Shown: piece by piece, positions 1-64,000 of the stretch
Layout: every line of letters begins with the position of its first letter
Position numbering within the stretch: position 1 is the first letter of the stretch
From: a virus
DNA length: 64,000 nucleotides
Strand: one strand, 5' to 3'
Virus record (IMG/VR): IMGVR_UViG_3300028394_002801
Location: 46,396 to 110,395 of that record
Translations under genes and position numbers: made by a program
The notes under the pieces: model-generated
The model's input: only the letters and a program-made list of their open reading frames with translations
Told to the model about the DNA's origin: nothing
The model's database searches: none

Positions 1-2938
1 ACTGTTGGCGGACTATCTGGTCATTTTGTTCAAAAAGTAGCCTCACAGCGACCGCGGAGATTAATTTACGTGCTTGCAATAACAACCTACGAACGTTAAT
101 TCTATTTAATGCTGATTCTCTAACTTGCAAAGTTTTATTTCCCCAAATTACAGTATTCACATCAGAGAATGTTGCAATTGGATTTATTCTTCCTTGATAT
201 AAAGTATCTCTATCATCTTGTGTTAATTTTAATCTTGCTTTAACTGAATTAACCAATCCTCTATTATAACCTGCTGATGCAAACCAAGGGAATGCTACGT
301 TATCAGTTAATGCCAAATTTCTACAAACTTCTGCTGTTGGTGGAATATATACTTGGGTATTATTCACTTGGTCTCTAACCAAAATCCAAGGATAATATGT
401 TGCAGTATAATTTGAATCAATATTTGTTTCCTCCAAAGAAACAATTGATTCTTGGGGATAAATAACATTATTCACATCAGTTGTTAATAAATTTGCATCA
501 GGTGTTGTAACAATATAAATTGAATCTGCTCTATCGCTTTCAATCATATCAATTGCATTTTCAACCAAGTTGCTATTATTAATATAATCAATACCTGGTG
601 TAACAAAAATATTTATATTTGTTGATTCTGGATTTTGATATGTTAAAATTCCCTTTAAATATGCATAATAATCTGTTGTTGCAAATTCAATTGAACCATC
701 ACCATCTGTAATTTGTTTAAATGTTCCTTGTCCTGTTGCCGCTACATATTTGCCAGATACAGATAATGCACCTCTCATATAATCAATACCTCCAATTTGG
801 TATGAATCACCATTTGTTCTTCTTTCAGAATAAACATCCCATCCATCAAAACCACCCTCAAATAATAAGGTGAATTTTCTTGAATATAAGTAATAATATG
901 GATTTGAATTTGTTTCTGGTTCTGAATTAAAACTTCCACTACCAACCTCAAATGCTGTTTGACCACTTGTTGTATAACTATTTGCTATTGTAACAATTGT
1001 TGCACCTGAATCCATATGGAAACCTTTTGTCACCACATTCCATTCTGAACCATCAGAAATAATGCTTGCTGGATTTTGTTTACCCTTATAGTTTAATAAA
1101 GAATTATCATATCCATAATTTGTTGAAAATCCAAGATATGTTCTTTTTACATTATCAGCGGCTACAGCATTTGATGCTGCAAATGGTTCATTATTAACAA
1201 CCTCATTATTATAATAATATTTTGTCTTATATAATAAATTTGGTGTTAATGCACTACCATACTTTCTATGGGGATAACCCATAAATCCACAAGGAATTGC
1301 ATCAAATGGAAATTCATCACCCATTTCAAGCATAATGTATTTTGAAACCAAATTATATTTGCCATCACTTGTTCCAATCTTCTTTCCAACAAAACTATTT
1401 TGTGTTTCATCTAATGTGCAATTTGTATATTTTTCCAACACAACTGGCGCTGAATCTGAATCATAATAACTTCTAACCAATACATCAAATGTTCTATTCT
1501 TAAATGACATATTAACAATTGAAGCCTTAACTTCAGTATTTGCTGAATTTCCATCAGATATTGAAATGAATTTGAATAAGTTATAAACTTTATTTCCTCT
1601 CAATTCAGAAACAACAAATGGTGTTTTTGGTGATTGATATTTTTCAAGATACCATCCAATTGATGTACCACTACCACTTCTTGCTGATGGCAAATAAGTT
1701 AAAGTTTGTTTTAATCCTCTAATATAACCAAGTCTATATGCTTGATTTAATAATGTTGGATAATGTTCTTCAACAAATATTGGGACATCATTCCTATCTT
1801 TCCCAAAATTATCAACACCCAATACATTTGCAATATAATTTGAATTGGTATTTTTTAATGATACATTAAATGTGTAATTAGTGTTTGATGTTGTTTTTCC
1901 ACTTAAAACAAAATTACCAAATGGTGTCTCACTTATAGTTGTACTATTAGCTGTATCAATAGTTAATGCACTTAAACTATAAAGTTGACCATGATCGGTT
2001 GATGAATAATTTGTGATACCTCTTGACCTAATTGTTGCAACAACCATATCATTATAATCTGTATATGCTGTTCCAGTAAATGTATAAGTGTTACCAGTTA
2101 CTGTTCCAGTGAATGCGCCACTTGATACATTAAAACTAGATGTGTTGTAATAAAATGAATAACCTGTATAATCATTCCCAGAATTAGCAAATGTTGCATA
2201 ATACCAAAAATCATTTTCATTTGCTGGCTTACCATTACTACCCAAAGATACAGTTGTTCCAAAATAATTATATTCAGTTAATCCTGACTTTGTTGATCCT
2301 GTGATTGAATTATACACAGATACTGGTAATGAACCATAAGTTGATGTTTGACCAGTTAATGAAGTTGATAAAGCCACATCATTTGCAAATGTCTTTAAAT
2401 CATCATAGAATGTTGATGTTGAACCATTGCTTGCTGTATAAGTATCACCAGAAAATAATGCTGCACTTATACCATTTGGATATGTAGCACTTGTTATTAC
2501 AAATGTTCCAGTTGTTCCAGTTGTTCCAGTAAATACTATTGAGATAGATGGACCAACACCAGTTCCACCGGTTAAACCAACAGTTGAATGATTAACATTT
2601 GCAATTGTTGTTATTGACCAAGATGGACCAGCATCATAACCAGATAGTCCCAATACCCTTGTAACATACATTTGATTTGATTGTTGCAAATATGACTTGG
2701 CAATATATGCAGATTCATATTTTGGTATCTGTGTGTTTATATATTTTTCAGGTGATGTTCCACCAAAATAAGTTTGAAATTCATCATAACTTGTAATGAA
2801 TATAGGCTCAAATGCGGGGCCTTTGATCGTCTCACCGACCATTCCCAGTGTGGTTACACCAATACTCTGTGAAACAAAACTTAAATCTGTTTCAGAGGTA
2901 TATACACCAGGAGATACGAATACTTTTTCATTTGCCAT
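1..2938 (-). CDS. Contractile tail sheath protein (C-terminus cut by window edge)
   Basis: The frame is open from the ATG at 2936-2938 (minus) through the left edge, giving at least 979 residues. The N-terminus (MANEKVFVSPGVYTSETDLS) is a typical sheath start. Near the cut end the frame reads NIFVTPGIDYIN, then a segment with INVRRLLLQARKLIS and VRLLFEQND, which is the conserved C-terminal sheath core that interlocks subunits around the tube. T4 gp18 has about 659 residues, so this sheath carries several hundred extra residues, probably surface-exposed insertion domains rich in Ser, Thr and Gly between the conserved ends. It is the last visible gene of the minus-strand virion operon, 60 nt after the FISUMP gene. 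The family call is secure; the domain limits of the insertion are inferred. Confidence 0.93.
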   Translation of the reverse strand, partial: MANEKVFVSPGVYTSETDLSFVSQSIGVTTLGMVGETIKGPAFEPIFITSYDEFQTYFGGTSPEKYINTQIPKYESAYIAKSYLQQSNQMYVTRVLGLSGYDAGPSWSITTIANVNHSTVGLTGGTGVGPSISIVFTGTTGTTGTFVITSATYPNGISAALFSGDTYTASNGSTSTFYDDLKTFANDVALSTSLTGQTSTYGSLPVSVYNSITGSTKSGLTEYNYFGTTVSLGSNGKPANENDFWYYATFANSGNDYTGYSFYYNTSSFNVSSGAFTGTVTGNTYTFTGTAYTDYNDMVVATIRSRGITNYSSTDHGQLYSLSALTIDTANSTTISETPFGNFVLSGKTTSNTNYTFNVSLKNTNSNYIANVLGVDNFGKDRNDVPIFVEEHYPTLLNQAYRLGYIRGLKQTLTYLPSARSGSGTSIGWYLEKYQSPKTPFVVSELRGNKVYNLFKFISISDGNSANTEVKASIVNMSFKNRTFDVLVRSYYDSDSAPVVLEKYTNCTLDETQNSFVGKKIGTSDGKYNLVSKYIMLEMGDEFPFDAIPCGFMGYPHRKYGSALTPNLLYKTKYYYNNEVVNNEPFAASNAVAADNVKRTYLGFSTNYGYDNSLLNYKGKQNPASIISDGSEWNVVTKGFHMDSGATIVTIANSYTTSGQTAFEVGSGSFNSEPETNSNPYYYLYSRKFTLLFEGGFDGWDVYSERRTNGDSYQIGGIDYMRGALSVSGKYVAATGQGTFKQITDGDGSIEFATTDYYAYLKGILTYQNPESTNINIFVTPGIDYINNSNLVENAIDMIESDRADSIYIVTTPDANLLTTDVNNVIYPQESIVSLEETNIDSNYTATYYPWILVRDQVNNTQVYIPPTAEVCRNLALTDNVAFPWFASAGYNRGLVNSVKARLKLTQDDRDTLYQGRINPIATFSDVNTVIWGNKTLQVRESALNRINVRRLLLQARKLISAVAVRLLFEQNDQIVRQQ

Positions 2939-2998
2939 TATTATTTTTTATTTATTCATATAAATATCTAAAAAATAATCAAAAACCATTATTGAGTT

Positions 2999-3829
2999 TT
3001 AATCTTTAATACAACGTACTGAAAGTCCATATCTTTCATCAAATGTATCAGGATAAGTTATTGTACTAGGATTTGATGCAAATGCATCAATTTGAATTGC
3101 TGTACGATCAGATGTTGTCCAAAAATAATTTTGAAATTTGAGTCCAGAGGAATCCCCAGTTTTGGATCTATTATCAGAACCTAAAGAATTAAACCCACTT
3201 GTATTAGTCCCCAATGGGGCTGCAACATACCAATAAGTTGTTCCTGGATGTCTTGCAGCAAGAGTAGTGCCAATATTTGCTATAAAAGTGTTTGCTTCAC
3301 TTAATGTTGGAATATGCCAACCTGCTGGGCATAAAGTACTTCCTGAGGTGCTTCCAGTTACAGCATATTGGTTATATAATAAACCCTCAATTGCTTTACT
3401 ATTAGAATCATCATGAACATATGCCCAATATTTACTTGACGTATTATTTGCATTTGACCAAGCGGTATTATCAACTTGTGTTGTATTGTCTAATAGTGTA
3501 CCATCTCTAAATTTTGTTGTCCTTAAACTTTCTGACATCCAAACTTGATTACCAATCTTAATTGTTCTATATCTATTACCATCACCATCTGGTGGTGTTA
3601 ATTGTGAAGCTGTACATATCTTATTTGATAACCCAGGAAATTGACAAGAAAATGTACCATACTCATTACTTATAGTTGCTGATGAATATGTGAAAGGCAT
3701 TGTCTGTGTGCCTACATTTATAGTTGTGCCAGATGGATGATTATAAGGTATTGTATACCCTGTTGCCGCATATATTGAAACATTTGCTGTCTGACCGCTA
3801 TAATTTATTGAACTTACTTGAATTGCCAT
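2999..3829 (-). CDS. FISUMP-domain virion adhesin/fibre protein
   Basis: 276 residues. From about residue 90 it matches the Fibrobacter succinogenes major paralogous (FISUMP) domain pattern: YRTIKIGNQVWMSESLRTT, then LCPAGWHIPTLSEA and a closing YGLSVRCIKD. The first 80 residues are Ser/Thr-rich beta-type sequence. FISUMP domains are best known from surface proteins of Fibrobacteres and Bacteroidota and their exact role is unknown. Position between tail-fibre-like paralogues and the tail sheath suggests an exposed tail or baseplate protein that may bind host glycans. ATG at 3829 follows an A/T-rich leader without a Shine-Dalgarno sequence. Domain identity is recognised by motif; the adhesin role is inferred from context. 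Confidence 0.72.
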   Translation of the reverse strand: MAIQVSSINYSGQTANVSIYAATGYTIPYNHPSGTTINVGTQTMPFTYSSATISNEYGTFSCQFPGLSNKICTASQLTPPDGDGNRYRTIKIGNQVWMSESLRTTKFRDGTLLDNTTQVDNTAWSNANNTSSKYWAYVHDDSNSKAIEGLLYNQYAVTGSTSGSTLCPAGWHIPTLSEANTFIANIGTTLAARHPGTTYWYVAAPLGTNTSGFNSLGSDNRSKTGDSSGLKFQNYFWTTSDRTAIQIDAFASNPSTITYPDTFDERYGLSVRCIKD

Positions 3830-3856
3830 TTTTTATAAAATTTATTTTTAATTATA

Positions 3857-4363
3857 TTAACTTATTTTAAGATATGCCCAAGTTACTACTTGTGATGTAT
3901 TAGTATTATTGGTTATAGTAAATTTAAATACATTTGTATTAGTTGGAAATGGATTGTAGGTAATAATACTGCCTGGTGTTCCTATTATTTGAGCAGGTAT
4001 GTTCTCAAATCTTAATTTATTACCTGTACTATTATACCAAGCTCGTTGATCACCTATTACAGGCACATTTGTGTTTGATAAGGTTACAAATCCATTCCAT
4101 TTAATAATACCTTGACCATCTGAAGTAATTCCAATTACTGACATCATATATGATGCAGATGAATTAGTTGTAAAACTATATTCATTACTAGAATTTGAAG
4201 GTAAAGTCCAAGTTCCTGTCTCTGGTGCTAATAATACAGGACCAAGTAATGATTCTCTTGTAATTTTAAATGATTCTGCATTTGAACTATTATTCATAAC
4301 AAGATAAGTACCTGTAGGGCTACCTGTAAATGTTGGTAATTCACTTATTTTTCTATTTGCCAT
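3857..4363 (-). CDS. Tandem paralogous virion protein, copy 3
   Basis: 168 residues; third in transcription order of three adjacent paralogues. The shared N-terminus, about 40 residues, has the pattern KISELPTFTGSPTGTYLVMN, followed by NSS and an FKITRESLL helix. The rest is beta-rich with conserved SYMMSVIG, VTLSNTNVPV and a YNSTGNKLRF segment, ending in VVTWAYLKIS. No family was recognised for the C-terminal part. The KISELP-type start occurs in structural proteins of Bacteroidota phages, so a small trimeric fibre or decoration role is likely. It begins 1 nt after the stop of copy 2, so the three are surely co-transcribed. Confidence 0.6.
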   Translation of the reverse strand: MANRKISELPTFTGSPTGTYLVMNNSSNAESFKITRESLLGPVLLAPETGTWTLPSNSSNEYSFTTNSSASYMMSVIGITSDGQGIIKWNGFVTLSNTNVPVIGDQRAWYNSTGNKLRFENIPAQIIGTPGSIITYNPFPTNTNVFKFTITNNTNTSQVVTWAYLKIS

Positions 4364-4364
4364 A

Positions 4365-4868
4365 TTAATTTGTTTTAAAATACGTGTAATTCACAACTTG
4401 TGGTGAACCGCTACTATTGCCAAACTGAAATTGAAATACACGTGAATCAGAAACAGCTGGGGAAGTATCAATTCTAGTGCCTGCAATTCCAACTATCTGA
4501 CTAGGAATTGAAACAATATTTATAGGAGTTCCTCCTCCATTATAAACCCATGCATATTGCATACCTAATGCGGCTACATTTGTGTTTGATAGTGTTACTC
4601 GAGCAAACCAAACAATAATACCATTTGGAATACTTCCTACTACTGACATAACATATGATGATTGAGCTGAAGGAACTGTAAAACTATAAGTATTTACACC
4701 CGCACTTAAAGTCCAACTTCCTAAGGTTGCTGGTGATAATAACCCACTAAGGAATGTTTCTTTTGTAACTTTAAATGATTCAGTTAAGCTACTATTATCC
4801 ATAACAATATAAGCACCTGTAGTACTACCTGTATATGTTGGTAATTCACTTATTTTTATATTTGCCAT
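4365..4868 (-). CDS. Tandem paralogous virion protein, copy 2
   Basis: 167 residues, middle member of the three-gene tandem family. The N-terminal module (KISELPTYTGSTTGAYIVMD) and the beta-rich body (SYVMSVVGSIPNGIIVWFAR) align with both neighbours, while the surface-type loops such as YNGGGTPINIV differ. It ends in VVNYTYFKTN, the same C-terminal strand as its paralogues. Only 1 nt separates it from the genes on each side. The likely role is a virion surface or tail-fibre component. The pattern of conserved ends with variable loops suggests duplication followed by diversification. No enzymatic motif is visible. Confidence 0.6.
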   Translation of the reverse strand: MANIKISELPTYTGSTTGAYIVMDNSSLTESFKVTKETFLSGLLSPATLGSWTLSAGVNTYSFTVPSAQSSYVMSVVGSIPNGIIVWFARVTLSNTNVAALGMQYAWVYNGGGTPINIVSIPSQIVGIAGTRIDTSPAVSDSRVFQFQFGNSSGSPQVVNYTYFKTN

Positions 4869-4869
4869 A

Positions 4870-5373
4870 TTAACTTATTTTAAGCCATGCATAATTCACA
4901 ACTTGTGATGAACCACTATTATTGGTTATACCAAAATCAAATCTATTTGTAGTAACAGAAGGTGAGACTGAGCTGGCTAAAATAGTACCTTCTGTCCCAA
5001 TAAACTGATTAGGAAGTGAAGTAAAAAATATAGGACTTCCTCCATTAGTATAATACCATGCATATTGCGTACCTACTACGGGTACATTTGGGTTTGATAT
5101 TACTGCTTCAGCAATATAACTCAAAATACCATTTGGAATATTTGCAAATACTGAAATAAAATATGATTCATTTGCATCAAGTGTGAGACTAACAGTATTT
5201 GCACCTGTATTTACAGTCCAACTTCCTCTTGTTGGTTCGGGTAGTAATGTACCAGTAAATATTTCTTTTGTAACTTTAAATGTTTCAGTTAACGCACTAT
5301 TATCCATAACAAGAAAAGCGCCTGTAGTATCACCTGTAAATGTTGATAATTGACTTACTTTTTTATTTGCCAT
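4870..5373 (-). CDS. Tandem paralogous virion protein, copy 1
   Basis: 167 residues, first transcribed of the three paralogues. It starts with the common module KVSQLSTFTGDTTGAFLVMD and a following FKVTKEIF helix. The body has ESYFISVFANIPNGILSYIA and AVISNPNVPVVGTQYAWYY, and the C-terminus is VVNYAWLKIS. It lies 12 nt downstream of the large repeat fibre gene on the same strand. Role inferred from context: small fibre, tip or decoration protein of the virion. Function is otherwise unknown. Confidence 0.6.
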   Translation of the reverse strand: MANKKVSQLSTFTGDTTGAFLVMDNSALTETFKVTKEIFTGTLLPEPTRGSWTVNTGANTVSLTLDANESYFISVFANIPNGILSYIAEAVISNPNVPVVGTQYAWYYTNGGSPIFFTSLPNQFIGTEGTILASSVSPSVTTNRFDFGITNNSGSSQVVNYAWLKIS

Positions 5374-5385
5374 TTTTATTTTATT

Positions 5386-8300
5386 TTATAATCCATATTT
5401 CTCTTTATCTGCGTTATAGTTTTGTAATACTTCAGCATCACTTAATGTTGTGTTGTATAAACGAGTAATGCCAATTCTTCCAGCATAATATTGATTAAGT
5501 TCTCCACCATTATAACTACCTATGTATAATGGATTAGTTGTATTTAATGTAGTTCCAAAAATATTTGCATTACTTCCCCAAAACGATCCATTTATATATG
5601 TTCTAATTGTATTAAGTGGGTTGCTAAATACATAAACTAATTGATACCATGTATTAAGTGTTCCATTAAAGTTAGTACCTATAGCAACTCCAGTACTCCC
5701 GGGGCTAAATTGGGCATTATTTCCAGTAGCAGTATTTACCTTAATAGCATAACTCACATCAATATTTGCTCCTCCAGTACGGAATTTTCCAAGTATAACT
5801 TTTTGAGTACCACTACTTGTCTGATAAACCCATGCTTCCATAGTCCAACTTCCACTTCCTGGTTCTAATACTGCATTATCAGCAACACTAATTTGTGATG
5901 AAGTTCCATTATATTCAAAATATGGGTATGTATATGTAATAGCCGACATTTGACCAACTAATCCATTTGGTGATAAATCATTTATTACTGTACTATGTCT
6001 ATTATAAGAATCTAAATTACTTGGGTCAAAGTGTAATACAAGATTGGCTGTTACAGCAGTAATAGCATTAAAAGTAATATTATCACCAGCTTCAGTATTT
6101 GCAAAATCTAAATCCTCCCAATATAAATAGTTACGATCAGGTACAGTAGGTGTAGGTGTTGGTGTTAGTGTTGGTGTTATTGTTTGAGTTGGTGTTATTG
6201 TTGGTGTTGGTGTTTCTGTTTGAGTTGGTGTTATAGTTTGAGTTGGTGTAATAGTGCTTGTAGGTGTTTCTGTTGGTGTTGGCGTTTCTGTTTGGGTTGG
6301 TGTAATAGTGCTTGTAGGCGTTTCTGTTTGAGTTGGTGTAATAGTATTAGTTGGTGTTGGTGTTAGTGTTGGTGTTATTGTTTGAGTTGGTGTTATTGTT
6401 GGTGTTGGTGTTTCTGTTTGAGTTGGTGTTTCTGTTTGAGTTGGAGTAATAGTGCTTGTAGGTGTTTCTGTTGGTGTTGGAGTTTCTGTTTGTGTTGGTG
6501 TTGGCGTTTCTGTTTGAGTTGGTGTTTCTGTTGGTGTTGGAGTTTCTGTTTGGGTTGGTGTTATAGTTTGAGTTGGTGTTATAGTTTGAGTTGGTGTTTC
6601 TGTTTGAGTTGGAGTTTCTGTTTGGGTTGGTGTTATAGTTTGAGTTGGTGTTATAGTTTGAGTTGGTGTTTCTGTTGGTGTTGGTGTTTCTGTTGGTGTT
6701 GGTGTTTCTGTTTGGGTTGGTGTTTCTGTTTGGGTTGGTGTTATAGTTTGAGTTGGCGTTTCTGTTGGTGTTGGAGTTTCTGTTTGAGTTGGTGTAATAG
6801 TATTAGTTGGAGTTTCTGTTTGAGTTGGTGTAATAGTATTAGTTGGAGTTTCTGTTGGTGTTGGAGTTTCTGTTTGAGTTGGAGTTTCTGTTGGTGTTGG
6901 CGTTTCTGTTTGAGTTGGTGTAATAGTATTAGTTGGAGTTTCTGTTGGTGTTGGAGTTTCTGTTTGAGTTGGAGTTTCTGTTGGTGTTGGCGTTTCTGTT
7001 TGAGTTGGTGTAATAGTTTGAGTTGGCGTTTCTGTTTGAGTTGGAGTTTCTGTTTGAGTTGGAGTTTCTGTTGGCGTTGGTGTTTCTGTTGGTGTAATAG
7101 TGCTGGTTGGTGTTTCTGTGTTAGTAGGAGTTATAGTTTGAGTTGGTGTTTCTGTTGGTGTTGGCGTTTCTGTTTGAGTTGGTGTAATAGTTTGAGTTGG
7201 TGTAATAGTTTGAGTTGGTGTTGGAGTTTCTGTTTGAGTTGGTGTAATAGTTTGAGTTGGAGTAATAGTGCTTGTAGGTGTTTCTGTTGGTGTTGGTGTT
7301 TCTGTTTGAGTTGGAGTTTCTGTTTGAGTTGGCGTAATAGTTTGAGTTGGTGTTTTGGTTGGTGTAATAGTGCTGGTTGGTGTAATAGTGCTGGTTGGTG
7401 TAATAGTTTGAGTTGGTGTTTCAGTTGGTGTTGGTGTTTCTGTTTGAGTTGGTGTTATTGTTGGTGTAATAGTGTTTGTAGGTGTTATTGTGTTAGTAGG
7501 TGTTATTGTGTTAGTAGGTGTTTCTGTTGGTGTTGGCGTTTCTGTTTGGGTTGGAGTTTCTGTTTGAGTTGGAGTAATAGTTTGAGTTGGTGTAATAGTG
7601 TTGGTTGGCGTTTCTGTTGGTGTTGGAGTTTCTGTTTGAGTTGGAGTTTCTGTTGGTGTAATAGTGTTGGTTGGTGTAATAGTGTTGGTTGGTGTAATAG
7701 TGTTGGTAGGAGTAACTGTATTGGTTGGTGTTTCTGTTACTGTTGGTGTAATAGTTTGAGTTGGTGTTTCTGTTTGAGTTGGTGTAATACTGTTAGTAGG
7801 AGTTATTGTTTGAGTTGGCGATACTGTTGGTGTAATAGTGTTGGTTGGTGTTATAGTGTTGGTTGGTGTGATTGTGTTGGTTGGTGTTTCTGTAACTGTT
7901 GGTGTGATTGTTTTTGTAGGTGTAATTGTCTTGGTAGGCGTAATTGTGTTAGTAGGTGTAATTGTATTGGTTGGTGTTTCTGTTACTGTTGGTGTAATAG
8001 TTGGTGTAATAGTTTTAGTTGGTGTAATAGTTGGTGTAATAGTTGGTGTAATTGACCTAGTTGGAGTAATAGTTGGTGTAATTGTTCTTGTTGGTGTAAT
8101 AGTGCTAGTAGGAGTCACAGTTTGAGTTGGCGTTGGTGTTGGTGTTGGATCAACTCCTTCTGGAATAATTAAATCATAAGTTGTAAGGTAACTTGGAATA
8201 TATAAACTATATATTCCACTTATCCTATCTGTTTCAGGTCTTGGCTCAACATCAAAAGGTATAGTCTTCTCACCAAGATTATATGTCACACCATTTTGCA

Positions 8301-9168
8301 ATAATGATACAAATGCTTGCTCTCCATTTAAATTTACACTTGATATTCTTATTCTTATTCTATAAGTCAAATCATTTACTGGAATTGGGTCATTTAATTG
8401 TATTTTTGGTACTGAATTTACCAATTCTGTTTCAAAAACTTGACTAATTCTATTTATTGCAGGTTTAACCTCAAATTCTTTTTCATCAATCAAAAACCCA
8501 AGCATTGTAAAATCATATGATTGAATATAAAATTTTCTGCTATCTGTGTTAATTTGAGATTCATCTTGAACATTTGTTAATAATATTGGTATATAATGTC
8601 CATTTATGGTTGTATATGATTGTCTTGATGAGAACTTTTGCAATACTTTTGTATTAAAATTATTCAAATCTCTAATCCTATTTGTGATTATCTTAACACT
8701 AAAATTAATGTCTATTGGTACTGGTTGTGGAATTGAGTAAATATCTGTGCCATTTCTTTGACCATCCCAAGTTGGCACACTTGCAAAATAAAATGGTTTT
8801 CTATCTGGTATATTATAAAGTGTTGCTGGATTTGATCCATATTTTGTATCATTCATCCTAACCAATGTAACAAATGGTGGGAGCGGATTATTATCTTCAT
8901 CAATAAATGTCCATGTTTCTGTATATTGCGACCAGTTCTGTGTGCTAACTATTCTATCTAATGTTTGTATTATTTTTCCTTCTGATGTGATTTCCAAATC
9001 ATTTTTAACAAAATCAAGCATCCCCCTATCCAAGTCATCATGTAATAATGATTTTGGCAAATAAGTCCCATCTTTAGTTATATTATCCAATAACTCCTGC
9101 CTTCTTTCAAAGAGGATTTTTTCATTAGCGATATCCAAATCTGTTTTTATATTTTTGGGTAATGGCAT
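5386..9168 (-). CDS. Giant tail fibre: conserved virion N-terminus, Pro/Thr repeat stalk, LamG-like tip
   Basis: 1260 residues in three parts. Residues 1 to about 340 are a non-repetitive domain (for example [20 protein letters not shown] and [20 protein letters not shown]) that looks like a tail-associated structural domain. Residues about 340-1010 are hexapeptide repeats of the type TPT-x-T-[IE], with x usually Q, N, P or S. The last 240 residues form a concanavalin/LamG-like lectin fold: [38 protein letters not shown] and LYIGSYNGG. This layout fits an anchor, a stiff or extended stalk and a carbohydrate-binding tip. The Thr-rich stalk is a plausible O-glycosylation substrate. It starts 1 nt after the stop of the zinc-ribbon gene. 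The frame is intact through 2 kb of repeats, which argues for selection. Confidence 0.8.
6145..8150 (-). repeat. 18-bp tandem coding repeats (Pro/Thr hexapeptide stalk)
   Basis: About 2 kb of degenerate 18-bp units encode [12 protein letters not shown]-like hexapeptides, about 110 copies. The plus strand is extremely rich in GTTGGTGTT-type sequence. Variants NT, QT, PT and ST alternate in longer super-repeats such as [11 protein letters not shown]. Such arrays change length easily by recombination or slippage, so stalk length may vary between close relatives. Array limits are approximate. Confidence 0.92.
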
Positions 9169-9169
9169 A

Positions 9170-9343
9170 TTATTTCTTTAATTTAACTTCATTATTATGC
9201 CAACATTTATGGCATATATAAGGATCATCACCACCTTCTGATAATTTCCAAGACCAACCACAGTTATCACAAATAACTTTCTTTTTTGTTACAATTTCAA
9301 TAATTCTATTTAATTGTGTTTCTGTTATATGTAATTTTCTCAT
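9170..9343 (-). CDS. Small zinc-ribbon protein, 57 residues
   Basis: A short gene with ATG at 9341-9343 and a TAA stop at 9170-9172. Its start overlaps the stop of the upstream gene by 4 nt (ATGA), and the fibre gene starts 1 nt after its own stop, so it sits inside the virion operon. It has two CxxC knuckles, C25-DN-C28 and C44-HK-C47, separated by a Trp/Gly-rich loop ([14 protein letters not shown]), and it ends in lysines. This is a zinc-ribbon arrangement. The first 20 residues look helical ([12 protein letters not shown]). Function is unknown; possible roles are a nucleic-acid or protein-binding adaptor or an assembly factor. The translation is clear; the role is not. Confidence 0.75.
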
Positions 9344-9852
9344 AATCCTCTAAATTCATCTTTATTTACAAATGTTGCAACAACTGACCTATAAAATGGT
9401 TTATAACCTCCATAAGTGTGTTTATTATCCATATTTACAATTCCATCATCAATAACAGAATAATATCTAACCTTATTTTCTGTAACATAATATCCCAAAT
9501 AATCACCTTTCAATAGTTCAACATTAAGGTCATCAAGTTGTTTTTGGTAAAATGAGAATTTCATATTCCCAGGTTCTTTCTGTTCAACTTTGGAATTTCC
9601 AAGTTGCTTTAGTGTTGATTCGGTAATTTGAACAACACCTTTAACTTCAATGGGTGGCATAAAAACAATTCCATCTTTTGGTGCTTCACCATATATATCA
9701 TCTTTTATTGTTCTCTTTCTGTCTATTCTATACAATACAACGCTCATATTTAAGTCATCACCCAGATATTCCATTCCCATTTCAATATCCAGATTAAAAT
9801 CTTCTTCTCCAAAAAACTTACCAATCCTTGATATTGGAACTAATTTTCCCAT
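9340..9852 (-). CDS. Putative virion connector/neck protein
   Basis: 170 residues and first gene of the minus-strand virion operon; its ATG lies 92 nt from the divergent helicase start. Visible segments are MSVVLYRIDRKRTIKDDIYG, a PPIEVKGVVQ strand and GDYLGYYVTENKVRYYSVID, followed by FYRSVVATFVN. The acidic, beta-rich pattern with a late GDYLGYY strand resembles small neck or stopper proteins of myoviruses (T4 gp14-like), but no diagnostic motif allows a firm call. Gene position upstream of fibre and sheath genes supports a structural role. The leader is A/T-rich without a Shine-Dalgarno sequence. Confidence 0.45.
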   Translation of the reverse strand: MGKLVPISRIGKFFGEEDFNLDIEMGMEYLGDDLNMSVVLYRIDRKRTIKDDIYGEAPKDGIVFMPPIEVKGVVQITESTLKQLGNSKVEQKEPGNMKFSFYQKQLDDLNVELLKGDYLGYYVTENKVRYYSVIDDGIVNMDNKHTYGGYKPFYRSVVATFVNKDEFRGL

Positions 9853-9944
9853 TGTTTTTATTTATAATATATATAAATATATAGGAAGTATTAAATTGAT
9901 AATTAGTTTGATTTTTATTATATTTAAAATAATGTAAATTACTT

Positions 9945-12815
9945 ATGGCAAAAAAGAAAATAACAAAAGATGAGGTTTTAGAAATATTGAAATTATATAA
10001 TGGAAGTAATAATTATTTGATTAATATTCGTTATCTATATTTAAACAATCCAAATTTTTCATTGACTGATAGTCAGATTGAGTATATTACATCATTTAGT
10101 GAAACAAAACCAAAGGTTGCAAGAAAATGGGTTGAATTGGATTCTTATTATGCAAAAATGATTGCTGATGATAAGTTATTGGTTAAAATTCCAGAGAAAA
10201 TGTGGGTTGAGAAATTATTGGCTGAAAAGGAGAAATCATATCATATTCTTGGTAGATTTTTTGAAAATGATAACTTAAATCTTTATTGGATTCCAAAGGA
10301 TGCAATTGTTGTGGATAAAACAAATAAGAATGTTGTTGTTGATTATGAAAAGTATTCACATAGAATGCCATTTGAACATCAAAAAGAGGCTATTCAAAAG
10401 TTGCTTGAAAATGATAAGTTTATTTTGGCTGATGACATGGGTTTAGGAAAAGGACTTATAAATTCAACACCTATTTATACCCCAACTGGGGTTAAAAAAA
10501 TATGTGATTTATCTGTTGGTGATAAAGTAATTGGGTCTAATGGTGAATCTTGTATTGTTACTGGAGTATTCCCCCAACCAAAACAAGAAATATATGAAAT
10601 TACTTTTAATGATCATGTTAAAATAAAAACTGATGCTTCACATTTATGGTCAGTATCTTCACCAAATTATAGTAAAAATAGAAAAAATAATAGAATAAAA
10701 AAATCTTTAATTTTATCTACAAAACAAATGTATGAGGGTGGGAAGATAAAAATAAAAGGGAATGGTTATAATAACCAAATGGATTATGAAGTTGAAACTT
10801 TTTATAAAAGTCCTAATGGTAATAACAAATGGCAAATACCTATTGTGAAACCAATTGAATTTTACAATAATGTAGAGTTACCAATAGACCCTTATTTATT
10901 GGGTCTTTGTTTGGGTGATGGGTATTTTAATAAAAATAATACTTGTGTTATTGGAACACACAAAGATGATTTTGACGAATTGCTTGGGTCTTTTGAACTC
11001 AAATCTATAGGTTTTAATAGAGAACTAAAAGAAGGTAGGATACCTTTTGGTAAAATATTAAATGAACTAGAATTACATAATACTCGCTCACACACCAAAT
11101 TCATTCCAGATATATACAAATATTCGTCCATTGAGAACCGCCTTGCTATATTGCAAGGTTTAATGGACACAGATGGTCATTGTATGTTATCCAAAAATGG
11201 GTCATTTCAGGGGACAGAATTTTCAACAGTTTCTGAAAAATTATGTGATGATGTTGCTGAAATTGTCCATACATTAGGTGGTATTTGTAGAAAACGTTCA
11301 AAGCGTGGTTCATATACTAAAAATGGAGTAAAAGTGGAATGTAGGATTGCATATAGGCTTAATATCAAATTATCTAATGATATGAACCCTTTTAGGTTAA
11401 ATAGAAAAGCAACTGCTTATAATCAACCTAAAAAATATTCAGTTGGTAGATATATTAAAAATATTGAGAAAGTGGGGGAAGATTATACAACTTGCATTTC
11501 AGTTGATGCTGATGATAAATTATATGTTACTGAACATTGCATTGTTACGCATAATACAAGTTCAGCAATTGTTGCTTCAATTGAAGCAAAACCAAGTAAA
11601 ACTTTAATTGTTTGCCCAGCAAGTTTAAAACAAAATTGGAAAAGAGAAATTGAAAATTATTCAAACAAAGAAATTTATATTTGTGAGGGAAAAAAATATG
11701 AAGATTCTGCTGATTATGTAATCATTAATTATGATATCATTAAAAACTTTCATTCATTAAAATCAAAAGAAGAAACAATAATCCAAAAGTCAAAATTTGA
11801 TTTGGTTATAATTGATGAATGCCATTATATTAAATCCCCCCAAGCATCGAGAACAAAATTGATAAATGATATTTGCAAAGATATTAATAAAATATGGTTA
11901 TTGACTGGAACGCCATTAACATCAAGACCAATTGATTATTTTAATTTATTATCTTTGGTTGACAGCCCTGTATCAAAAAACTGGATGGCCTATGTTAAAA
12001 GATATTGTGCAGGATATCAGTTTAATGTTGGAATGAATAAGGTATGGAATGTGAACGGTGCGTCAAATTTGGATGAGTTAAGGGAAAGAACATCCCCATT
12101 ATTATTAAGGCGACTAAAAGAGAATGTATTAGATTTACCAGAAAAAATAATAACACCAATTTATTTGAGATTAAAATCAAAAGAATATGAGGATGTTATG
12201 GGGGAGTATTTTGAATGGGTTAAAAATAATCCAAAAGAATCAAAATCATTGAGCGTTCAATTTACAAAGTTAATGAAGGTTAGACAAATAATTGCGGATG
12301 AGAAGATTAAGAGTACCATAGAATTTATTGAGAATACATTGGAGCAAGAGAAGAAGATTATTGTTTTCTCAAATTTTACAAACTCATTAAATAAAATATA
12401 TGAACATTTTAATAAAATTGCGGTTAAATTAGATGGTAGTTCAACAGCAAAACAAAGACATGAGAGTGTTGATGAATTTCAAACAAATGATAAGATAAAG
12501 GTTTTTGTTGGAAACATAAAAGCGGCTGGGGTTGGTATTACATTGACAAGTGCAAATGTTGTTATCTTTAATGATTTATCCTTTGTTCCAGCGGATCATA
12601 GTCAAGCGGAAGATAGGGCATATAGAATTGGACAAAAGAATTCAGTTTCTGTATTATATCCCATATTTGAAAACACCATTGAGGGAATTATATATGATAT
12701 GTTGGATAGAAAGAAAAAGATAATATCAACTATTCTTGGGGATAACTTATTTGAAACTGATACCACAGAAGATATTTTAACCCAGATATTAAATATGAAA
12801 ATAAAAACAAAATAA
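9945..12815 (+). CDS. SNF2-family DNA helicase/ATPase with in-frame intein
   Basis: 956 residues, of which 588 are host protein (extein). Helicase motifs: Q-like FEHQKEAIQKLL; Walker A DDMGLGK followed, after the intein, by TSSAIV; Walker B IIDECH (D624-H627); motif III LLTGTP; and motifs V-VI in AGVGITLTSANVVIFNDLSF and QAEDRAYRIGQ. These are the two RecA lobes of SNF2/RapA-type DNA translocases. T4-like phages use such enzymes (for example UvsW-type proteins) in recombination, replication or remodelling. The intein splits the Walker A lysine from the next Thr, so the unspliced protein should be inactive. It is divergent from the virion operon at 9852. The ATG at 9945 lies in an A/T-rich leader. 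Confidence 0.92.
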   Translation: MAKKKITKDEVLEILKLYNGSNNYLINIRYLYLNNPNFSLTDSQIEYITSFSETKPKVARKWVELDSYYAKMIADDKLLVKIPEKMWVEKLLAEKEKSYHILGRFFENDNLNLYWIPKDAIVVDKTNKNVVVDYEKYSHRMPFEHQKEAIQKLLENDKFILADDMGLGKGLINSTPIYTPTGVKKICDLSVGDKVIGSNGESCIVTGVFPQPKQEIYEITFNDHVKIKTDASHLWSVSSPNYSKNRKNNRIKKSLILSTKQMYEGGKIKIKGNGYNNQMDYEVETFYKSPNGNNKWQIPIVKPIEFYNNVELPIDPYLLGLCLGDGYFNKNNTCVIGTHKDDFDELLGSFELKSIGFNRELKEGRIPFGKILNELELHNTRSHTKFIPDIYKYSSIENRLAILQGLMDTDGHCMLSKNGSFQGTEFSTVSEKLCDDVAEIVHTLGGICRKRSKRGSYTKNGVKVECRIAYRLNIKLSNDMNPFRLNRKATAYNQPKKYSVGRYIKNIEKVGEDYTTCISVDADDKLYVTEHCIVTHNTSSAIVASIEAKPSKTLIVCPASLKQNWKREIENYSNKEIYICEGKKYEDSADYVIINYDIIKNFHSLKSKEETIIQKSKFDLVIIDECHYIKSPQASRTKLINDICKDINKIWLLTGTPLTSRPIDYFNLLSLVDSPVSKNWMAYVKRYCAGYQFNVGMNKVWNVNGASNLDELRERTSPLLLRRLKENVLDLPEKIITPIYLRLKSKEYEDVMGEYFEWVKNNPKESKSLSVQFTKLMKVRQIIADEKIKSTIEFIENTLEQEKKIIVFSNFTNSLNKIYEHFNKIAVKLDGSSTAKQRHESVDEFQTNDKIKVFVGNIKAAGVGITLTSANVVIFNDLSFVPADHSQAEDRAYRIGQKNSVSVLYPIFENTIEGIIYDMLDRKKKIISTILGDNLFETDTTEDILTQILNMKIKTK
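10452..11555 (+). other. Intein with LAGLIDADG homing endonuclease, Gly at position 1
   Basis: 368 residues, helicase residues 170-537. It is inserted exactly between GLGK and TSSAIV of the Walker A motif. Block A is GLINSTPIYTPTGVKKICDL. Block B is TDASHLWSV with the TxxH pair. LAGLIDADG motifs are LLGLCLGDGYF (D325) and LQGLMDTDGH (D410). Block F is CISVDADDKLYVTEHCIV. Block G is VTHN followed by Thr at +1. The first intein residue is Gly rather than the usual Cys or Ser. The TxxH pair, the penultimate His, the terminal Asn and the Thr at +1 are all present, so splicing is plausible, perhaps by a mechanism not starting with an N-S/N-O shift at residue 1. Both endonuclease motifs keep their acidic residue. 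Confidence 0.92.
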
Positions 12816-12817
12816 TA

Positions 12818-12848
12818 TTTGTTTTTTGGTTAAATTATTTTACCTTTG
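12818..12848 (+). promoter_or_regulatory. Bacteroidota-type promoter for the 12888 gene
   Basis: TTTG at 12818-12821, a 19-nt spacer and TACCTTTG at 12841-12848 match the Bacteroidota sigma-ABfr consensus (TTTG, N17-23, TAnnTTTG) exactly. Transcription should begin near 12855, which makes the ATG at 12888 the natural start of the following gene and rules out upstream in-frame starts. Confidence 0.72.
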
Positions 12849-12887
12849 CAGAATATTTATTACTTGAAACAAAAAAAAACAAATAAA

Positions 12888-13118
12888 ATGAAATTACACG
12901 TAATTAAAACCTCGGATTTGCAAAATTTTATTGTTGAGAAGCACAGAGAAATTCTCAATGATATGAATTCATTTGAAAAAAATGGTGCAATACTTGCACA
13001 GAAAATGGAAAACTTAAATTGTAAAATTGAATTGCTTGAAGATTTTACCAAGTTCATTGGTGAGAATGATGGTAGTTTTGTATTTGATAATGAATTTTTT
13101 GAAAATGAGTGCCATTAG
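12888..13118 (+). CDS. Small hypothetical protein (76 residues)
   Basis: The start chosen is the ATG at 12888, preceded by an A-rich leader and lying about 33 nt after the predicted transcription start. An earlier in-frame start near 12846 would lie inside the promoter. The protein is mostly helical: KTSDLQNFIVEKHREILNDM followed by KMENLNCKIELLEDFTKFIG, with an acidic C-terminus. No family was recognised. A dedicated, near-consensus promoter and a following hairpin suggest a separately expressed small gene, perhaps early, but that is inference. Confidence 0.6.
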   Translation: MKLHVIKTSDLQNFIVEKHREILNDMNSFEKNGAILAQKMENLNCKIELLEDFTKFIGENDGSFVFDNEFFENECH

Positions 13119-13126
13119 CACTCATT
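13104..13126. terminator. Hairpin between convergent genes
   Basis: A 9-bp perfect stem (AATGAGTGC at 13104-13112, GCACTCATT at 13118-13126) with a 5-nt loop contains the stop codon of the plus-strand gene and sits at the junction with the minus-strand solenoid operon. There is no clear T-run on either side, so termination is likely but not certain. Confidence 0.45.
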
Positions 13127-13595
13127 AAACCATTATGTTTTTATGAACTTTGCAATTTCTTTCCTCTAATTGTGCTTTTATTTCTTTTACTGTATAACGA
13201 CCTAATGGTGAGCCTTTCAACCAAATACTATTTTTAACTTCCATTCCAATAGGAAATTCTTTTATCCCAGTTCTTTGTATAGATAAGGCACCCCCAACAT
13301 ATAGGTTATCTGGTAAAGATTTTAAATCCCTACAATCATACAAAAGTAAATCATCACCAACTATAAGTTTTTCTGGTAATTCTGTTATTGTTGAAAAACT
13401 TAAATCTAAGTAGTCAGTGACTTCTAAAATTTTTGGTAATTTAGTTATCAATTCACCATACAACTCTAATGCTCCCTTGTGAAAATACTTTTCAGGTATT
13501 GACTCAATGTCATGCAATAATATCCATTTTAATGATAATTTGTCTTCCTCTGATTTTAGGAAATCCATTATTCTTTTTATTGTTGTTTTATCCAT
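13125..13595 (-). CDS. LRR-like solenoid protein, paralogue 7 (divergent)
   Basis: 156 residues, last transcribed and most diverged member of a seven-gene tandem family. It keeps the family N-terminus (MDKTTIKRIMDFLKSEEDKL), then about four repeats of about 20-23 residues with cores LPKILEV, LPEKLIVGDDLLLY, LPDNLYVGGALSI and FPIGMEV. The family C-terminus ending in a PGFIKG-like motif is replaced by VKEIKAQLEERNCKVHKN. The repeats follow the leucine-rich repeat logic, with one strand (L-x-L) and a turn per unit. Role unknown; a protein- or glycan-binding scaffold is the natural guess. It overlaps the upstream paralogue by 8 nt. Confidence 0.65.
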   Translation of the reverse strand: MDKTTIKRIMDFLKSEEDKLSLKWILLHDIESIPEKYFHKGALELYGELITKLPKILEVTDYLDLSFSTITELPEKLIVGDDLLLYDCRDLKSLPDNLYVGGALSIQRTGIKEFPIGMEVKNSIWLKGSPLGRYTVKEIKAQLEERNCKVHKNIMV

Positions 13596-14253
13596 TATCT
13601 TCTCTTATTATATCCCCATTTATATAACCATCTGGTTCTATCATACTTAATATGGCTTCATCTGAAATTTTTGCTAATGGGTTATTTTCAATAGATAAAT
13701 CACCATCAACTTGTAAGCCTTTTGGTAATGTGTTTATCATTGTGTGATCTAAATACAAATTCTCCCCAACTTCCAATCCTTCTGGTAATGAGGTTATTTT
13801 TGTATTGTATAGACTTAAATAGCCACCAACTTTCAAATTGTTAGGTAGTGAAGTCAAGTCTGTACAATAACCCAAATCCAAACCACCATCAACATTTAAG
13901 TCTTTTGGTAATGATTTTATTTTTAAAGCGACTAATTTAAAATCACCACCAACATATAAACCTTTTGGGATTTGTTTTATACTTGTACCTTCCAAATCCA
14001 AATCACCACCAACATATAAGTTATCTGGTAAATATTTTAAATGTTTACAACTTGATAAATTCAAATTATCCTCCACCTTTAATCCTTCTGGTATGTAAGT
14101 TATATTTTCTTCAAATAAATCCAAATCACCTTTAATGTTTAATTCATCATCTGTAAATGTTTCATTATTCATTAATTTCCAAACAAATGGTTTATTTTTA
14201 TTCTCTTTTTCTTCAAGAAAATCAAATATGTTTTTCAATGTGGTATTATCCAT
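13588..14253 (-). CDS. LRR-like solenoid protein, paralogue 6
   Basis: 221 residues with the family cap MDNTTLKNIFDFLEEKENK and KPFVWKLMNN, then seven repeats of the pattern LPxGLxVGGxLxLxxTxIxx, for example LPNNLKVGGYLSLYNTKITS. The cap ends by IPLT/FTDDELN-type sequence common to all paralogues. The C-terminal cap has SDEAILSMIEPDGYINGDII. It overlaps the downstream gene by 8 nt and lies 2 nt after paralogue 5. No signal peptide or membrane segment is seen, so it is probably intracellular or virion-borne. Confidence 0.68.
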   Translation of the reverse strand: MDNTTLKNIFDFLEEKENKNKPFVWKLMNNETFTDDELNIKGDLDLFEENITYIPEGLKVEDNLNLSSCKHLKYLPDNLYVGGDLDLEGTSIKQIPKGLYVGGDFKLVALKIKSLPKDLNVDGGLDLGYCTDLTSLPNNLKVGGYLSLYNTKITSLPEGLEVGENLYLDHTMINTLPKGLQVDGDLSIENNPLAKISDEAILSMIEPDGYINGDIIREDNG

Positions 14254-14255
14254 TA

Positions 14256-14783
14256 TTATCTTATTATATTTCCTTTTATAAATCCTGGCTCAATCATTTT
14301 TCTTAATTGATCATTTGAATATATTATTAATTCTGTTCCTCTTATATTCAAATCACCACCAACTTTCAATCCTTTTGATAATGATTTTAAATTTTTGCAC
14401 ATTATTAAATATAAATTCCTGCCAACATATAATCCTTCTGGTAATGATGTTATTTTTGTATAATCTAAATGCAAATCCTCCCCAACTTTCAATCCTTCTG
14501 GTAATGAGGTTATTTTTGAAAATGATAAATCCAAACTCCCCCCAACTTTCAATTCTTCTGGTAATGAGGCTATTTTTGAATACTCTAAAATCAAATTACC
14601 CCAAACTTTTAAACCTTCTGGTAATGAAGTTATTTTTGAATTTCTTAAATATAAATTGCCTTCAAAATTCAAATCTTCTTTTGTTAATGGAATATTATTT
14701 GATGCTTTCCAAATAAAAGGTATTTTATGTTCTCCTTTTTCTTCAAGAAAATCTAATATGTTTTTCAATGTGGTATTATCCAT
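14256..14783 (-). CDS. LRR-like solenoid protein, paralogue 5
   Basis: 175 residues: N-terminal cap (MDNTTLKNILDFLEEKGEHK, then IPFIWKASNN), five repeats such as LPEGLKVGEDLHLDYTKITS, and C-terminal cap YSNDQLRKMIEPGFIKGNII. The cap and repeat DNA are nearly identical to stretches in the neighbouring genes, so recent duplication or gene conversion is likely. It is separated from both neighbours by 2 nt. Function is unknown. Confidence 0.68.
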   Translation of the reverse strand: MDNTTLKNILDFLEEKGEHKIPFIWKASNNIPLTKEDLNFEGNLYLRNSKITSLPEGLKVWGNLILEYSKIASLPEELKVGGSLDLSFSKITSLPEGLKVGEDLHLDYTKITSLPEGLYVGRNLYLIMCKNLKSLSKGLKVGGDLNIRGTELIIYSNDQLRKMIEPGFIKGNIIR

Positions 14784-14785
14784 TA

Positions 14786-15205
14786 TTATCTTATTATATC
14801 TCCTTTTATAAATCCTGGATCAATCATTTCTCTTAATTGTTCATCTGAATATTTTGTTAAGGCTGTACCTTCAATCTGTAAGTCATCCCCAACTTCTAAC
14901 CCTTTTGGTAATGAGGTCACACTTGAATGATTCAAACTCAAAATACCTCCAACTTTCAATCCTTCTGGTAAAGATGTTAAATGTTTACACATAAATAAAT
15001 ATAAAAACCCACCAACTTTCAATCCTTTTGGTAAGGATGTAATTTTTGTAAATGATAAATGCAAATTACCTTTTTGATTTAACTCTTCTTTTGTTAAGGG
15101 GTATCCAAATCTTAATTTCCAAACAAGATTATCTCTTTCTGAATGTTTTTTGTTTTCTTTTTCTTCAAGAAAATCTAATATTTTTTTTATTGTGTTATTA
15201 TCCAT
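14786..15205 (-). CDS. LRR-like solenoid protein, paralogue 4 (short)
   Basis: 139 residues, the shortest member: cap MDNNTIKKILDFLEEKENKK with LVWKLRFGYPLTKEELN, only three repeats (for example LPKGLKVGGFLYLFMCKHLT) and the C-terminal cap YSDEQLREMIDPGFIKGDII. The difference in repeat number from its neighbours (three against up to nine) shows that repeats are gained or lost in whole units. Its start shares one base with the stop of paralogue 3. Confidence 0.68.
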   Translation of the reverse strand: MDNNTIKKILDFLEEKENKKHSERDNLVWKLRFGYPLTKEELNQKGNLHLSFTKITSLPKGLKVGGFLYLFMCKHLTSLPEGLKVGGILSLNHSSVTSLPKGLEVGDDLQIEGTALTKYSDEQLREMIDPGFIKGDIIR

Positions 15206-15852
15206 TATAATCTTATTATACTACGTGTTATAAATCCTGGCTCAATCATTTTCATTAATTTCTCATCTGAATATCTTGTTAATCGAGTCTGACTTATTTG
15301 CAAAGTACCTCCAACTTTTAATCCTTTTGGTAATGTCTTTATGGTGCTGAAAGACAAATATATACTACCACCAACTTCCAATCCTTCTGGTAATGATTTT
15401 ATTTTTGTACCAAACAAACTCAACTGACCTTTAACTTGTAATCCATTTGGTAATGATGTTATTTTGGTATTACTCAAATCCAAACTACCTTTAACTTTCA
15501 ATCCTTCTGGTAATGCCTTTATGAGGCTGTCATTCAAAAATATACTACCACCAACTTCCAATCCTTTTGGTAATGATGTTATTTTGGTACCACTCAAATT
15601 CAAACTACCTTTAACTTTCAATCCTTCTGGTAATGAGGCTATTTCTGAATCCTCTAAAATCAAATCACCCCAAACTTTTAATCCTTCTGGTAATGAGGTT
15701 ATATTTGAATGCCTTAAATCCAAATTACCATTAACATTTAAGTCTTCTTCTGTTAATGGTATATTATTTGATACTTTCCACATAAAAGGCGTTCTATGTT
15801 CTCCTTTATCTTCAAGGAATTTAAATATGTTTTTTAGTGTTGTATTATCCAT
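15205..15852 (-). CDS. LRR-like solenoid protein, paralogue 3
   Basis: 215 residues: cap MDNTTLKNIFKFLEDKGEHR with TPFMWKVSNN, seven repeats (for example LPKGLEVGGSIFLNDSLIKA and LPNGLQVKGQLSLFGTKIKS) and C-terminal cap YSDEKLMKMIEPGFITRSII. Solvent-facing positions of each unit vary while the L, P, G and V framework is fixed, as in binding solenoids. It lies 1 nt from paralogue 2 and overlaps paralogue 4 by one base. Confidence 0.68.
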   Translation of the reverse strand: MDNTTLKNIFKFLEDKGEHRTPFMWKVSNNIPLTEEDLNVNGNLDLRHSNITSLPEGLKVWGDLILEDSEIASLPEGLKVKGSLNLSGTKITSLPKGLEVGGSIFLNDSLIKALPEGLKVKGSLDLSNTKITSLPNGLQVKGQLSLFGTKIKSLPEGLEVGGSIYLSFSTIKTLPKGLKVGGTLQISQTRLTRYSDEKLMKMIEPGFITRSIIRL

Positions 15853-15853
15853 A

Positions 15854-16636
15854 CTAATATTTTCTCATTATATCTCCGTTTATAAATCCTGGCTTAATCA
15901 TTTCTCTTATTTCATCATCTGAATAATCCTCAATAGAAGACATAGATATATATAAATCCCCACCAACTTTTAATCCTTTTGGTAATGATGTTAAACTTTC
16001 GCAATCCATTAAATTCAACCGACCCTTAACTTCCAATCCTTCTGGTAATGAGGTTATATTTGTTTTTGACAAAGTAAAATTAAGCCCAACCTTCAAACCT
16101 TGTGGTAATGATTGTATATTCTTACAATTGAGTAAAGATAAATGACCTCCAACTTTCAATCCTTCTGGTAATGAGGTTAATTTTTGACAAGCAGATAAAT
16201 CTAAATTGCCACCAATTTTTAATCCTTTTGGTAATGATTTTATTTGAGAAGCAAACAAATTCAAATCACCTGTAATACTAAATCCTTCTGGTAATGAGGT
16301 TATTTTTGAATTTGATAAATCCAATTCGCCACTAACTTTCAACCCTTTGGGTAATGAGGTTATTTCAGTTTTTCTTAAACTCAACCAACCCCTAACATTT
16401 AACCCTTCTGGTAGTGATTTTATTTTTGTATTAGACAAAGCCAAGTCGCCATTAATTTTCAATAATCCTTCTGGTAATGACATAATATTTGTATGTGATA
16501 AGTCAAAAGTACCTTTACCATTAAAATCATCAACTGTTAATGGTATATTATTTAATACTTTCCATTTAATTGGTATTTTATGTTCTCCTTTATCTTCAAT
16601 GAATTTAAATATGTTTTTTAGTGTGTTATTATCCAT
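15854..16636 (-). CDS. LRR-like solenoid protein, paralogue 2 (longest)
   Basis: 260 residues and nine repeats, the longest of the family in this window. Cap: MDNNTLKNIFKFIEDKGEHK with IPIKWKVLNNIPLTVDD. Repeats include LPEGLKVGGHLSLLNCKNIQ and LPKGLKIGGNLDLSACQKLT. Some units are longer by two to three residues, with Cys in place of Thr, as LRR proteins tolerate. C-terminal cap: YSDDEIREMIKPGFINGDIM. Its start and the stop of paralogue 1 share one base. Function is unknown. Confidence 0.68.
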   Translation of the reverse strand: MDNNTLKNIFKFIEDKGEHKIPIKWKVLNNIPLTVDDFNGKGTFDLSHTNIMSLPEGLLKINGDLALSNTKIKSLPEGLNVRGWLSLRKTEITSLPKGLKVSGELDLSNSKITSLPEGFSITGDLNLFASQIKSLPKGLKIGGNLDLSACQKLTSLPEGLKVGGHLSLLNCKNIQSLPQGLKVGLNFTLSKTNITSLPEGLEVKGRLNLMDCESLTSLPKGLKVGGDLYISMSSIEDYSDDEIREMIKPGFINGDIMRKY

Positions 16637-17115
16637 TATCTATATATTTTTCCTTTTATAAATCCAGGTGCAATCATATTTCTAATTTCACTTATTTTAT
16701 ATTTTTGTAATGCCGCACTAGGACGTAATTCACCTCCAAGTTCCAAACCTTTTGGTAATAAGGATATTTCTGTATTTCTTAAATCCAAATTACCCCCAAC
16801 TTTCAATCCTTCTGGTAAAGAAGTTAATTTTTCAGCCCAATTTAAATCCAAATTACCACCAACTTCTAATCCTTTTGGGAGGGTGGATAAATGTTCAGTA
16901 TGACTTAAATTTAAATCACCTTTAACTTTTAAACCTTCTGGTAGTGATACTATATCTGAAAGTTTTAAATTAAAATCACCCTCAACTTCTAAATCTTCTT
17001 TTGTTAATTGGTAGCCAAGTCTATATTTCCAAATAAAGGTATCTTTATCTTTATGTTTTTTGTTTTCTTCCTTTTCAAGAAAATCAAGTATTTTTATTAG
17101 TGTTGATTTATCCAT
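16636..17115 (-). CDS. LRR-like solenoid protein, paralogue 1
   Basis: 159 residues, first transcribed of the seven-gene array. Cap: MDKSTLIKILDFLEKEENKK with FIWKYRLGYQLTKEDLE. Four repeats follow (for example LPEGLKVGGNLDLRNTEISL), then a degenerate final unit and the cap ISEIRNMIAPGFIKGKIYR. Its start lies 34 nt from the divergent superoxide dismutase gene, so the promoters of the two must lie in or very near this gap. I see no consensus promoter there. Confidence 0.68.
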   Translation of the reverse strand: MDKSTLIKILDFLEKEENKKHKDKDTFIWKYRLGYQLTKEDLEVEGDFNLKLSDIVSLPEGLKVKGDLNLSHTEHLSTLPKGLEVGGNLDLNWAEKLTSLPEGLKVGGNLDLRNTEISLLPKGLELGGELRPSAALQKYKISEIRNMIAPGFIKGKIYR

Positions 17116-17149
17116 TATCTAAATATTTATCTTATAAATATAATAACTA

Positions 17150-17851
17150 ATGAAAATACTTGAAACAATCAAAGAAGAAATAATATCAAGAATACACAAA
17201 AACAATGTTAATTTTTTAATCAATGAGATGAAAAAGGTTGGAATTGAAAAACTACCTTATTCATATGCCTCATTAAAACCTTTTATTGATGAAAAAACAA
17301 TGGATATTCATTACAACAAACATTATAAAGGTTATGTTGATAAATTGAATAAAGCATTAAAAAATAATAAATCAAATTATGATTTAAAACAGATAATAAC
17401 AAATATAAGCAAATTCAATAAAACAATTAGGAATAATGCTGGTGGAGCATTTAATCACGCTTTATTCTGGAATATGCTATCACCCACCAAAAAGAATATA
17501 CCAAAAGAATTAAAAGATAAGATAATAAAAAGTTTTGGCTCAATTAATTCATTTAAAACAAAATTTGAAGAAAAAGCAAAAAGTCATTTTGGATCAGGAT
17601 GGGTCTGGCTTATTCTAACAAAGAATAATACATTAAAAATTATCACCACCCCAAACCAAGATAATCCCCTTATGAATGTCATTAAAGGTGGGGGATTTCC
17701 AATATTGGGATTGGATTTATGGGAACATGCCTATTATCTCAAATACCAAAACAAAAGAGATGAGTATATACATAACTTCTGGAATTATATAAATTGGGAT
17801 TTTGTTCTTGAATTATATGATAATGCAAATAATAATGAGCCAAAAGAGTAA
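17150..17851 (+). CDS. Fe/Mn-type superoxide dismutase
   Basis: 233 residues. All four metal ligands of the Fe/Mn SOD family are visible: H54 (DIHYNKHY), H103 (NNAGGAFNHALFW), and D189 and H193 (LDLWEHAYYL). The sequence NQDNPLM before the last ligands and GG before NH resemble the manganese or cambialistic subgroup. An N-terminal extension of about 30 residues precedes the usual LPYSYASLKPFID start, with no evident export signal. The enzyme converts superoxide to hydrogen peroxide and oxygen, presumably in the host cytoplasm during infection. It is divergent from the solenoid operon and 27 nt upstream of a structural gene. Active-site residues are complete, so it is probably functional. Confidence 0.93.
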   Translation: MKILETIKEEIISRIHKNNVNFLINEMKKVGIEKLPYSYASLKPFIDEKTMDIHYNKHYKGYVDKLNKALKNNKSNYDLKQIITNISKFNKTIRNNAGGAFNHALFWNMLSPTKKNIPKELKDKIIKSFGSINSFKTKFEEKAKSHFGSGWVWLILTKNNTLKIITTPNQDNPLMNVIKGGGFPILGLDLWEHAYYLKYQNKRDEYIHNFWNYINWDFVLELYDNANNNEPKE

Positions 17852-17878
17852 TTTCTTATATTTATATATAAAAGAAAT

Positions 17879-18997
17879 ATGTCAGTAATAGCCGAGCCAG
17901 AAAGAACGCAAATTTACACAAGAATTCGTCATTTACTTGGTGCACCATTAAGGGGTGTTGAGATAACTGATGAAATGATGGATTCCTTAATGGAATTATC
18001 CGTTCAAGATTATGAACAATATATGCTTGATTGGCTAACCGAATCCCAATGGGTTAATTTGGTTAATCTTAATATGAGCGAAAAATCTGTTGCAAATGCT
18101 TTAATTACAAGAACAATGGATTTTGAAAAGCAATATGAATATGCTTATTCAAAAATTGTTGGATTGCAAACTGGGGGTCCTTGGGTTTTGCAAAAAGATT
18201 ACATCACATTGGAAGCCAACCAACAATTATATGAAATCCCAGCAGGAAGAGAGGTGAATGAATTATTATGGTATAGCAATCAAGCATTTAGTGCATTTGG
18301 TTTAGGTGGTGCTGGTGGATTTGGATTTGGTGGTATTGGATTGGGCGCATCAGATGCTGGTTTTGCCCAAATGGGGAATACAGGATCCTATTTTATGATG
18401 TCAGGTTTTGATTATTTACTTAGAATGCAAAGTGCAAATGTATTAACAAGGATATTAGGTGGAGCATTAACTTATAGAATTACAGGATTGCCAGATGGAA
18501 AAAAAGCAATCCATATATATAATACACCAGGTGGCAAATTTAACTGGGGAAATTACTCCTCATATGTTGGAAAACAAATTTGGTATTGGTATTATGATGT
18601 GGATGGTGATAGCCGTGGAAAGTGTTTGGAAGATAACCCAGATATTATTAAATTACCATCAGATGTTCCATTTACTGAATTAACTTGGGACAAGTTAAAC
18701 CAACCAGCAAAACATTGGGTGAGAAGGTGGTTTACGGCTTACGTAAAAGAGAGTTTGGGTAGAGTTAGGGGAAAGTATAGTGGAAATATAAAAGCACCTG
18801 ATGCAGAGTTAAAATTGGATTACGAATCACTAATAACTGAAGGTAAAGATGAAAAGTCAAAACTTATTGAAGAATTAATGACAAGATTAGAAAGGCTAAG
18901 ACCTGAAAAACAAATGGAAAAAGAAGCATTACTTGCAGAAAGTTTAAATAAGCAATTAAAGTTTAATGCAATGCCAAGGCAAATTTATGTGATTTAA
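17879..18997 (+). CDS. Putative neck/head-tail joining protein (T4 gp13-like)
   Basis: 372 residues. The start is helical and acidic (ITDEMMDSLMELSVQDYEQY). The middle has a Gly/Phe-rich stretch at about 140-160 (FGLGGAGGFGFGGIGLGASD) and a segment YEIPAGREVNELLWY. The C-terminal third, with WFTAYVKESLGRVRGKYSGN, a DAELKLDYESLITEG segment and KLIEELMTRLERL, follows the arrangement of T4 gp13-type neck proteins, in which a conserved helix, a strand pair and an acidic helix pair end the protein. The assignment rests on this pattern only. The Gly-rich loop is unusual. Another virion structural role is the main alternative. Confidence 0.45.
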   Translation: MSVIAEPERTQIYTRIRHLLGAPLRGVEITDEMMDSLMELSVQDYEQYMLDWLTESQWVNLVNLNMSEKSVANALITRTMDFEKQYEYAYSKIVGLQTGGPWVLQKDYITLEANQQLYEIPAGREVNELLWYSNQAFSAFGLGGAGGFGFGGIGLGASDAGFAQMGNTGSYFMMSGFDYLLRMQSANVLTRILGGALTYRITGLPDGKKAIHIYNTPGGKFNWGNYSSYVGKQIWYWYYDVDGDSRGKCLEDNPDIIKLPSDVPFTELTWDKLNQPAKHWVRRWFTAYVKESLGRVRGKYSGNIKAPDAELKLDYESLITEGKDEKSKLIEELMTRLERLRPEKQMEKEALLAESLNKQLKFNAMPRQIYVI

Positions 18998-18998
18998 A

Positions 18999-19029
18999 TT
19001 TGATTATTAAAAATTTTAAATTATATTTT
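18999..19029 (+). promoter_or_regulatory. Possible Bacteroidota-type promoter
   Basis: TTTG at 18999-19002, a 19-nt spacer and TATATTTT at 19022-19029 match the consensus except for the last base of the -7 element. It lies directly after the stop of the upstream gene and would give a very short leader before the ATG at 19042. The region is very AT-rich, so chance is possible. Confidence 0.35.
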
Positions 19030-19041
19030 AAATAAAAAATT

Positions 19042-19374
19042 ATGGCAGTAATAAAAACAATACCAATTCAGAAGGTCATAAACGGTACATTTGTTAATAC
19101 ATCAGATATCTCCATTGTATCAGAAGCAGAATATTCTACATCTGGGGAAGGTTTTATTATTGTTAGAGCAATACCCCAGTGCAGGTTAATATTAAATTCT
19201 AAAAATACAGATAATGTAATTGTGAAAGCAATGACAAATGTTATTGTTGTTCCAGACAGCAATAAAATTGATGAAGAGTATGATGAAATTTCATTAGAGA
19301 AAGGTGCTTGTGTTGAATTTAAGCACTGTTCTGGGACTTGGTATATTATTAGTTCAGATGGGCTAAAAGGATAA
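19042..19374 (+). CDS. Small beta-rich hypothetical protein
   Basis: 110 residues, MAVIKTIPIQKVINGTFVNT at the start and beta-strand-rich throughout (IIVRAIPQCRLILNS, IVKAMTNVIVVPD, GTWYIISSDG). The general look, a small all-beta protein with many Thr, Asn and Val, resembles head decoration or fibre-tip proteins, and the upstream neighbour is probably structural. No family was recognised. It is followed immediately by a strong terminator. Confidence 0.5.
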   Translation: MAVIKTIPIQKVINGTFVNTSDISIVSEAEYSTSGEGFIIVRAIPQCRLILNSKNTDNVIVKAMTNVIVVPDSNKIDEEYDEISLEKGACVEFKHCSGTWYIISSDGLKG

Positions 19375-19409
19375 AAAAACCCCCAATCTAATTAAGGTTG
19401 GGGGTTTTT
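19375..19409. terminator. Bidirectional intrinsic terminator
   Basis: A 12-bp perfect stem (AAAAACCCCCAA at 19375-19386, TTGGGGGTTTTT at 19398-19409) with an 11-nt loop. The flanking A and T runs give a U-tract on both strands. It separates the convergent 19042 gene and DNA polymerase gene. Confidence 0.92.
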
Positions 19410-19413
19410 AATT

Positions 19414-22092
19414 TTAAGCATTTTCATATATTAGATTGGGATTAACATTTATTTTTTCCCAGAATTTAATCTCATCTTCTGATATTGTCATTACATCATT
19501 TAAATCATCTTGATCCTTTGCCGCATAAGGAATACCATTTATTAATTTACATTCTTCTGTTGTGAAGAATTGTCTATCAGCAGGGTCTTTTATAAGAATC
19601 CTATCCCTAATCTCTGGACTAAAAGCAACCAATAATGGACTTATCCTTTTGTTAAAAGTAACAACTGCTCTTGGCACATTATATTCCCCGGTCAAGTCAG
19701 GTGTTTTTTCAAATACATTTTGGTCAATATAATAGCAATTTAATTTAATTCCATCTTTTGTTTTTGACACATCCCCGTGCGATTGTTTTGTTCCATTATT
19801 TACATAATATATAATATCTCCAAGATTAACATGTAATTTTTCCTTTATGATTAACTCCATGTGTGCCATCTTACTTGTGGTGCTTCCTGCTTTATTTAAT
19901 GTCTTTGACCTTTTTACATAGTCTTTAACATTCTGTCTAACCCTTGCCTTGTTTGCAATTTCAATTAGGGGGATTTGCTTATTATAAACCTTTTCAAAAT
20001 AATTATAATATTCTTCAATAAATTCTTTTCCTTTACCTTCAAGCAATAACTTAACAGCAACATCAATAAATCTTTCAATATATTGGGGAAGTTTCTTTGA
20101 TTTGATTGTATTTCCTGTCAACTTTATTTTACCATCATTTTTCATAATGGCATAGTTTTTTCTTGCAAAATTAACACAAGATAACCAATGACCATCCAAA
20201 TCTAATGCCATTTCTCCCTTCATAAAAGTATCATTGTATTCTGCAACATCAGCATATATACCTTTGTAAATCTTACCTTCTTTAACTTTCCAGTTTAATC
20301 CTTTTCCAATATATTCCCTACTGCTAAAATCATCTGTTGCTGAAAAGTTAACACCATCTGTATCACAAACTAAAGGAACATAACCTCTATCCATAAAGAA
20401 TTTAATCATATGTCTTAAATATAATCTACCAGTACAAGTTATCTGTTCACCTTTATCCATCTCAGCCCAAGGGAAAACTGCTGGTGCTGATAATGAACCA
20501 AACAAAGAGTTTATGAAAATCTTTATTGGTAATTGCTTATTATCATAAGTTGCCGCAATCTTAGGATCCTTATCCTTCCACTCCTCTGCCAAATTCTTAT
20601 AATTAATCCTTGCATTTCTAAAAAATTTTAACATGCCTTCCAAAACACCAGTTATATCACAAGATGGGAATACATCGTGAGCCAATTGTATGGATGGATA
20701 TAGGGACGAGAAGTCAAGTTTATATATATTCTTTGAATACCCTACCTTAACCAATCTGGATAAACCACCCACAAAGTTTCGTTTATCCTCACTTTGGGGG
20801 ACAGCCAACTGATTATTATATGACCAAGCCAACATCAATGTCTTCCATAATCCTGCTGTCCCCATTGTGTATATCCTTTCAAAAGGTAATGGCACCATTT
20901 TTGCCAATAAGAATGATGCTTGACTAAATTCTGAATCAACTCTCATTGTCTCTTCCAAGTCATCATCAAGATATGCTTCAACAAGTTTATCACCAGAAAT
21001 TCTCTTATATACGTTTGGAAATTTAATGTCAAGACCAGGATAATCTGATGCTAATTTATATTTCCCATTCTTTATATTAAGAAAATATTCTTCTTTCTCT
21101 TGATACATTTTACCAATCTTTGTGTGTTCAATATACACACGATCTTCATCTTCTGCATTTATATATTTTGTAATATATTTAAGACCAGCAGATTTGATAT
21201 CGCTATTGATTGCTTGTGCCCTTCTTACTGAATGAATAACATCAATAACATTATATCCCCAAATAGAGGTTTGAGTGTAATTCTCAACATCACCCCCTAA
21301 TTTTAACATAGAATCCCTTCTTGTAACAGATTTTGTTGGATTTAATGATTTGCAAGCAGTTTGAACATGTATCTTTAATATCTCACATCTTTTGAAAATC
21401 CATTCCCAGTCAAACGTTGCTGAATTATAACCTGAAATAATGGTTGGTTTAATTTCATCAATAACTTTAAAAAATTCAATAATACCATTTGCCTCATCCT
21501 CTGGGTTAATGCACTCTATGATTCTGGAATAACCTTTATTGGTTTTAATTCCAATCATAAATATTCTACCATCAGTTGGTTCTAATGCTGTGGTTTCTAA
21601 GTCAAATACAAGTCTTGTTATATCATCATAAGAATCAAACCCTTTAAATAATCTTTTACCTTTGGATATTAGATATTGGTCAACAGGGGGTAGCATAATA
21701 ATTTTGGTTCTACCAATTTCACTCTTTGGGTCTAACCCCCCTTCCTTAAAGAAAGCAGTTAAATTTCTATAACCCTTTAATGACTGAACGATAAATTTCA
21801 TTCCATGTTCCAATCTTGGATGGTCATCTGTTCTTAATTTTGTTATAATAATACTATGTTTGGTCATTGCTTCCTTTTGCAAGACCTTTGACTTATTGTA
21901 GAAATTTAATGAATTTAAATTACCCACCCAACAAAATGAGGTAAAAGTATCTTTGACAATTTGTTTTCCTTTATTGGGAATTTCTTTTATCTTATAGACA
22001 CAATTGGCCATATAATCATATTCAATAGCAACAATATGTTCTTCTGGATCAGAACCATTAAGAAAATCCTCAATCTCTTGACTACTTATCAT
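19414..22092 (-). CDS. Family B DNA polymerase with 3'-5' exonuclease
   Basis: 892 residues, near the 898 of T4 gp43. Exonuclease motifs: Exo I FDLETTAL (D164, E166), Exo II NSATFDWE (N223, D228) and Exo III YLDDD (Y374, D378). Polymerase motifs: A is DFSSLYPS (D460), B is KIFINSLFGS (K524, N528) and C is CDTDGVNF (D577, D579). All catalytic acids are present, so this is the replicative, proofreading polymerase. The C-terminal part with basic segments (KDYVKRSKTLNKAGS) is the thumb. It is transcribed leftwards after the 22126 gene and ends at the bidirectional terminator. No intein is seen in the conserved motifs, unlike the helicase. Confidence 0.96.
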   Translation of the reverse strand: MISSQEIEDFLNGSDPEEHIVAIEYDYMANCVYKIKEIPNKGKQIVKDTFTSFCWVGNLNSLNFYNKSKVLQKEAMTKHSIIITKLRTDDHPRLEHGMKFIVQSLKGYRNLTAFFKEGGLDPKSEIGRTKIIMLPPVDQYLISKGKRLFKGFDSYDDITRLVFDLETTALEPTDGRIFMIGIKTNKGYSRIIECINPEDEANGIIEFFKVIDEIKPTIISGYNSATFDWEWIFKRCEILKIHVQTACKSLNPTKSVTRRDSMLKLGGDVENYTQTSIWGYNVIDVIHSVRRAQAINSDIKSAGLKYITKYINAEDEDRVYIEHTKIGKMYQEKEEYFLNIKNGKYKLASDYPGLDIKFPNVYKRISGDKLVEAYLDDDLEETMRVDSEFSQASFLLAKMVPLPFERIYTMGTAGLWKTLMLAWSYNNQLAVPQSEDKRNFVGGLSRLVKVGYSKNIYKLDFSSLYPSIQLAHDVFPSCDITGVLEGMLKFFRNARINYKNLAEEWKDKDPKIAATYDNKQLPIKIFINSLFGSLSAPAVFPWAEMDKGEQITCTGRLYLRHMIKFFMDRGYVPLVCDTDGVNFSATDDFSSREYIGKGLNWKVKEGKIYKGIYADVAEYNDTFMKGEMALDLDGHWLSCVNFARKNYAIMKNDGKIKLTGNTIKSKKLPQYIERFIDVAVKLLLEGKGKEFIEEYYNYFEKVYNKQIPLIEIANKARVRQNVKDYVKRSKTLNKAGSTTSKMAHMELIIKEKLHVNLGDIIYYVNNGTKQSHGDVSKTKDGIKLNCYYIDQNVFEKTPDLTGEYNVPRAVVTFNKRISPLLVAFSPEIRDRILIKDPADRQFFTTEECKLINGIPYAAKDQDDLNDVMTISEDEIKFWEKINVNPNLIYENA

Positions 22093-22125
22093 ATTTATTA
22101 TTTTAGGGGTAAAAATCTAAAAGTT

Positions 22126-22500
22126 TTAATTAAACTTCTTAATAAACGAATCTAAAATAATAATAGTTAATTCTTCTCTTAAAGGCAAGATGAGATCGCC
22201 ATCTTCATTTCTAATTAAAAATTCACCTTTATATATGCCAGGTGCATTTGTTTCTCTTTTCTTAAATTGATAATATATATAATATTCCACAGTTGGGGTT
22301 GGCTCTGTTGTTTCTTTTGCAACTAAATATGCTTCAGCATTTGTTATTTTATACATTCCTGTTTTAGCATCTGCCATAGAAAAGTAAATGGATGATGTTT
22401 CCAAATCCTCCATAAATTTTTTGTAATCTGACCTACCATCTTTAATTGGTTCAACTTTTAATATAGGTAAATCTGCCCCTTTCTTTATATAAAAATTCAT
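22126..22500 (-). CDS. Probable virion protein, Ig-like/baseplate type
   Basis: 124 residues. The start MNFYIKKGADLPILKVEPIK, the central YYIYYQFKKRETNAPGIYKG and the end GDLILPLREELTIIILDSFI follow a pattern of small beta-sandwich proteins encoded in tail modules of Bacteroidota phages. In these, a polarised ligand-like strand is followed by a turn and an LP-x-RE strand. The function is probably structural (baseplate or tail attachment). It is upstream of the polymerase gene in the same direction with a 33-nt gap, an odd neighbour for a structural gene. The identification is tentative. Confidence 0.5.
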   Translation of the reverse strand: MNFYIKKGADLPILKVEPIKDGRSDYKKFMEDLETSSIYFSMADAKTGMYKITNAEAYLVAKETTEPTPTVEYYIYYQFKKRETNAPGIYKGEFLIRNEDGDLILPLREELTIIILDSFIKKFN

Positions 22501-22556
22501 ATTTTCTTTATTATTAAATATCCAAAAAATTAAAAACTAATTTTTTAAAAAAATGG

Positions 22557-22588
22557 TTTGCAATTTTAATTATTTTTTGATATATTTA
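22557..22588 (+). promoter_or_regulatory. Probable Bacteroidota-type promoter
   Basis: TTTG at 22557-22560, a 20-nt spacer and TATATTTA at 22581-22588 differ from the consensus TTTG/TAnnTTTG only in the final base. The ATG of the next gene is at 22606, about 12 nt after the expected transcription start. It lies in the divergent gap between two operons, where a promoter is needed. Confidence 0.5.
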
Positions 22589-22605
22589 TATATCAAAATA
22601 AAGAA

Positions 22606-23214
22606 ATGTTCAAAGAGATTAGAGAACAAATTAACAAGGTGGTGAATTGGTATCAATCTTTGATTGACAGTAAGAATTTAACCAAAGAAATTAATCATAT
22701 TTTGGAAGAAAATGGATTTTTAATCCAAGATATATATGATGTTGAGAATGTTAGTGGAATTATTAGTGCACTAAAATTATCAGAAGTATTACCACTTTAT
22801 TTATATGAAGGAATTGATTTTGAACTTGACAACTCTGGTGGTGTTATTATATTTTCCACAGATTTAAATTCCACATTAGGCAAGGCTGAAACATTTAGTG
22901 ATAAGGTTAAATTTTTCTTTGATAGTAAATGGAAGACATTTTTAAACAGATTAAATGTTAGTGATAGGCTTAAAAAAATACTATTAGATAAATATGAACA
23001 ACCTGGATTTACTTTGGGTAAAAACTTTAGAGGCGCATATAAAAGTAAAAATGGATTAACATTTAATGAAAAATCTTTTACTATTGATATTGCAGGTATT
23101 GACTCTGATGCTTTGATTTTAATTGCATCTGAAATTTGTAGAGAATTTAAACAAGAGACTGTAATGGTTAGAGATTTCAATAGAAATAAAGTACTTTTTG
23201 TTAATGATTTGTAA
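22606..23214 (+). CDS. Hypothetical protein, 202 residues
   Basis: A mixed alpha/beta protein with helical start (IREQINKVVNWYQSLIDSKN), a hydrophobic stretch LSEVLPLYLYEGIDFELD, a central FFDSKWKTFLNRLNVSDRLK and a C-terminal strand RDFNRNKVLFVND. No membrane span, no cysteine-rich motif and no recognised family. It has a plausible promoter of its own and is followed 12 nt later by the DoxX-like gene, so the two are probably co-expressed. Role unknown. Confidence 0.55.
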   Translation: MFKEIREQINKVVNWYQSLIDSKNLTKEINHILEENGFLIQDIYDVENVSGIISALKLSEVLPLYLYEGIDFELDNSGGVIIFSTDLNSTLGKAETFSDKVKFFFDSKWKTFLNRLNVSDRLKKILLDKYEQPGFTLGKNFRGAYKSKNGLTFNEKSFTIDIAGIDSDALILIASEICREFKQETVMVRDFNRNKVLFVNDL

Positions 23215-23226
23215 AAAAAAATTAAA

Positions 23227-23616
23227 ATGAAAGAGAATTTATTAAAGGCTTCAATTTTTATGTTAGCATTTCTATTTATTGTGTTTGGTGCTAATAAGTT
23301 TTTAAATTTTATGACACCCCCACCACCAACAGATACTGGAGCACAACTTCTTATGGTAGGAATGTTTAATTCATATCTTAAAACATTAGTTGGTATTGTA
23401 GAGGTATTTAGTAGTTGTTTGTTATTATTTAGAAGAACAAGATTCTTTGGTTTTCTAATTATTATACCTATTATTTTGAATATTATTTTATATCATTTAA
23501 CAACAAATGATTTTTCAAATCCAATTATACTAATTATTGGTGTCCTTTTTGGGGGACTTTGTTATAGTCAAAAAGATGGAGTTAGAGAATTATTTAAGAT
23601 ACAATCAAATATTTAA
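23227..23616 (+). CDS. DoxX-like integral membrane protein
   Basis: 129 residues with four predicted membrane helices at about 8-24, 51-68, 73-90 and 98-114. The pattern FGANKFLNFM after helix 1, GIVEVFSSCLLLFRRTRFFG across helices 2-3 and PIILNIILYHL in helix 3 is typical of DoxX/DoxD-family proteins. Cellular members are linked to redox and thiol stress responses and have been reported with superoxide dismutase in mycobacteria. This phage also carries a superoxide dismutase at 17150, which makes a joint redox role possible but unproven. Two hairpins follow the gene. Confidence 0.75.
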   Translation: MKENLLKASIFMLAFLFIVFGANKFLNFMTPPPPTDTGAQLLMVGMFNSYLKTLVGIVEVFSSCLLLFRRTRFFGFLIIIPIILNIILYHLTTNDFSNPIILIIGVLFGGLCYSQKDGVRELFKIQSNI

Positions 23617-23620
23617 ATTC

Positions 23621-23653
23621 TGCCAAATCAACAAAATAAATAGAGATTTGGCA
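23621..23653 (+). terminator. Hairpin after the DoxX-like gene
   Basis: A 9-bp perfect stem (TGCCAAATC at 23621-23629, GATTTGGCA at 23645-23653) with a 15-nt loop begins 5 nt after the stop codon. There is no immediate T-run, so it could be an RNA 3' structure rather than a terminator. Confidence 0.45.
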
Positions 23654-23681
23654 ACTTATAAAAAAATTTAAGAATTAGTGG

Positions 23682-23712
23682 AAAGGGGTTGAAATTGACC
23701 CCTTTTCTTTTT
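23682..23712 (+). terminator. Intrinsic terminator upstream of metK
   Basis: An 8-bp GC-containing stem (AAAGGGGT at 23682-23689, ACCCCTTT at 23698-23705), loop TGAAATTG, then a TCTTTTT tract at 23706-23712. It overlaps the upstream element of the metK promoter. Confidence 0.82.
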
Positions 23713-23719
23713 ATATTTG
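23688..23719 (+). promoter_or_regulatory. Bacteroidota-type promoter for metK
   Basis: TATATTTG at 23712-23719 is an exact TAnnTTTG element. GTTG at 23688-23691, 20 nt upstream, fits the TTTG element with one mismatch. The expected transcript starts about 30 nt before the metK ATG at 23755. Overlap with the terminator hairpin could allow interplay between read-through and initiation. Confidence 0.6.
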
Positions 23720-23754
23720 GAAAGTGAATTGTTTAACTCAAAAAAATATAAATT

Positions 23755-24894
23755 ATGAAACTAATTACAGCTGAAAGCGTTTCCATTGGGCATCCAGATA
23801 AGGTTGCTGACCAAATTTCAGATGCAATACTTGATGCTTATCTAACTCTTGACCCAGATGCAAAGGTTGCTGTTGAAACACTTGTTAAAGACAATTGTGT
23901 TGTATTGGGGGGTGAAATATCCAGCACACATAGAATCAATTATGAAGAGGTTATTAAAAATACCGTAAAAGAAATTGGTTATACTAACCCAGCACATGGA
24001 TTTTATTACAAAAATATTACAATCATAAATTTGATTGGTCAGCAAAGCAGAGAAATAAATAATGCTGTTTTAAAAAATAGTGAAGAGTCACTTGGTGCTG
24101 GCGACCAAGGTTTTATGACTGGCTATGCAACAAATGAAACAAATACCTATATGCCAATTGGTATGTATGTTTCAAAGAAGTTGGTTGATTATGTGTATAA
24201 TAACATAGGATTTGGACCTGATATTAAAACACAAACAACAATTGAGTATGATGACAATACCAAAAGAATTCATACCATATTGGTATCAACTATGCATAGT
24301 GAAGATTTAACCCTATCTAATGTAAGGCAAATTATTATGAAAGGCATTAAAAATAATGATATGAATTTGGATGCTGATATTTTTGCCTTGATTGATGATA
24401 GAACCTCAATTGTTATTAACCCTGCTGGTTCTTGGAATGTTGGAGGTCCAGTTGCAGATTGTGGAGTCACAGGCAGAAAGATTGTGGTGGATCAATATGG
24501 ACCATATAACCCTGTTGGTGGTGGTGCATTTAGTGGAAAAGACCCAAGCAAAGTGGATAGAACTGGCGCATATTTAGCAAGATATATTGCAAAAAATATT
24601 GTGGCAGCAGGATATACAGATAAGTGTGCTGTTGAAATTGCTTATATGATTGGGGTGGATAAGCCAGCCTCATTAAGCATAAACACATTTGGACAGTATT
24701 CTGATGATTGGTTGGAAGGAGTTGTTTGCAGAATATTCCCCTTAACACCATCACAAATTATCAATCATTTTAAATTGAAAAGACCAATTTATCTTGAATC
24801 ATCAAGAGGTCATTTTGGAAATGATATAATGCCTTGGGAAAAATTGGATAAAATAGAAGACTTAAAACGTTTAGCCGTTATTCATAAGGGTTAA
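23755..24894 (+). CDS. metK: S-adenosylmethionine synthetase
   Basis: 379 residues, full length compared with 384 in E. coli. It shows the ATP/phosphate motif GHPDK (12-16), the GAGDQGFMTGY signature (from 114), GPVADCGVTGRKIVVDQYG and the P-loop-like GGGAFSGKDPSKVDRTGAY. The enzyme makes AdoMet from methionine and ATP. One difference is Ile before GHPDK where many bacterial enzymes have Glu. It could support methyltransferase reactions during infection or compensate for AdoMet-degrading defences. It has its own promoter and its 3' end overlaps the convergent 24871 gene by 24 nt. Catalytic motifs look intact. Confidence 0.95.
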   Translation: MKLITAESVSIGHPDKVADQISDAILDAYLTLDPDAKVAVETLVKDNCVVLGGEISSTHRINYEEVIKNTVKEIGYTNPAHGFYYKNITIINLIGQQSREINNAVLKNSEESLGAGDQGFMTGYATNETNTYMPIGMYVSKKLVDYVYNNIGFGPDIKTQTTIEYDDNTKRIHTILVSTMHSEDLTLSNVRQIIMKGIKNNDMNLDADIFALIDDRTSIVINPAGSWNVGGPVADCGVTGRKIVVDQYGPYNPVGGGAFSGKDPSKVDRTGAYLARYIAKNIVAAGYTDKCAVEIAYMIGVDKPASLSINTFGQYSDDWLEGVVCRIFPLTPSQIINHFKLKRPIYLESSRGHFGNDIMPWEKLDKIEDLKRLAVIHKG

Positions 24895-25590
24895 ATAATT
24901 ATCAATAAAATCTGGGGGGTAGTTGGAATGAATCATTTTCTTAACTACCTCCTGTATTTTTTCCTCACGTGATAATCTTGGATTGGTGCTTAATCCATTT
25001 TCTATTGTATAACCAATCATATCACTTGTTGGCAATTTGTATTCTTTCTTTTCTTCTTTTGATTTAAGTCCCCCAATCTTTTCCCACACAACTACAAGCA
25101 AAGAACCATCATGCCATTTATACATCATTCCTTTGTATCCCATTTTTTCAAGCATACTTGACATATAAATGACCTGCATCTGATATGGTACATTATCACT
25201 ACCATATTTTTTTGCTGCGATATCATAGAGATTTAGGGGGTCAGCGTTGAATGGATATAAGTCACTTAATTTAACATCTACTTCATATAATGTGCCAGAA
25301 ACAATTCTTTCCTTCTGGTTTAAATTTGTATAAAAGAATATTCTTTTCTTACCCCACCATTGTTCTGAACTGGTATAACTATTCTCACCAAATTTAAGGG
25401 GATCCAAATATTCTAAATTGGATGGGCCAAAATGATATAACTTAACATATTCACCATCTGTTTCCAATTGAGAAAGCCACCTATCATTAAATAAGTGGCT
25501 ATCTGGTTTTTCTGGTAAATCATTTGCCTCATCTTCTTCGGAAATGACCATTATTTTTTTAATTCTAAAAATCTCTTCTTGTAAATTCAT
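24871..25590 (-). CDS. Hypothetical protein, possible ADP-ribosyltransferase-like fold
   Basis: 239 residues. The first 17 residues (MNLQEEIFRIKKIMVIS) form a short amphipathic helix like those at the start of several proteins in phages of Bacteroidota. Then comes VKLYHFGPSNLEYLDPLKFG and a RIFFYTN strand. LYHFG followed by an aromatic strand recalls the LYHGT start of ADP-ribosyltransferase-like domains found in phage polyvalent proteins, but the other catalytic signatures cannot be confirmed. It overlaps metK tail-to-tail by 24 nt. Function is unknown; the fold suggestion is weak. Confidence 0.5.
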   Translation of the reverse strand: MNLQEEIFRIKKIMVISEEDEANDLPEKPDSHLFNDRWLSQLETDGEYVKLYHFGPSNLEYLDPLKFGENSYTSSEQWWGKKRIFFYTNLNQKERIVSGTLYEVDVKLSDLYPFNADPLNLYDIAAKKYGSDNVPYQMQVIYMSSMLEKMGYKGMMYKWHDGSLLVVVWEKIGGLKSKEEKKEYKLPTSDMIGYTIENGLSTNPRLSREEKIQEVVKKMIHSNYPPDFIDNYLTLMNNG

Positions 25591-25629
25591 ATATAATAAA
25601 TATCATATAAATATCATATATTATGAATT

Positions 25630-26886
25630 TTAACCAATATTTAATTGACCTGTAATCCTATCACACCAACCTTTTGATTTTGAATAAGGCCAAACAACCC
25701 AATACTTTGGTTGCTTTGTTGTTTGAAAATCCCTCCATATTTTGCAATATTTATCTGGGTCTCTCATCATAGTATTAATTTCATTTATATCAGCATCTTT
25801 CCTATATAAAGTTTCATCATTATCACCATGGAATGCCACCACCCAATATTCATAATCTGGTTCTGGAACTGAAACATATTGGATATCAATACAATGTCTA
25901 AATATAATTGAAAAACTATTCTCCCATTCTTCCTCTGTCTTATACTCCTCCTTAACTGGGGGGTTTTTCTTATCTATTGTCCATTGTTGAACTGCACGTT
26001 TGGCATAATGAATGCCAGCATATTTTTCATAATCTCTTAATGTTCTAACTGGGCCAAAACCATATAATCCATCATGCCCCTCTTGTTGAACACCATCCAC
26101 ACCAAACAATCGCTTGTTTAAATAATGTGCCCTCTCATTCTTTTTAACCCAATCTCTATCATCATCCCATTGTTTAACCTTTCCCTTTCTTGTATATTCA
26201 TGATATATAATTGGAAAATGTGGATGGAATAAATCATATCCCCAAGTATATGCCCTAACTGCAATTGAAATTTCCTCACCATGAAAATAATATTCTGGAT
26301 TATGTTGAACTTCATTTGCAAATTGTCCTAGGGTAAAGCAATAATGTGCTGAATAAAATCTTGCTGGAATTGGTTTATCTAAACTCCGCCAATCTGGAAT
26401 TGTTTCAGGCATAAAGAATACATTTCCCTCTGGGGAAAACCTATCAAAAACCATCCTCCAAGGTTCTTGCACCCTCCCTGCTGGGTCATTTGTTGGTTCA
26501 TAAGAACAAGCATAGGAAGTCAATAAAGGTTTCTTATACCCATCTTTCTGCAAGCCCTTAATTATTTTTATTAATGTATCATCCCAATCTTGATTAAAAC
26601 GCATATGTGAATCAATTTGAAGGGTATATTGCTCATTATTATATAATTGCTGAATTAAATTTCTTGCCCAACAAGCCCCATTGGATTCATTATATGGTAT
26701 ATCTAATATTTTAAATCTTTTATCTTTTCTCCATTTATCAAGATTATCAAAACCATCCTCATCAGCATATTGCCTTGCAATAGCAAAAACAAGGTTCTTT
26801 GGCTTCTTTGCCTTATCCAAAATGTCCTCAATGGTTTTAACTAATTCAGGATCGCGATAACTTGCAATCTGTACAAATATTTTCAT
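25630..26886 (-). CDS. Glycosyltransferase of the GlcNAc (Skp1-type) family, copy A
   Basis: 418 residues. MKIFVQIASYRDPELVKTIE at the N-terminus, the DxD-like QIDSHMRFNQDWD (donor/metal site), SAHYCFTLGQFANEV and GEEISIAVRAYTWGYDLFHP are the hallmarks of the GlcNAc family (Pfam PF11397), whose characterised members add GlcNAc to hydroxyproline of Skp1 in protists. A paralogue lies at 32725. The gene ends a minus-strand cluster of seven glycosyltransferase-like genes downstream of a collagen-like fibre gene. The sugar and acceptor cannot be told from sequence; a virion fibre or a lipid/surface glycan are both possible. Confidence 0.85.
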   Translation of the reverse strand: MKIFVQIASYRDPELVKTIEDILDKAKKPKNLVFAIARQYADEDGFDNLDKWRKDKRFKILDIPYNESNGACWARNLIQQLYNNEQYTLQIDSHMRFNQDWDDTLIKIIKGLQKDGYKKPLLTSYACSYEPTNDPAGRVQEPWRMVFDRFSPEGNVFFMPETIPDWRSLDKPIPARFYSAHYCFTLGQFANEVQHNPEYYFHGEEISIAVRAYTWGYDLFHPHFPIIYHEYTRKGKVKQWDDDRDWVKKNERAHYLNKRLFGVDGVQQEGHDGLYGFGPVRTLRDYEKYAGIHYAKRAVQQWTIDKKNPPVKEEYKTEEEWENSFSIIFRHCIDIQYVSVPEPDYEYWVVAFHGDNDETLYRKDADINEINTMMRDPDKYCKIWRDFQTTKQPKYWVVWPYSKSKGWCDRITGQLNIG

Positions 26887-26932
26887 TGTCTTTTTTTTAT
26901 GAAAAATAAGATATTTAATTTAAATATAAAGG

Positions 26933-29302
26933 CTAATTCTCCCTTCTTTCATCTGGAGCATAGTGCATAATTCTATCATGCCATATTGGTGCGGCTAATA
27001 ATATTGCAGGTTTTAAATCACCCTCTAATGTCATTTGATACATATGTGACATCCATGTTTGCTCATAAGGGTGTGCCCATTTTGTGTCAATAAACATTTT
27101 TTTATTACCAGCCTTACTAACAATCATTGGCCAATTTGCATAATAAACCTCACCATCTATGTATGAAACCCCATCCATAACTCTTATATTTTTAAAGTTT
27201 GTTAATGGTGCATTTGGATCTAATCCGGTCACAGGTAGTTTATCATAATTTGGCCAATATTTTGAGCGAATAACTTGTGGTACATTATACCAAGAGCATT
27301 GTTTATCATTATCAAAATAAACTTCAGTAAATGTTAATTTGACAAAATCAAAACCATCTTTTAACATAATCTTATGCAAGATGTTATACAAATTAGGAAC
27401 ATATTTCCTAAACCCATTTCTACATACTTGCCCAACCATTTCTGGGGAATTTACAGTCATATCATCCTCAAAGAAAAACATAAAGTCAGCATCTGAATTA
27501 TGAAAATGTTCAGCAGCAGCTTGTCTCCCACCACAAATACCTGTATTACTACCTAAATCAATATATTCAAAATTATACTTTTCTGCAATTTTTTTGTTTT
27601 CAATTTTAGCATCCTCCTTTGTTGAATTATCTAATAACACCAAACTTGGTCTTGTTAACCACTCTGGTGTTTTTTCCATTGATTTTATGGTGTGCAAAAT
27701 TTGTTCTGGAAAATTAAAAGTTAACATATATAAATTTGTTTTATATGACAAAACATCTTTATCTGTTACTTTTATGGGATTTATAATTTTAGGTTTAACA
27801 ACTTCTGTTAATTTTACATTATTATCAACTAATGCTTGGGTGAATTTACCAATTAAACCATTTCCATCTAACTCATACCTTTTATATAAATCTGGTTCAT
27901 TGTATGACATTATGGCAAATAAACTTTCTTCTGTCCCCATATAACCAGAGTTTAAAGTTTTTTGCAGTAATGAATAATATGTTGAATTTGCTTCTCTTAT
28001 TTGATCCTTGTGCCCCCCAAACAAACCACCTCTACAAACATATTTAACATCTTGTTCTGCATACATATTCATAGCCTTTATATGAAACCCATGAATTTCA
28101 TTATTTGCCTCATATGGATAACTTAAAAATAAAAAAGGATTCCCATATTCTGTTATTGAATTTAAAACATCATCATGAACTAAATGATGGTAGGATACAG
28201 TATTGGTAATACCTGCATCAATCCAAAAGAAGTATTCAGTACCAAATGGATTCCATATTGAAGCATCATTAACCATAAACATTTTAGATTGCACAATTGG
28301 ATTATACCATTCTAATGATGCTTGGGGCGAATCTTTTAACCAAGATGCTAAATTAAACCAATTAGGGTCTGTTCTAATTTCTTGGGTCTTATCCCAAAAA
28401 GGTGCATACAATTTTTTTACATCATCTAATTCATATATTTTTACAATTGTATTCTGTTTCTTTCTTTTTTCCCAAACCAGATATTCATATTCTTTAGGTA
28501 TGTAAATAAATAAATTTTGAGGTATATCTAGTAATCTTTTAAAATTCTCAATATAATGGTCAAAAGGTCTTCCATTTCTATTTATATTCCAAAGACCTGT
28601 TACAATTGTTAAATTTTCATTACCTGGTAATTTATGTTCCACATAACCAGTAAATTCCTCAATACTATGTATCTGACCTTTTTTAGAGTTATTCTTTTTA
28701 ACACATAAAAAATTACCTCCATAAAAATATTCATGGTTGTCAATAATTTCTCTTAACTCAGCATTATAATCTCCAAATACATTTTTACCATCACCACCAC
28801 CACCAATGTCTTCAATAATATAATAACCACCAAATTTAACTCTATCAAATAGATTTCTAAATGTTGTCAATTGGGCAATAGCAGTATGTAAACCATCATC
28901 TAATATGATGTTAAAACTTAAATTATCTAAGTTTTTATTACAAGCATCTAAATCAGTAGAACTCATTAAGAATGTTTTAATCCTATCCTCCTCAATCATA
29001 CAATCAGGAGCAACATCAACACCATAAATGTTGCCATTCTCAAAATATTCTTTCCAAACTCTTAAACAACTTGAAGGTGTAAAATTTGGAAAATATTGTT
29101 TTATACCAATAAATGTAGATGGAATTTCAGGTTGTAGTGTGCCTAACCCAATTTCCAAATAATCTATTTTATCAAATCTTATTTTTTCAAATATTTTTGA
29201 ATAAAAGTAATCATACCCTGATACTTTTTTATCACTGCCATATTTATCTATAAGTTCTCCTAATTCCATATATTTTTTTTTATTTAATGTAGCTTGATTC
29301 AA
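26933..29302 (-). CDS. Three-domain protein: methyltransferase, HtrL/YibB-like, GT2 glycosyltransferase
   Basis: 789 residues. Residues about 20-200 form a class I AdoMet methyltransferase with motif I DYLEIGLG (47-54), NIYGVDVAPD and LSFNIILDDGLHT, ending in GGYYIIEDIGGG. Residues about 231-510 match the HtrL/YibB family: LTIVTGLWNINRNGRPFDHY, then NLFIYIPKEYEYLVWEKRK and FFWIDAGI. Residues about 522-789 are a family 2 glycosyltransferase: LYMLTFNFPEQILHTIKSM, SNTGICGGRQAAAEHF and a DxD-type FFFEDDM (610-616). Fusion of all three suggests sequential sugar transfer and methyl capping by one protein. It overlaps the upstream glycosyltransferase gene by 23 nt. Domain calls are by motif; substrates are unknown. 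Confidence 0.82.
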   Translation of the reverse strand: MNQATLNKKKYMELGELIDKYGSDKKVSGYDYFYSKIFEKIRFDKIDYLEIGLGTLQPEIPSTFIGIKQYFPNFTPSSCLRVWKEYFENGNIYGVDVAPDCMIEEDRIKTFLMSSTDLDACNKNLDNLSFNIILDDGLHTAIAQLTTFRNLFDRVKFGGYYIIEDIGGGGDGKNVFGDYNAELREIIDNHEYFYGGNFLCVKKNNSKKGQIHSIEEFTGYVEHKLPGNENLTIVTGLWNINRNGRPFDHYIENFKRLLDIPQNLFIYIPKEYEYLVWEKRKKQNTIVKIYELDDVKKLYAPFWDKTQEIRTDPNWFNLASWLKDSPQASLEWYNPIVQSKMFMVNDASIWNPFGTEYFFWIDAGITNTVSYHHLVHDDVLNSITEYGNPFLFLSYPYEANNEIHGFHIKAMNMYAEQDVKYVCRGGLFGGHKDQIREANSTYYSLLQKTLNSGYMGTEESLFAIMSYNEPDLYKRYELDGNGLIGKFTQALVDNNVKLTEVVKPKIINPIKVTDKDVLSYKTNLYMLTFNFPEQILHTIKSMEKTPEWLTRPSLVLLDNSTKEDAKIENKKIAEKYNFEYIDLGSNTGICGGRQAAAEHFHNSDADFMFFFEDDMTVNSPEMVGQVCRNGFRKYVPNLYNILHKIMLKDGFDFVKLTFTEVYFDNDKQCSWYNVPQVIRSKYWPNYDKLPVTGLDPNAPLTNFKNIRVMDGVSYIDGEVYYANWPMIVSKAGNKKMFIDTKWAHPYEQTWMSHMYQMTLEGDLKPAILLAAPIWHDRIMHYAPDERREN

Positions 29303-30128
29303 TTATATTATTTAATTGACTTCTTAGATTAAGATCTGTATTATCATTTTTATCAACATTGTATCTAAAAAGATTACAACCTTCTTCACTTAAATGGCTG
29401 GTATGACCCAATATTGGAAATGATTTACCTACTATCTTTAAAAAATCTTCATATGATTCACATTTTTCATCATCTGGATGAAATGTGACAATTCTATTAC
29501 GTTTTTTAGTAGCAAAATAACCTGAAACTGCAAGATCGTCATCCCACAAATAATATTGCCTAATAAAGTCAAAAAAATCTTTTTCAAAAAATCTCCTTTT
29601 ATAGGAGATACTTTTATAATGTTGCAATATATCAACAATAGAATCTCTATTATTCCCTGAATAGAAATGGTCTCTTAAATCATTAAAAAATAATGATACT
29701 GAACCATCCTCATTTCTTGATTTTATACCATCATAACCAACAGGATTTTCAGGCCACTTTACTCGATTTTTTATATGTTCAGTTATTAAATTCTCATTAT
29801 AAATCATATCATCATCAACAACAATTATTATTTGTTCAGGATCAATAACTCTTTCTAATGTTGGTAGTAATTTTGTTATTGGACCAGTATCCTCTACTCT
29901 AAAAATTTTTAATTTATCATTATTACTATCCATTTCATTTAACCATTCAGGGAAAATGTATTCTTCATTTGTTCTCTTACAAACAAATGGGATATTTAAA
30001 TGAATTTCAAAGTTGTTGTATTTTTGATTTAATAAAGACTCTAACGCATACCTCATATCATACCCATATTGGCTATTTAATCTTGTTGGTATTGTTGTTA
30101 ATGTAAGTATAATTTTTTGCTCTTCCAT
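29280..30128 (-). CDS. Glycosyltransferase, GT-A fold
   Basis: 282 residues. ILTLTTIPTRLNSQYGYDMR and LESLLNQKYNNFEIHLNIPF are followed by the donor-site motif IIIVVDDDMIYNENLI. The C-terminal part carries YLWDDDLAVSGYFATKKRN and GHTSHLSEEGCNLFRYN. This is the pattern of small GT-A glycosyltransferases with a nucleotide-binding fold and DDD metal site that are often encoded in capsule or LPS loci. It overlaps the 26933 gene by 23 nt and follows the 30179 gene by 50 nt. Sugar specificity is unknown. Confidence 0.72.
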   Translation of the reverse strand: MEEQKIILTLTTIPTRLNSQYGYDMRYALESLLNQKYNNFEIHLNIPFVCKRTNEEYIFPEWLNEMDSNNDKLKIFRVEDTGPITKLLPTLERVIDPEQIIIVVDDDMIYNENLITEHIKNRVKWPENPVGYDGIKSRNEDGSVSLFFNDLRDHFYSGNNRDSIVDILQHYKSISYKRRFFEKDFFDFIRQYYLWDDDLAVSGYFATKKRNRIVTFHPDDEKCESYEDFLKIVGKSFPILGHTSHLSEEGCNLFRYNVDKNDNTDLNLRSQLNNIIESSYIK

Positions 30129-30178
30129 AATATGTATAGTTAAATTTTAATAATTTTATATTTATTGTAAATGATATC

Positions 30179-31129
30179 TTATGTTAATTTAGTGAAATCT
30201 AATATTTTTATAGCTATATTAGCATTTGCCTTTATTGTCCCATTCTCAAGATACCATTTTCTACCATTTTCAGCAACAAAGTTAATATATTCATGGTCGT
30301 TTTTAACCTCATCATATCTTTTAATTACTCTATCTGAGAACTCTTCCCAAAAACCAGGGAATGGGTGACCACTATATTCTATTGGTATTTCATAATCATC
30401 AAAATCTACTGATATGTAGTGATAATCTGGGATTAGTTCATTATGAAATTTAGTAGTTAACTTTGTTCTAAATAATGCAGTACCTAACCCTAAAATTTCC
30501 ATATCCCTATAACATATTTCACCAGCGCCATTAATACTAAAATTTAAATTAAAACCATTTAACTCTCTTATATAATCACTTGGTGAAAGATAACTATTTT
30601 GTGTATTATACATATTAAAGCGATTATCACTTTCTAAAAATTTCCTAAAAAGATAAAGGTAGCCTCTAAATGTTAATTTTTCAGGGTATATGCGATTTGT
30701 TTTATTACTATATAAGGTTTCAATTAGCAATTCATTCTCTATGGTTGGACATGTGTATGAAAATGGCGTATATGTGCAATTTAGTGGTTTATAATAAATG
30801 TCATTTTTATGAACACCTGAACTTGTAATAATCTCAACACAATTTTCAATATCCCATAACGTCACATTAAATTTATTTATTACATCATCTAATTTATCCC
30901 AATATGAAATTAAGATATATTTTTTAGTCTCGGGATTTTCAATTATCATAAAATGTGGACCGTATTTTTGAGCATTACCCAAATCTACTTTATTCCTTAA
31001 TGGTGTGCTATTTATATGGTTAAATTCTATCTCTGGGTATTTTTCTAATAGATTATCATATATTTGTTTAAATGAACAAATATATGACCAATTGCAGAAA
31101 CCATCTTCAAAGTAAACATTTAATTTCAT
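30179..31129 (-). CDS. Probable glycosyltransferase (GT-B-like)
   Basis: 316 residues. The start, MKLNVYFEDGFCNWSYICSF, and a central segment GFNLNFSINGAGEICYRDME followed by LGLGTALFRTKL look like the C-terminal donor-binding part of GT-B glycosyltransferases that choose an arbitrarily named sugar donor. After this comes YHYISVDFDDYE and a helical end. The family is not certain. Placement inside an uninterrupted run of glycosyltransferase genes, with its start sharing one base with the stop of the neighbour, supports the call. Confidence 0.5.
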   Translation of the reverse strand: MKLNVYFEDGFCNWSYICSFKQIYDNLLEKYPEIEFNHINSTPLRNKVDLGNAQKYGPHFMIIENPETKKYILISYWDKLDDVINKFNVTLWDIENCVEIITSSGVHKNDIYYKPLNCTYTPFSYTCPTIENELLIETLYSNKTNRIYPEKLTFRGYLYLFRKFLESDNRFNMYNTQNSYLSPSDYIRELNGFNLNFSINGAGEICYRDMEILGLGTALFRTKLTTKFHNELIPDYHYISVDFDDYEIPIEYSGHPFPGFWEEFSDRVIKRYDEVKNDHEYINFVAENGRKWYLENGTIKANANIAIKILDFTKLT

Positions 31130-32013
31130 TATTTTAAGTGTTCAGGCATATTATATAAATTAGTACCCATATGTTTATCATAGTACCAAAATAGTTTATG
31201 TTTAAAGTCATCATTGTTAATTAAATTCTCTTCCTCAATTAATTTATAAATAAATTGAACTAATGGAGATAATGGACTTATTGACTGCCCATTTTCTGGC
31301 AACCAAAAACAACCATGCCTTATTATTTCATAATATGCAATTAAAAAATAATCCTGTCCATTAAATTCACTATGATTGAAGCATGATTTTAAATTACTTG
31401 ATGCACACTTAAAAGTATTATTTTCTTTTATTATTTGCAATGTGTTATCTAATTCATGTAAAGATATATTATTGTAAGTGTTTAATAAATTAAGTAATGA
31501 TTCTTTTTTCCAAATACATGGCTGTGTGCTAAATAAATATTGATGAGTATTTTTTCTTAAATACAAATTATCTTTAAATTTAGTATTAAAATTTGGAGTG
31601 TACTTATCAAGTACATTTATCCACCAAGATGTTACTTCACATAAATCATCTGGGCAAAAATAATCAATATTATCATTTTTTAATATATTGATTACTTCTG
31701 TTAAATCATCATATTTTGTTTCTGCAATAAAAAAATAATCATCACAGAAAAAGAAAATATATTCCTCTTTAATCTGGGGTAGAACATTTAGTAATGTTTC
31801 TGCAAAGTGTCCACCATTATTTTTAAAATTAACATTACCACTTAGATATGATACCTTATCTTCCAGTTGGAAATTATTGTCTTTAAATTTATTGCTAACT
31901 AAACTAACATTTAAACCTTCTTTTTTATTATGTTTAAAGAAGTTTTTAACTGCTAATTCACCTAATGAAACACTATTTTCATTTGTAAAAAATAAAAATC
32001 TTATATTATCCAT
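31129..32013 (-). CDS. Probable glycosyltransferase (GT-A-like)
   Basis: 294 residues from the ATG at 32011-32013, chosen because it lies 4 nt after the stop of the upstream gene; an in-frame start at 32064 would overlap that gene by 47 nt and add a poorly conserved tail. The sequence MDNIRFLFFTNENSVSLGEL opens the protein and EEYIFFFCDDYFFIAETKYD resembles a DxD donor site. It ends in YYDKHMGTNLYNMPEHLK. General layout fits a glycosyltransferase acting on surface glycans; the exact family was not recognised. Confidence 0.58.
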   Translation of the reverse strand: MDNIRFLFFTNENSVSLGELAVKNFFKHNKKEGLNVSLVSNKFKDNNFQLEDKVSYLSGNVNFKNNGGHFAETLLNVLPQIKEEYIFFFCDDYFFIAETKYDDLTEVINILKNDNIDYFCPDDLCEVTSWWINVLDKYTPNFNTKFKDNLYLRKNTHQYLFSTQPCIWKKESLLNLLNTYNNISLHELDNTLQIIKENNTFKCASSNLKSCFNHSEFNGQDYFLIAYYEIIRHGCFWLPENGQSISPLSPLVQFIYKLIEEENLINNDDFKHKLFWYYDKHMGTNLYNMPEHLK

Positions 32014-32017
32014 AACC

Positions 32018-32722
32018 CTATCTTTTATTATTGTGTTCATCCAACAAATAATAATGTAAATCAAATGATTCCATTGTAATATTATTACTTACCATATGTC
32101 TATATAAAATAGATTCAGGAGCCACAGAAGTCCCATAATTTAACCATGTATTAGGCAATTTATTATATAAATCAGAGTAAATATGCATCACATCTTTATT
32201 CCCATAAGCTATTTGGTCATTCATTGAACTATTCCAAGAACCTCGTAAAGGGCTATATATTGTATTTTCTTTTGGTTGTTGTAAAATTAAATCACTATTA
32301 AATAATATATCACCCCTTAACCTTATGATTAAATCATAATTTATACCACTATCTTCAACCATTTTCCCACATTTTTCTACTTTATACCACATACTTAACA
32401 TATTTTTACAATAAGGTGGAGGGGTTTCTCTATTATGGGTATATTTATTACTTTCTTCTTCAAAGAAATTATTTAATTTACTATATGACTCAAATTCAAA
32501 ATTTTTAGGTTTCAATTTATTCAAGACATCTTCTTTTATATCTTCAAGAATTTCATCATTATTTTTAATATCAAATTTAGTTCGGAATGTGCTAAAACCA
32601 TATATATCCCAAAAACTTAAATAAACATCAGAATCATATTTTGAAATTAAATGCTTAATGTTATTATCAACATTTTCTTTAAAATTTCTAAACATACCAG
32701 AGTAGCAAATAGCAATTTTCAT
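32018..32722 (-). CDS. Probable glycosyltransferase-like protein
   Basis: 234 residues. The start MKIAICYSGMFRNFKENVDN, a VYLSFWDIYGFSTFRTKFD segment, and YDLIIRLRGDILFNSDLI are typical of a group of glycan-locus proteins with an AICYSGM-type start and an R-x-R-x-D motif, seen in phages and capsule clusters. The LRGDILF motif probably takes the place of a canonical DxD. It lies between two glycosyltransferase genes with gaps of 2 and 4 nt, so function in the same pathway is likely. The biochemical activity is inferred. Confidence 0.6.
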   Translation of the reverse strand: MKIAICYSGMFRNFKENVDNNIKHLISKYDSDVYLSFWDIYGFSTFRTKFDIKNNDEILEDIKEDVLNKLKPKNFEFESYSKLNNFFEEESNKYTHNRETPPPYCKNMLSMWYKVEKCGKMVEDSGINYDLIIRLRGDILFNSDLILQQPKENTIYSPLRGSWNSSMNDQIAYGNKDVMHIYSDLYNKLPNTWLNYGTSVAPESILYRHMVSNNITMESFDLHYYLLDEHNNKR

Positions 32723-32724
32723 AA

Positions 32725-33996
32725 TTATTTTAAATTAATTTCAACCTTTTCAGCCCAACCACGGGTTTCACTTAATCCCCAAAACACAACTTTGGTTGGA
32801 TTTTTATCTGTCATAAACATCTCCTCATAATGAATAGGTTTTCCATTTTGTAGGAAGTTTTTTAATCTATCATCATCAATAAATTTACTATTAATACCAA
32901 TACCATTCTCATCATCAAATGCTACTAATATGCTTTTATAATCATTTGCAGGTAATTGGTTTCTATCAATATTAACCAAATGATAAAATGAATACATAAA
33001 TGAATCCTCCCACTCTTTCTCATCTTCAATAACTGGATTTGGGGGAAATCTATTTTCTTTTGTGTATTTTTGAAATGATTTTTTCTTAAAATGTATTCCA
33101 GCATATTTCTCATAATCTCTAAGAGTTCTTACTGTACCTAAATCATATCCTGTTAAATCAAAACCATTATCTTCTGTTTGCAATAATTGCCTTATCTTTG
33201 ACCTCCCAATATCTTGTTGTTTCCACCACATATTATCACCACGTTTGCTTTGGTCATCCCAAACAAGTTTGCCATTCCTCTCTTCTCTCATTGTTGCGTG
33301 CCAAATAACAACTCTATGTGGGTGAAATAAATCATATCCATGTGTGAAACTACGCACACTCAAATTTATTTCTTCACCACTAAAATATATGTCTGGGTCA
33401 TGTTTTACATCTTTTGCCCATTTGTTTGGCCCAAATGCAAAATGACCGCTAAGAAATCTTGCGGGATAAGGCTTTGTTAAATTTTTCCAATTTGGGACAC
33501 CTGTTGGTCTAATGAATATTGTTCCATGTGGGTAAAAACTTGCAGCCTCAGATAACCAAGGCTCCATAACCCTCTTTTCTGGGTCATTGAATGGATCATA
33601 ATATGGTAAATATCCACAAATTATGGGGTTATAACCTTCCTTAACCAAATCTGCATACCAAGTTAATAATGTTGTGTCCCATCCTTTTGTGAATCTATGG
33701 TGAGCATCTAATTGTAATACAAAATCTTCATCTGTTAAAAGTTTTTCATTTATGATTGCTCTAGCATAAGGTAAACCTTTTGCCTCTGTATATAGCATAT
33801 CATATATTTTAAATCTTTTATCTTTTCTAAATTCATCCAAATTATCAAATTCATCATCAGGATGATATTGCCTACAAATACCAAAAACTAAATTTTTTGG
33901 ATTGTCTGCATTCTCTAATGCGTTTTTTATTGTTGGGATTAATTCAGGTTCTCTATATGCTGGTAAGTGAATTAAAATCTTTTTTGCCTTTGTCAT
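32725..33996 (-). CDS. Glycosyltransferase of the GlcNAc (Skp1-type) family, copy B
   Basis: 423 residues, paralogue of the 25630 gene. Shared signatures: ILIHLPAYREPELIPTIKNA at the start, QLDAHHRFTKGWDTTL as donor/metal site, SGHFAFGPNKWAKDV, GEEINLSVRSFTHGYDLFHP and RTLRDYEKYAGIHF. These place it in the PF11397 family. It is the first gene of the glycosyltransferase cluster, downstream of the terminator that follows the collagen-like fibre gene. Two members of this family bracket the cluster, so two different acceptors or linkages are likely. Members elsewhere act on hydroxyproline in proteins, which fits the idea of fibre glycosylation, but this is inference. Confidence 0.85.
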   Translation of the reverse strand: MTKAKKILIHLPAYREPELIPTIKNALENADNPKNLVFGICRQYHPDDEFDNLDEFRKDKRFKIYDMLYTEAKGLPYARAIINEKLLTDEDFVLQLDAHHRFTKGWDTTLLTWYADLVKEGYNPIICGYLPYYDPFNDPEKRVMEPWLSEAASFYPHGTIFIRPTGVPNWKNLTKPYPARFLSGHFAFGPNKWAKDVKHDPDIYFSGEEINLSVRSFTHGYDLFHPHRVVIWHATMREERNGKLVWDDQSKRGDNMWWKQQDIGRSKIRQLLQTEDNGFDLTGYDLGTVRTLRDYEKYAGIHFKKKSFQKYTKENRFPPNPVIEDEKEWEDSFMYSFYHLVNIDRNQLPANDYKSILVAFDDENGIGINSKFIDDDRLKNFLQNGKPIHYEEMFMTDKNPTKVVFWGLSETRGWAEKVEINLK

Positions 33997-34076
33997 ATGA
34001 TTTACATTATATAGAATATATAATTCATAATCATATAAAATAAATAATTGTCAATTTAATTTATAAATATATAACA

Positions 34077-34112
34077 AAGAAAAAACCACCAATAGATAGG
34101 GGGTTCTTTCTT
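34077..34112 (-). terminator. Terminator after the collagen-like fibre gene
   Basis: On the minus strand a stem with arms at 34099-34112 and 34077-34090, one internal mismatch and an 8-nt loop is followed by a run of T. It lies 29 nt beyond the fibre stop codon and separates the fibre unit from the glycosyltransferase cluster. Confidence 0.75.
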
Positions 34113-34140
34113 GTTATTTTATTTGTGATAATTTAATCAT

Positions 34141-37100
34141 CTATACTTGTCTTGGAATAGTAGGTGGTAGTTCATTTATAATGAAATGATTTCTCCCTGT
34201 AATAGTATTATAAGCGGTATCATTTCGTAGGTTTTGATATATTGAAGGACGAATAGTATCACCTACATTTAATGATAATACAATTCTTGTTGTTGTTGTT
34301 GGAATTTTAACAGTTGAAGTAGTGTATGGCCAAAAGTTTGCAACAAAAATAGCCGTACTATTATTATAATTGATAATAGTTGCAAACTCTCTATCTAGTG
34401 CTAAAGGAGTAACATTATCAAGCATCATAGCAAATGAAATATCATAAATACCTGCACGAGGACAAGTAAATATTCCTGTTGTATTATTCCATGCACTAGG
34501 TGTATTATTAACAAGTGTGCTCCAATTAACTATCGTTGTTTCTGAATTATAGGGGATTGATTGTGCTGTGGCTTTATTTAATGATAAATAAACTGGTGTA
34601 ATCATAGTAGAGCCTGTAATAACTCTGCCAGCACTTGAAATACCCAAATTGGTTATAGATGTCCCTGAACCTATTGTGGTTATGTTTAATGTTGTTGCAG
34701 TTATAGCGTTAATATTTGTGCTACCTGTTGCAGTTAAGTTATTTATGTTAATTGAACTAGTCCAAGAAGTATCATAATCTGTGCTTGAATTTTTAACTAA
34801 TAGTTGGTTAATTGTTCCTCCTGTTTTTTGAAAAGAAGTCCCAGAAGTCCCGCTTGTGCCAGAAGTTCCGGTTGTGCCAGAAGTCCCGCTTGTACCAGAA
34901 GTTCCGGTTGTGCCAGAAGTCCCACTTGTGCCAGAAGTTCCGGTTGTGCCAGAAGTCCCTCTTGTGCCAGAAGTTCCGGTTGTGCCAGAAGTTCCGGTTG
35001 TGCCAGAAGTTCCGGTTGTGCCAGAAGTCCCACTTGTGCCAGAAGTCCCACTTGTGCCAGAAGTTCCGGTTGTGCCAGAAGTACCGGTTGTGCCAGAAGT
35101 ACCGGTTGTGCCAGAAGTCCCTCTTGTGCCAGAAGTTCCGGTTGTGCCAGAAGTTCCGGTTGTGCCAGAAGTTCCGGTTGTGCCAGAAGTTCCGGTTGTG
35201 CCAGAAGTCCCACTTGTGCCTGATGTACCACTTGTACCAGAAGTTCCGGTTGCGCCAGAAGTCCCGCTTGTGCCTGAAGTGCTACTTGTCCCACTTGTAC
35301 CAGAAGACCCTCCTGTACCAGAAGAACCGCTTGTACCCCCTGTGCCTGATGTACCACTTGACCCATTAAGCCCAGGTGCTCCTTGTATTTCACCCATATT
35401 AACCCACCCATCAACATTTGCAGCAGATGAAGTTGGGTCATATATATATAACTCTGATGTATCTTGTAATATGTATGTATCTAAGGGGTCTGGTGTTGGA
35501 TGGTTGGCTATCATATCTGCATAACTAGCCTCAACACCCTTTGGTGATAATGTCTGTCCATTATTACCTGAAACAACCATTAAAGACCATTTAGAGTTAA
35601 TGTCAGGTGTGGTCTCATTTATTGAAACATTTTCAGTAGCAATATAAACTCTATAAGGACTTCCAAATGTTACAACATTATTTTTAACATATGCACTAAT
35701 ATTTGACCATCCCCCAAGGAAAATAAGCCCTGATCCACTTGTACCACTTGATCCTGATGTTCCAGATGAACCACTTGTCCCATTTATCCCTGATGTACCA
35801 GATGAACCACTTGTGCCTGCTGTCCCACTTGTGCCTGATGTCCCACTTGTACCAGAAGTTCCGGTTGTGCCTGATGTGCCAGATGAGCCACTTGTCCCAT
35901 CTATACCTGATGTACCAGATGAACCACTTGTACCTTCTGTTCCACTTGTCCCTGAACTACCAGATGAGCCACTTGTTCCTTCTGTGCCTGATGTTCCAGA
36001 TGAACCACTTGTCCCATCTATCCCCGATGTCCCAGATGAACCGCTTGACCCTGATGTTCCATTTGTTCCGCTACTACCAGATGAACCACTTGTTCCATCT
36101 ATTCCTGATGTTCCATTTGCACCACTTGTTCCTGATGAACCAGATACTCCTATTTCACCACTTGTTCCTGATGAACCAGATACTCCTATTTCACCACTTG
36201 TTCCTGAACTACCACTTGCTCCAATAGAACCACTTGTGCCTGATGAACCACTAGAACCGCTTGCACCAGAACTTCCAGTTCCACCACTTGTTCCTGATGT
36301 TCCAGTTGTACCACTTGTTCCTGATGTGCTTGATGTTCCACTACTTCCAGATGTGCCACTTGTTCCATCTATTCCTGATGTCCCTGATGAACCACTTGTG
36401 CCTGATGTTCCTGATGTTCCAGATGTTCCAGATGTTCCAGATGTGCCAGAACTACCTGATGTGCCAGAACTACCTGATGTGCCACTTGTCCCATTTATTC
36501 CTGATGTTCCCCTTGTACCTGATGTCCCTGATGTTCCACTACTTCCAGATGAACCACTTGTCCCTGATGTTCCACTACTCCCAGATGAACCACTTGTTCC
36601 ACTACTCCCAGATGAACCACTTGTCCCACTACTTCCAGATGAACCACTTGTTCCTTCTGTGCCTGATGTTCCACTACTCCCAGATGAACCACTTGTTCCC
36701 AATGTTCCTAATGTTCCACTTGTGCCACTTGAACCATTTGTGAATCCAGTTATAGAGATGATTCCGCCATAATTTGTATATAATTCAATTGTTGTTGACC
36801 CTGAAAGGTATTCACCAGATATTATTTTGGTGTCAGTTCCCAAAAACTTAACCCAAGTTGCATTATCTCTTGTTGCGCCATCAACACCTTCAATGGTGGA
36901 TCCACTCCAAGCCGCAATGAAATTTCTTCCTGCTTCTGACCGTGTGTTTATTGTTGTTGTGAATGTTGTGAATGTGGCTGCTGATAATCCTGTTAAACCA
37001 CTTAATGCAAACCATAATTCCTCATAATTTGATATTGTGTGTTGATATACTGTTTTTGTTTCTTGAACATAAACTAACATACCCAATCTTCTTCTTCCTG

Positions 37101-37359
37101 ATGATATATTATCAGAATTTAATGTAAGTGTATTTGCCCTATAACCAACAGTATAATTTATTGGTATTGTATTACCTGTGTTAATTATTAAACCAGTTTG
37201 GTCATATGTTGAATAATTTAAGTCGCTTAGACTAAAAACCTCCATATAACCACCAATTAAACTGGCTGAAAACGTTGTCCCAAATACAGATGTATTTGAT
37301 ACAGTTTGTGGCCCACCTAATTGGGTATTTGAAATTGGATTTTTATATGGAAATGACAT
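34141..37359 (-). CDS. Collagen-like tail fibre with C1q-like tip
   Basis: 1072 residues. Residues 1 to about 205 form an N-terminal beta-rich domain with a [20 protein letters not shown] segment. Residues about 206-540 are Gly-x-y triplets, mostly GTS, GSS and GTG with inserts such as GIDGTSG and GEIGVSG. A short middle domain (about 541-658) includes [20 protein letters not shown] and [13 protein letters not shown], like carbohydrate-binding CBM5/12 modules. A second collagen-like stretch spans about 659-842. The final 230 residues look like a C1q/TNF-type trimer head: [16 protein letters not shown] and [16 protein letters not shown]. This is a typical trimeric fibre design. The triplets are nearly free of proline and very rich in Thr and Ser, as in O-glycosylated collagen-like spore or viral proteins. 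Confidence 0.85.
34833..35385 (-). repeat. Collagen-like Gly-Thr-Ser repeat block 2
   Basis: About 550 bp of 9- and 18-bp tandem units encoding GTS/GTT triplets. The plus strand reads as repeated AGAAGTTCCGGTTGTGCC-type units. Units here are far more uniform than in block 1, which suggests more recent expansion or gene conversion. Confidence 0.9.
35735..36741 (-). repeat. Collagen-like Gly-x-Ser/Thr repeat block 1
   Basis: About 1 kb of Gly-x-y coding triplets (GSSGTSG, GIDGTSG, GEIGVSG). Units are more diverged than in block 2. Long open frames in other phases are by-products of the repeat, not genes. Confidence 0.9.
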
Positions 37360-37361
37360 AA

Positions 37362-39773
37362 TTAAATTTTTATATTACCTTTTATATAAATATCATTTAA
37401 TAGTTTATTTGTGTTTGGTAAATTCAATAATGATAAGAATAATACTCTATATGTTCCTGATGGTATTGCTGCACCTGATGTTACTGTGACATTCTGTGAT
37501 GCAATTGAATCTGGAATTCCTTGGTCTGAATAATCTGTTCCACAAGGTGTAGAACCTGCATTTATAAACATATTGGTCATTGTATTACCAACCCCATCAA
37601 TAGGTATCCATATTGAGTAAAAGTATTTTATATCTGTGTTTATTTGGCTTGCACCCACTCTAATTGTTTCAAATGTATATTGATTTTGTGGGCATCCAAA
37701 TGAATCTTCTGAATAACTACTTGTTTGCTTTATTGCCCCACTCAAGAATATTGGTGGATATTTATAATTCCCTATATTGCTTGTAAATGCTGGATAATGG
37801 GCATATGCATTCATATTGTTTGAATAATTATCTTCATCTGGAACGCCATAGAATTGGTAGCCACCCCAAGTTGCAAGACTTTCATTTAACATATAATTCT
37901 CCAAAGTAACACCATCATCAAATGTTTGAGGTTCAGCAAATATATAAGCATAATATGCTCTTGCAGATGGGGTTGGGGTTATGTTTGGTGGTATTGGTTG
38001 GGCATCAGGGTTGAATGGATCAATTAATGAATATCTTGTTTTTAATAGATTAAAATTATGTCTTATTTGCCCAGCATTTAAAGGTTCAATATACATCCTA
38101 AATGCACTTAAATCACCCACCAAACTGCCACCAAATTCTTTTTCAAGAATAATATTTGTTGTTAATCCTAAATATGGTGTGTTATTTAATATATCTGTTG
38201 TTGATAGTTCTGGGTCTTGTATTAACTCATTGCTTGTGCAAGATGATAATGTTAAAGAATCCTTTAACCCTTGTGTTCCCCCACCTATGGAAATATTGAA
38301 AGGAACACCAATTTGCCTTTCTTTTAGAGTATTTAATGGTCTTGGGATAATTTCCTCAAAATTATCAATAATGAAGAATATTTTACCATTTATGTATATT
38401 CTTAAATTTCCATTTCTATAATTTTTTGTATTAATCCATGATTGGTCAAAGTTAACCACTTCAATTGAAGTATTTGTTTCTCCGCTTGTTTTTGGTAGTA
38501 TTAATTCAACACTTCTATCAGTTGTTGTTGCGGTATATTGACTAGATATTAATAAACCTAACCCTCCAAGTTCGTTTAAATCACAATTTTCAATTAATCT
38601 ATCTCTAACAAATACTGCATCAATCTGAACCCAATTTTCATTTTGAATATAAGTTGTATTTTTGAATTGGTCAAATATTCCTTTTGTTGAACACCATTGA
38701 TTTATTGTTGCTCCTGATGTTTCACAAGTTCCAGTTAGTGTATATGTTTTTACACAAACTATTGGATTTCCTGAATCACCGCTTAATTGGATTGATAGGG
38801 CATTTGAAACAGAATCATATAAGGGATTTGGTTCTGTGAATATGACATCTTTATCATAATTTGTCACCCCAGTTATGGGATAAACCTTATTGCAAGTTGA
38901 TGCTGAATAGGTGGATGCTGAATAAGTTGGATTACAATTGCAAGTATCCAAACAAGTAAGTCCTGATGTTGGTCTTGTATAATCACTATATGATATTGGA
39001 TGACCATCAGCAAAATGATAAAACTTATTTTCAGCCCTTGCTCCAAGATAGAAGAATGTTCCTTTATTTTTTGGATATCTAACATTCAAACCATTTGTGT
39101 CACCTGTCCATCTATATTTAATTAAAAACTCTGCTGTCCAACCAAGTTCAACTCTTTCTGGGAATATTTCATAATTATATCCAAATATTTTATAAAATCC
39201 TTGGTAAAACCCACCATTCAATTCTGCATATCTTCCAATATTTTGTTGTGTTTTACCTGTTAAATTATATGTATAACTATTGTCATTATAAATCCTATTT
39301 GTTGATGTGGTGATACCTGATATTGGATGTAACTTTAATCTTCTATCATACTTTAATCTATTATATTTATCTACTGAATTTGTGTATAATCCAGTATTAA
39401 TTTGAATGGTTTCACCTGAAAAATTTAAAGTTAATCCATTGTCAATTCCTGTTAGTCCAACATCACATATTGAAAATCTATTTTGATATGTATTTGCTGT
39501 TAAATTATAATTTTCTGGATTATAATAATTTTTTGAAATAATAATATCATTACTAAAAACTCCACAATTTATACAAATTGATGTTTCTGAATTATTTAAA
39601 TCAAAATTGAATGGCATTCTATTGCCATCATCTTCAGCAATTAACTTGGATGAGAATACAGTTTCTGTATCATAATTCAACTCATCTGATGTCAAACTTA
39701 TATCAATAATCTCATTCACAGGTCTAAACCCAATCTTATTGAAATTATACTGACTAATATTTTGATAACTCAT
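37362..39773 (-). CDS. Large virion structural protein (tail/fibre anchor)
   Basis: 803 residues, beta-rich, Asn/Thr-rich, and 2 nt upstream of the collagen-like fibre gene. Segments include MSYQNISQYNFNKIGFRPVN, WTAEFLIKYRWTGDTNGLNV, a Cys-rich LTCLDTCNCNPTYSAST stretch at about 270-290, NENWVQIDAVFVRDRLIE and YRNGNLRIYINGKIFFII. The ING-x-x-F and FLIKYRW strands recall jelly-roll lectin (LamG-like) folds. A glycan-binding or fibre-anchoring virion protein is the best guess. The gene is divergent from the 39814 operon with a short intergenic gap. No catalytic motif was seen. Confidence 0.6.
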   Translation of the reverse strand: MSYQNISQYNFNKIGFRPVNEIIDISLTSDELNYDTETVFSSKLIAEDDGNRMPFNFDLNNSETSICINCGVFSNDIIISKNYYNPENYNLTANTYQNRFSICDVGLTGIDNGLTLNFSGETIQINTGLYTNSVDKYNRLKYDRRLKLHPISGITTSTNRIYNDNSYTYNLTGKTQQNIGRYAELNGGFYQGFYKIFGYNYEIFPERVELGWTAEFLIKYRWTGDTNGLNVRYPKNKGTFFYLGARAENKFYHFADGHPISYSDYTRPTSGLTCLDTCNCNPTYSASTYSASTCNKVYPITGVTNYDKDVIFTEPNPLYDSVSNALSIQLSGDSGNPIVCVKTYTLTGTCETSGATINQWCSTKGIFDQFKNTTYIQNENWVQIDAVFVRDRLIENCDLNELGGLGLLISSQYTATTTDRSVELILPKTSGETNTSIEVVNFDQSWINTKNYRNGNLRIYINGKIFFIIDNFEEIIPRPLNTLKERQIGVPFNISIGGGTQGLKDSLTLSSCTSNELIQDPELSTTDILNNTPYLGLTTNIILEKEFGGSLVGDLSAFRMYIEPLNAGQIRHNFNLLKTRYSLIDPFNPDAQPIPPNITPTPSARAYYAYIFAEPQTFDDGVTLENYMLNESLATWGGYQFYGVPDEDNYSNNMNAYAHYPAFTSNIGNYKYPPIFLSGAIKQTSSYSEDSFGCPQNQYTFETIRVGASQINTDIKYFYSIWIPIDGVGNTMTNMFINAGSTPCGTDYSDQGIPDSIASQNVTVTSGAAIPSGTYRVLFLSLLNLPNTNKLLNDIYIKGNIKI

Positions 39774-39813
39774 TTATAATTATATTACGATAAATAGTAT
39801 TTAATTGATATTT

Positions 39814-40623
39814 ATGATAAAAAGTAAAATGATAAATATTAACGAAGAATATTTTAATTCACCATATTATTTTTTAATTAGAGAAAAGATTGATAAATAT
39901 TCATTATATTTCTCAATAAGCAATACATTATCAGAAGCAAGAGATAATGATGAAGTAATTCACTTTGATAAAAAAAATATTAAAAAAGTAAAAAACCATT
40001 TAAACAAAATGGTTAAGGGGAAGAAACCCACAACAAAAAAGAAGTTGAAGAAAGAACTTGAAGAATTGGTTGGGGATGATGGGTCAATGCTAACATCAAA
40101 AGTTCCAATTCTAAATAATACCCAGCATACACATAGAACAATGGACCAGATTGTTCCAGCAACAAGGCAAACAAATGACCCTGTTACTCGTGGATACAGA
40201 ACTTATTATGGTGAAAGTATTGAGGATGAGATATCTGAAGTTGATTTATCTGGGGCATTTGGCTATGAGGAAACAAAGAATATGGATGGCAAGAAGACCT
40301 ATAAACACCTTGTGGATAAACTTGGTATTGAACCTGATGAGGCAAAGCAAAGAACAAAAGAATTTGGCAAGGATCCATATGGAAAAATCACAAAAAAGAA
40401 AAAGAAGGGGTCAATTGATAAGATGACCTTATCTGAATTTAAAAAAGGAAGCATCTTAAAGATGGTGGAGGATTTACTTGTAAATAAGGGAAATGATAAT
40501 GATATTCAAATATCAAAGGATGTTAATCCAATTGTCAAAAAAAACATTAAAATGTTAAAAACCCAAGCAGAAAAGAATGGATTATCCTTAAATGATTTAA
40601 TAAAAATGTTAAAAAGTGAATAG
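39814..40623 (+). CDS. Hypothetical protein, Lys-rich
   Basis: About 269 residues. I prefer the ATG at 39814; an in-frame TTG at 39805 is possible and another ATG exists at 39829. The first third is helical and very Lys-rich (KKVKNHLNKMVKGKKPTTKK). It is followed by TQHTHRTMDQIVPATRQTND, which is reminiscent of small head or packaging-associated proteins, and a basic C-terminal half. No family was recognised. It begins a run of five small tightly linked genes of unknown or weakly known function ending at the terminator at 42393. Confidence 0.55.
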   Translation: MIKSKMININEEYFNSPYYFLIREKIDKYSLYFSISNTLSEARDNDEVIHFDKKNIKKVKNHLNKMVKGKKPTTKKKLKKELEELVGDDGSMLTSKVPILNNTQHTHRTMDQIVPATRQTNDPVTRGYRTYYGESIEDEISEVDLSGAFGYEETKNMDGKKTYKHLVDKLGIEPDEAKQRTKEFGKDPYGKITKKKKKGSIDKMTLSEFKKGSILKMVEDLLVNKGNDNDIQISKDVNPIVKKNIKMLKTQAEKNGLSLNDLIKMLKSE

Positions 40624-41086
40624 TGAACTATATGGCAAACCCATTCCATTTCCAGATGATATGAAACAACACTTGACAATGTGCATGAGTTCAGTTGGTT
40701 CAATCCCCCAAGATAGTGAGGGGTATAAGAGGAATAAGGAATTGCAAATGAAAAATACCATAACCTATACACAGATGAAAAGAATTAAGAATTATTTTGA
40801 TAATTATAAAGGTGATTATAAAGATTCAGAATTTATTTTAAATGGGGGGCTTAAAATGAAATATTGGGTTGACCAAACATTAAACCAAATGCGGGCAAAT
40901 ATAAAGATGACCAAAACAAATAGAGCAAATGCAGGGGAAACAAACCAATTCATTGGTGATCATGAAAAAGATGATACAAATGTTAGACCATCACAAACGC
41001 ATAAGAAAACATCAGAAAGACATGCCACATCCATTCCAAAAATAACTGAGGAAATAAACAAAATAAAAATGTTAATAAAATATTAA
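40616..41086 (+). CDS. Hypothetical protein, 156 residues (GTG start)
   Basis: GTG at 40616 overlaps the end of the upstream gene by 8 nt; a later ATG at 40661 is possible. The sequence contains YGKPIPFPDDMKQHLTMCMS, a helical KRIKNYFDNYKGDYKDSEFI and a polar basic C-terminus with TNVRPSQTHKKTSERH. No family was recognised. Its compact, charged, helical build could suit a scaffold or core protein, but nothing decisive is visible. Confidence 0.5.
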   Translation: MNSELYGKPIPFPDDMKQHLTMCMSSVGSIPQDSEGYKRNKELQMKNTITYTQMKRIKNYFDNYKGDYKDSEFILNGGLKMKYWVDQTLNQMRANIKMTKTNRANAGETNQFIGDHEKDDTNVRPSQTHKKTSERHATSIPKITEEINKIKMLIKY

Positions 41087-41090
41087 AACT

Positions 41091-41387
41091 ATGGGAGTTG
41101 AAACATCAATTGATTTAAGTCAAAATATTGAGAATAATTTGACCAAATATGCTGAAGAGCAAAGGGCAAAATTATTGCCAAAAAATGAATATAAGGATAC
41201 AACATTTGAATATTCACAAATAAATCCAAATGCGCTTGGTGATGGAGATGCCAAGGGTAGGGGGAATGGAGTTTTTCTTGATACCTTTACTCCAACAATT
41301 GGAACGCAACAAGATATTGTTGAACGAAAAAATGAATTGAAAATAAACAAATGGAAAAATACCAATCAATATCCAGATTTTAAATAG
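41091..41387 (+). CDS. Hypothetical protein, 98 residues
   Basis: A small polar protein with an N-terminal ETSIDLSQNIENNLTKYAEE helix, then NPNALGDGDAKGRGNGVFLD and a C-terminal charged helix. No family was recognised. It lies 4 nt after the previous gene and 2 nt before the WYL-like gene. Confidence 0.5.
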   Translation: MGVETSIDLSQNIENNLTKYAEEQRAKLLPKNEYKDTTFEYSQINPNALGDGDAKGRGNGVFLDTFTPTIGTQQDIVERKNELKINKWKNTNQYPDFK

Positions 41388-41389
41388 AC

Positions 41390-41791
41390 ATGAAATTAAC
41401 AACAACGTTAAAATCTTTATTAACAGAAATTGCATCAATTGAATCTATTGCATCTGCAATAAGGGGCAAACAAGTCTGCGTTATTTACTATGAAGGGGAT
41501 GAACCTGGGGGTAAAGGATTAAGACTAATTGAACCTGTTTGTCTTGGCACAACCAAGGGTGGGAATAGAGCAGTTAGGGCTTATGATATTGAGGGTGCAT
41601 CGCATACAGGATATTTGGGGAAACAAATTCTGCCTGGTTGGAGGATATTTAGATTGGATAAAATATTGTCATTAAATCCATCAGGTGAAGTATTTACAAA
41701 TCCAAGAGAAGGATTTAATGTTAATGGGGATAAAACTTTCAGAGGTGGTGTATGCCTAGTGAAAGCAGAATTTAATACAGAAACAACATAA
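41390..41791 (+). CDS. WYL-domain-like protein
   Basis: 133 residues. After a short N-terminal helix comes AIRGKQVCVIYYEGDEPGGK, then RLIEPVCLGTTKGGNRAVRA and PGWRIFRLDKILSLN. This strand order, with the I-x-Y start, the EPV-x-LG turn and the GWR-x-F-x-LDKI end, is that of WYL domains. In cellular regulators they bind nucleic acids or nucleotides, for example in CRISPR and defence control. Here the domain stands alone without a helix-turn-helix. It may be a regulator, or a structural variant used in the virion. The fold call is from pattern only. Confidence 0.58.
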   Translation: MKLTTTLKSLLTEIASIESIASAIRGKQVCVIYYEGDEPGGKGLRLIEPVCLGTTKGGNRAVRAYDIEGASHTGYLGKQILPGWRIFRLDKILSLNPSGEVFTNPREGFNVNGDKTFRGGVCLVKAEFNTETT

Positions 41792-41794
41792 TAT

Positions 41795-42370
41795 ATGGAA
41801 AGCAATTTAATGCAAAAACTAGTAAAATCCAAAGCAATAATGGATAAGCACAATACAATGGGTAGGGGAAATGCATCACCTATGCCACCAATGGAGGGTC
41901 AAAATTTTGACATCCCAAATGCAAGGTATAATATTCCTGATGATATTTTGGCTGAAAATGAAATGACAGCGCCTGTTATGCCAATGAGAGTGCCAGAAAC
42001 ACCATCAACAGAAGCCATTAAGAAATCAAAACTTCCAGATGAGATTAAAAGGATTATGATTGAACACCCAATTGCACAATCAGCACCACAAAGTTCAATA
42101 AATATTTTATCTGATAGCATGATTGCAAAGGCAACTCAATTGATGGGCAATAAACCAAAGCAAACTATGGTTGAACAAAAGCAAATAATAAATGCTCCAA
42201 TAGATGCAGAATACATTAAAAAAATTGTAAAAGAAACAGTTAAATCCACAATTAAAGAAATGGGTCTAATAACTGAAAGCACAGAGAAATCAGATGAGTT
42301 CTTCCAGTTTAGAGTTGGTTCACATATTTTTGAAGGGAAAATACAAAAGATTAAAAAAATTAAGAGTTAA
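41795..42370 (+). CDS. Hypothetical protein, 191 residues, disordered N-terminus
   Basis: The first 90 residues are Met/Pro-rich and probably disordered (MGRGNASPMPPMEGQNFDIP and PVMPMRVPETPSTEAIKKSK). The C-terminal part has a predicted coiled coil, DAEYIKKIVKETVKSTIKEM, and a beta end FQFRVGSHIFEGKIQKIKKI. The order of disorder, coiled coil and short globular end would suit a capsid scaffold or an assembly chaperone, but no family is recognised. It is the last gene before the terminator. Confidence 0.5.
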   Translation: MESNLMQKLVKSKAIMDKHNTMGRGNASPMPPMEGQNFDIPNARYNIPDDILAENEMTAPVMPMRVPETPSTEAIKKSKLPDEIKRIMIEHPIAQSAPQSSINILSDSMIAKATQLMGNKPKQTMVEQKQIINAPIDAEYIKKIVKETVKSTIKEMGLITESTEKSDEFFQFRVGSHIFEGKIQKIKKIKS

Positions 42371-42392
42371 TTAACTAATTTTTTTTATTCTT

Positions 42393-42432
42393 AAAAAGCA
42401 ATATGCAATTTCTGCATATTGCTTTTTTTTTT
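42393..42432 (+). terminator. Strong intrinsic terminator
   Basis: A 15-bp perfect stem (42393-42407 and 42413-42427) with a 5-nt loop and a 3' run of ten T. It ends the 39814-42370 operon and precedes the first glycosyltransferase of the right block by about 40 nt. Confidence 0.92.
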
Positions 42433-42468
42433 AATTTTATATACTATAATTAAATATAAAATATAAAA

Positions 42469-43689
42469 ATGAGTAAAAAGATAAAAGTATTAGTTATACC
42501 ATCTGATAGGTCAGGTGTTTCTAAATTCCGGTCTATTGACCCCCACCTTTTCCTACAATCAGAATACCCTGTTGATTTTCATGTGGATATTAATTACGAG
42601 CCACCAATGGATGATATGAATTTCTGGAAGGATTATGAAATTGTTGCATTCCATAGAAGTATTGGGCATGATTTTGATAAGGCAAAGAATCTTATACTTA
42701 CATTAAATAAAATGGGTATTATCACAGTTTGTGATATTGATGACTATTGGATGCCAACAAAAGACCATCCAATACATGAGATTATAAAAATCCATAAGAT
42801 AAATGAAAAGATTATTGAAAATTTAAAGGCGGCAACTTATGTAACTACAACAACAAGGATATATGCAGATTTGATAAGAAAGTATAATAAGAATGTTTTT
42901 GTTTTTCCAAATGCAATCAATCCAAAGGAAGCACAATTTAATGAACCAACATTGGAATCTGATAGGGTTAGAGTTGGTTGGTTAGGTGGATCAAGTCATT
43001 TGGCGGATCTTAATTTATTGGACAAATCATTTAGTTCATTAACAAAATATTCAAATAAATTACAATTTGTATTATGTGGATTTGATACTAGGGGTTCTGT
43101 TACTGAAATAAATGCTGATACAAAAGAACAAAAAAAGAGAAACATAAAACCAGAAGAAACTGTATGGGCAAGGTATGAGGAAATATTTACCCAAAAATAT
43201 TCCATAATAAGTGAGGATTATAAGAAATATTTGCTTAAATTTGTGCAAGAACCTTATGATAATGAAAATAATGAGGCTTATGTTAGAGCATGGACAAAAC
43301 CCGTTACAACATATGCAAAGAATTATTCAAAATTTGACATATCTTTGGCACCAATAAAGAATCATATTTTTAATGAAATGAAGTCCCAATTAAAAGTAAT
43401 TGAGGCTGGCTTTTATAAAAAAGCAATAATTGCTTCAAACTTTGGCCCTTATACTATTGATTTGAAACATGGATTAGATAAAGGCACTTTTGTAAAGGGA
43501 GGAAATGCTTTGCTTGTTGATTCTGATAGGAATGGGGTTGATTGGGCAAAGTATATTGAAAAGTTAATGAAAAATCCCAACCTGGTAAAAGACCTTGGAG
43601 AAAACTTATATGAAACAGTAAAGGATACATATTCATTAATTACTGTAACAAAAAATAGAGCAGCATTTTATAAGTCACTAATTAAATAA
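42469..43689 (+). CDS. Glycosyltransferase, GT4-like (GT-B fold)
   Basis: 406 residues. The start KVLVIPSDRSGVSKFRSIDP, the switch VRVGWLGGSSHLADLNLLDK between the two domains, and the C-terminal FDISLAPIKNHIFNEMKSQL with LKVIEAGFYKKAIIASNFGP are the usual GT-B elements; the last is the E-x7-E-like donor-binding segment. The protein probably transfers a nucleotide-activated sugar to a growing glycan. It starts a new rightward transcription unit just after a terminator and is 7 nt upstream of the exonuclease gene. Confidence 0.82.
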   Translation: MSKKIKVLVIPSDRSGVSKFRSIDPHLFLQSEYPVDFHVDINYEPPMDDMNFWKDYEIVAFHRSIGHDFDKAKNLILTLNKMGIITVCDIDDYWMPTKDHPIHEIIKIHKINEKIIENLKAATYVTTTTRIYADLIRKYNKNVFVFPNAINPKEAQFNEPTLESDRVRVGWLGGSSHLADLNLLDKSFSSLTKYSNKLQFVLCGFDTRGSVTEINADTKEQKKRNIKPEETVWARYEEIFTQKYSIISEDYKKYLLKFVQEPYDNENNEAYVRAWTKPVTTYAKNYSKFDISLAPIKNHIFNEMKSQLKVIEAGFYKKAIIASNFGPYTIDLKHGLDKGTFVKGGNALLVDSDRNGVDWAKYIEKLMKNPNLVKDLGENLYETVKDTYSLITVTKNRAAFYKSLIK

Positions 43690-43696
43690 CTACAAC

Positions 43697-44398
43697 ATGA
43701 TAAATGTACCTTTAAACAAAATTTTATTCCTTGACATCGAAACTGTTGGTTGTGAAGCCAGTTTTGATGCTTTAAAAACAAACAAACCTGAATTAGCCTT
43801 TCAGTTTGAAAATTATTATGATTGGTTTGAAAAAAGATTTCCAGAGGATGGTGCAGATGGTTTTGATTCTATGTTTCATAATCGTTCAGCCCTTGTTCCT
43901 GAATTCCTAAAAATTGCTTGTGTTTCTCTGGCATTTGTTAATGATGATGGGACAATTAAAATGCAATCATTTTCTGGAAAGGACGAATTGGACATTCTTA
44001 AAAAAACCCAAAAAGTTTTGCAAAAAGTAGGTTCTCTAAATTATTTCCTTTGTGGGCATAATGTTAAGGGATTTGATATCCCAGTATTGGCAAAAAGAAT
44101 GATGATTAATGGATTGCTACCACCAAAGATTCTACCAAGTTTTGATACAAAGCCTTGGGAAGTTAAAGCAATTGATACAAAAGATATTTGGCAGTATGGG
44201 CAATTTGGTTCAATTGCATCGTTGGAATTGATGTGCGTTAGTCTTGGTATAGAATCATCAAAGAATATGGATGTTACCGGTAATAAGGTGCATGATGCAT
44301 ATTGGAATGATGATAATATTGATGGGATTACCAAGTATTGTGAGAGAGATGTTGAAGTATTAATTGATGTCATTAAAAAATTAATTGAATTAAAATGA
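43697..44398 (+). CDS. 3'-5' exonuclease, PolB-associated type
   Basis: 233 residues. DEDD-type motifs: FLDIETVG (D13, E15), CGHNVKGFDIPVLAKRM and YCERDVEVLIDVI. This is the predicted PolB-associated exonuclease family (DNA_pol_B_exo2, PF10108). Such enzymes may proofread or process DNA ends. The phage polymerase at 19414 already has its own exonuclease domain, so this is a separate activity. It overlaps the next gene by 4 nt (ATGA). Confidence 0.85.
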   Translation: MINVPLNKILFLDIETVGCEASFDALKTNKPELAFQFENYYDWFEKRFPEDGADGFDSMFHNRSALVPEFLKIACVSLAFVNDDGTIKMQSFSGKDELDILKKTQKVLQKVGSLNYFLCGHNVKGFDIPVLAKRMMINGLLPPKILPSFDTKPWEVKAIDTKDIWQYGQFGSIASLELMCVSLGIESSKNMDVTGNKVHDAYWNDDNIDGITKYCERDVEVLIDVIKKLIELK

Positions 44399-44784
44399 GA
44401 ATTTGGGTAAATGGTTGCTTTGACGTATTGCATATTGGGCATATATCATTACTTGAATATGCCAAAACACTTGGACATGTACTTGTTGGTATTGACTCTG
44501 ATGAAAGGGTTAAACAATTAAAAGGTGATGATAGGCCAATAAATTCTGTTGATGATAGGATTAAGATGTTAAAATCTTTGAAATTTGTGGATGATGTTTG
44601 TGTGTTTGACACAGATACAGAGTTAAACGACATTTTATACCTATACCAACCAGATGTTATTGTGATTGGTGATGAATATAAGTCAAAGACTATAATTGGT
44701 TCAGAACATGCAAAAAGAATTGATTTTTTTGAAAAAAAGTATGATATTAGTACAACTAAAATTTTAAATAATAAAAACAAATAA
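44395..44784 (+). CDS. Cytidylyltransferase-like nucleotidyltransferase (HldE C-domain type)
   Basis: 129 residues. The N-terminus RIWVNGCFDVLHIGHISLLE contains the HIGH nucleotide-binding motif of the cytidylyltransferase superfamily. The later VGIDSDERVKQLKGDDRPIN and VIVIGDEYKSKTIIGSEHAK match the adenylyltransferase half of heptose-phosphate enzymes (RfaE/HldE C-domain). It probably activates a sugar phosphate for the glycosyltransferases nearby. The size fits the single domain. The sugar could be heptose or a related one. Confidence 0.82.
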   Translation: MRIWVNGCFDVLHIGHISLLEYAKTLGHVLVGIDSDERVKQLKGDDRPINSVDDRIKMLKSLKFVDDVCVFDTDTELNDILYLYQPDVIVIGDEYKSKTIIGSEHAKRIDFFEKKYDISTTKILNNKNK

Positions 44785-44785
44785 A

Positions 44786-45400
44786 ATGGAAATTAGAGAA
44801 GATTATAGCCAAGAAGAGCTAGAAAACCTAAAGCAATATCTTGATAATACAGATGATGATCAAGATATTGATGATGCAGATATGCAAACATTCATTCAAA
44901 ATATGTTTGGAATGTCAATGGAAGAGTATTCTGGTGCTATTGAGGATGCAATGAAATCCAAAACACTTGGTTATAAGAAAGTTTCACCTGATGCAGTTGA
45001 TCCTAAATATAACTATGAGAAAGATTCAGGATTTGATTTGCACTCCATTGAAGACCTTACCTTACCTGGCTTGTCAAGGGCTATGGTTGGCACAGGATTG
45101 TCTTTTGACATCCCTGATGGATATGAGATACAAATTAGGCCAAAGAGTGGTTTAGCAATCAATTATGGGATTACAGTTTTAAACACACCCTCCACAATTG
45201 ATGGTGGATATACTGGGGAAGTTAAGGTAATTCTTGTTAATACATCAAGAGAAACTTACAAGGTTAAAAAAGGTATGAAGATTGCACAAGCTGTATTATG
45301 TCCAGTACAGCAAGGCAAATATGTTAATTTTGAAAATTTGGATGAATTACCCCAAACAGATAGGGGGGATAATGGTTTTGGTTCAACAGGACTTATTTAA
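44786..45400 (+). CDS. dut: dUTP diphosphatase (dUTPase)
   Basis: 204 residues. All five trimeric dUTPase motifs are present: 1 DSGFDLHS (D80), 2 RPKSGLA (R118), 3 NTPSTIDGGYTGEV (from N133), 4 AQAVLCPV (A168) and 5 RGDNGFGSTG (R193). The enzyme hydrolyses dUTP to dUMP, keeping uracil out of phage DNA and feeding dTMP synthesis. An acidic N-terminal extension of about 65 residues (many Asp and Glu) is not part of the usual enzyme. It lies 1 nt after the previous gene. Confidence 0.95.
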   Translation: MEIREDYSQEELENLKQYLDNTDDDQDIDDADMQTFIQNMFGMSMEEYSGAIEDAMKSKTLGYKKVSPDAVDPKYNYEKDSGFDLHSIEDLTLPGLSRAMVGTGLSFDIPDGYEIQIRPKSGLAINYGITVLNTPSTIDGGYTGEVKVILVNTSRETYKVKKGMKIAQAVLCPVQQGKYVNFENLDELPQTDRGDNGFGSTGLI

Positions 45401-45411
45401 TACAAAAAAAT

Positions 45412-47046
45412 ATGATAACAATAGGATTTTCAACAAGAAAGAGCAATCCAGCATTTATTGAGCAAATTAAGAAAACAGTTGGCCCAAAAACTGTAGAGAT
45501 AATTGAGGTTATTAATAATGGTGAAAAATCACTATCAAAAGTTTATAATGAGATATTAGGTCAAGCAAAGAACAACATTGTTGTTTTTTGCCATGATGAT
45601 ATCATATTTGAAGATAAAGGTTGGGGTAATAAATTAATTAAGCACTTTGATAAAACTAATTTTGGTATATTGGGTGTTGCTGGCACAACTAGTATGCCAT
45701 CATCTGGTATGTGGTGGGAGGAAAGAAATAAGATGCTTGGTATTGTTAATCATAAGCATGAGGGTAAACAATGGGAATCCAAGTATTCTACCTCATTAGG
45801 TAATGAAGCAGAACAGGTTGTAATTGTTGATGGTTTGTTTATGGCAATTCATAAAGATAGGATTAAGAGCAATTTTATTGAAGATTTTGATGGATTCCAT
45901 TTCTATGATATTGCATTTTGTTTTGAAAATTATATTAAAGGGGTTGATATTGGTGTTATATATAACATAAAAATAACTCATTTGTCAATTGGACAAACAA
46001 ATGAAAAATGGGAAGAAAATAAAATTAAATTTGCTGAAAAATATGCAGATAACTTACCCGTTAAATTACCCCATAATGGAAAAAGGAAATTAAATGTTTT
46101 AATATCTTGCTTATTTTTTAAAAACTTCACAGGATCCGAATTATATGTGTATGAGTTAGCAAGAAATTTATTAAATGAAAACTGTAATGTTACTGTTGTT
46201 TCAGATATAAATGGGCCATTAGCCAATATGGCAACAAACTTGGGTATTAATGTTTGTTCCATAAATGAACCACCTGGTTTTAAATTGGGTGATGGTAAGT
46301 GGGGGTTTGATACAGATAAAGGTTTTGAAACTTCAAAAGAAAATATGTTGTATAAAGTAAATGAAGTCAATTATGATGTAATCCACACACAACATAAACC
46401 AATAACTGAAGCAATTTGCAACTTATATCCAGATGTCCCTAAATTATATACAATTCATTCTGAAGTAATTTCAGAAGAACAACCTATTCTTCATCCATCA
46501 ATAAAGAAATATGTGGCAATCAGACCTAGCATAGCAGATTATATTGAGAATGATTTTAGAGTTCCATCTGAAGATATTGTTGTGGTTAGAAATCCAATTG
46601 ATGAAAAAAGATTTAATAAAATCAAAACAAAGAATGAGAACTATGTCTTATTTGTTGGCACAATTGATTATTTAAGGAAAAATGCTATAATGGATTTGTC
46701 AACGTATGCAAAAGAAAACAATTTGGAATTGTGGTTGGTTGGAGCAAATTCATCAACATATTTGGGAGAATTATTAAAAGAAAATCATATAAAACACTTT
46801 AACGCAACTTGGAATGTTGAAAAGTTTGTAAAAAATTGCAAAGAAACTGCTGGTATTATGTTGGGAAGAACAACAATTGAAGGCTGGATGTGTGGTAAAG
46901 GTGGTTGGATATATGAGGTTGATAGTAATGGGAATATTGTTAAAAAAGAATTTCATAACCCCCCAACTGATAATGAGTTGCAAGATTCTTATTTTGCGTC
47001 AACTGTTGCTAAAAAAATAAAAACTGAATATATTAATATTCTATAA
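45412..47046 (+). CDS. Two-domain glycosyltransferase (GT2-like plus GT4-like)
   Basis: 544 residues. The first about 220 form a GT-A domain: MITIGFSTRKSNPAFIEQIK, then VVFCHDDIIFEDKGWGNKLI with the HDD donor site, and FYDIAFCFENYIKG. From about 228 comes a GT-B domain: LNVLISCLFFKNFTGSELYV, YDVIHTQHKPITEAIC, VRNPIDEKRFNKIKTKNENY and ETAGIMLGRTTIEGWMCGKG with the donor-binding Glu. One polypeptide could thus add two sugars in succession. It is 11 nt after the dUTPase gene. Confidence 0.82.
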   Translation: MITIGFSTRKSNPAFIEQIKKTVGPKTVEIIEVINNGEKSLSKVYNEILGQAKNNIVVFCHDDIIFEDKGWGNKLIKHFDKTNFGILGVAGTTSMPSSGMWWEERNKMLGIVNHKHEGKQWESKYSTSLGNEAEQVVIVDGLFMAIHKDRIKSNFIEDFDGFHFYDIAFCFENYIKGVDIGVIYNIKITHLSIGQTNEKWEENKIKFAEKYADNLPVKLPHNGKRKLNVLISCLFFKNFTGSELYVYELARNLLNENCNVTVVSDINGPLANMATNLGINVCSINEPPGFKLGDGKWGFDTDKGFETSKENMLYKVNEVNYDVIHTQHKPITEAICNLYPDVPKLYTIHSEVISEEQPILHPSIKKYVAIRPSIADYIENDFRVPSEDIVVVRNPIDEKRFNKIKTKNENYVLFVGTIDYLRKNAIMDLSTYAKENNLELWLVGANSSTYLGELLKENHIKHFNATWNVEKFVKNCKETAGIMLGRTTIEGWMCGKGGWIYEVDSNGNIVKKEFHNPPTDNELQDSYFASTVAKKIKTEYINIL

Positions 47047-47069
47047 TATAAATTACTAAAGATTTTAAA

Positions 47070-47693
47070 ATGAAATTATTTGATAGATTTGATAAAGTGT
47101 ATTGTATTAATTTAGAGCATAGAGAAGATAGGAAGAATCATATTTTATCTGAATGTAATAAATATGATTTAGGTGAAGTTTCTTTTTTTAACGCATTTAA
47201 TGGTAATAATCTTTCAAACCCATATAAAATATCTAATGGTAATTTTGGATTGATATTAACAAATATTGAAATTATTAAGGAGGCAAAAAATAATAATTAC
47301 AAAAATATTCTAATACTTGAAGATGATTGTTATTTTACTAGTGAAGTGTTAAATATAAATACATACTTTGATGCTTTACCAGATGATTGGGATATGCTTT
47401 ATTTAGGGGGTAATCATAATACACATATTGGGAATTCACCCCCTATAGTAATAAATGAAAAAATTGTAAAATTACATAGCACACTCACAACTCACTTTGT
47501 TGCTATAAATAATCACATGTATGATGTTATATTAGCAAGGTTATCAAAATTTGATAATCCAATTGATGTTGTGTATACTGGAATACAAAAACTATACAAT
47601 GTATATTCTACATCTAATACAATAGCTAAACAACTTAATGGGTATAGTGATATTGAAAATAGAGTTGTTGATTATAGTCAACTCATAAAATAA
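47070..47693 (+). CDS. Glycosyltransferase family 25 protein
   Basis: 207 residues. YCINLEHREDRKNHILSECN, GNFGLILTNIEIIKEAKNN and ILILEDDCYFTSEVLN are the core of GT25 (LPS core galactosyltransferase-like and collagen galactosyltransferase family). The EDD is the metal-binding DxD site. GT25 includes enzymes that add galactose to collagen hydroxylysine in animals and giant viruses, of interest because this phage encodes a collagen-like fibre. It lies 24 nt after the previous glycosyltransferase. Confidence 0.85.
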   Translation: MKLFDRFDKVYCINLEHREDRKNHILSECNKYDLGEVSFFNAFNGNNLSNPYKISNGNFGLILTNIEIIKEAKNNNYKNILILEDDCYFTSEVLNINTYFDALPDDWDMLYLGGNHNTHIGNSPPIVINEKIVKLHSTLTTHFVAINNHMYDVILARLSKFDNPIDVVYTGIQKLYNVYSTSNTIAKQLNGYSDIENRVVDYSQLIK

Positions 47694-47696
47694 TTT

Positions 47697-48485
47697 ATGA
47701 ATTACATTACAACAAATCATAGAGGGGGGATTGGGAATGTTATGTTTAAACTTGCGGCATCAGTAAGTTTAGCTATGGATAATAAGGTTGAGCATATTTT
47801 TTCAAAGGAGTTTATTAGACCTATTGACCCTAACTACCCAACATATTATAGTAATATTTTAAGAGGGTTTAAGTTTATTGAAAACCTGCCACCAAAATAT
47901 CATATATATAATGAACCTAAATTTTCATATACAGACATACCTTATATTGAAGGAACCAACTTACTATTAGATGGATACTTTCAAAGTGAAAATTATTTTA
48001 TTAGAAATAAAGAAACAATCATTAACTTATTTAAACCAACTAATGAAATAAAAGAAAGTATAATAAAGGACATTCTAGGTATTCAAAATTATATATCAAT
48101 ACATGTTAGAAGGGGAGATTTTCTAAACTACCCAAATCATCACCCCCAACAATCATTAGAATATTATAAAAAAGCAATAGATAACTTTGGTGTTGATAGA
48201 ACTTATATAATATTTAGTGATGATTTAGAGGGTGTTAAGGATATGTTTAATTTTCTACCAAACAAAATATTCTACACTTCTAGTCAAGATTGGTTAGATT
48301 TATACATAATGAGTTTGTGTGAGCATAATATTATATGTAATAGCACTTTTAGTTGGTGGGGTGCTTACTTAAATGAAAACCCAAACAAAGTGGTTATTGC
48401 ACCAAAAAAATGGTTTGGATTAGCATATACACACTATGATACATCAACTTTAATACCAAAAGACTGGTTAATATTAAATGAGTAA
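47697..48485 (+). CDS. Glycosyltransferase family 11 (alpha-1,2-fucosyltransferase type)
   Basis: 262 residues. The N-terminal RGGIGNVMFKLAASVSLAMD, the GDP-fucose motif HVRRGDF (H136-R139-D141) and the C-terminal NSTFSWWGAYLNENPNKVVI are diagnostic of GT11. The enzyme probably transfers fucose from GDP-fucose. A GDP-mannose 4,6-dehydratase gene lies 3 kb downstream, giving the first step to GDP-fucose. It lies 2-3 nt from both neighbours. Confidence 0.9.
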   Translation: MNYITTNHRGGIGNVMFKLAASVSLAMDNKVEHIFSKEFIRPIDPNYPTYYSNILRGFKFIENLPPKYHIYNEPKFSYTDIPYIEGTNLLLDGYFQSENYFIRNKETIINLFKPTNEIKESIIKDILGIQNYISIHVRRGDFLNYPNHHPQQSLEYYKKAIDNFGVDRTYIIFSDDLEGVKDMFNFLPNKIFYTSSQDWLDLYIMSLCEHNIICNSTFSWWGAYLNENPNKVVIAPKKWFGLAYTHYDTSTLIPKDWLILNE

Positions 48486-48487
48486 AT

Positions 48488-48898
48488 ATGAATAAAATTT
48501 TTTCAAAAGTAGAAGAAGGTAAATTGTTGCATATCATCAATAGATTTGATGAAATAAGTGGTAGGAATGAAATTGTGCCAGAAGATAATTTCATCCAATG
48601 TGCAACCCTAAAAATGCCAAAAGGTAAAACATTTCCACCACATAAACATATAACAAAAGAAAGGCATTACCTTGAACAAATTGCACAAGAATCTTGGGTT
48701 GTAATAAAAGGTAGTGTTAAGTGTTTCTTTTATGATATTGATGATACAATTATAGCAACAGAAGTATTAAATTTTGGTGATGCTAGTTTTACATTATATG
48801 GAGGACATACTTATGAAATATTGGAAGATGATACAATTGTGTATGAATATAAAACTGGACCTTATGAGGGGCAAAAACTTGATAAAACATTCATATAA
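48488..48898 (+). CDS. Cupin-fold sugar-pathway protein
   Basis: 136 residues with a beta-barrel pattern: FPPHKHITKERHYLEQIAQE (metal-binding HxH and His), SWVVIKGSVKCFFYDIDDT and GGHTYEILEDDTIVYEYKTG, the second cupin motif. Single-domain cupins in glycan loci act as sugar isomerases or epimerase-like enzymes or bind sugar products. It is located between fucosyltransferase and acetyltransferase genes, with stop and start sharing one base with the latter. The role is inferred. Confidence 0.7.
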   Translation: MNKIFSKVEEGKLLHIINRFDEISGRNEIVPEDNFIQCATLKMPKGKTFPPHKHITKERHYLEQIAQESWVVIKGSVKCFFYDIDDTIIATEVLNFGDASFTLYGGHTYEILEDDTIVYEYKTGPYEGQKLDKTFI

Positions 48899-49431
48899 TG
48901 AATCAAAAATATAAATCAATAGGTGAGGATGTTTTTATACATAAAGATGCCATAATAAAGCATCCAAATTTATGTAGTATAGGTAATCATGTTGCAATTG
49001 ATAATGGGGCTTTTTCAACTCAATTAGAAATAGGGGATTATGTTCATATTTCACCATATGTTTGCACAATTGGTGGTAAAACAACAAAAGTCACATTTGA
49101 AGATTTTTCATTTGTTGCTGCTGGAACTAAAATAGTAACAGGTAGTGAAGATTACACTGGTGGAGGGTTAGTTGGTCCAACTATACCAATAGAATATAGA
49201 AAACTAATATTTAATAATGTTATTTTCAAAAGATTTTCTGGATGTGGTGTTAATTGTTCTATTATGCCTGGTGTAACTTTTGGTGAGGGTGCTATTTTGG
49301 GTGCTAATTCATTGGCAACAAAAGATTTAGAACCTTGGACAATTTATGTTGGTTCGCCAGCAAAGCCAGTAAAAATGAGAGATAAAGATATTGTTTTGAA
49401 ATATGCAAAAGAACTTGGGTATGAATGGTGA
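48898..49431 (+). CDS. Hexapeptide-repeat O-acetyltransferase
   Basis: 177 residues of left-handed beta-helix type: IGNHVAIDNGAFSTQLEIGD, FKRFSGCGVNCSIMPGVTFG and EGAILGANSLATKDLEPWTI, ending in YVGSPAKPVKMR. This is the pattern of galactoside/serine O-acetyltransferases (LbH), which use acetyl-CoA. It probably decorates a sugar of the glycan. It overlaps the following fucosyltransferase gene by about 11 nt, depending on the start chosen. Confidence 0.85.
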   Translation: MNQKYKSIGEDVFIHKDAIIKHPNLCSIGNHVAIDNGAFSTQLEIGDYVHISPYVCTIGGKTTKVTFEDFSFVAAGTKIVTGSEDYTGGGLVGPTIPIEYRKLIFNNVIFKRFSGCGVNCSIMPGVTFGEGAILGANSLATKDLEPWTIYVGSPAKPVKMRDKDIVLKYAKELGYEW

Positions 49432-50230
49432 TAAGATAAAAATAAATATGATTGGTGGGGGTTTTCAGCATTCAATATCATCAGGTGATTTAGAACCAAA
49501 ATATGTTGAATGGGTTAAACACACTCAAGCGGCACCAATTTCTTTTCATATTGATTATGCTATATTAGCTGATGTAAACCCAGCAAAAAAAAACTATGGG
49601 TGGCTTTCTGAATCAAAAACAATTATTGGAGATGTATATGATTGGGCAAAAAAAAATACAGACAATTTAAAATCCAAATTCATAAAAGTATTCACACATG
49701 ATGTTGAATTAGCTAACACATCTAGTATATTCCAGCTAACCCAAACAGGAGGTAGGTCTCGTATGGAATTTGGGGATATATATCCAAAAACAAAATTGGT
49801 TTCAATGATTGCATCCAATAAGGTATTGTGTGAAGAACACGTATTTAGACAAAATGTTATAAAAAAATATAAAGGAAAATGTGATCATTTTGGTAGAGGG
49901 TTTAATGAAATTGCAGATAAGAAAGATGGTTTAAAAGATTATTGCTTTTCATTTGCACTAGAAAATGGAACATATCCAAATATGTATAGTGAAAAAATAA
50001 CAGATTGTTTTATGACCGGAACAATACCAATATATTATGGTATTGATAATATTGGTGATTATTTTAATACTGATGGTATAATTAGATTAACAGATGACTT
50101 TAAAGTTGAAGATTTGTCTTTTGATTTATATCATAGTAAACTAGACGCAATTAAAGATAATTTTGAAAGGGGTTTAAATATTTTACTATCTGAAGATTTT
50201 ATCTATATTAATTTTATTAAAAATAAATAA
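49421..50230 (+). CDS. Glycosyltransferase family 10 (alpha-1,3-fucosyltransferase type)
   Basis: About 269 residues from the ATG at 49421; upstream ATG 49403 and a later one at 49448 are alternatives. The C-terminal signature KDYCFSFALENGTYPNMYSE, then KITDCFMTGTIPIYYG, is that of GT10 fucosyltransferases, which bind GDP-fucose. Together with the GT11 gene it gives the phage two predicted fucosyltransferases with different linkages. The N-terminal acceptor-binding part (MIGGGFQHSISSGDLEPKYV) is less conserved, as usual. Confidence 0.82.
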   Translation: MNGDKIKINMIGGGFQHSISSGDLEPKYVEWVKHTQAAPISFHIDYAILADVNPAKKNYGWLSESKTIIGDVYDWAKKNTDNLKSKFIKVFTHDVELANTSSIFQLTQTGGRSRMEFGDIYPKTKLVSMIASNKVLCEEHVFRQNVIKKYKGKCDHFGRGFNEIADKKDGLKDYCFSFALENGTYPNMYSEKITDCFMTGTIPIYYGIDNIGDYFNTDGIIRLTDDFKVEDLSFDLYHSKLDAIKDNFERGLNILLSEDFIYINFIKNK

Positions 50231-50232
50231 AT

Positions 50233-50835
50233 ATGTCATTTGAATTAATAACAACATTTGAAAAAAGACTATCCAATTTTTTTGGCTCAAAGCACGCAAT
50301 ATGTGTTGACTCTTGTACACATGGTCTTGAATTAGTTTTAAGGTATAGAAATGAAAAAAAAATAATAGTCCCAAAAAGAACTTATTTGTCTGTACCATTT
50401 TTGGCTAATAAATTAAATATTGAGAGGGAGTGGAAAGATGAAAATTGGGAAGATTTTTATGCACTTAATGATGGAGATAGAAAAATAATAGATGCTGCTG
50501 TTTTATGGGAAGAAAATAGTTATATACCTAATACATTTATGTGTATAAGTTTCCAATACCAAAAACATTTATCATTAGGAAGGGGCGGTGTCATTTTATT
50601 AGACAATGATGATGATGCTTTAATTTTAAAAAAAATGTCTTATGATGGAAGACTTCCAAATTTGCCTTGGAGAGAACAAAATATAGATTGTGTTGGGTAT
50701 CATTATTATATGACCCCAGAGACAGCTAAATTAGGTTTGGATAAAATAGATGATGCAATAAAAAATAAACCAAAAAAATGGAAGGTCAGTGATTGGCCTG
50801 ATTTAACAGAAATGAAAATATTTAAAAATGAATAA
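50233..50835 (+). CDS. DegT/DnrJ/EryC1-like aminotransferase, short form
   Basis: 200 residues against about 370 in normal sugar aminotransferases. It keeps the N-terminal substrate/PLP part (FEKRLSNFFGSKHAICVDSC, T-H-G-L-E), a PKRTYLSVPFLANKL segment and the lysine region FQYQKHLSLGRGGVILLDND, with the Lys in the usual position. The large C-terminal small-domain portion is missing. It may be a minimal variant, a regulatory remnant or a natural truncation. The frame is intact and sits in the glycan operon, overlapping the dehydratase gene by 8 nt. Confidence 0.7.
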   Translation: MSFELITTFEKRLSNFFGSKHAICVDSCTHGLELVLRYRNEKKIIVPKRTYLSVPFLANKLNIEREWKDENWEDFYALNDGDRKIIDAAVLWEENSYIPNTFMCISFQYQKHLSLGRGGVILLDNDDDALILKKMSYDGRLPNLPWREQNIDCVGYHYYMTPETAKLGLDKIDDAIKNKPKKWKVSDWPDLTEMKIFKNE

Positions 50836-51823
50836 AAAAGCGTTTATAACAGGAATTGGAGGGCAAGATGGCTCTTACTTAGCTGAATACTTACTTGAAT
50901 TAGGTTATGAAGTATACGGTATAATTAGAAGAAATTCTATTGCTGAAAATCAACAAAGTAGAATTGAAGACATTAGGGATGGTATAAATGTGTTCTATGG
51001 GGATTTGTTAGATCAAGGGTCTTTAGATAGATTACTTAGTGATATTAAACCAGATGAGATATATAATTTAGCAGCACAAAGCCATGTTAGAGTTAGTTAT
51101 GATATTCCACAATTTACTGTACAAACAAATGCACTTGGTGTGCTAAATATTTTAGAATCATATAGAAGAGTATGCCCAGAGGCTAAATTCTATCAAGCAA
51201 GTTCTTCTGAAATGTTTGGTAGTTCAGTTGATAGTGATGGCTTTCAAAGAGAAACAACAATAATGAATCCAGTATCACCTTATGGTTGCTCTAAAGTTTT
51301 TGGTTATAATATTGTAAGGAATTATAGAAATGCCTATAAATTACATGCAACAAATGGTATATTGTTTAACCATGAATCACCAAGAAGAGGTACAAATTTT
51401 GTTACAAATAAAGTAGTAAAAACAGCTGTTGAAATTAAATTAGGTTTGGCTGATAAATTAGTTTTAGGTAATTTAGATTCTTATAGAGATTGGGGACATT
51501 CAAAAGATTATGTTAGAGCTATGCATAAGATAATTAACCATACAAAGCCAGATGATTTTGTTGTATCCACTATGGTTACACATTCTGTTAGAGAAATGGT
51601 TGAGTATGTTTTTGATAAGTTGGATTTAGATTTAAATAAGTATGTTAGCCAAGATAAAAAATTTTTAAGGTCTGAAGAATTAGAATACTTAAAAGGGGAT
51701 TCAACTAAAATAAGGGAAACATTAGGTTGGACGCCAACATATACCTTTGAAACAATGTTAGATGAAATGATTGAATATTGGCTACATAAATTTAACAATG
51801 AAAACTTAACGGTTAAAGTCTAA
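50828..51823 (+). CDS. gmd: GDP-mannose 4,6-dehydratase
   Basis: 331 residues, extended short-chain dehydrogenase. NADP motif TGIGGQDGSYLAEYLLE (G9-G15), active-site SSSEMFG (S125-E128) and YxxxK in SPYGCSKVFGY (Y152, K156), with LFNHESPRRGTNFVTNK that is typical of Gmd. It converts GDP-mannose to GDP-4-keto-6-deoxymannose, the precursor of GDP-fucose, GDP-rhamnose, GDP-perosamine and related sugars. I see no GDP-fucose synthase gene in the window; it might lie elsewhere or be supplied by the host. It overlaps the DegT-like gene by 8 nt. Confidence 0.95.
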   Translation: MNKKAFITGIGGQDGSYLAEYLLELGYEVYGIIRRNSIAENQQSRIEDIRDGINVFYGDLLDQGSLDRLLSDIKPDEIYNLAAQSHVRVSYDIPQFTVQTNALGVLNILESYRRVCPEAKFYQASSSEMFGSSVDSDGFQRETTIMNPVSPYGCSKVFGYNIVRNYRNAYKLHATNGILFNHESPRRGTNFVTNKVVKTAVEIKLGLADKLVLGNLDSYRDWGHSKDYVRAMHKIINHTKPDDFVVSTMVTHSVREMVEYVFDKLDLDLNKYVSQDKKFLRSEELEYLKGDSTKIRETLGWTPTYTFETMLDEMIEYWLHKFNNENLTVKV

Positions 51824-51827
51824 TATA

Positions 51828-53180
51828 GTGATAAAATTAATTATATTTGATTTAGATGGGGTTTTAGTTGATGCAAAAAACATTCATTATTTAACTTTAA
51901 ATGAAGCATTAGGGAGTAAGTATGAAATATCCTGGGAGGAACATTTAAATAAATATGATGGCTTAAAAACAAATGAAAAATTAAAACTACTAACAACTAG
52001 TAAGGGTTTGCCCCCATCATCATACAATGAAATATGGTTAAAAAAACAAGAATTAACTATCAATGAATTAAAGAAAATAACACCAAATGATGTTTTAAAG
52101 AACACAATTAAAGAATTATCCCACCAGAAATATAAAATAGCGGTATGCTCAAATAGTATTAGGAAAACCATTCTAACTGTATTATCTAAATTAGACATTA
52201 TTGAATATTTTGATTATATTGTATCTAATGAGGATGTGAATAATTCAAAACCACACCCTGAAATGTATTGGAAGACAATTTCATATTTTGGGGTTTTGCC
52301 AGAAGAAACATTAATTATTGAAGATTCGCCTTTTGGTTTATTAGCGGCTAATAGGTCAAAATCAAATGTTATGAGAGTTGAAACTCCTAATAGTGTAACG
52401 ATTGATAACATAAATAAACACATTAATAATTTAATAATGGAAGAAACTCCAAGATGGAAAAATGAAAAACTAAATGTGTTAATCCCAATGGCTGGTGCGG
52501 GGAGTCGGTTTGAAAAAGCAGGATACACGTTTCCCAAACCGCTTATTGATGTTAATGGGAAACCTATGATTCAAGTTGTGGTTGATAACTTAAATTTGGA
52601 TGCCAACTTTATCTATGTTGTGCAAAAATCTCATAGACAAAAATACAATTTAGATACATTATTAAATTTAATAACACCAAATTGCACTATAATTGAAGTT
52701 GATGGACTTACTGAGGGGGCTGCTTGTACTGCTTTAATGGCTAAAGATTTGATAAATAATGATAACCCATTGTTTTTTGCAAATTCTGACCAATATGTTG
52801 AATGGAACTCAAATGAGTTTATGTATAAAATGCAAGAAACAAATTTTGATGGGGGCATTGTAACATTTAAATCAACTCACCCTAAATGGTCTTTTGTTAA
52901 ATTGGATGAAAATAATTTTGCATCAATGGTTGCTGAAAAAAATCCAATATCTGATTTGGCAACAGTTGGTTATTATTTTTGGAAAAATGGTTCAGATTTT
53001 GTCAAATATGCTGAACAAATGATAAATAATAACATAAGAGTGAATAATGAATTTTATGTTTGCCCTGTTTTTAATGAAGCCATAAATGATGGTAAGAAAA
53101 TAATAACATTTAATGCATCCAAAATGTGGGGCATAGGAACACCGGAAGATTTGGATTTATTTTTGAGAAAAAAGTCTTAA
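51828..53180 (+). CDS. HAD phosphatase fused to sugar nucleotidyltransferase
   Basis: 450 residues from a GTG at 51828. Residues 1 to about 205 are a HAD phosphatase/mutase of the beta-PGM type: IFDLDGVLVD (D8, D10), VCSNSI (S108-S110), KPHPEMYW (K141) and IIEDSPFG (E165, D166). Residues about 214-450 are a nucleotidyltransferase: VLIPMAGAGSRFEKAGYTFP with KPLIDVNGKPM and a later FFANSDQYVEW. The fused pair could first dephosphorylate or isomerise a sugar phosphate, then activate a sugar 1-phosphate to a nucleotide sugar. The frame is continuous and both active sites look complete. It is the last gene of this unit, 70 nt before phoH. Confidence 0.85.
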   Translation: MIKLIIFDLDGVLVDAKNIHYLTLNEALGSKYEISWEEHLNKYDGLKTNEKLKLLTTSKGLPPSSYNEIWLKKQELTINELKKITPNDVLKNTIKELSHQKYKIAVCSNSIRKTILTVLSKLDIIEYFDYIVSNEDVNNSKPHPEMYWKTISYFGVLPEETLIIEDSPFGLLAANRSKSNVMRVETPNSVTIDNINKHINNLIMEETPRWKNEKLNVLIPMAGAGSRFEKAGYTFPKPLIDVNGKPMIQVVVDNLNLDANFIYVVQKSHRQKYNLDTLLNLITPNCTIIEVDGLTEGAACTALMAKDLINNDNPLFFANSDQYVEWNSNEFMYKMQETNFDGGIVTFKSTHPKWSFVKLDENNFASMVAEKNPISDLATVGYYFWKNGSDFVKYAEQMINNNIRVNNEFYVCPVFNEAINDGKKIITFNASKMWGIGTPEDLDLFLRKKS

Positions 53181-53198
53181 TATTAATTTAATACCCAA

Positions 53199-53231
53199 AA
53201 ATAACACATAAAATGTTTAGATGTGTTATTT
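53199..53231 (+). terminator. 11-bp hairpin between the glycan operon and phoH
   Basis: Perfect arms AAATAACACAT (53199-53209) and ATGTGTTATTT (53221-53231) enclose an 11-nt loop, 18 nt before the PhoH start. There is no long T-run, so this could be a terminator, a regulatory hairpin in the leader of phoH or an operator. Confidence 0.4.
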
Positions 53232-53249
53232 ATGTAATAAAACAACTTA

Positions 53250-53981
53250 ATGACAAGAAGAAGATTTGTGAAAAAAGAAGATGAGGTTGAGTTAGCTCCC
53301 CAATCTAGGAAAAGTCAAATTTGCAGTTTGCTTAAAAAGAAAACAAAAGAAAAATTCCTAAATGACAACCAAGCAATTTATTACGATAAATTGTTAAACC
53401 ACCAAATTACAATATGTGTTGGTCCAGCAGGAACTGGTAAGAGTTATATGTCAATGAAGGCAGCAGTGGATTTACTTGCAGACCCCAACAATACATATGA
53501 CAAATTGGTAATTGTTAAACCAGCGGTTGAAGCAGAAGAGAAATTAGGAGCTTTACCTGGAACAGTTAATGAGAAAATGGATCCATATATTTATCCATCT
53601 TTTTATCTTTTAAACAAAATAATTGGAAAAAATATCCGTGAGAAATTAATGGATATGGAGGTTATTGAGGTTATGGCTCTTGCTTATATGAGGGGGTTAA
53701 ATATTGATAATACCATCTTGGTTTTGGAGGAGGCGCAGAATACAACGCCAAATCAAATGAAATTAGTATTGACAAGGATTGGATTTAACACTAAATTTTT
53801 TATATCTGGTGATTTGGAACAAACTGACAGATATAAAGACAAAAGGGGAACTGGACTATATGATGCTATGTCAAGGTTGCAAGATGTTGATGATATTGCA
53901 CACCATGAATTTGGCACTCAAGATATTGTGAGAAATCCCCTTATATCAAAAATATTAAAAAAATATGAGGATTGGAATTGA
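53250..53981 (+). CDS. phoH: PhoH-like ATPase
   Basis: 243 residues. Walker A GPAGTGKS (58-65), the family segment VIVKPAVEAEEKLGALPG and Walker B-type ILVLEEAQN followed by TPNQMKLVLTRIG are diagnostic. PhoH proteins are ATPases common in marine phages; cellular homologues act with RNases or endonucleases, and the role in phage is not settled. The next gene begins inside its 3' end with a 17-nt overlap. Confidence 0.9.
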   Translation: MTRRRFVKKEDEVELAPQSRKSQICSLLKKKTKEKFLNDNQAIYYDKLLNHQITICVGPAGTGKSYMSMKAAVDLLADPNNTYDKLVIVKPAVEAEEKLGALPGTVNEKMDPYIYPSFYLLNKIIGKNIREKLMDMEVIEVMALAYMRGLNIDNTILVLEEAQNTTPNQMKLVLTRIGFNTKFFISGDLEQTDRYKDKRGTGLYDAMSRLQDVDDIAHHEFGTQDIVRNPLISKILKKYEDWN

Positions 53982-54552
53982 TTTAAATGGAGTTTTAAGG
54001 GATACTCTTGGTAAAATAGAACAAGTTTATGATAAATTTTATGTTTCAAATGAAGGTGAAGAATCTGATTTTAAATATGAGATAACATATCCAATTAATT
54101 CCTTAAATCTTATGAATCATTTCAAATTTGTGTCAGGTGATGATTTGTATAATTTCTTATATGTTGAACATCCTATGGAGATATTTGGTCATGCGGGATC
54201 TGTTGAATATACAGGTATGAATGATTTGAATGATTTATATATGGATATGAGAGACAAGCATGAGATTATAATTGTTTCAGATGAAATTGGCAAATCAAAA
54301 CCTGCCACATTATTTTTCTTATCAAAATTTTCTTGTTTGGTTGAAAACATTATGTTTTATAGCGAACAAACAAAAAATAATATGATTGGGACAATAGATG
54401 TTTTACTTACAGCTAATCCTGACTTATTATTAAAGGAATTTGATGGTTTAAAGGTTATCAAATATGAACAAGAATACAATAAAGACAGTAAAGCTAAACA
54501 TAGCATAAACAAACTGAAAGAGTTAAAAGATAAAATTTTAGAAATATGTTAA
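53965..54552 (+). CDS. HAD-like hydrolase with altered nucleophile motif
   Basis: 195 residues. The N-terminus RIGIDLNGVLRDT fits the HAD motif I (DxDGVxxDT) with Asn in place of the second Asp. A motif II-like IIIVSDEIGKSKP and an ENIMFYSEQTKNN segment before the likely motif IV (DVLLTANPDLL) follow. The pattern resembles 5'-nucleotidase-type HADs or phage HAD-like proteins of unclear activity. The DLN change may weaken catalysis. It overlaps the PhoH gene by 17 nt and the next gene by 7 nt. Confidence 0.62.
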   Translation: MRIGIDLNGVLRDTLGKIEQVYDKFYVSNEGEESDFKYEITYPINSLNLMNHFKFVSGDDLYNFLYVEHPMEIFGHAGSVEYTGMNDLNDLYMDMRDKHEIIIVSDEIGKSKPATLFFLSKFSCLVENIMFYSEQTKNNMIGTIDVLLTANPDLLLKEFDGLKVIKYEQEYNKDSKAKHSINKLKELKDKILEIC

Positions 54553-54824
54553 AAATTTTAGGAGAACATTATTATGTTGATTTAGATGTTGTTGAAAAGT
54601 ATGTTGATATGACAGAAGTTGCACCAATAGAAACAACAGGGGCAACAGACACAAAAATAAATATCATCAAATATGAACTTGTAAAACTAATGTTAGATGT
54701 TATTCTAACAGAAAATGATGATGTTGATGAAAAACTTGGATTAAGTTCAGGCAACAACTTGAGCCTACCATTTAAATTGGCTTTTAATACATTATTAAAC
54801 AAAAAGATAATAAACAAATATTAA
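54546..54824 (+). CDS. Hypothetical protein, 92 residues
   Basis: A small protein with EHYYVDLDVVEKYVDMTEVA at the start, a helical INIIKYELVKLMLDVILTEN and a polar end. No family was recognised. It overlaps its upstream neighbour by 7 nt and is 1 nt from the next glycosyltransferase, so it is translated with them. Likely a phage-specific small protein. Confidence 0.5.
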   Translation: MLKILGEHYYVDLDVVEKYVDMTEVAPIETTGATDTKINIIKYELVKLMLDVILTENDDVDEKLGLSSGNNLSLPFKLAFNTLLNKKIINKY

Positions 54825-54825
54825 C

Positions 54826-55872
54826 ATGAATGATATTAAAACAAAAATTGAAGATTCTTTAAACCAGTTAAAAGACAAGAAATCAAGAATTTATTTTGTT
54901 GCCCAAGACACAAAAGGAAATGCTAGGGCATCCATAAAATACATATATGATGTTGCTATGGCTTTGAAAGATAGTGGATTTAATCCCATTATTTTACATG
55001 AAAAGAAGGATTATACCGGAGTTGCTTCTTGGCTTGATGAAAGTTATATGGCAAATCTTCCCCACCGTTCAATAGAGGGGGAAAACTTGGAAATTAGCCC
55101 AGAGGATTTTATTGTGCTTCCTGAAATCTATGGCTTTATTATGGAACAAATTAAGGATTTGCCTTGTGGAAAAATTGTATTAACCCAATCTTATTCATAT
55201 GTATTGGATACCTTACAACCCGGTCAAAGTTGGCCTTCCCTTGGTTTCTTAAAATGCATCACAACATCTGAAAAACAAAAAGAACGGGTTGAATCTTATA
55301 TGAAGAAAATGTCATATGATGTCATTACGCCTTATATATCAGAAATTTTTGATAAACCAAAATTACCCCCAATGCCAATTGTGGCAGTTCATACAAGAGA
55401 CCAGACAGATACAATTAATATTGTTAAGGAATTCTATTTAAAATATCCCCAATTCAGGTGGTTCACATTTAGGGATATGAGGGGACTTACCCAATTGGAG
55501 TTTGCCAACTCATTAAAGAATTGTTTTTTAAGTGTTTGGATTGATGATATTAGTGGTTTTGGAACATATCCATTAGAATCAATGTCTTGTGGAATTCCAG
55601 TTATTGGAAAAATCCCAGATTTAATCCCTGAGTGGATGAATGAGAATAATGGGATATGGGTACAAGACAAGTTAAAGATTGTTGATTATATTGCTGAATT
55701 TATACAAAATTGGCTTGAGGATAGTATAGTGCCTGAATTATATGAAGAAGTTGAAAAAACAGGAAATCAATACAAGGACAAGGAAAAATTCACAACAACT
55801 GTTATCAATTGTTTTACAGGTTATTTTGATAATAGAATAAATGCATTTCAAGAACAATTAAACAAAATATAA
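54826..55872 (+). CDS. Glycosyltransferase, GT4-like
   Basis: 348 residues. IYFVAQDTKGNARASIKYIY at the start of the first domain and SGFGTYPLESMSCGIPVIGK in the second are typical of GT-B family 4 proteins, the last carrying the donor-binding Glu (E in LESMSCG). A link region QKERVESYMKKMSYDVITPY joins the domains. Sugar unknown. It is followed 1 nt later by a family 2 glycosyltransferase, so the two may act in sequence. Confidence 0.78.
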   Translation: MNDIKTKIEDSLNQLKDKKSRIYFVAQDTKGNARASIKYIYDVAMALKDSGFNPIILHEKKDYTGVASWLDESYMANLPHRSIEGENLEISPEDFIVLPEIYGFIMEQIKDLPCGKIVLTQSYSYVLDTLQPGQSWPSLGFLKCITTSEKQKERVESYMKKMSYDVITPYISEIFDKPKLPPMPIVAVHTRDQTDTINIVKEFYLKYPQFRWFTFRDMRGLTQLEFANSLKNCFLSVWIDDISGFGTYPLESMSCGIPVIGKIPDLIPEWMNENNGIWVQDKLKIVDYIAEFIQNWLEDSIVPELYEEVEKTGNQYKDKEKFTTTVINCFTGYFDNRINAFQEQLNKI

Positions 55873-55873
55873 A

Positions 55874-56680
55874 ATGAGTAAAAAATTATCATTATCTATT
55901 ATATTGCCAATCAAGTCATCAAAAAGTAAGGACTTTGATATATTTTTTGATAAGGCAATTGCATCACTAGAGAAACAAGAAGCTGATTTTGATGAGTTGG
56001 TTATTGTTCATACAAAGGAAGATACGCTTGTTAAATTCTTAAATGACTATGATTTTAAGAATTTAAATGTAAAGAAGTTTGAATGGGATTCTGAACCAAA
56101 TTATTGCTCACAGATTAATTATGGTGTTGATAAAGCATCATCAGAATGGGTTTCATTATTTGAATTTGATGATGAGTATTCCAATATTTGGTTTAAGAAT
56201 TTTAGAAAATATGCTGAAGTATATCCAGATTATGCGGCATTTTTACCAGTTGTAGTTGATGTGGATGCAAAGGAAGTATTTGCTGGTTTTACAAATGAAG
56301 CAACTTTTGCCGCAAATTTCACACAAGAAATGGGTATATTAACAAATGATATCTTACACGAGTATCAAAATTTTCAAACATCTGGAATTATTTTGAAAAA
56401 GGATATATTTATGGAGATAGGAGGATTCAAACCATCTGTTAAATTAACTTTTGGTTATGAGTTCTTACTAAGGCTTACCTATAATTCAACACCAGTAATG
56501 ACAATACCTAGATTGGGGTATAAGCATACAAATCTTAGAGAAGGATCTATATTCTGGAATTATAAATTTGCCAAAGATAAAATTACTGAAGATGAAGTTA
56601 AGTTTTGGCTTCAAACTGCTAAAAAAGAATATTTCTTTACAACAGATAGAGAAATAAAATATGAAACTGAAAAATCTTAA
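55874..56680 (+). CDS. Glycosyltransferase family 2
   Basis: 268 residues. LSLSIILPIKSSKSKDFDIF is the nucleotide-binding start of GT2, and EWVSLFEFDDEYSN supplies the acidic DxD-type site (FDDE). A QNFQTSGIILKKDIFMEIGG segment and GYEFLLRLTYNSTP follow in the usual order. Its stop shares one base with the start of the sigma-like gene. Together with the 54826 gene it lies outside the main fucose cluster. Confidence 0.8.
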   Translation: MSKKLSLSIILPIKSSKSKDFDIFFDKAIASLEKQEADFDELVIVHTKEDTLVKFLNDYDFKNLNVKKFEWDSEPNYCSQINYGVDKASSEWVSLFEFDDEYSNIWFKNFRKYAEVYPDYAAFLPVVVDVDAKEVFAGFTNEATFAANFTQEMGILTNDILHEYQNFQTSGIILKKDIFMEIGGFKPSVKLTFGYEFLLRLTYNSTPVMTIPRLGYKHTNLREGSIFWNYKFAKDKITEDEVKFWLQTAKKEYFFTTDREIKYETEKS

Positions 56681-57414
56681 TGACAAATCAAATTGTTGAC
56701 GTAATTGATGATGCTAAGAAAACAAAGAAAAAATCAAAAGAAAATTATTTTGATGTAAGAGAAGAAACTGCTGTTATTGATTTTTTAACAGCAAATTCTT
56801 TTTACGAGAAAAATAAGATATATAATGAATTTCTTAGAAACCCCCTAGACAAGATGATATCGTCAATAATTAGGCGATATAGATTATATAGAAAAGATAT
56901 GGATTTCAATGAACTTCATACAGATGTCCATTCTTTTCTTATGACCAAGGTGGATAAATTCAAGCCATCTAAAAACAAAAAGGCATATTCTTACTTTGGC
57001 ACAATTTGTAAGAATTACTTAATGGGACAGATATTAAAAGACCAAAAAGAAACAAATAGAAAAGTTTCCTATGAGGATATATCTTCAACCATAGAACAAC
57101 GCCCAGATATGCTATATCATATTGATGAAGATGTTTTGGATTTGGATTCAGTCATAATAGAATATACAATAAAACTTAAAGATTTTGTTGAAACCCAATC
57201 ATTAAATGATAATGAAAAAAAATTAGGATTGGCTTTAATAGATGTGTTTGAGAAATATGAAACAATATTCACATCAACAGATAATTCAAAGTTTAATAAA
57301 AATTTGATATTGTTGTCATTACGTGAAATGACAAACTTAACAACAAAAGAGATTAGAGTTTCATTAAAGAAATTCAAATCTCTTTATATTTTTATTATAA
57401 ATAAAATTACATAA
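56680..57414 (+). CDS. T4 gp55-like late sigma factor
   Basis: 244 residues. Residues about 80-140 resemble sigma region 2: IRRYRLYRKDMDFNELHTDV, FLMTKVDKFKPSKNKKAYSY and FGTICKNYLMGQILKDQKET, the last like the region 2 helix that melts the promoter and binds the core clamp. The rest lacks a clear region 4 helix-turn-helix, as in T4 gp55 (185 residues). It would direct host RNA polymerase to late phage promoters. The family call is moderate; a DNA-binding helical protein is the alternative. Late-promoter boxes of the TATAAATA type occur but cannot be separated from background in this AT-rich DNA. Confidence 0.65.
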   Translation: MTNQIVDVIDDAKKTKKKSKENYFDVREETAVIDFLTANSFYEKNKIYNEFLRNPLDKMISSIIRRYRLYRKDMDFNELHTDVHSFLMTKVDKFKPSKNKKAYSYFGTICKNYLMGQILKDQKETNRKVSYEDISSTIEQRPDMLYHIDEDVLDLDSVIIEYTIKLKDFVETQSLNDNEKKLGLALIDVFEKYETIFTSTDNSKFNKNLILLSLREMTNLTTKEIRVSLKKFKSLYIFIINKIT

Positions 57415-57416
57415 TT

Positions 57417-57785
57417 ATGGCTAGACCGCTTAAAAAAGAAATTTCCTTTAATAAGGAATCAATTTTAAACTTGATGCAAGAAATCTATAACGAACTTGTT
57501 GAACAAAGAACCACAGCAATTCGTATACAAAATAAGATGTTGACGATGCTGAAAGAACCTGAAGATATGACTATGATTGGACCTGTTATTGAAAAACAGC
57601 AAAAAATCATTAATGATTGTGTTGAGAAGAAGTTAAGTTTATCTAAACTACAATCAAGTATCTGGGAGAAAATGAGCAAAGATGAAACATCATATTCATT
57701 TGCTGATTTGGATGAAAATGTTTTGCAGAATTTATTGGACAAAGATATAAATAATGAAATGACAAATAATTATACAGTAAAGTAA
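57417..57785 (+). CDS. Hypothetical helical protein, 122 residues
   Basis: All-helical: SILNLMQEIYNELVEQRTTA, MTMIGPVIEKQQKIINDCVE, then KKLSLSKLQSSIWEKM. It follows the sigma-like gene by 2 nt and precedes a baseplate gene. A T4 gp33-like late coactivator would be an attractive guess by position but sequence gives no support. Recorded as hypothetical. Confidence 0.5.
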   Translation: MARPLKKEISFNKESILNLMQEIYNELVEQRTTAIRIQNKMLTMLKEPEDMTMIGPVIEKQQKIINDCVEKKLSLSKLQSSIWEKMSKDETSYSFADLDENVLQNLLDKDINNEMTNNYTVK

Positions 57786-57789
57786 TTAT

Positions 57790-59832
57790 ATGCCAAATTT
57801 ACTGAATGAATATAAGAATATTAGTAAGCAAATTGATGCTTACACAACTTATTTAAATAGTGTTCAAGCGTCTGATACAGCAAGGGCTCAAGCCCAAATA
57901 TTCTTTGATAAGAAGGTATCTGATGTTAAAAATGCAATTAATGTTTCTGATTCAGTAAAAAATTTAAAAAAAAACAGAACCCCCTCCTTATTTGACCAGT
58001 TAATTGGGTTCATTAAAAAATTGGATGGTGAGGGTGCTGATACCAATAATAAGTTATTAAAGACTTTTTCAGATATTGTTGTTAAGAACTTGCCTGAAAT
58101 TAAGAAAATCCTTTCAGAGGAAGCCATCAAATTATTGGGTTGTAGAGATGAGCAGACATTTCCAGCACTAAAATTGGTTGATTTTGAGTCTGCCAATTTT
58201 ATTGTGCCTATTGAGAGCCAAATATATATTCCATTAAAGAATTTGGATTTATGGAAAAATCTAAAGAAGGATCCTGATTCAACTTCTGGTATTTTCTTTT
58301 ATGAAAATTTGGGGGGTGTTGACATATTGGATGGTATCAATAATAATAAATATAAAAATTTTGGTGGGAGTTTAAGATTTCCTTTTAACCGAGAATTATA
58401 TGATAGGGTTATAAATCCTAATCAAAGTTTTTATGAAAAATATGATGAAACTTATCAAGGGGGGTCAAAAGCCCCTTTGTTTGATTTCAAGTATGTTACA
58501 GAGAATAATTTGGGGGAAACAGGTGATTTTATTGCTGTTACTTTATTGAGTAAAGATGATGAGTTTAATCTTTATAGCAAATTTATTTTTGATTATTATG
58601 ATAGCATTAACATTTTTGATTTCAACAATTTAATAAAAAACATCTTTAATTATTTGCTTGATGGGGCTGACATAACACAGAGTAGTTCACCAAAGGAGAT
58701 AGGGGATAAGACAAAGTTTATGTTATTGATTGAAAGGCTTTGTGGTAAGTGCTTTGATAATAGTGATGAGATTGATGTTAGTGGTACAGCAAAGATTGCT
58801 GAATTGGATGATGATAGTGATGATTTCTTTACATTTTCAGAAATTGATTTGAGACTGATTGAAGAGAATGTAAATAACTATAAGAACAAGATTGTTAGTT
58901 ATGATAGTTGTGGAGTTGTTAACCAGCCAATTGATTATGATGGAATTGTTGATTATGCCAAGGAGGTTGTTGGGGGATTTGATGCATTAAGCCCCACAGC
59001 CCAGAGTGATGCGTTAACCAACGCTATTTTAAACATATTAAAAAACAATAATTTAACAAACAATAATGCAACATTATTTTCATTTGTTAAATCAATTATT
59101 GAATCTATTTTGACACCAAAAGTTTTATTCCCCATTATGGCTTTGGGTCAAGTTATTGAAAAAACAGCAAGTGCTCAATATGAATTGGTTAGGGGACGTG
59201 CTGATGAGTTCATAACACAGAATAAGAAAGCAATTAAAAATTTTACAGATGAAGGAATTGATTCGGCTGAATTTTTTGCAAAAAAATATAAGGCATATCT
59301 GCAAAATGTAACAAGAAGAGTTTTGGAGTTATTTCTGAAAGAATTGTTTAACGCACTTAAAGGTAAATTAAAAAAACTGGTATCAAGGGTTGTTGGGGGT
59401 GTTTTCAAGAATTATTCAAAAAAACAAGTCCAAGTTATATTGGCATTAAGCACCGGTTTACTGGGTATCATAGCAACAATAACAAATTTTAGAAAATGTA
59501 AAAGTGTTATTGAAAGTATTGGCAAAATTTTAAATTCCATAAACATATTAACCAAAGCCGCAATAATTCCAATACCCCCACCATTATTGATTGGGGCGCA
59601 GTTTTTGCCAGGGTTCTCAAATGAAAGGGCAAAGATTAATGTGATTGGGGAAATGCAAAGTTTGGGATTACCAACAGAAGATTTATTGGATGGTACGCCA
59701 AATAGGGTTCTATTATTTGCTGAAGCTGTCATAAATGGCACAGATAATGAGGAAATAACAAATGGCGCTGTTGATGGGTTTATTGATCCCCTATTAACAG
59801 GAAGGGTATTTGCCAAAAAAAGACATGGATAA
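57790..59832 (+). CDS. Baseplate/tail-associated virion protein
   Basis: 680 residues. The first half is mixed and acidic (LPEIKKILSEEAIKLLGCRD, EIDLRLIEENVNNYKNKIVS). A hydrophobic stretch at about 415-470 (for example LTPKVLFPIMALGQVIEKTA) and TRRVLELFLKELFNALKGKL are predicted amphipathic helices rather than true membrane spans. The C-terminus IPIPPPLLIGAQFLPGFSNE and RAKINVIGEMQSLGLPTEDL has the PPPLL and LPTE pattern of conserved structural proteins in tailed-phage baseplate modules. It is upstream of an OB-fold baseplate gene. Role is inferred from this context. Confidence 0.6.
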   Translation: MPNLLNEYKNISKQIDAYTTYLNSVQASDTARAQAQIFFDKKVSDVKNAINVSDSVKNLKKNRTPSLFDQLIGFIKKLDGEGADTNNKLLKTFSDIVVKNLPEIKKILSEEAIKLLGCRDEQTFPALKLVDFESANFIVPIESQIYIPLKNLDLWKNLKKDPDSTSGIFFYENLGGVDILDGINNNKYKNFGGSLRFPFNRELYDRVINPNQSFYEKYDETYQGGSKAPLFDFKYVTENNLGETGDFIAVTLLSKDDEFNLYSKFIFDYYDSINIFDFNNLIKNIFNYLLDGADITQSSSPKEIGDKTKFMLLIERLCGKCFDNSDEIDVSGTAKIAELDDDSDDFFTFSEIDLRLIEENVNNYKNKIVSYDSCGVVNQPIDYDGIVDYAKEVVGGFDALSPTAQSDALTNAILNILKNNNLTNNNATLFSFVKSIIESILTPKVLFPIMALGQVIEKTASAQYELVRGRADEFITQNKKAIKNFTDEGIDSAEFFAKKYKAYLQNVTRRVLELFLKELFNALKGKLKKLVSRVVGGVFKNYSKKQVQVILALSTGLLGIIATITNFRKCKSVIESIGKILNSINILTKAAIIPIPPPLLIGAQFLPGFSNERAKINVIGEMQSLGLPTEDLLDGTPNRVLLFAEAVINGTDNEEITNGAVDGFIDPLLTGRVFAKKRHG

Positions 59833-60037
59833 TATGGAAAAGATTGAGAATATAATTGAGTTTTCAAAGGATTTGAAAAACAAAAGCAATGCAGAAATTA
59901 TACAAACTCTTGACACTTTAAATGAGGAGTTTAATTTTACAAAGAATGTTGTGATTAACTTGACCCATAATTTGGATAAGATTGAGGAGTTATATACAAT
60001 AATCCTAAAAGAGTATAATACAAGGCAAAATGGATAA
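59825..60037 (+). CDS. Small coiled-coil protein, 70 residues
   Basis: The start is probably the ATG at 59825 (overlap of 8 nt with the previous gene) or 59834. The sequence, KIENIIEFSKDLKNKSNAEI then LDTLNEEFNFTKNVVINLTH, is a long amphipathic helix with heptad-like leucines. It is translationally coupled to the baseplate genes on both sides (8 nt overlap at each end). Possibly an assembly chaperone. Function unknown. Confidence 0.6.
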   Translation: MDNMEKIENIIEFSKDLKNKSNAEIIQTLDTLNEEFNFTKNVVINLTHNLDKIEELYTIILKEYNTRQNG

Positions 60038-61532
60038 TAAAATATTATTTCCTGCAATTATTACAAGCATTGAAGACCCCCTTATGATTGGACGTGTAAG
60101 GGCTGAGATTGAATCTGACAGGAATGATGATATTTTGAAATCAATAACTGACCCCCCATTTAATATTAAGAAAGATATCTGGGGAGATAGGGATCCATTT
60201 ATATTTAAGCCATTACTACCCTATTATTATAACACACCTTTGGCAGTTGGAGAAATGGTGTTGGTTATCTTTGCAAATAAAGATTTTAAATTTGATAATC
60301 AATATTTCATTCAATCTGATTTCACATCCCCAATGCGTGCCAATTTCAATAGTAATGTTGAGGCAAGAATAACCACAGGTTCTGGTAGGAGATTTAAATC
60401 AAATTTGAGTTTAAAAAACTTGGATGGAACATATAGAAAGAACAAAACAAAAGGGATATTTGTTGAACCACAAGATAATGGGATTATTGGTAGGGGTTCA
60501 TCAGATGTTATTGTCAAGGATAATGATGTATTGATAAGGTCTGGGAAATATAAGGGGCAACTTGACCCAAGAGAATTTCCAAATCCAAATATAAATAGGT
60601 CATTTGTTCAAGTATCACAATTCAACACACGTAAGATTGCTTTACCCCCAGTTGAATTGGAGTTTGATAGAGAGAAGTTTTTAGCCACAAAGTTTTTGAT
60701 TGAATGGGTAATTCAAAATCCTGATTCAACATCAACATTTAATGGTGTTGTTAATCTATATACATTAAAACAAAACGAACGTGTTGCAATCAACAAACTT
60801 GATATTAATAGTTCAGTTGATGATTTAAAAGTGATTAGAGCAAGATCGTCATTTAATGGATTAAGCAAGGATAACACCATTGCATTCATAAATAATTTTA
60901 TTTTAAATTGTGATAATCTTCTTAAATTGGATGATGGCACACAACTATTCTTACCAAATGAGGTGAAATACCCAATATTTTTTAGACCAGGATTTGCCAC
61001 AGTTGTTAGATTAAATGGTTCTTTTGGCAAGGTAATTCCACAAAATCTGGTGGATATATACAATAATATTAAATTTGATAAATTTGCCAAAACAAGTGGT
61101 TATGGTTTTATTTATTCAAAAGGTAGCACAAAGATACCCACATTAACAGAAACAACTGAAATAATCCAAACACAAATTGTTAATGAAGATAATTCAGCAA
61201 CATTGATTGGGGCTGATGAGATATATCTATTATCCCACAAATCAGATGTTGTGCCAAATAAGAATAAGATTGATTTGACTGGTTCATTATATGGCATTGA
61301 ACAAGATAAAATAATTGATAATATCTTGCCAAATACATCATCATTGGTTAGGGGGGAGGAACTTTTGGAACTAATAAATTTGATTGTTAGATTTCTAATA
61401 ACCCATGCCCACCCATTCCCAGGATTGCCCCCGGTTTCAGTTACAGAAGATGGTTCAACAATAAATAACTTGTTAAGTGAATTATCCTTGGCCACAAAGA
61501 AGATATTAAACAAAAAAATTAGAATGAATTGA
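60030..61532 (+). CDS. Baseplate hub/spike protein with gp5-like OB fold
   Basis: 500 residues. The N-terminal FPAIITSIEDPLMIGRVRAE, followed by LPYYYNTPLAVGEMVLVIFA and NQYFIQSDF, is the OB fold of gp5/VgrG-like baseplate spike proteins. From about 100 on it is beta-rich with DVIVKDNDVLIRSGKYKGQL and a C-terminal helical segment LLELINLIVRFLITHAHPFP. T4 gp5 carries a lysozyme domain after the OB fold; no lysozyme motif is seen here. It lies between structural genes. Confidence 0.68.
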   Translation: MDNKILFPAIITSIEDPLMIGRVRAEIESDRNDDILKSITDPPFNIKKDIWGDRDPFIFKPLLPYYYNTPLAVGEMVLVIFANKDFKFDNQYFIQSDFTSPMRANFNSNVEARITTGSGRRFKSNLSLKNLDGTYRKNKTKGIFVEPQDNGIIGRGSSDVIVKDNDVLIRSGKYKGQLDPREFPNPNINRSFVQVSQFNTRKIALPPVELEFDREKFLATKFLIEWVIQNPDSTSTFNGVVNLYTLKQNERVAINKLDINSSVDDLKVIRARSSFNGLSKDNTIAFINNFILNCDNLLKLDDGTQLFLPNEVKYPIFFRPGFATVVRLNGSFGKVIPQNLVDIYNNIKFDKFAKTSGYGFIYSKGSTKIPTLTETTEIIQTQIVNEDNSATLIGADEIYLLSHKSDVVPNKNKIDLTGSLYGIEQDKIIDNILPNTSSLVRGEELLELINLIVRFLITHAHPFPGLPPVSVTEDGSTINNLLSELSLATKKILNKKIRMN

Positions 61533-61553
61533 TATTTATAAGATAAAATAATA

Positions 61554-63056
61554 ATGTCAATTCATTTATCTTATTTCAATAGAAACAACACATTAATATC
61601 AAATTCCAAAATAAATACAGGCAGAAATCCTGTTGTGGAATTAACCTACGGGGCAACAGATTACCTAATCCCTGCATATGGTCCAACAAGATTAATCTTT
61701 AATTTAAATCTTCAACCATTAATTGATAAAGTTAATGATGCCATCATATTTAGTGGTTCATTAAGCAGTGTCACTCATACATTAGTGATGAGGAATACAG
61801 CATCATTTGATGAATCATTATTGAATGGTAAAATGCCTTCACAAAAGAGAAGAGCATCATCATTTGATTTGAATTTATTTAGAATTCCATTAAGCCAAGG
61901 AACAACTGGATATGTGCAATATTGGGATGAAGGTGTTGGATATGACTATACAAATTATTCAAAAAACTTGAATTCAGGGTCTGGGGCAAAATACCCTCTT
62001 GTTATAAATGATGACAATTCATTTGCGACAACTCCATCAAATTGGTTTAGTGGGAAGACCATAAGTGGTTGGACTGAGCCTGGAATATATAATAATAAAA
62101 ATGAGGGCAAATTTAATTATTCTGAATTAACTATTATTGATACCCAACATTTTGAATTTGGTAATGAAGATATTTCATTTGATATGACAAATGAAATAAA
62201 CGCCATTTTAAGCGGCTCTACTGCATCTTATGCTGGTTGGGGTATTGCATATCCACCATCTTATGAAAATGCGGTAGGCTTAACAGAAAGTTATTCTGTT
62301 GGCTTCTTTTCAAGGCACACCCAGACATTTTATGAACCATATTTAATAACAACTTATGATGATTTGATTAAGGATGATAGAAATAATTTTGTTAAGAATA
62401 GGGTAAATAAATTATATCTTTATGTGACAGATGAAGATTCATATTCAAATTTGGATAATAATCCAATTGTTAATATATTTGACAATTATGGGGATGTTCT
62501 TACTGGTTGCACAAACTTGCCAACAATATTAATTACCAAGGGAGTTTATGAGGTATCTATTCCAAATGTATTTAGTGGGCGTACAACACCTATGGTATTT
62601 ACTGATGTTTGGAGTGGGATGACCTTAAATGGGATTACATTACCCAATGTTGAAAATGAATTTGTATTATATGATGTAAATAATAGAATTAAAACTGGAA
62701 CAAAGACAACAGAAAGTGAAACATATAATTTTGATTTCTATAACATTCTGCAAGGAGAAAAAATACTCAATACTGATGTTAGAAAGATTGGGGTTATAAT
62801 TAAAAAAGCATATAGCACAAGTGAATTATTAACAAACATTAAAGGATTTTATCGTGTTTATGTTAAGGAGGGGGAAACCCAAGTCCAAGTTCAAGATTGG
62901 ACAGAATTAAACAGAACACCAAATGAATATTATTTTAATTTTGATACCAGAGATAAAATACCAAATAAATACTTTGTTGATTTAAAGGTTCAAATTGCTG
63001 GGGAGATTACCACATACAAAAAACAATTAACATTCTTTATTGTAAATAAAAAATAA
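61554..63056 (+). CDS. Virion structural protein, baseplate module
   Basis: 500 residues, Asn/Thr/Ser-rich beta protein. Segments: NTGRNPVVELTYGATDYLIP, a THTLVMRNTASFDESLLN strand region, GISF-like strands and a YEPYLITTYDDLIKDDRNNF motif that recalls carbohydrate-binding CBM96/DNRLRE-type domains. The N-terminal IPAYGPTRLIFNLNLQPLID may be a tail-attachment part. It follows the OB-fold gene by 21 nt and its last base is shared with the next start. Probably baseplate or proximal fibre; no enzyme motif was seen. Confidence 0.55.
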   Translation: MSIHLSYFNRNNTLISNSKINTGRNPVVELTYGATDYLIPAYGPTRLIFNLNLQPLIDKVNDAIIFSGSLSSVTHTLVMRNTASFDESLLNGKMPSQKRRASSFDLNLFRIPLSQGTTGYVQYWDEGVGYDYTNYSKNLNSGSGAKYPLVINDDNSFATTPSNWFSGKTISGWTEPGIYNNKNEGKFNYSELTIIDTQHFEFGNEDISFDMTNEINAILSGSTASYAGWGIAYPPSYENAVGLTESYSVGFFSRHTQTFYEPYLITTYDDLIKDDRNNFVKNRVNKLYLYVTDEDSYSNLDNNPIVNIFDNYGDVLTGCTNLPTILITKGVYEVSIPNVFSGRTTPMVFTDVWSGMTLNGITLPNVENEFVLYDVNNRIKTGTKTTESETYNFDFYNILQGEKILNTDVRKIGVIIKKAYSTSELLTNIKGFYRVYVKEGETQVQVQDWTELNRTPNEYYFNFDTRDKIPNKYFVDLKVQIAGEITTYKKQLTFFIVNKK

Positions 63057-63592
63057 TGGAAAAAGAAACAATAAAAAAAATATTTGATTTCCTTGAAGAA
63101 AAGGAAGGGGTAATACCTAAAAATAATTTAAGATGGAAGTTATTATTTAATAAACCATTAACAAAAGATGAATTAAATATAAAAGATGATTTGAATTTAA
63201 TGTACTCAAGTATAGAATCATTACCAGAAGGGTTTAAAGTTGAGGGGGACTTAATTTTAACATTTTCAAGAATACAATCATTACCAGAAGGATTAAAAGT
63301 TGGTGGTAATTTGCATTTAAATTATACATCCATTAGTTCATTACCTAATGACTTAAAAATTAGGGGTCTTTTGGATTTATATTCTTGCAAAAATTTAATT
63401 TCACTACCAGAAGGATTAAAAGTTGGTAAATATTTGAATTTAAAAGATACAAAAATAACATCATTACCAAAAGGGTTAGAAGTTAGGGGGGTATTGTATA
63501 TAGAAAATACCCCATTACGAAAATACACAGATGGACAATTAAGAGAAATGGTTTATCCTGGATTTATAAAAGGAAAAATATCAAGATTGTGA
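63056..63592 (+). CDS. LRR-like solenoid protein, right-end paralogue
   Basis: 178 residues, same family as the seven genes at 13125-17115: cap EKETIKKIFDFLEEKEGV, five repeats of LPEGLKVGGNLHLNYTSISS type and the C-terminal cap YTDGQLREMVYPGFIKGKIS. It starts on the last base of the baseplate-type gene (TAATG), so it is part of the virion operon here rather than a separate block. That context raises the chance that this family is structural or virion-associated. Confidence 0.68.
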   Translation: MEKETIKKIFDFLEEKEGVIPKNNLRWKLLFNKPLTKDELNIKDDLNLMYSSIESLPEGFKVEGDLILTFSRIQSLPEGLKVGGNLHLNYTSISSLPNDLKIRGLLDLYSCKNLISLPEGLKVGKYLNLKDTKITSLPKGLEVRGVLYIENTPLRKYTDGQLREMVYPGFIKGKISRL

Positions 63593-64000
63593 AAGAAGAA
63601 ACATTAAAAAGAATATTTGAATTCCTTGAAGAGAAGGGAGAACATAATATTCCATTTAAAATCAAGTTGATATTTAATGAACCATTAACAAAAGAAGATT
63701 TGAATGTTAAAGGTTATTTGAATTTAATGCATTCAAAAATAACCTCATTGCCAGAAGGGTTAAATGTTAGGGGTTGGTTGAGTTTAGGGTTTACAAATAT
63801 AGCCTCATTACCAGAAGGATTGAAAGTTGGAGGTGATTTGATTTTATATAAATGTATTAAATTAACCTCATTACCAGAAGGTTTGAAAGTTGGTGGTTAT
63901 TTGGATTTAAGAAAAACAAATATAACCTTATTACCAAAAGGGTTGGAGGTTCATAGTAGTTTGGTTATTACAGATACAGCATTATTAGAATACACAGATA
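63589..64000 (+). CDS. LRR-like solenoid protein, cut by window edge
   Basis: Starts with GTG at 63589 overlapping the previous stop by 4 nt; the frame is open to the window end, 137 codons. Cap VKEETLKRIFEFLEEKGEHN and IPFKIKLIF, then four repeats (for example LPEGLKVGGDLILYKCIKLT) and the start of the C-terminal cap (ALLEYTD). The TTG one base upstream lies in another frame. It shows that the array continues beyond the window. Confidence 0.72.
   Translation, partial: MKEETLKRIFEFLEEKGEHNIPFKIKLIFNEPLTKEDLNVKGYLNLMHSKITSLPEGLNVRGWLSLGFTNIASLPEGLKVGGDLILYKCIKLTSLPEGLKVGGYLDLRKTNITLLPKGLEVHSSLVITDTALLEYTD

What the first reader, a model, noticed from the sequence alone, without database searches (positions are those of the whole stretch)
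10452..11555. Gly1 LAGLIDADG intein splitting the Walker A motif of a phage SNF2 helicase
The boundaries are exact: removing 368 residues restores DDMGLGK followed by TSSAIV. The first intein residue is Gly, not the usual Cys or Ser, while the TxxH pair, the His-Asn end and Thr at +1 are present. Both LAGLIDADG motifs keep their acid. Known: the N-terminal nucleophile starts splicing in class 1 inteins; variants with other residues use other routes. An ATPase unable to work before splicing would couple helicase activity to splicing.
Basis: partly seen in the sequence, partly recalled or inferred. Interest (0 to 1): 0.66.

Follow-up and report, generated by a model that had tools for sequence, protein, structure and literature searches.

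The report
Class 3 intein in phage helicase
A self-removing protein segment sits in the ATP-binding loop of a phage helicase; its odd first residue (glycine) is expected, because it belongs to a known class of such segments that starts the removal reaction with an internal cysteine instead.

Summary
The intein is real and its borders are exact: 368 residues (10452-11555) between Lys and Thr of the Walker A motif of a SNF2-family helicase. The closest helicases on record (C-extein up to 98% identical) lack it and read GK|T; 75 of the 80 nearest are empty. Gly1 is not an anomaly. Block B is DxxH (D61, H64), not TxxH, as in the solved class 3 intein of M. smegmatis DnaB. In 190 distinct relatives residue 1 is A, G, C, F, S, V, M, L, D, E or R, while Cys F:4 and Thr G:5 never change. 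Best model: C348 attacks the Lys-Gly bond, the N-extein passes to Thr+1 (the Walker A Thr), and Asn368 cyclises. The intein is mobile: its silent-site divergence is lower than the helicase's, and its endonuclease is under purifying selection. This is a new member of a known kind. A by-product looks new: in class 3 inteins residue 1 and block B:7 vary together (bulky residue 1 with Gly B:7; Gly1 with Asp), supported by independent phylogenetic pairs. Splicing itself was not tested.

The parts
9945..12815 (+). SNF2-family helicase gene with in-frame intein (precursor, 956 aa)
   Evidence: ORF; PF00176 6.7e-29, PF00271 4.4e-18; phrog_62 DNA helicase 6e-108
9945..10451 (+). N-extein (169 aa), ends in DDMGLGK
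   Evidence: empty alleles
10431..10451 (+). first part of Walker A motif, DDMGLGK; completed by Thr at 11556
10452..11555 (+). class 3 LAGLIDADG intein, 368 aa, Gly1...His-Asn
10452..10454 (+). Gly1, first intein residue (not the nucleophile)
   Evidence: variable among relatives
10632..10634 (+). Asp61, block B:7 (DxxH), covaries with residue 1
10641..10643 (+). His64, block B:10
   Evidence: invariant, 190 of 190
10647..10649 (+). Trp66, block B:12, W of WCT
   Evidence: 178 of 190 W, 11 F, 1 H
10896..10922 (+). LAGLIDADG motif 1 (LLGLCLGDG, acid D156)
   Evidence: D invariant
11151..11177 (+). LAGLIDADG motif 2 (LQGLMDTDG, acid D241)
   Evidence: D invariant; PF14528 match 230-287
11493..11495 (+). 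Cys348, block F:4, C of WCT, predicted first nucleophile
   Evidence: 190 of 190; aligned to the F:4 Cys of the MchDnaB1 intein
11547..11549 (+). Thr366, block G:5, T of WCT
   Evidence: 190 of 190
11550..11555 (+). His367-Asn368, penultimate His and cyclising Asn
11556..12815 (+). C-extein (419 aa); +1 is the Walker A Thr

Best explanation
This is a mobile class 3 intein of the P-loop (GK|T) family. Inferred mechanism: after folding, Cys348 (F:4), helped by His64 and Thr366 and held by a core containing Trp66, attacks the Lys-Gly1 peptide bond and makes a block F thioester branch. Thr+1, which is the Walker A Thr, takes over the N-extein. Asn368, helped by His367, cyclises and frees the intein. 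An O-to-N acyl shift then leaves the normal peptide bond of DDMGLGKTSS. Residue 1 does no chemistry, so Gly is as good as Ala. The LAGLIDADG domain spreads the intein into empty helicase alleles at the P-loop codons. Shown here: anatomy, exact borders, the WCT signature, its conservation against a variable residue 1, and signs of horizontal transfer. Inferred: the chemistry, nuclease activity, and the precursor being inactive.
For: WCT and DxxH present. Cys F:4 and Thr G:5 are in all 190 distinct relatives and Trp in 178, while residue 1 takes 11 letters; on a 51-sequence tree residue 1 changed at least 17 times and F:4 none. Sequence match to class 3 MchDnaB1 (6rix, 1.8e-6) and MsmDnaBi1 (6bs8, 1.9e-4), with F:4 Cys and THN aligned in 6rix. 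Model pLDDT 89; its splicing part fits 6riy at 1.1 A over 69 columns, and the whole chain fits HEN-bearing inteins such as PI-SceI, TMq 0.67. 75 of 80 nearest helicases are empty at the same bond. dS window versus L002 is 0.37 in the intein but 1.05 in the C-extein; intein dN/dS 0.2-0.25. Literature: PMC5222942, PMC7664689, PMC6195587, PMC5050341.
Against: No splicing data; a class 3 intein can be dead (the Arthrobacter case, PMC3196547, though that one had lost Cys F:4). Shared WCT residues could in part reflect common descent, but residue 1 varied over the same tree. A class 2 route is not excluded by sequence alone.
Confidence: 0.93

Rival explanations
1. Class 2-like route: Thr+1 attacks the Lys-Gly bond directly, without an internal Cys.
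For: No nucleophile at residue 1; Thr+1 present.
Against: Cys F:4 is invariant together with Thr G:5 and nearly invariant Trp B:12. According to the literature held, class 2 inteins are known only from KlbA, and verified WCT inteins lose splicing when Cys F:4 is mutated (PMC3196547, PMC5222942).
Confidence: 0.03
2. Decayed class 1 intein that lost its Cys1/Ser1 and no longer splices; the helicase is broken and only the endonuclease is kept.
For: Residue 1 is Gly. Decay does occur in the family: L055-L057 have lost Cys F:4, Trp and the terminal Asn.
Against: All other splicing residues are intact and the intein is under purifying selection, dN/dS about 0.2-0.25. Gly1 recurs in 20 of 190 distinct relatives with intact sites. 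C-extein dN/dS 0.05-0.08 says the helicase is used.
Confidence: 0.04
3. Regulatory intein: splicing is held back (redox, DNA binding) to time helicase activity in infection. This would be an addition to the class 3 mechanism, not an alternative to it.
For: The site splits the P-loop, so the precursor should be inactive. A class 3 intein at the same kind of site in M. smegmatis DnaB is blocked by oxidation of its catalytic Cys (PMC6195587).
Against: 75 of 80 nearest helicases, some 97-98% identical over the C-extein, have no intein, so such control is dispensable. No regulatory evidence here.
Confidence: 0.1

Closest known systems
Deinococcus radiodurans Snf2 intein (Brace et al. 2010, cited in PMC5222942 and PMC4031507; paper itself not held)
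   Same: Class 3 intein in a SNF2-family protein, starts with the block F Cys
   Different: Bacterial host; its insertion site and residue 1 were not compared here
M. smegmatis DnaBi1 and M. chimaera DnaB1 class 3 inteins (6bs8; 6rix, 6riy)
   Same: WCT triplet, no nucleophile at residue 1; P-loop site, DxxH block B and Ala1 as reported for DnaBi1
   Different: Mini-inteins without an active endonuclease; DnaB host; Ser+1 reported for DnaBi1
Phage P-loop class 3 inteins with endonuclease, e.g. Pseudomonas phage PhiPA3 gp233 SNF2 helicase (L494), Brevundimonas phage Papperlapapp helicase (L489)
   Same: GK|T site, WCT, LAGLIDADG, 31-33% identity
   Different: Residue 1 is Ala with Cys B:7 (PhiPA3) or Met with Gly B:7 (Papperlapapp) instead of Gly with Asp
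gp41-1 intein (6qaz) and its engineered WCT form (6riz)
   Same: Best sequence matches among solved structures; similar block B context
   Different: gp41-1 is class 1 with Cys1; grafting WCT on it did not give splicing (PMC7664689)

Membership tests
Class 3 intein | No required nucleophile at residue 1 | tested here: met
   Gly1; residue 1 variable in relatives
Class 3 intein | Trp at block B:12 | tested here: met
   W66, 178 of 190 relatives
Class 3 intein | Cys at block F:4 | tested here: met
   C348, 190 of 190; aligned to the catalytic Cys of 6rix
Class 3 intein | Thr at block G:5 | tested here: met
   T366, 190 of 190
Class 3 intein | Ser or Thr (rarely Cys) at +1 | tested here: met
   Thr+1; expectation from PMC5222942
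Class 3 intein | Block F branched intermediate, splicing lost when Cys F:4 is mutated | not testable with these tools
   needs expression of the precursor
Class 3 intein | Falls in the monophyletic class 3 clade apart from class 1 inteins | not tested
   No tree with class 1 outgroups was built; only the similarity to solved class 3 inteins was seen
Class 1 intein | Cys, Ser or Thr at residue 1 | tested here: not met
   Gly1; border fixed by empty alleles
Class 2 intein (KlbA type) | No WCT triplet, KlbA host | tested here: not met
   WCT present; SNF2 helicase host
LAGLIDADG homing endonuclease intein | Two LAGLIDADG motifs with metal-binding acids | tested here: met
   D156, D241 invariant in 51; PF14528 above cut-off
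LAGLIDADG homing endonuclease intein | Cuts the empty allele and homes | not testable with these tools
   Indirect: lower silent divergence in intein than extein

The most novel reading that the evidence does not exclude
In class 3 inteins residue 1 is not free but is a packing partner of block B:7: Phe, Met, Leu, Asp or Glu at residue 1 goes with Gly at B:7, Gly1 with Asp, Ala or Val1 mostly with Cys or Asp. The Gly1/Asp61 pair of this intein would be one of a few allowed pairs. That would give a rule for which residue 1 changes a class 3 intein tolerates.
Probability: 0.7. Interest if true: 0.45.

Novelty: new member of a known kind. Interest (0 to 1): 0.32.

Why it matters
It removes an apparent oddity: Gly1 is a normal state in a large phage clade of class 3 inteins. 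It adds a set of sequences in which residue 1 ranges from Gly to Phe, Met, Asp and Glu on one catalytic core, which makes the role of residue 1 and of block B:7 directly testable, and points to class 3 inteins with tolerant N-termini for protein engineering. The same family shows full, empty and escaped free-standing states at one phage gene.

Tried and rejected
Shifted border giving Cys or Ser at residue 1: rejected, empty alleles fix the border. TxxH block B: rejected, it is DxxH. Class 1 and class 2: rejected on Gly1 and WCT. Reading the residue 1/B:7 link as shared ancestry or module exchange: tested with independent pairs (13-14 of 14 the same way, p about 2e-4); other columns of the N-terminal half reach phi 0.42 at most against 0.92 for B:7. 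On trees from the N-half or the endonuclease alone the direction is the same but there are too few supported pairs for significance (4 and 7). Hold-out of new loci with the rule fixed beforehand: bulky residue 1 two of two with Gly, Gly1 two of two with Asp, one exception (Val1 with Gly, Erwinia phage Kwan, L492) (rule, result). Two further scans brought few new sequences. Brace 2010 and Tori and Perler 2011 were not held, so their residue 1 data could not be read.

Full report
OBSERVATION. The frame 9945-12815 (+) is a single 956-aa ORF. Its ends match SNF2-related and helicase C domains and its middle a LAGLIDADG_3 domain. Translating 10452-11555 gives 368 residues from GLINSTPIYTPTG to CIVTHN, followed by Thr. 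The record is a 110-kb virus contig and holds one copy.

BORDERS. A search with the C-extein brought 80 near helicases. 75 have no insert and read GK|T; 5 hold an intein at the same bond. L082 is 98% identical over the C-extein and reads ...GGGTTTGGGAAAA|ACTAGTTCAGC, against window ...GGTTTAGGAAAA|[1104 nt]|ACAAGTTCAGC. Removing exactly 1104 nt gives the common allele, so Gly1 is certain.

CLASS. Aligned to its relatives, the intein has D61 (B:7), H64 (B:10), W66 (B:12), C348 (F:4), T366 (G:5), H367, N368 and Thr+1. Trp B:12, Cys F:4 and Thr G:5 are the published class 3 signature (PMC5222942; PMC7664689; PMC5050341). In 51 aligned inteins the Cys, Thr, His-Asn and both endonuclease acids never vary, residue 1 changed at least 17 times on the tree and F:4 never. 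In 190 distinct inteins at GK or similar sites residue 1 is A 110, G 20, C 13, F 12, S 11, V 8, M 6, L 5, D 2, E 2, R 1, with Cys F:4 and Thr G:5 in all. The large scans found relatives mostly through conserved stretches of the endonuclease and body (one search used one pattern that begins at residue 1), so the spread at residue 1 is not a search artefact. The set was filtered for a GK/AK/NK border and HN[TSC] end, which removes badly decayed copies. Named phages carry the same kind at GK|T, e.g. PhiPA3 gp233 (SNF2 helicase, Ala1) and Brevundimonas phage Papperlapapp (Met1).

STRUCTURE. phmmer against solved structures gives gp41-1 and its WCT-engineered form, then MchDnaB1 and MsmDnaB1 class 3 inteins; in the 6rix alignment block B DASHLW meets DAAHQW, and the end TTCISVDADDKLYVTEH-CIVTHN meets VRCVEVDNPAHLYLAGRgMVPTHN. 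That second stretch alone scores at noise level, so it is illustrative; the conserved columns of the family carry the argument. An AlphaFold model from 51 relatives has mean pLDDT 89. Foldseek ranks HEN-bearing inteins (PI-SceI, TliVMA) first and fits part of the splicing domain to class 3 MchDnaB1 at 1.1 A over 69 columns.

MOBILITY. Between window and L002 silent divergence is 0.37 in the intein and 1.05 in the C-extein; between L001 and L002 0.28 and 0.87; between window and L001 0.21 and 0.35. The empty L082 is nearer in its C-extein (0.20) than either intein-bearing relative. Intein dN/dS is 0.20-0.25, endonuclease part 0.13-0.33. This fits a nuclease kept by selection and recent horizontal spread.

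MECHANISM. Best reading: C348 attacks the Lys169-Gly bond, Thr+1 accepts the N-extein, Asn368 cyclises. Shown: the residues and their conservation. Inferred from verified class 3 inteins: each chemical step. The +1 nucleophile is the Walker A Thr, so the P-loop is split until splicing; an inactive precursor is likely but untested, and control by splicing is not supported by the many empty alleles.

BY-PRODUCT. Residue 1 and B:7 vary together: F/M/L/D/E with Gly in 26 of 27, Ala never with Gly (0 of 110), Gly1 with Asp in 19 of 20 including L447. B:7 is the top partner of residue 1 (APC 0.418, next 0.204). Independent pairs on a tree without these columns: 13-14 of 14 the same way, median p 2.4e-4. 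In the N-terminal half no other column passes phi 0.42, B:7 has 0.92. A hold-out with the rule fixed first gave one exception; most of the roughly 33 new sequences were uninformative close kin; of the informative ones 4 of 4 fit and one Val1 did not. I found no report of this in the papers held, which is a limited search.

VERDICT. Ordinary in kind: a new, well-defined member of the phage P-loop class 3 inteins. The original reason for interest (Gly1) falls away; the residue 1/B:7 pairing is the part worth a bench test.

Noticed in passing
L055 3980-5113 (also L056, L057): A relative of this intein stands free, as its own ORF whose ATG is intein residue 1 (Met), about 200 bp downstream of an intein-less SNF2 helicase whose P-loop reads GK|S instead of GK|T. 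Splicing residues are lost (Trp to Cys, Cys F:4 to Gly, Asn to Asp), endonuclease acids kept: it looks like an intein that left its host gene.
   Followed up: partly
relatives L001-L504, residues 1 and B:7: Coupled variation of intein residue 1 and block B:7 in class 3 inteins.
   Followed up: yes
L019, L022, L041, L042, L044, L047, L048: Some relatives carry Cys both at residue 1 and at F:4, so could in principle use either route.
   Followed up: no
window 5386-9168 (-): 1260-aa protein with several hundred residues of Thr-Pro repeats (TPTxT) before a C-terminal part that resembles a lectin/LamG-like domain by eye.
   Followed up: no
window 13125-15205 (-): Run of at least four paralogous short proteins with leucine-rich repeats (SLPEGLKVGG), no PHROG match for the one tested.
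   Followed up: no
window 25630-26886 (-) and 32725-33996 (-): Two genes of the same phage glycosyltransferase family, phrog_24687.
   Followed up: no
L067, L070, L071, L074, L079: The same class 3 intein family sits at GK/AK|T in other, unidentified P-loop proteins (GPAGTGK, GPAGSAK, GYAGTGK) of other phages.
   Followed up: no
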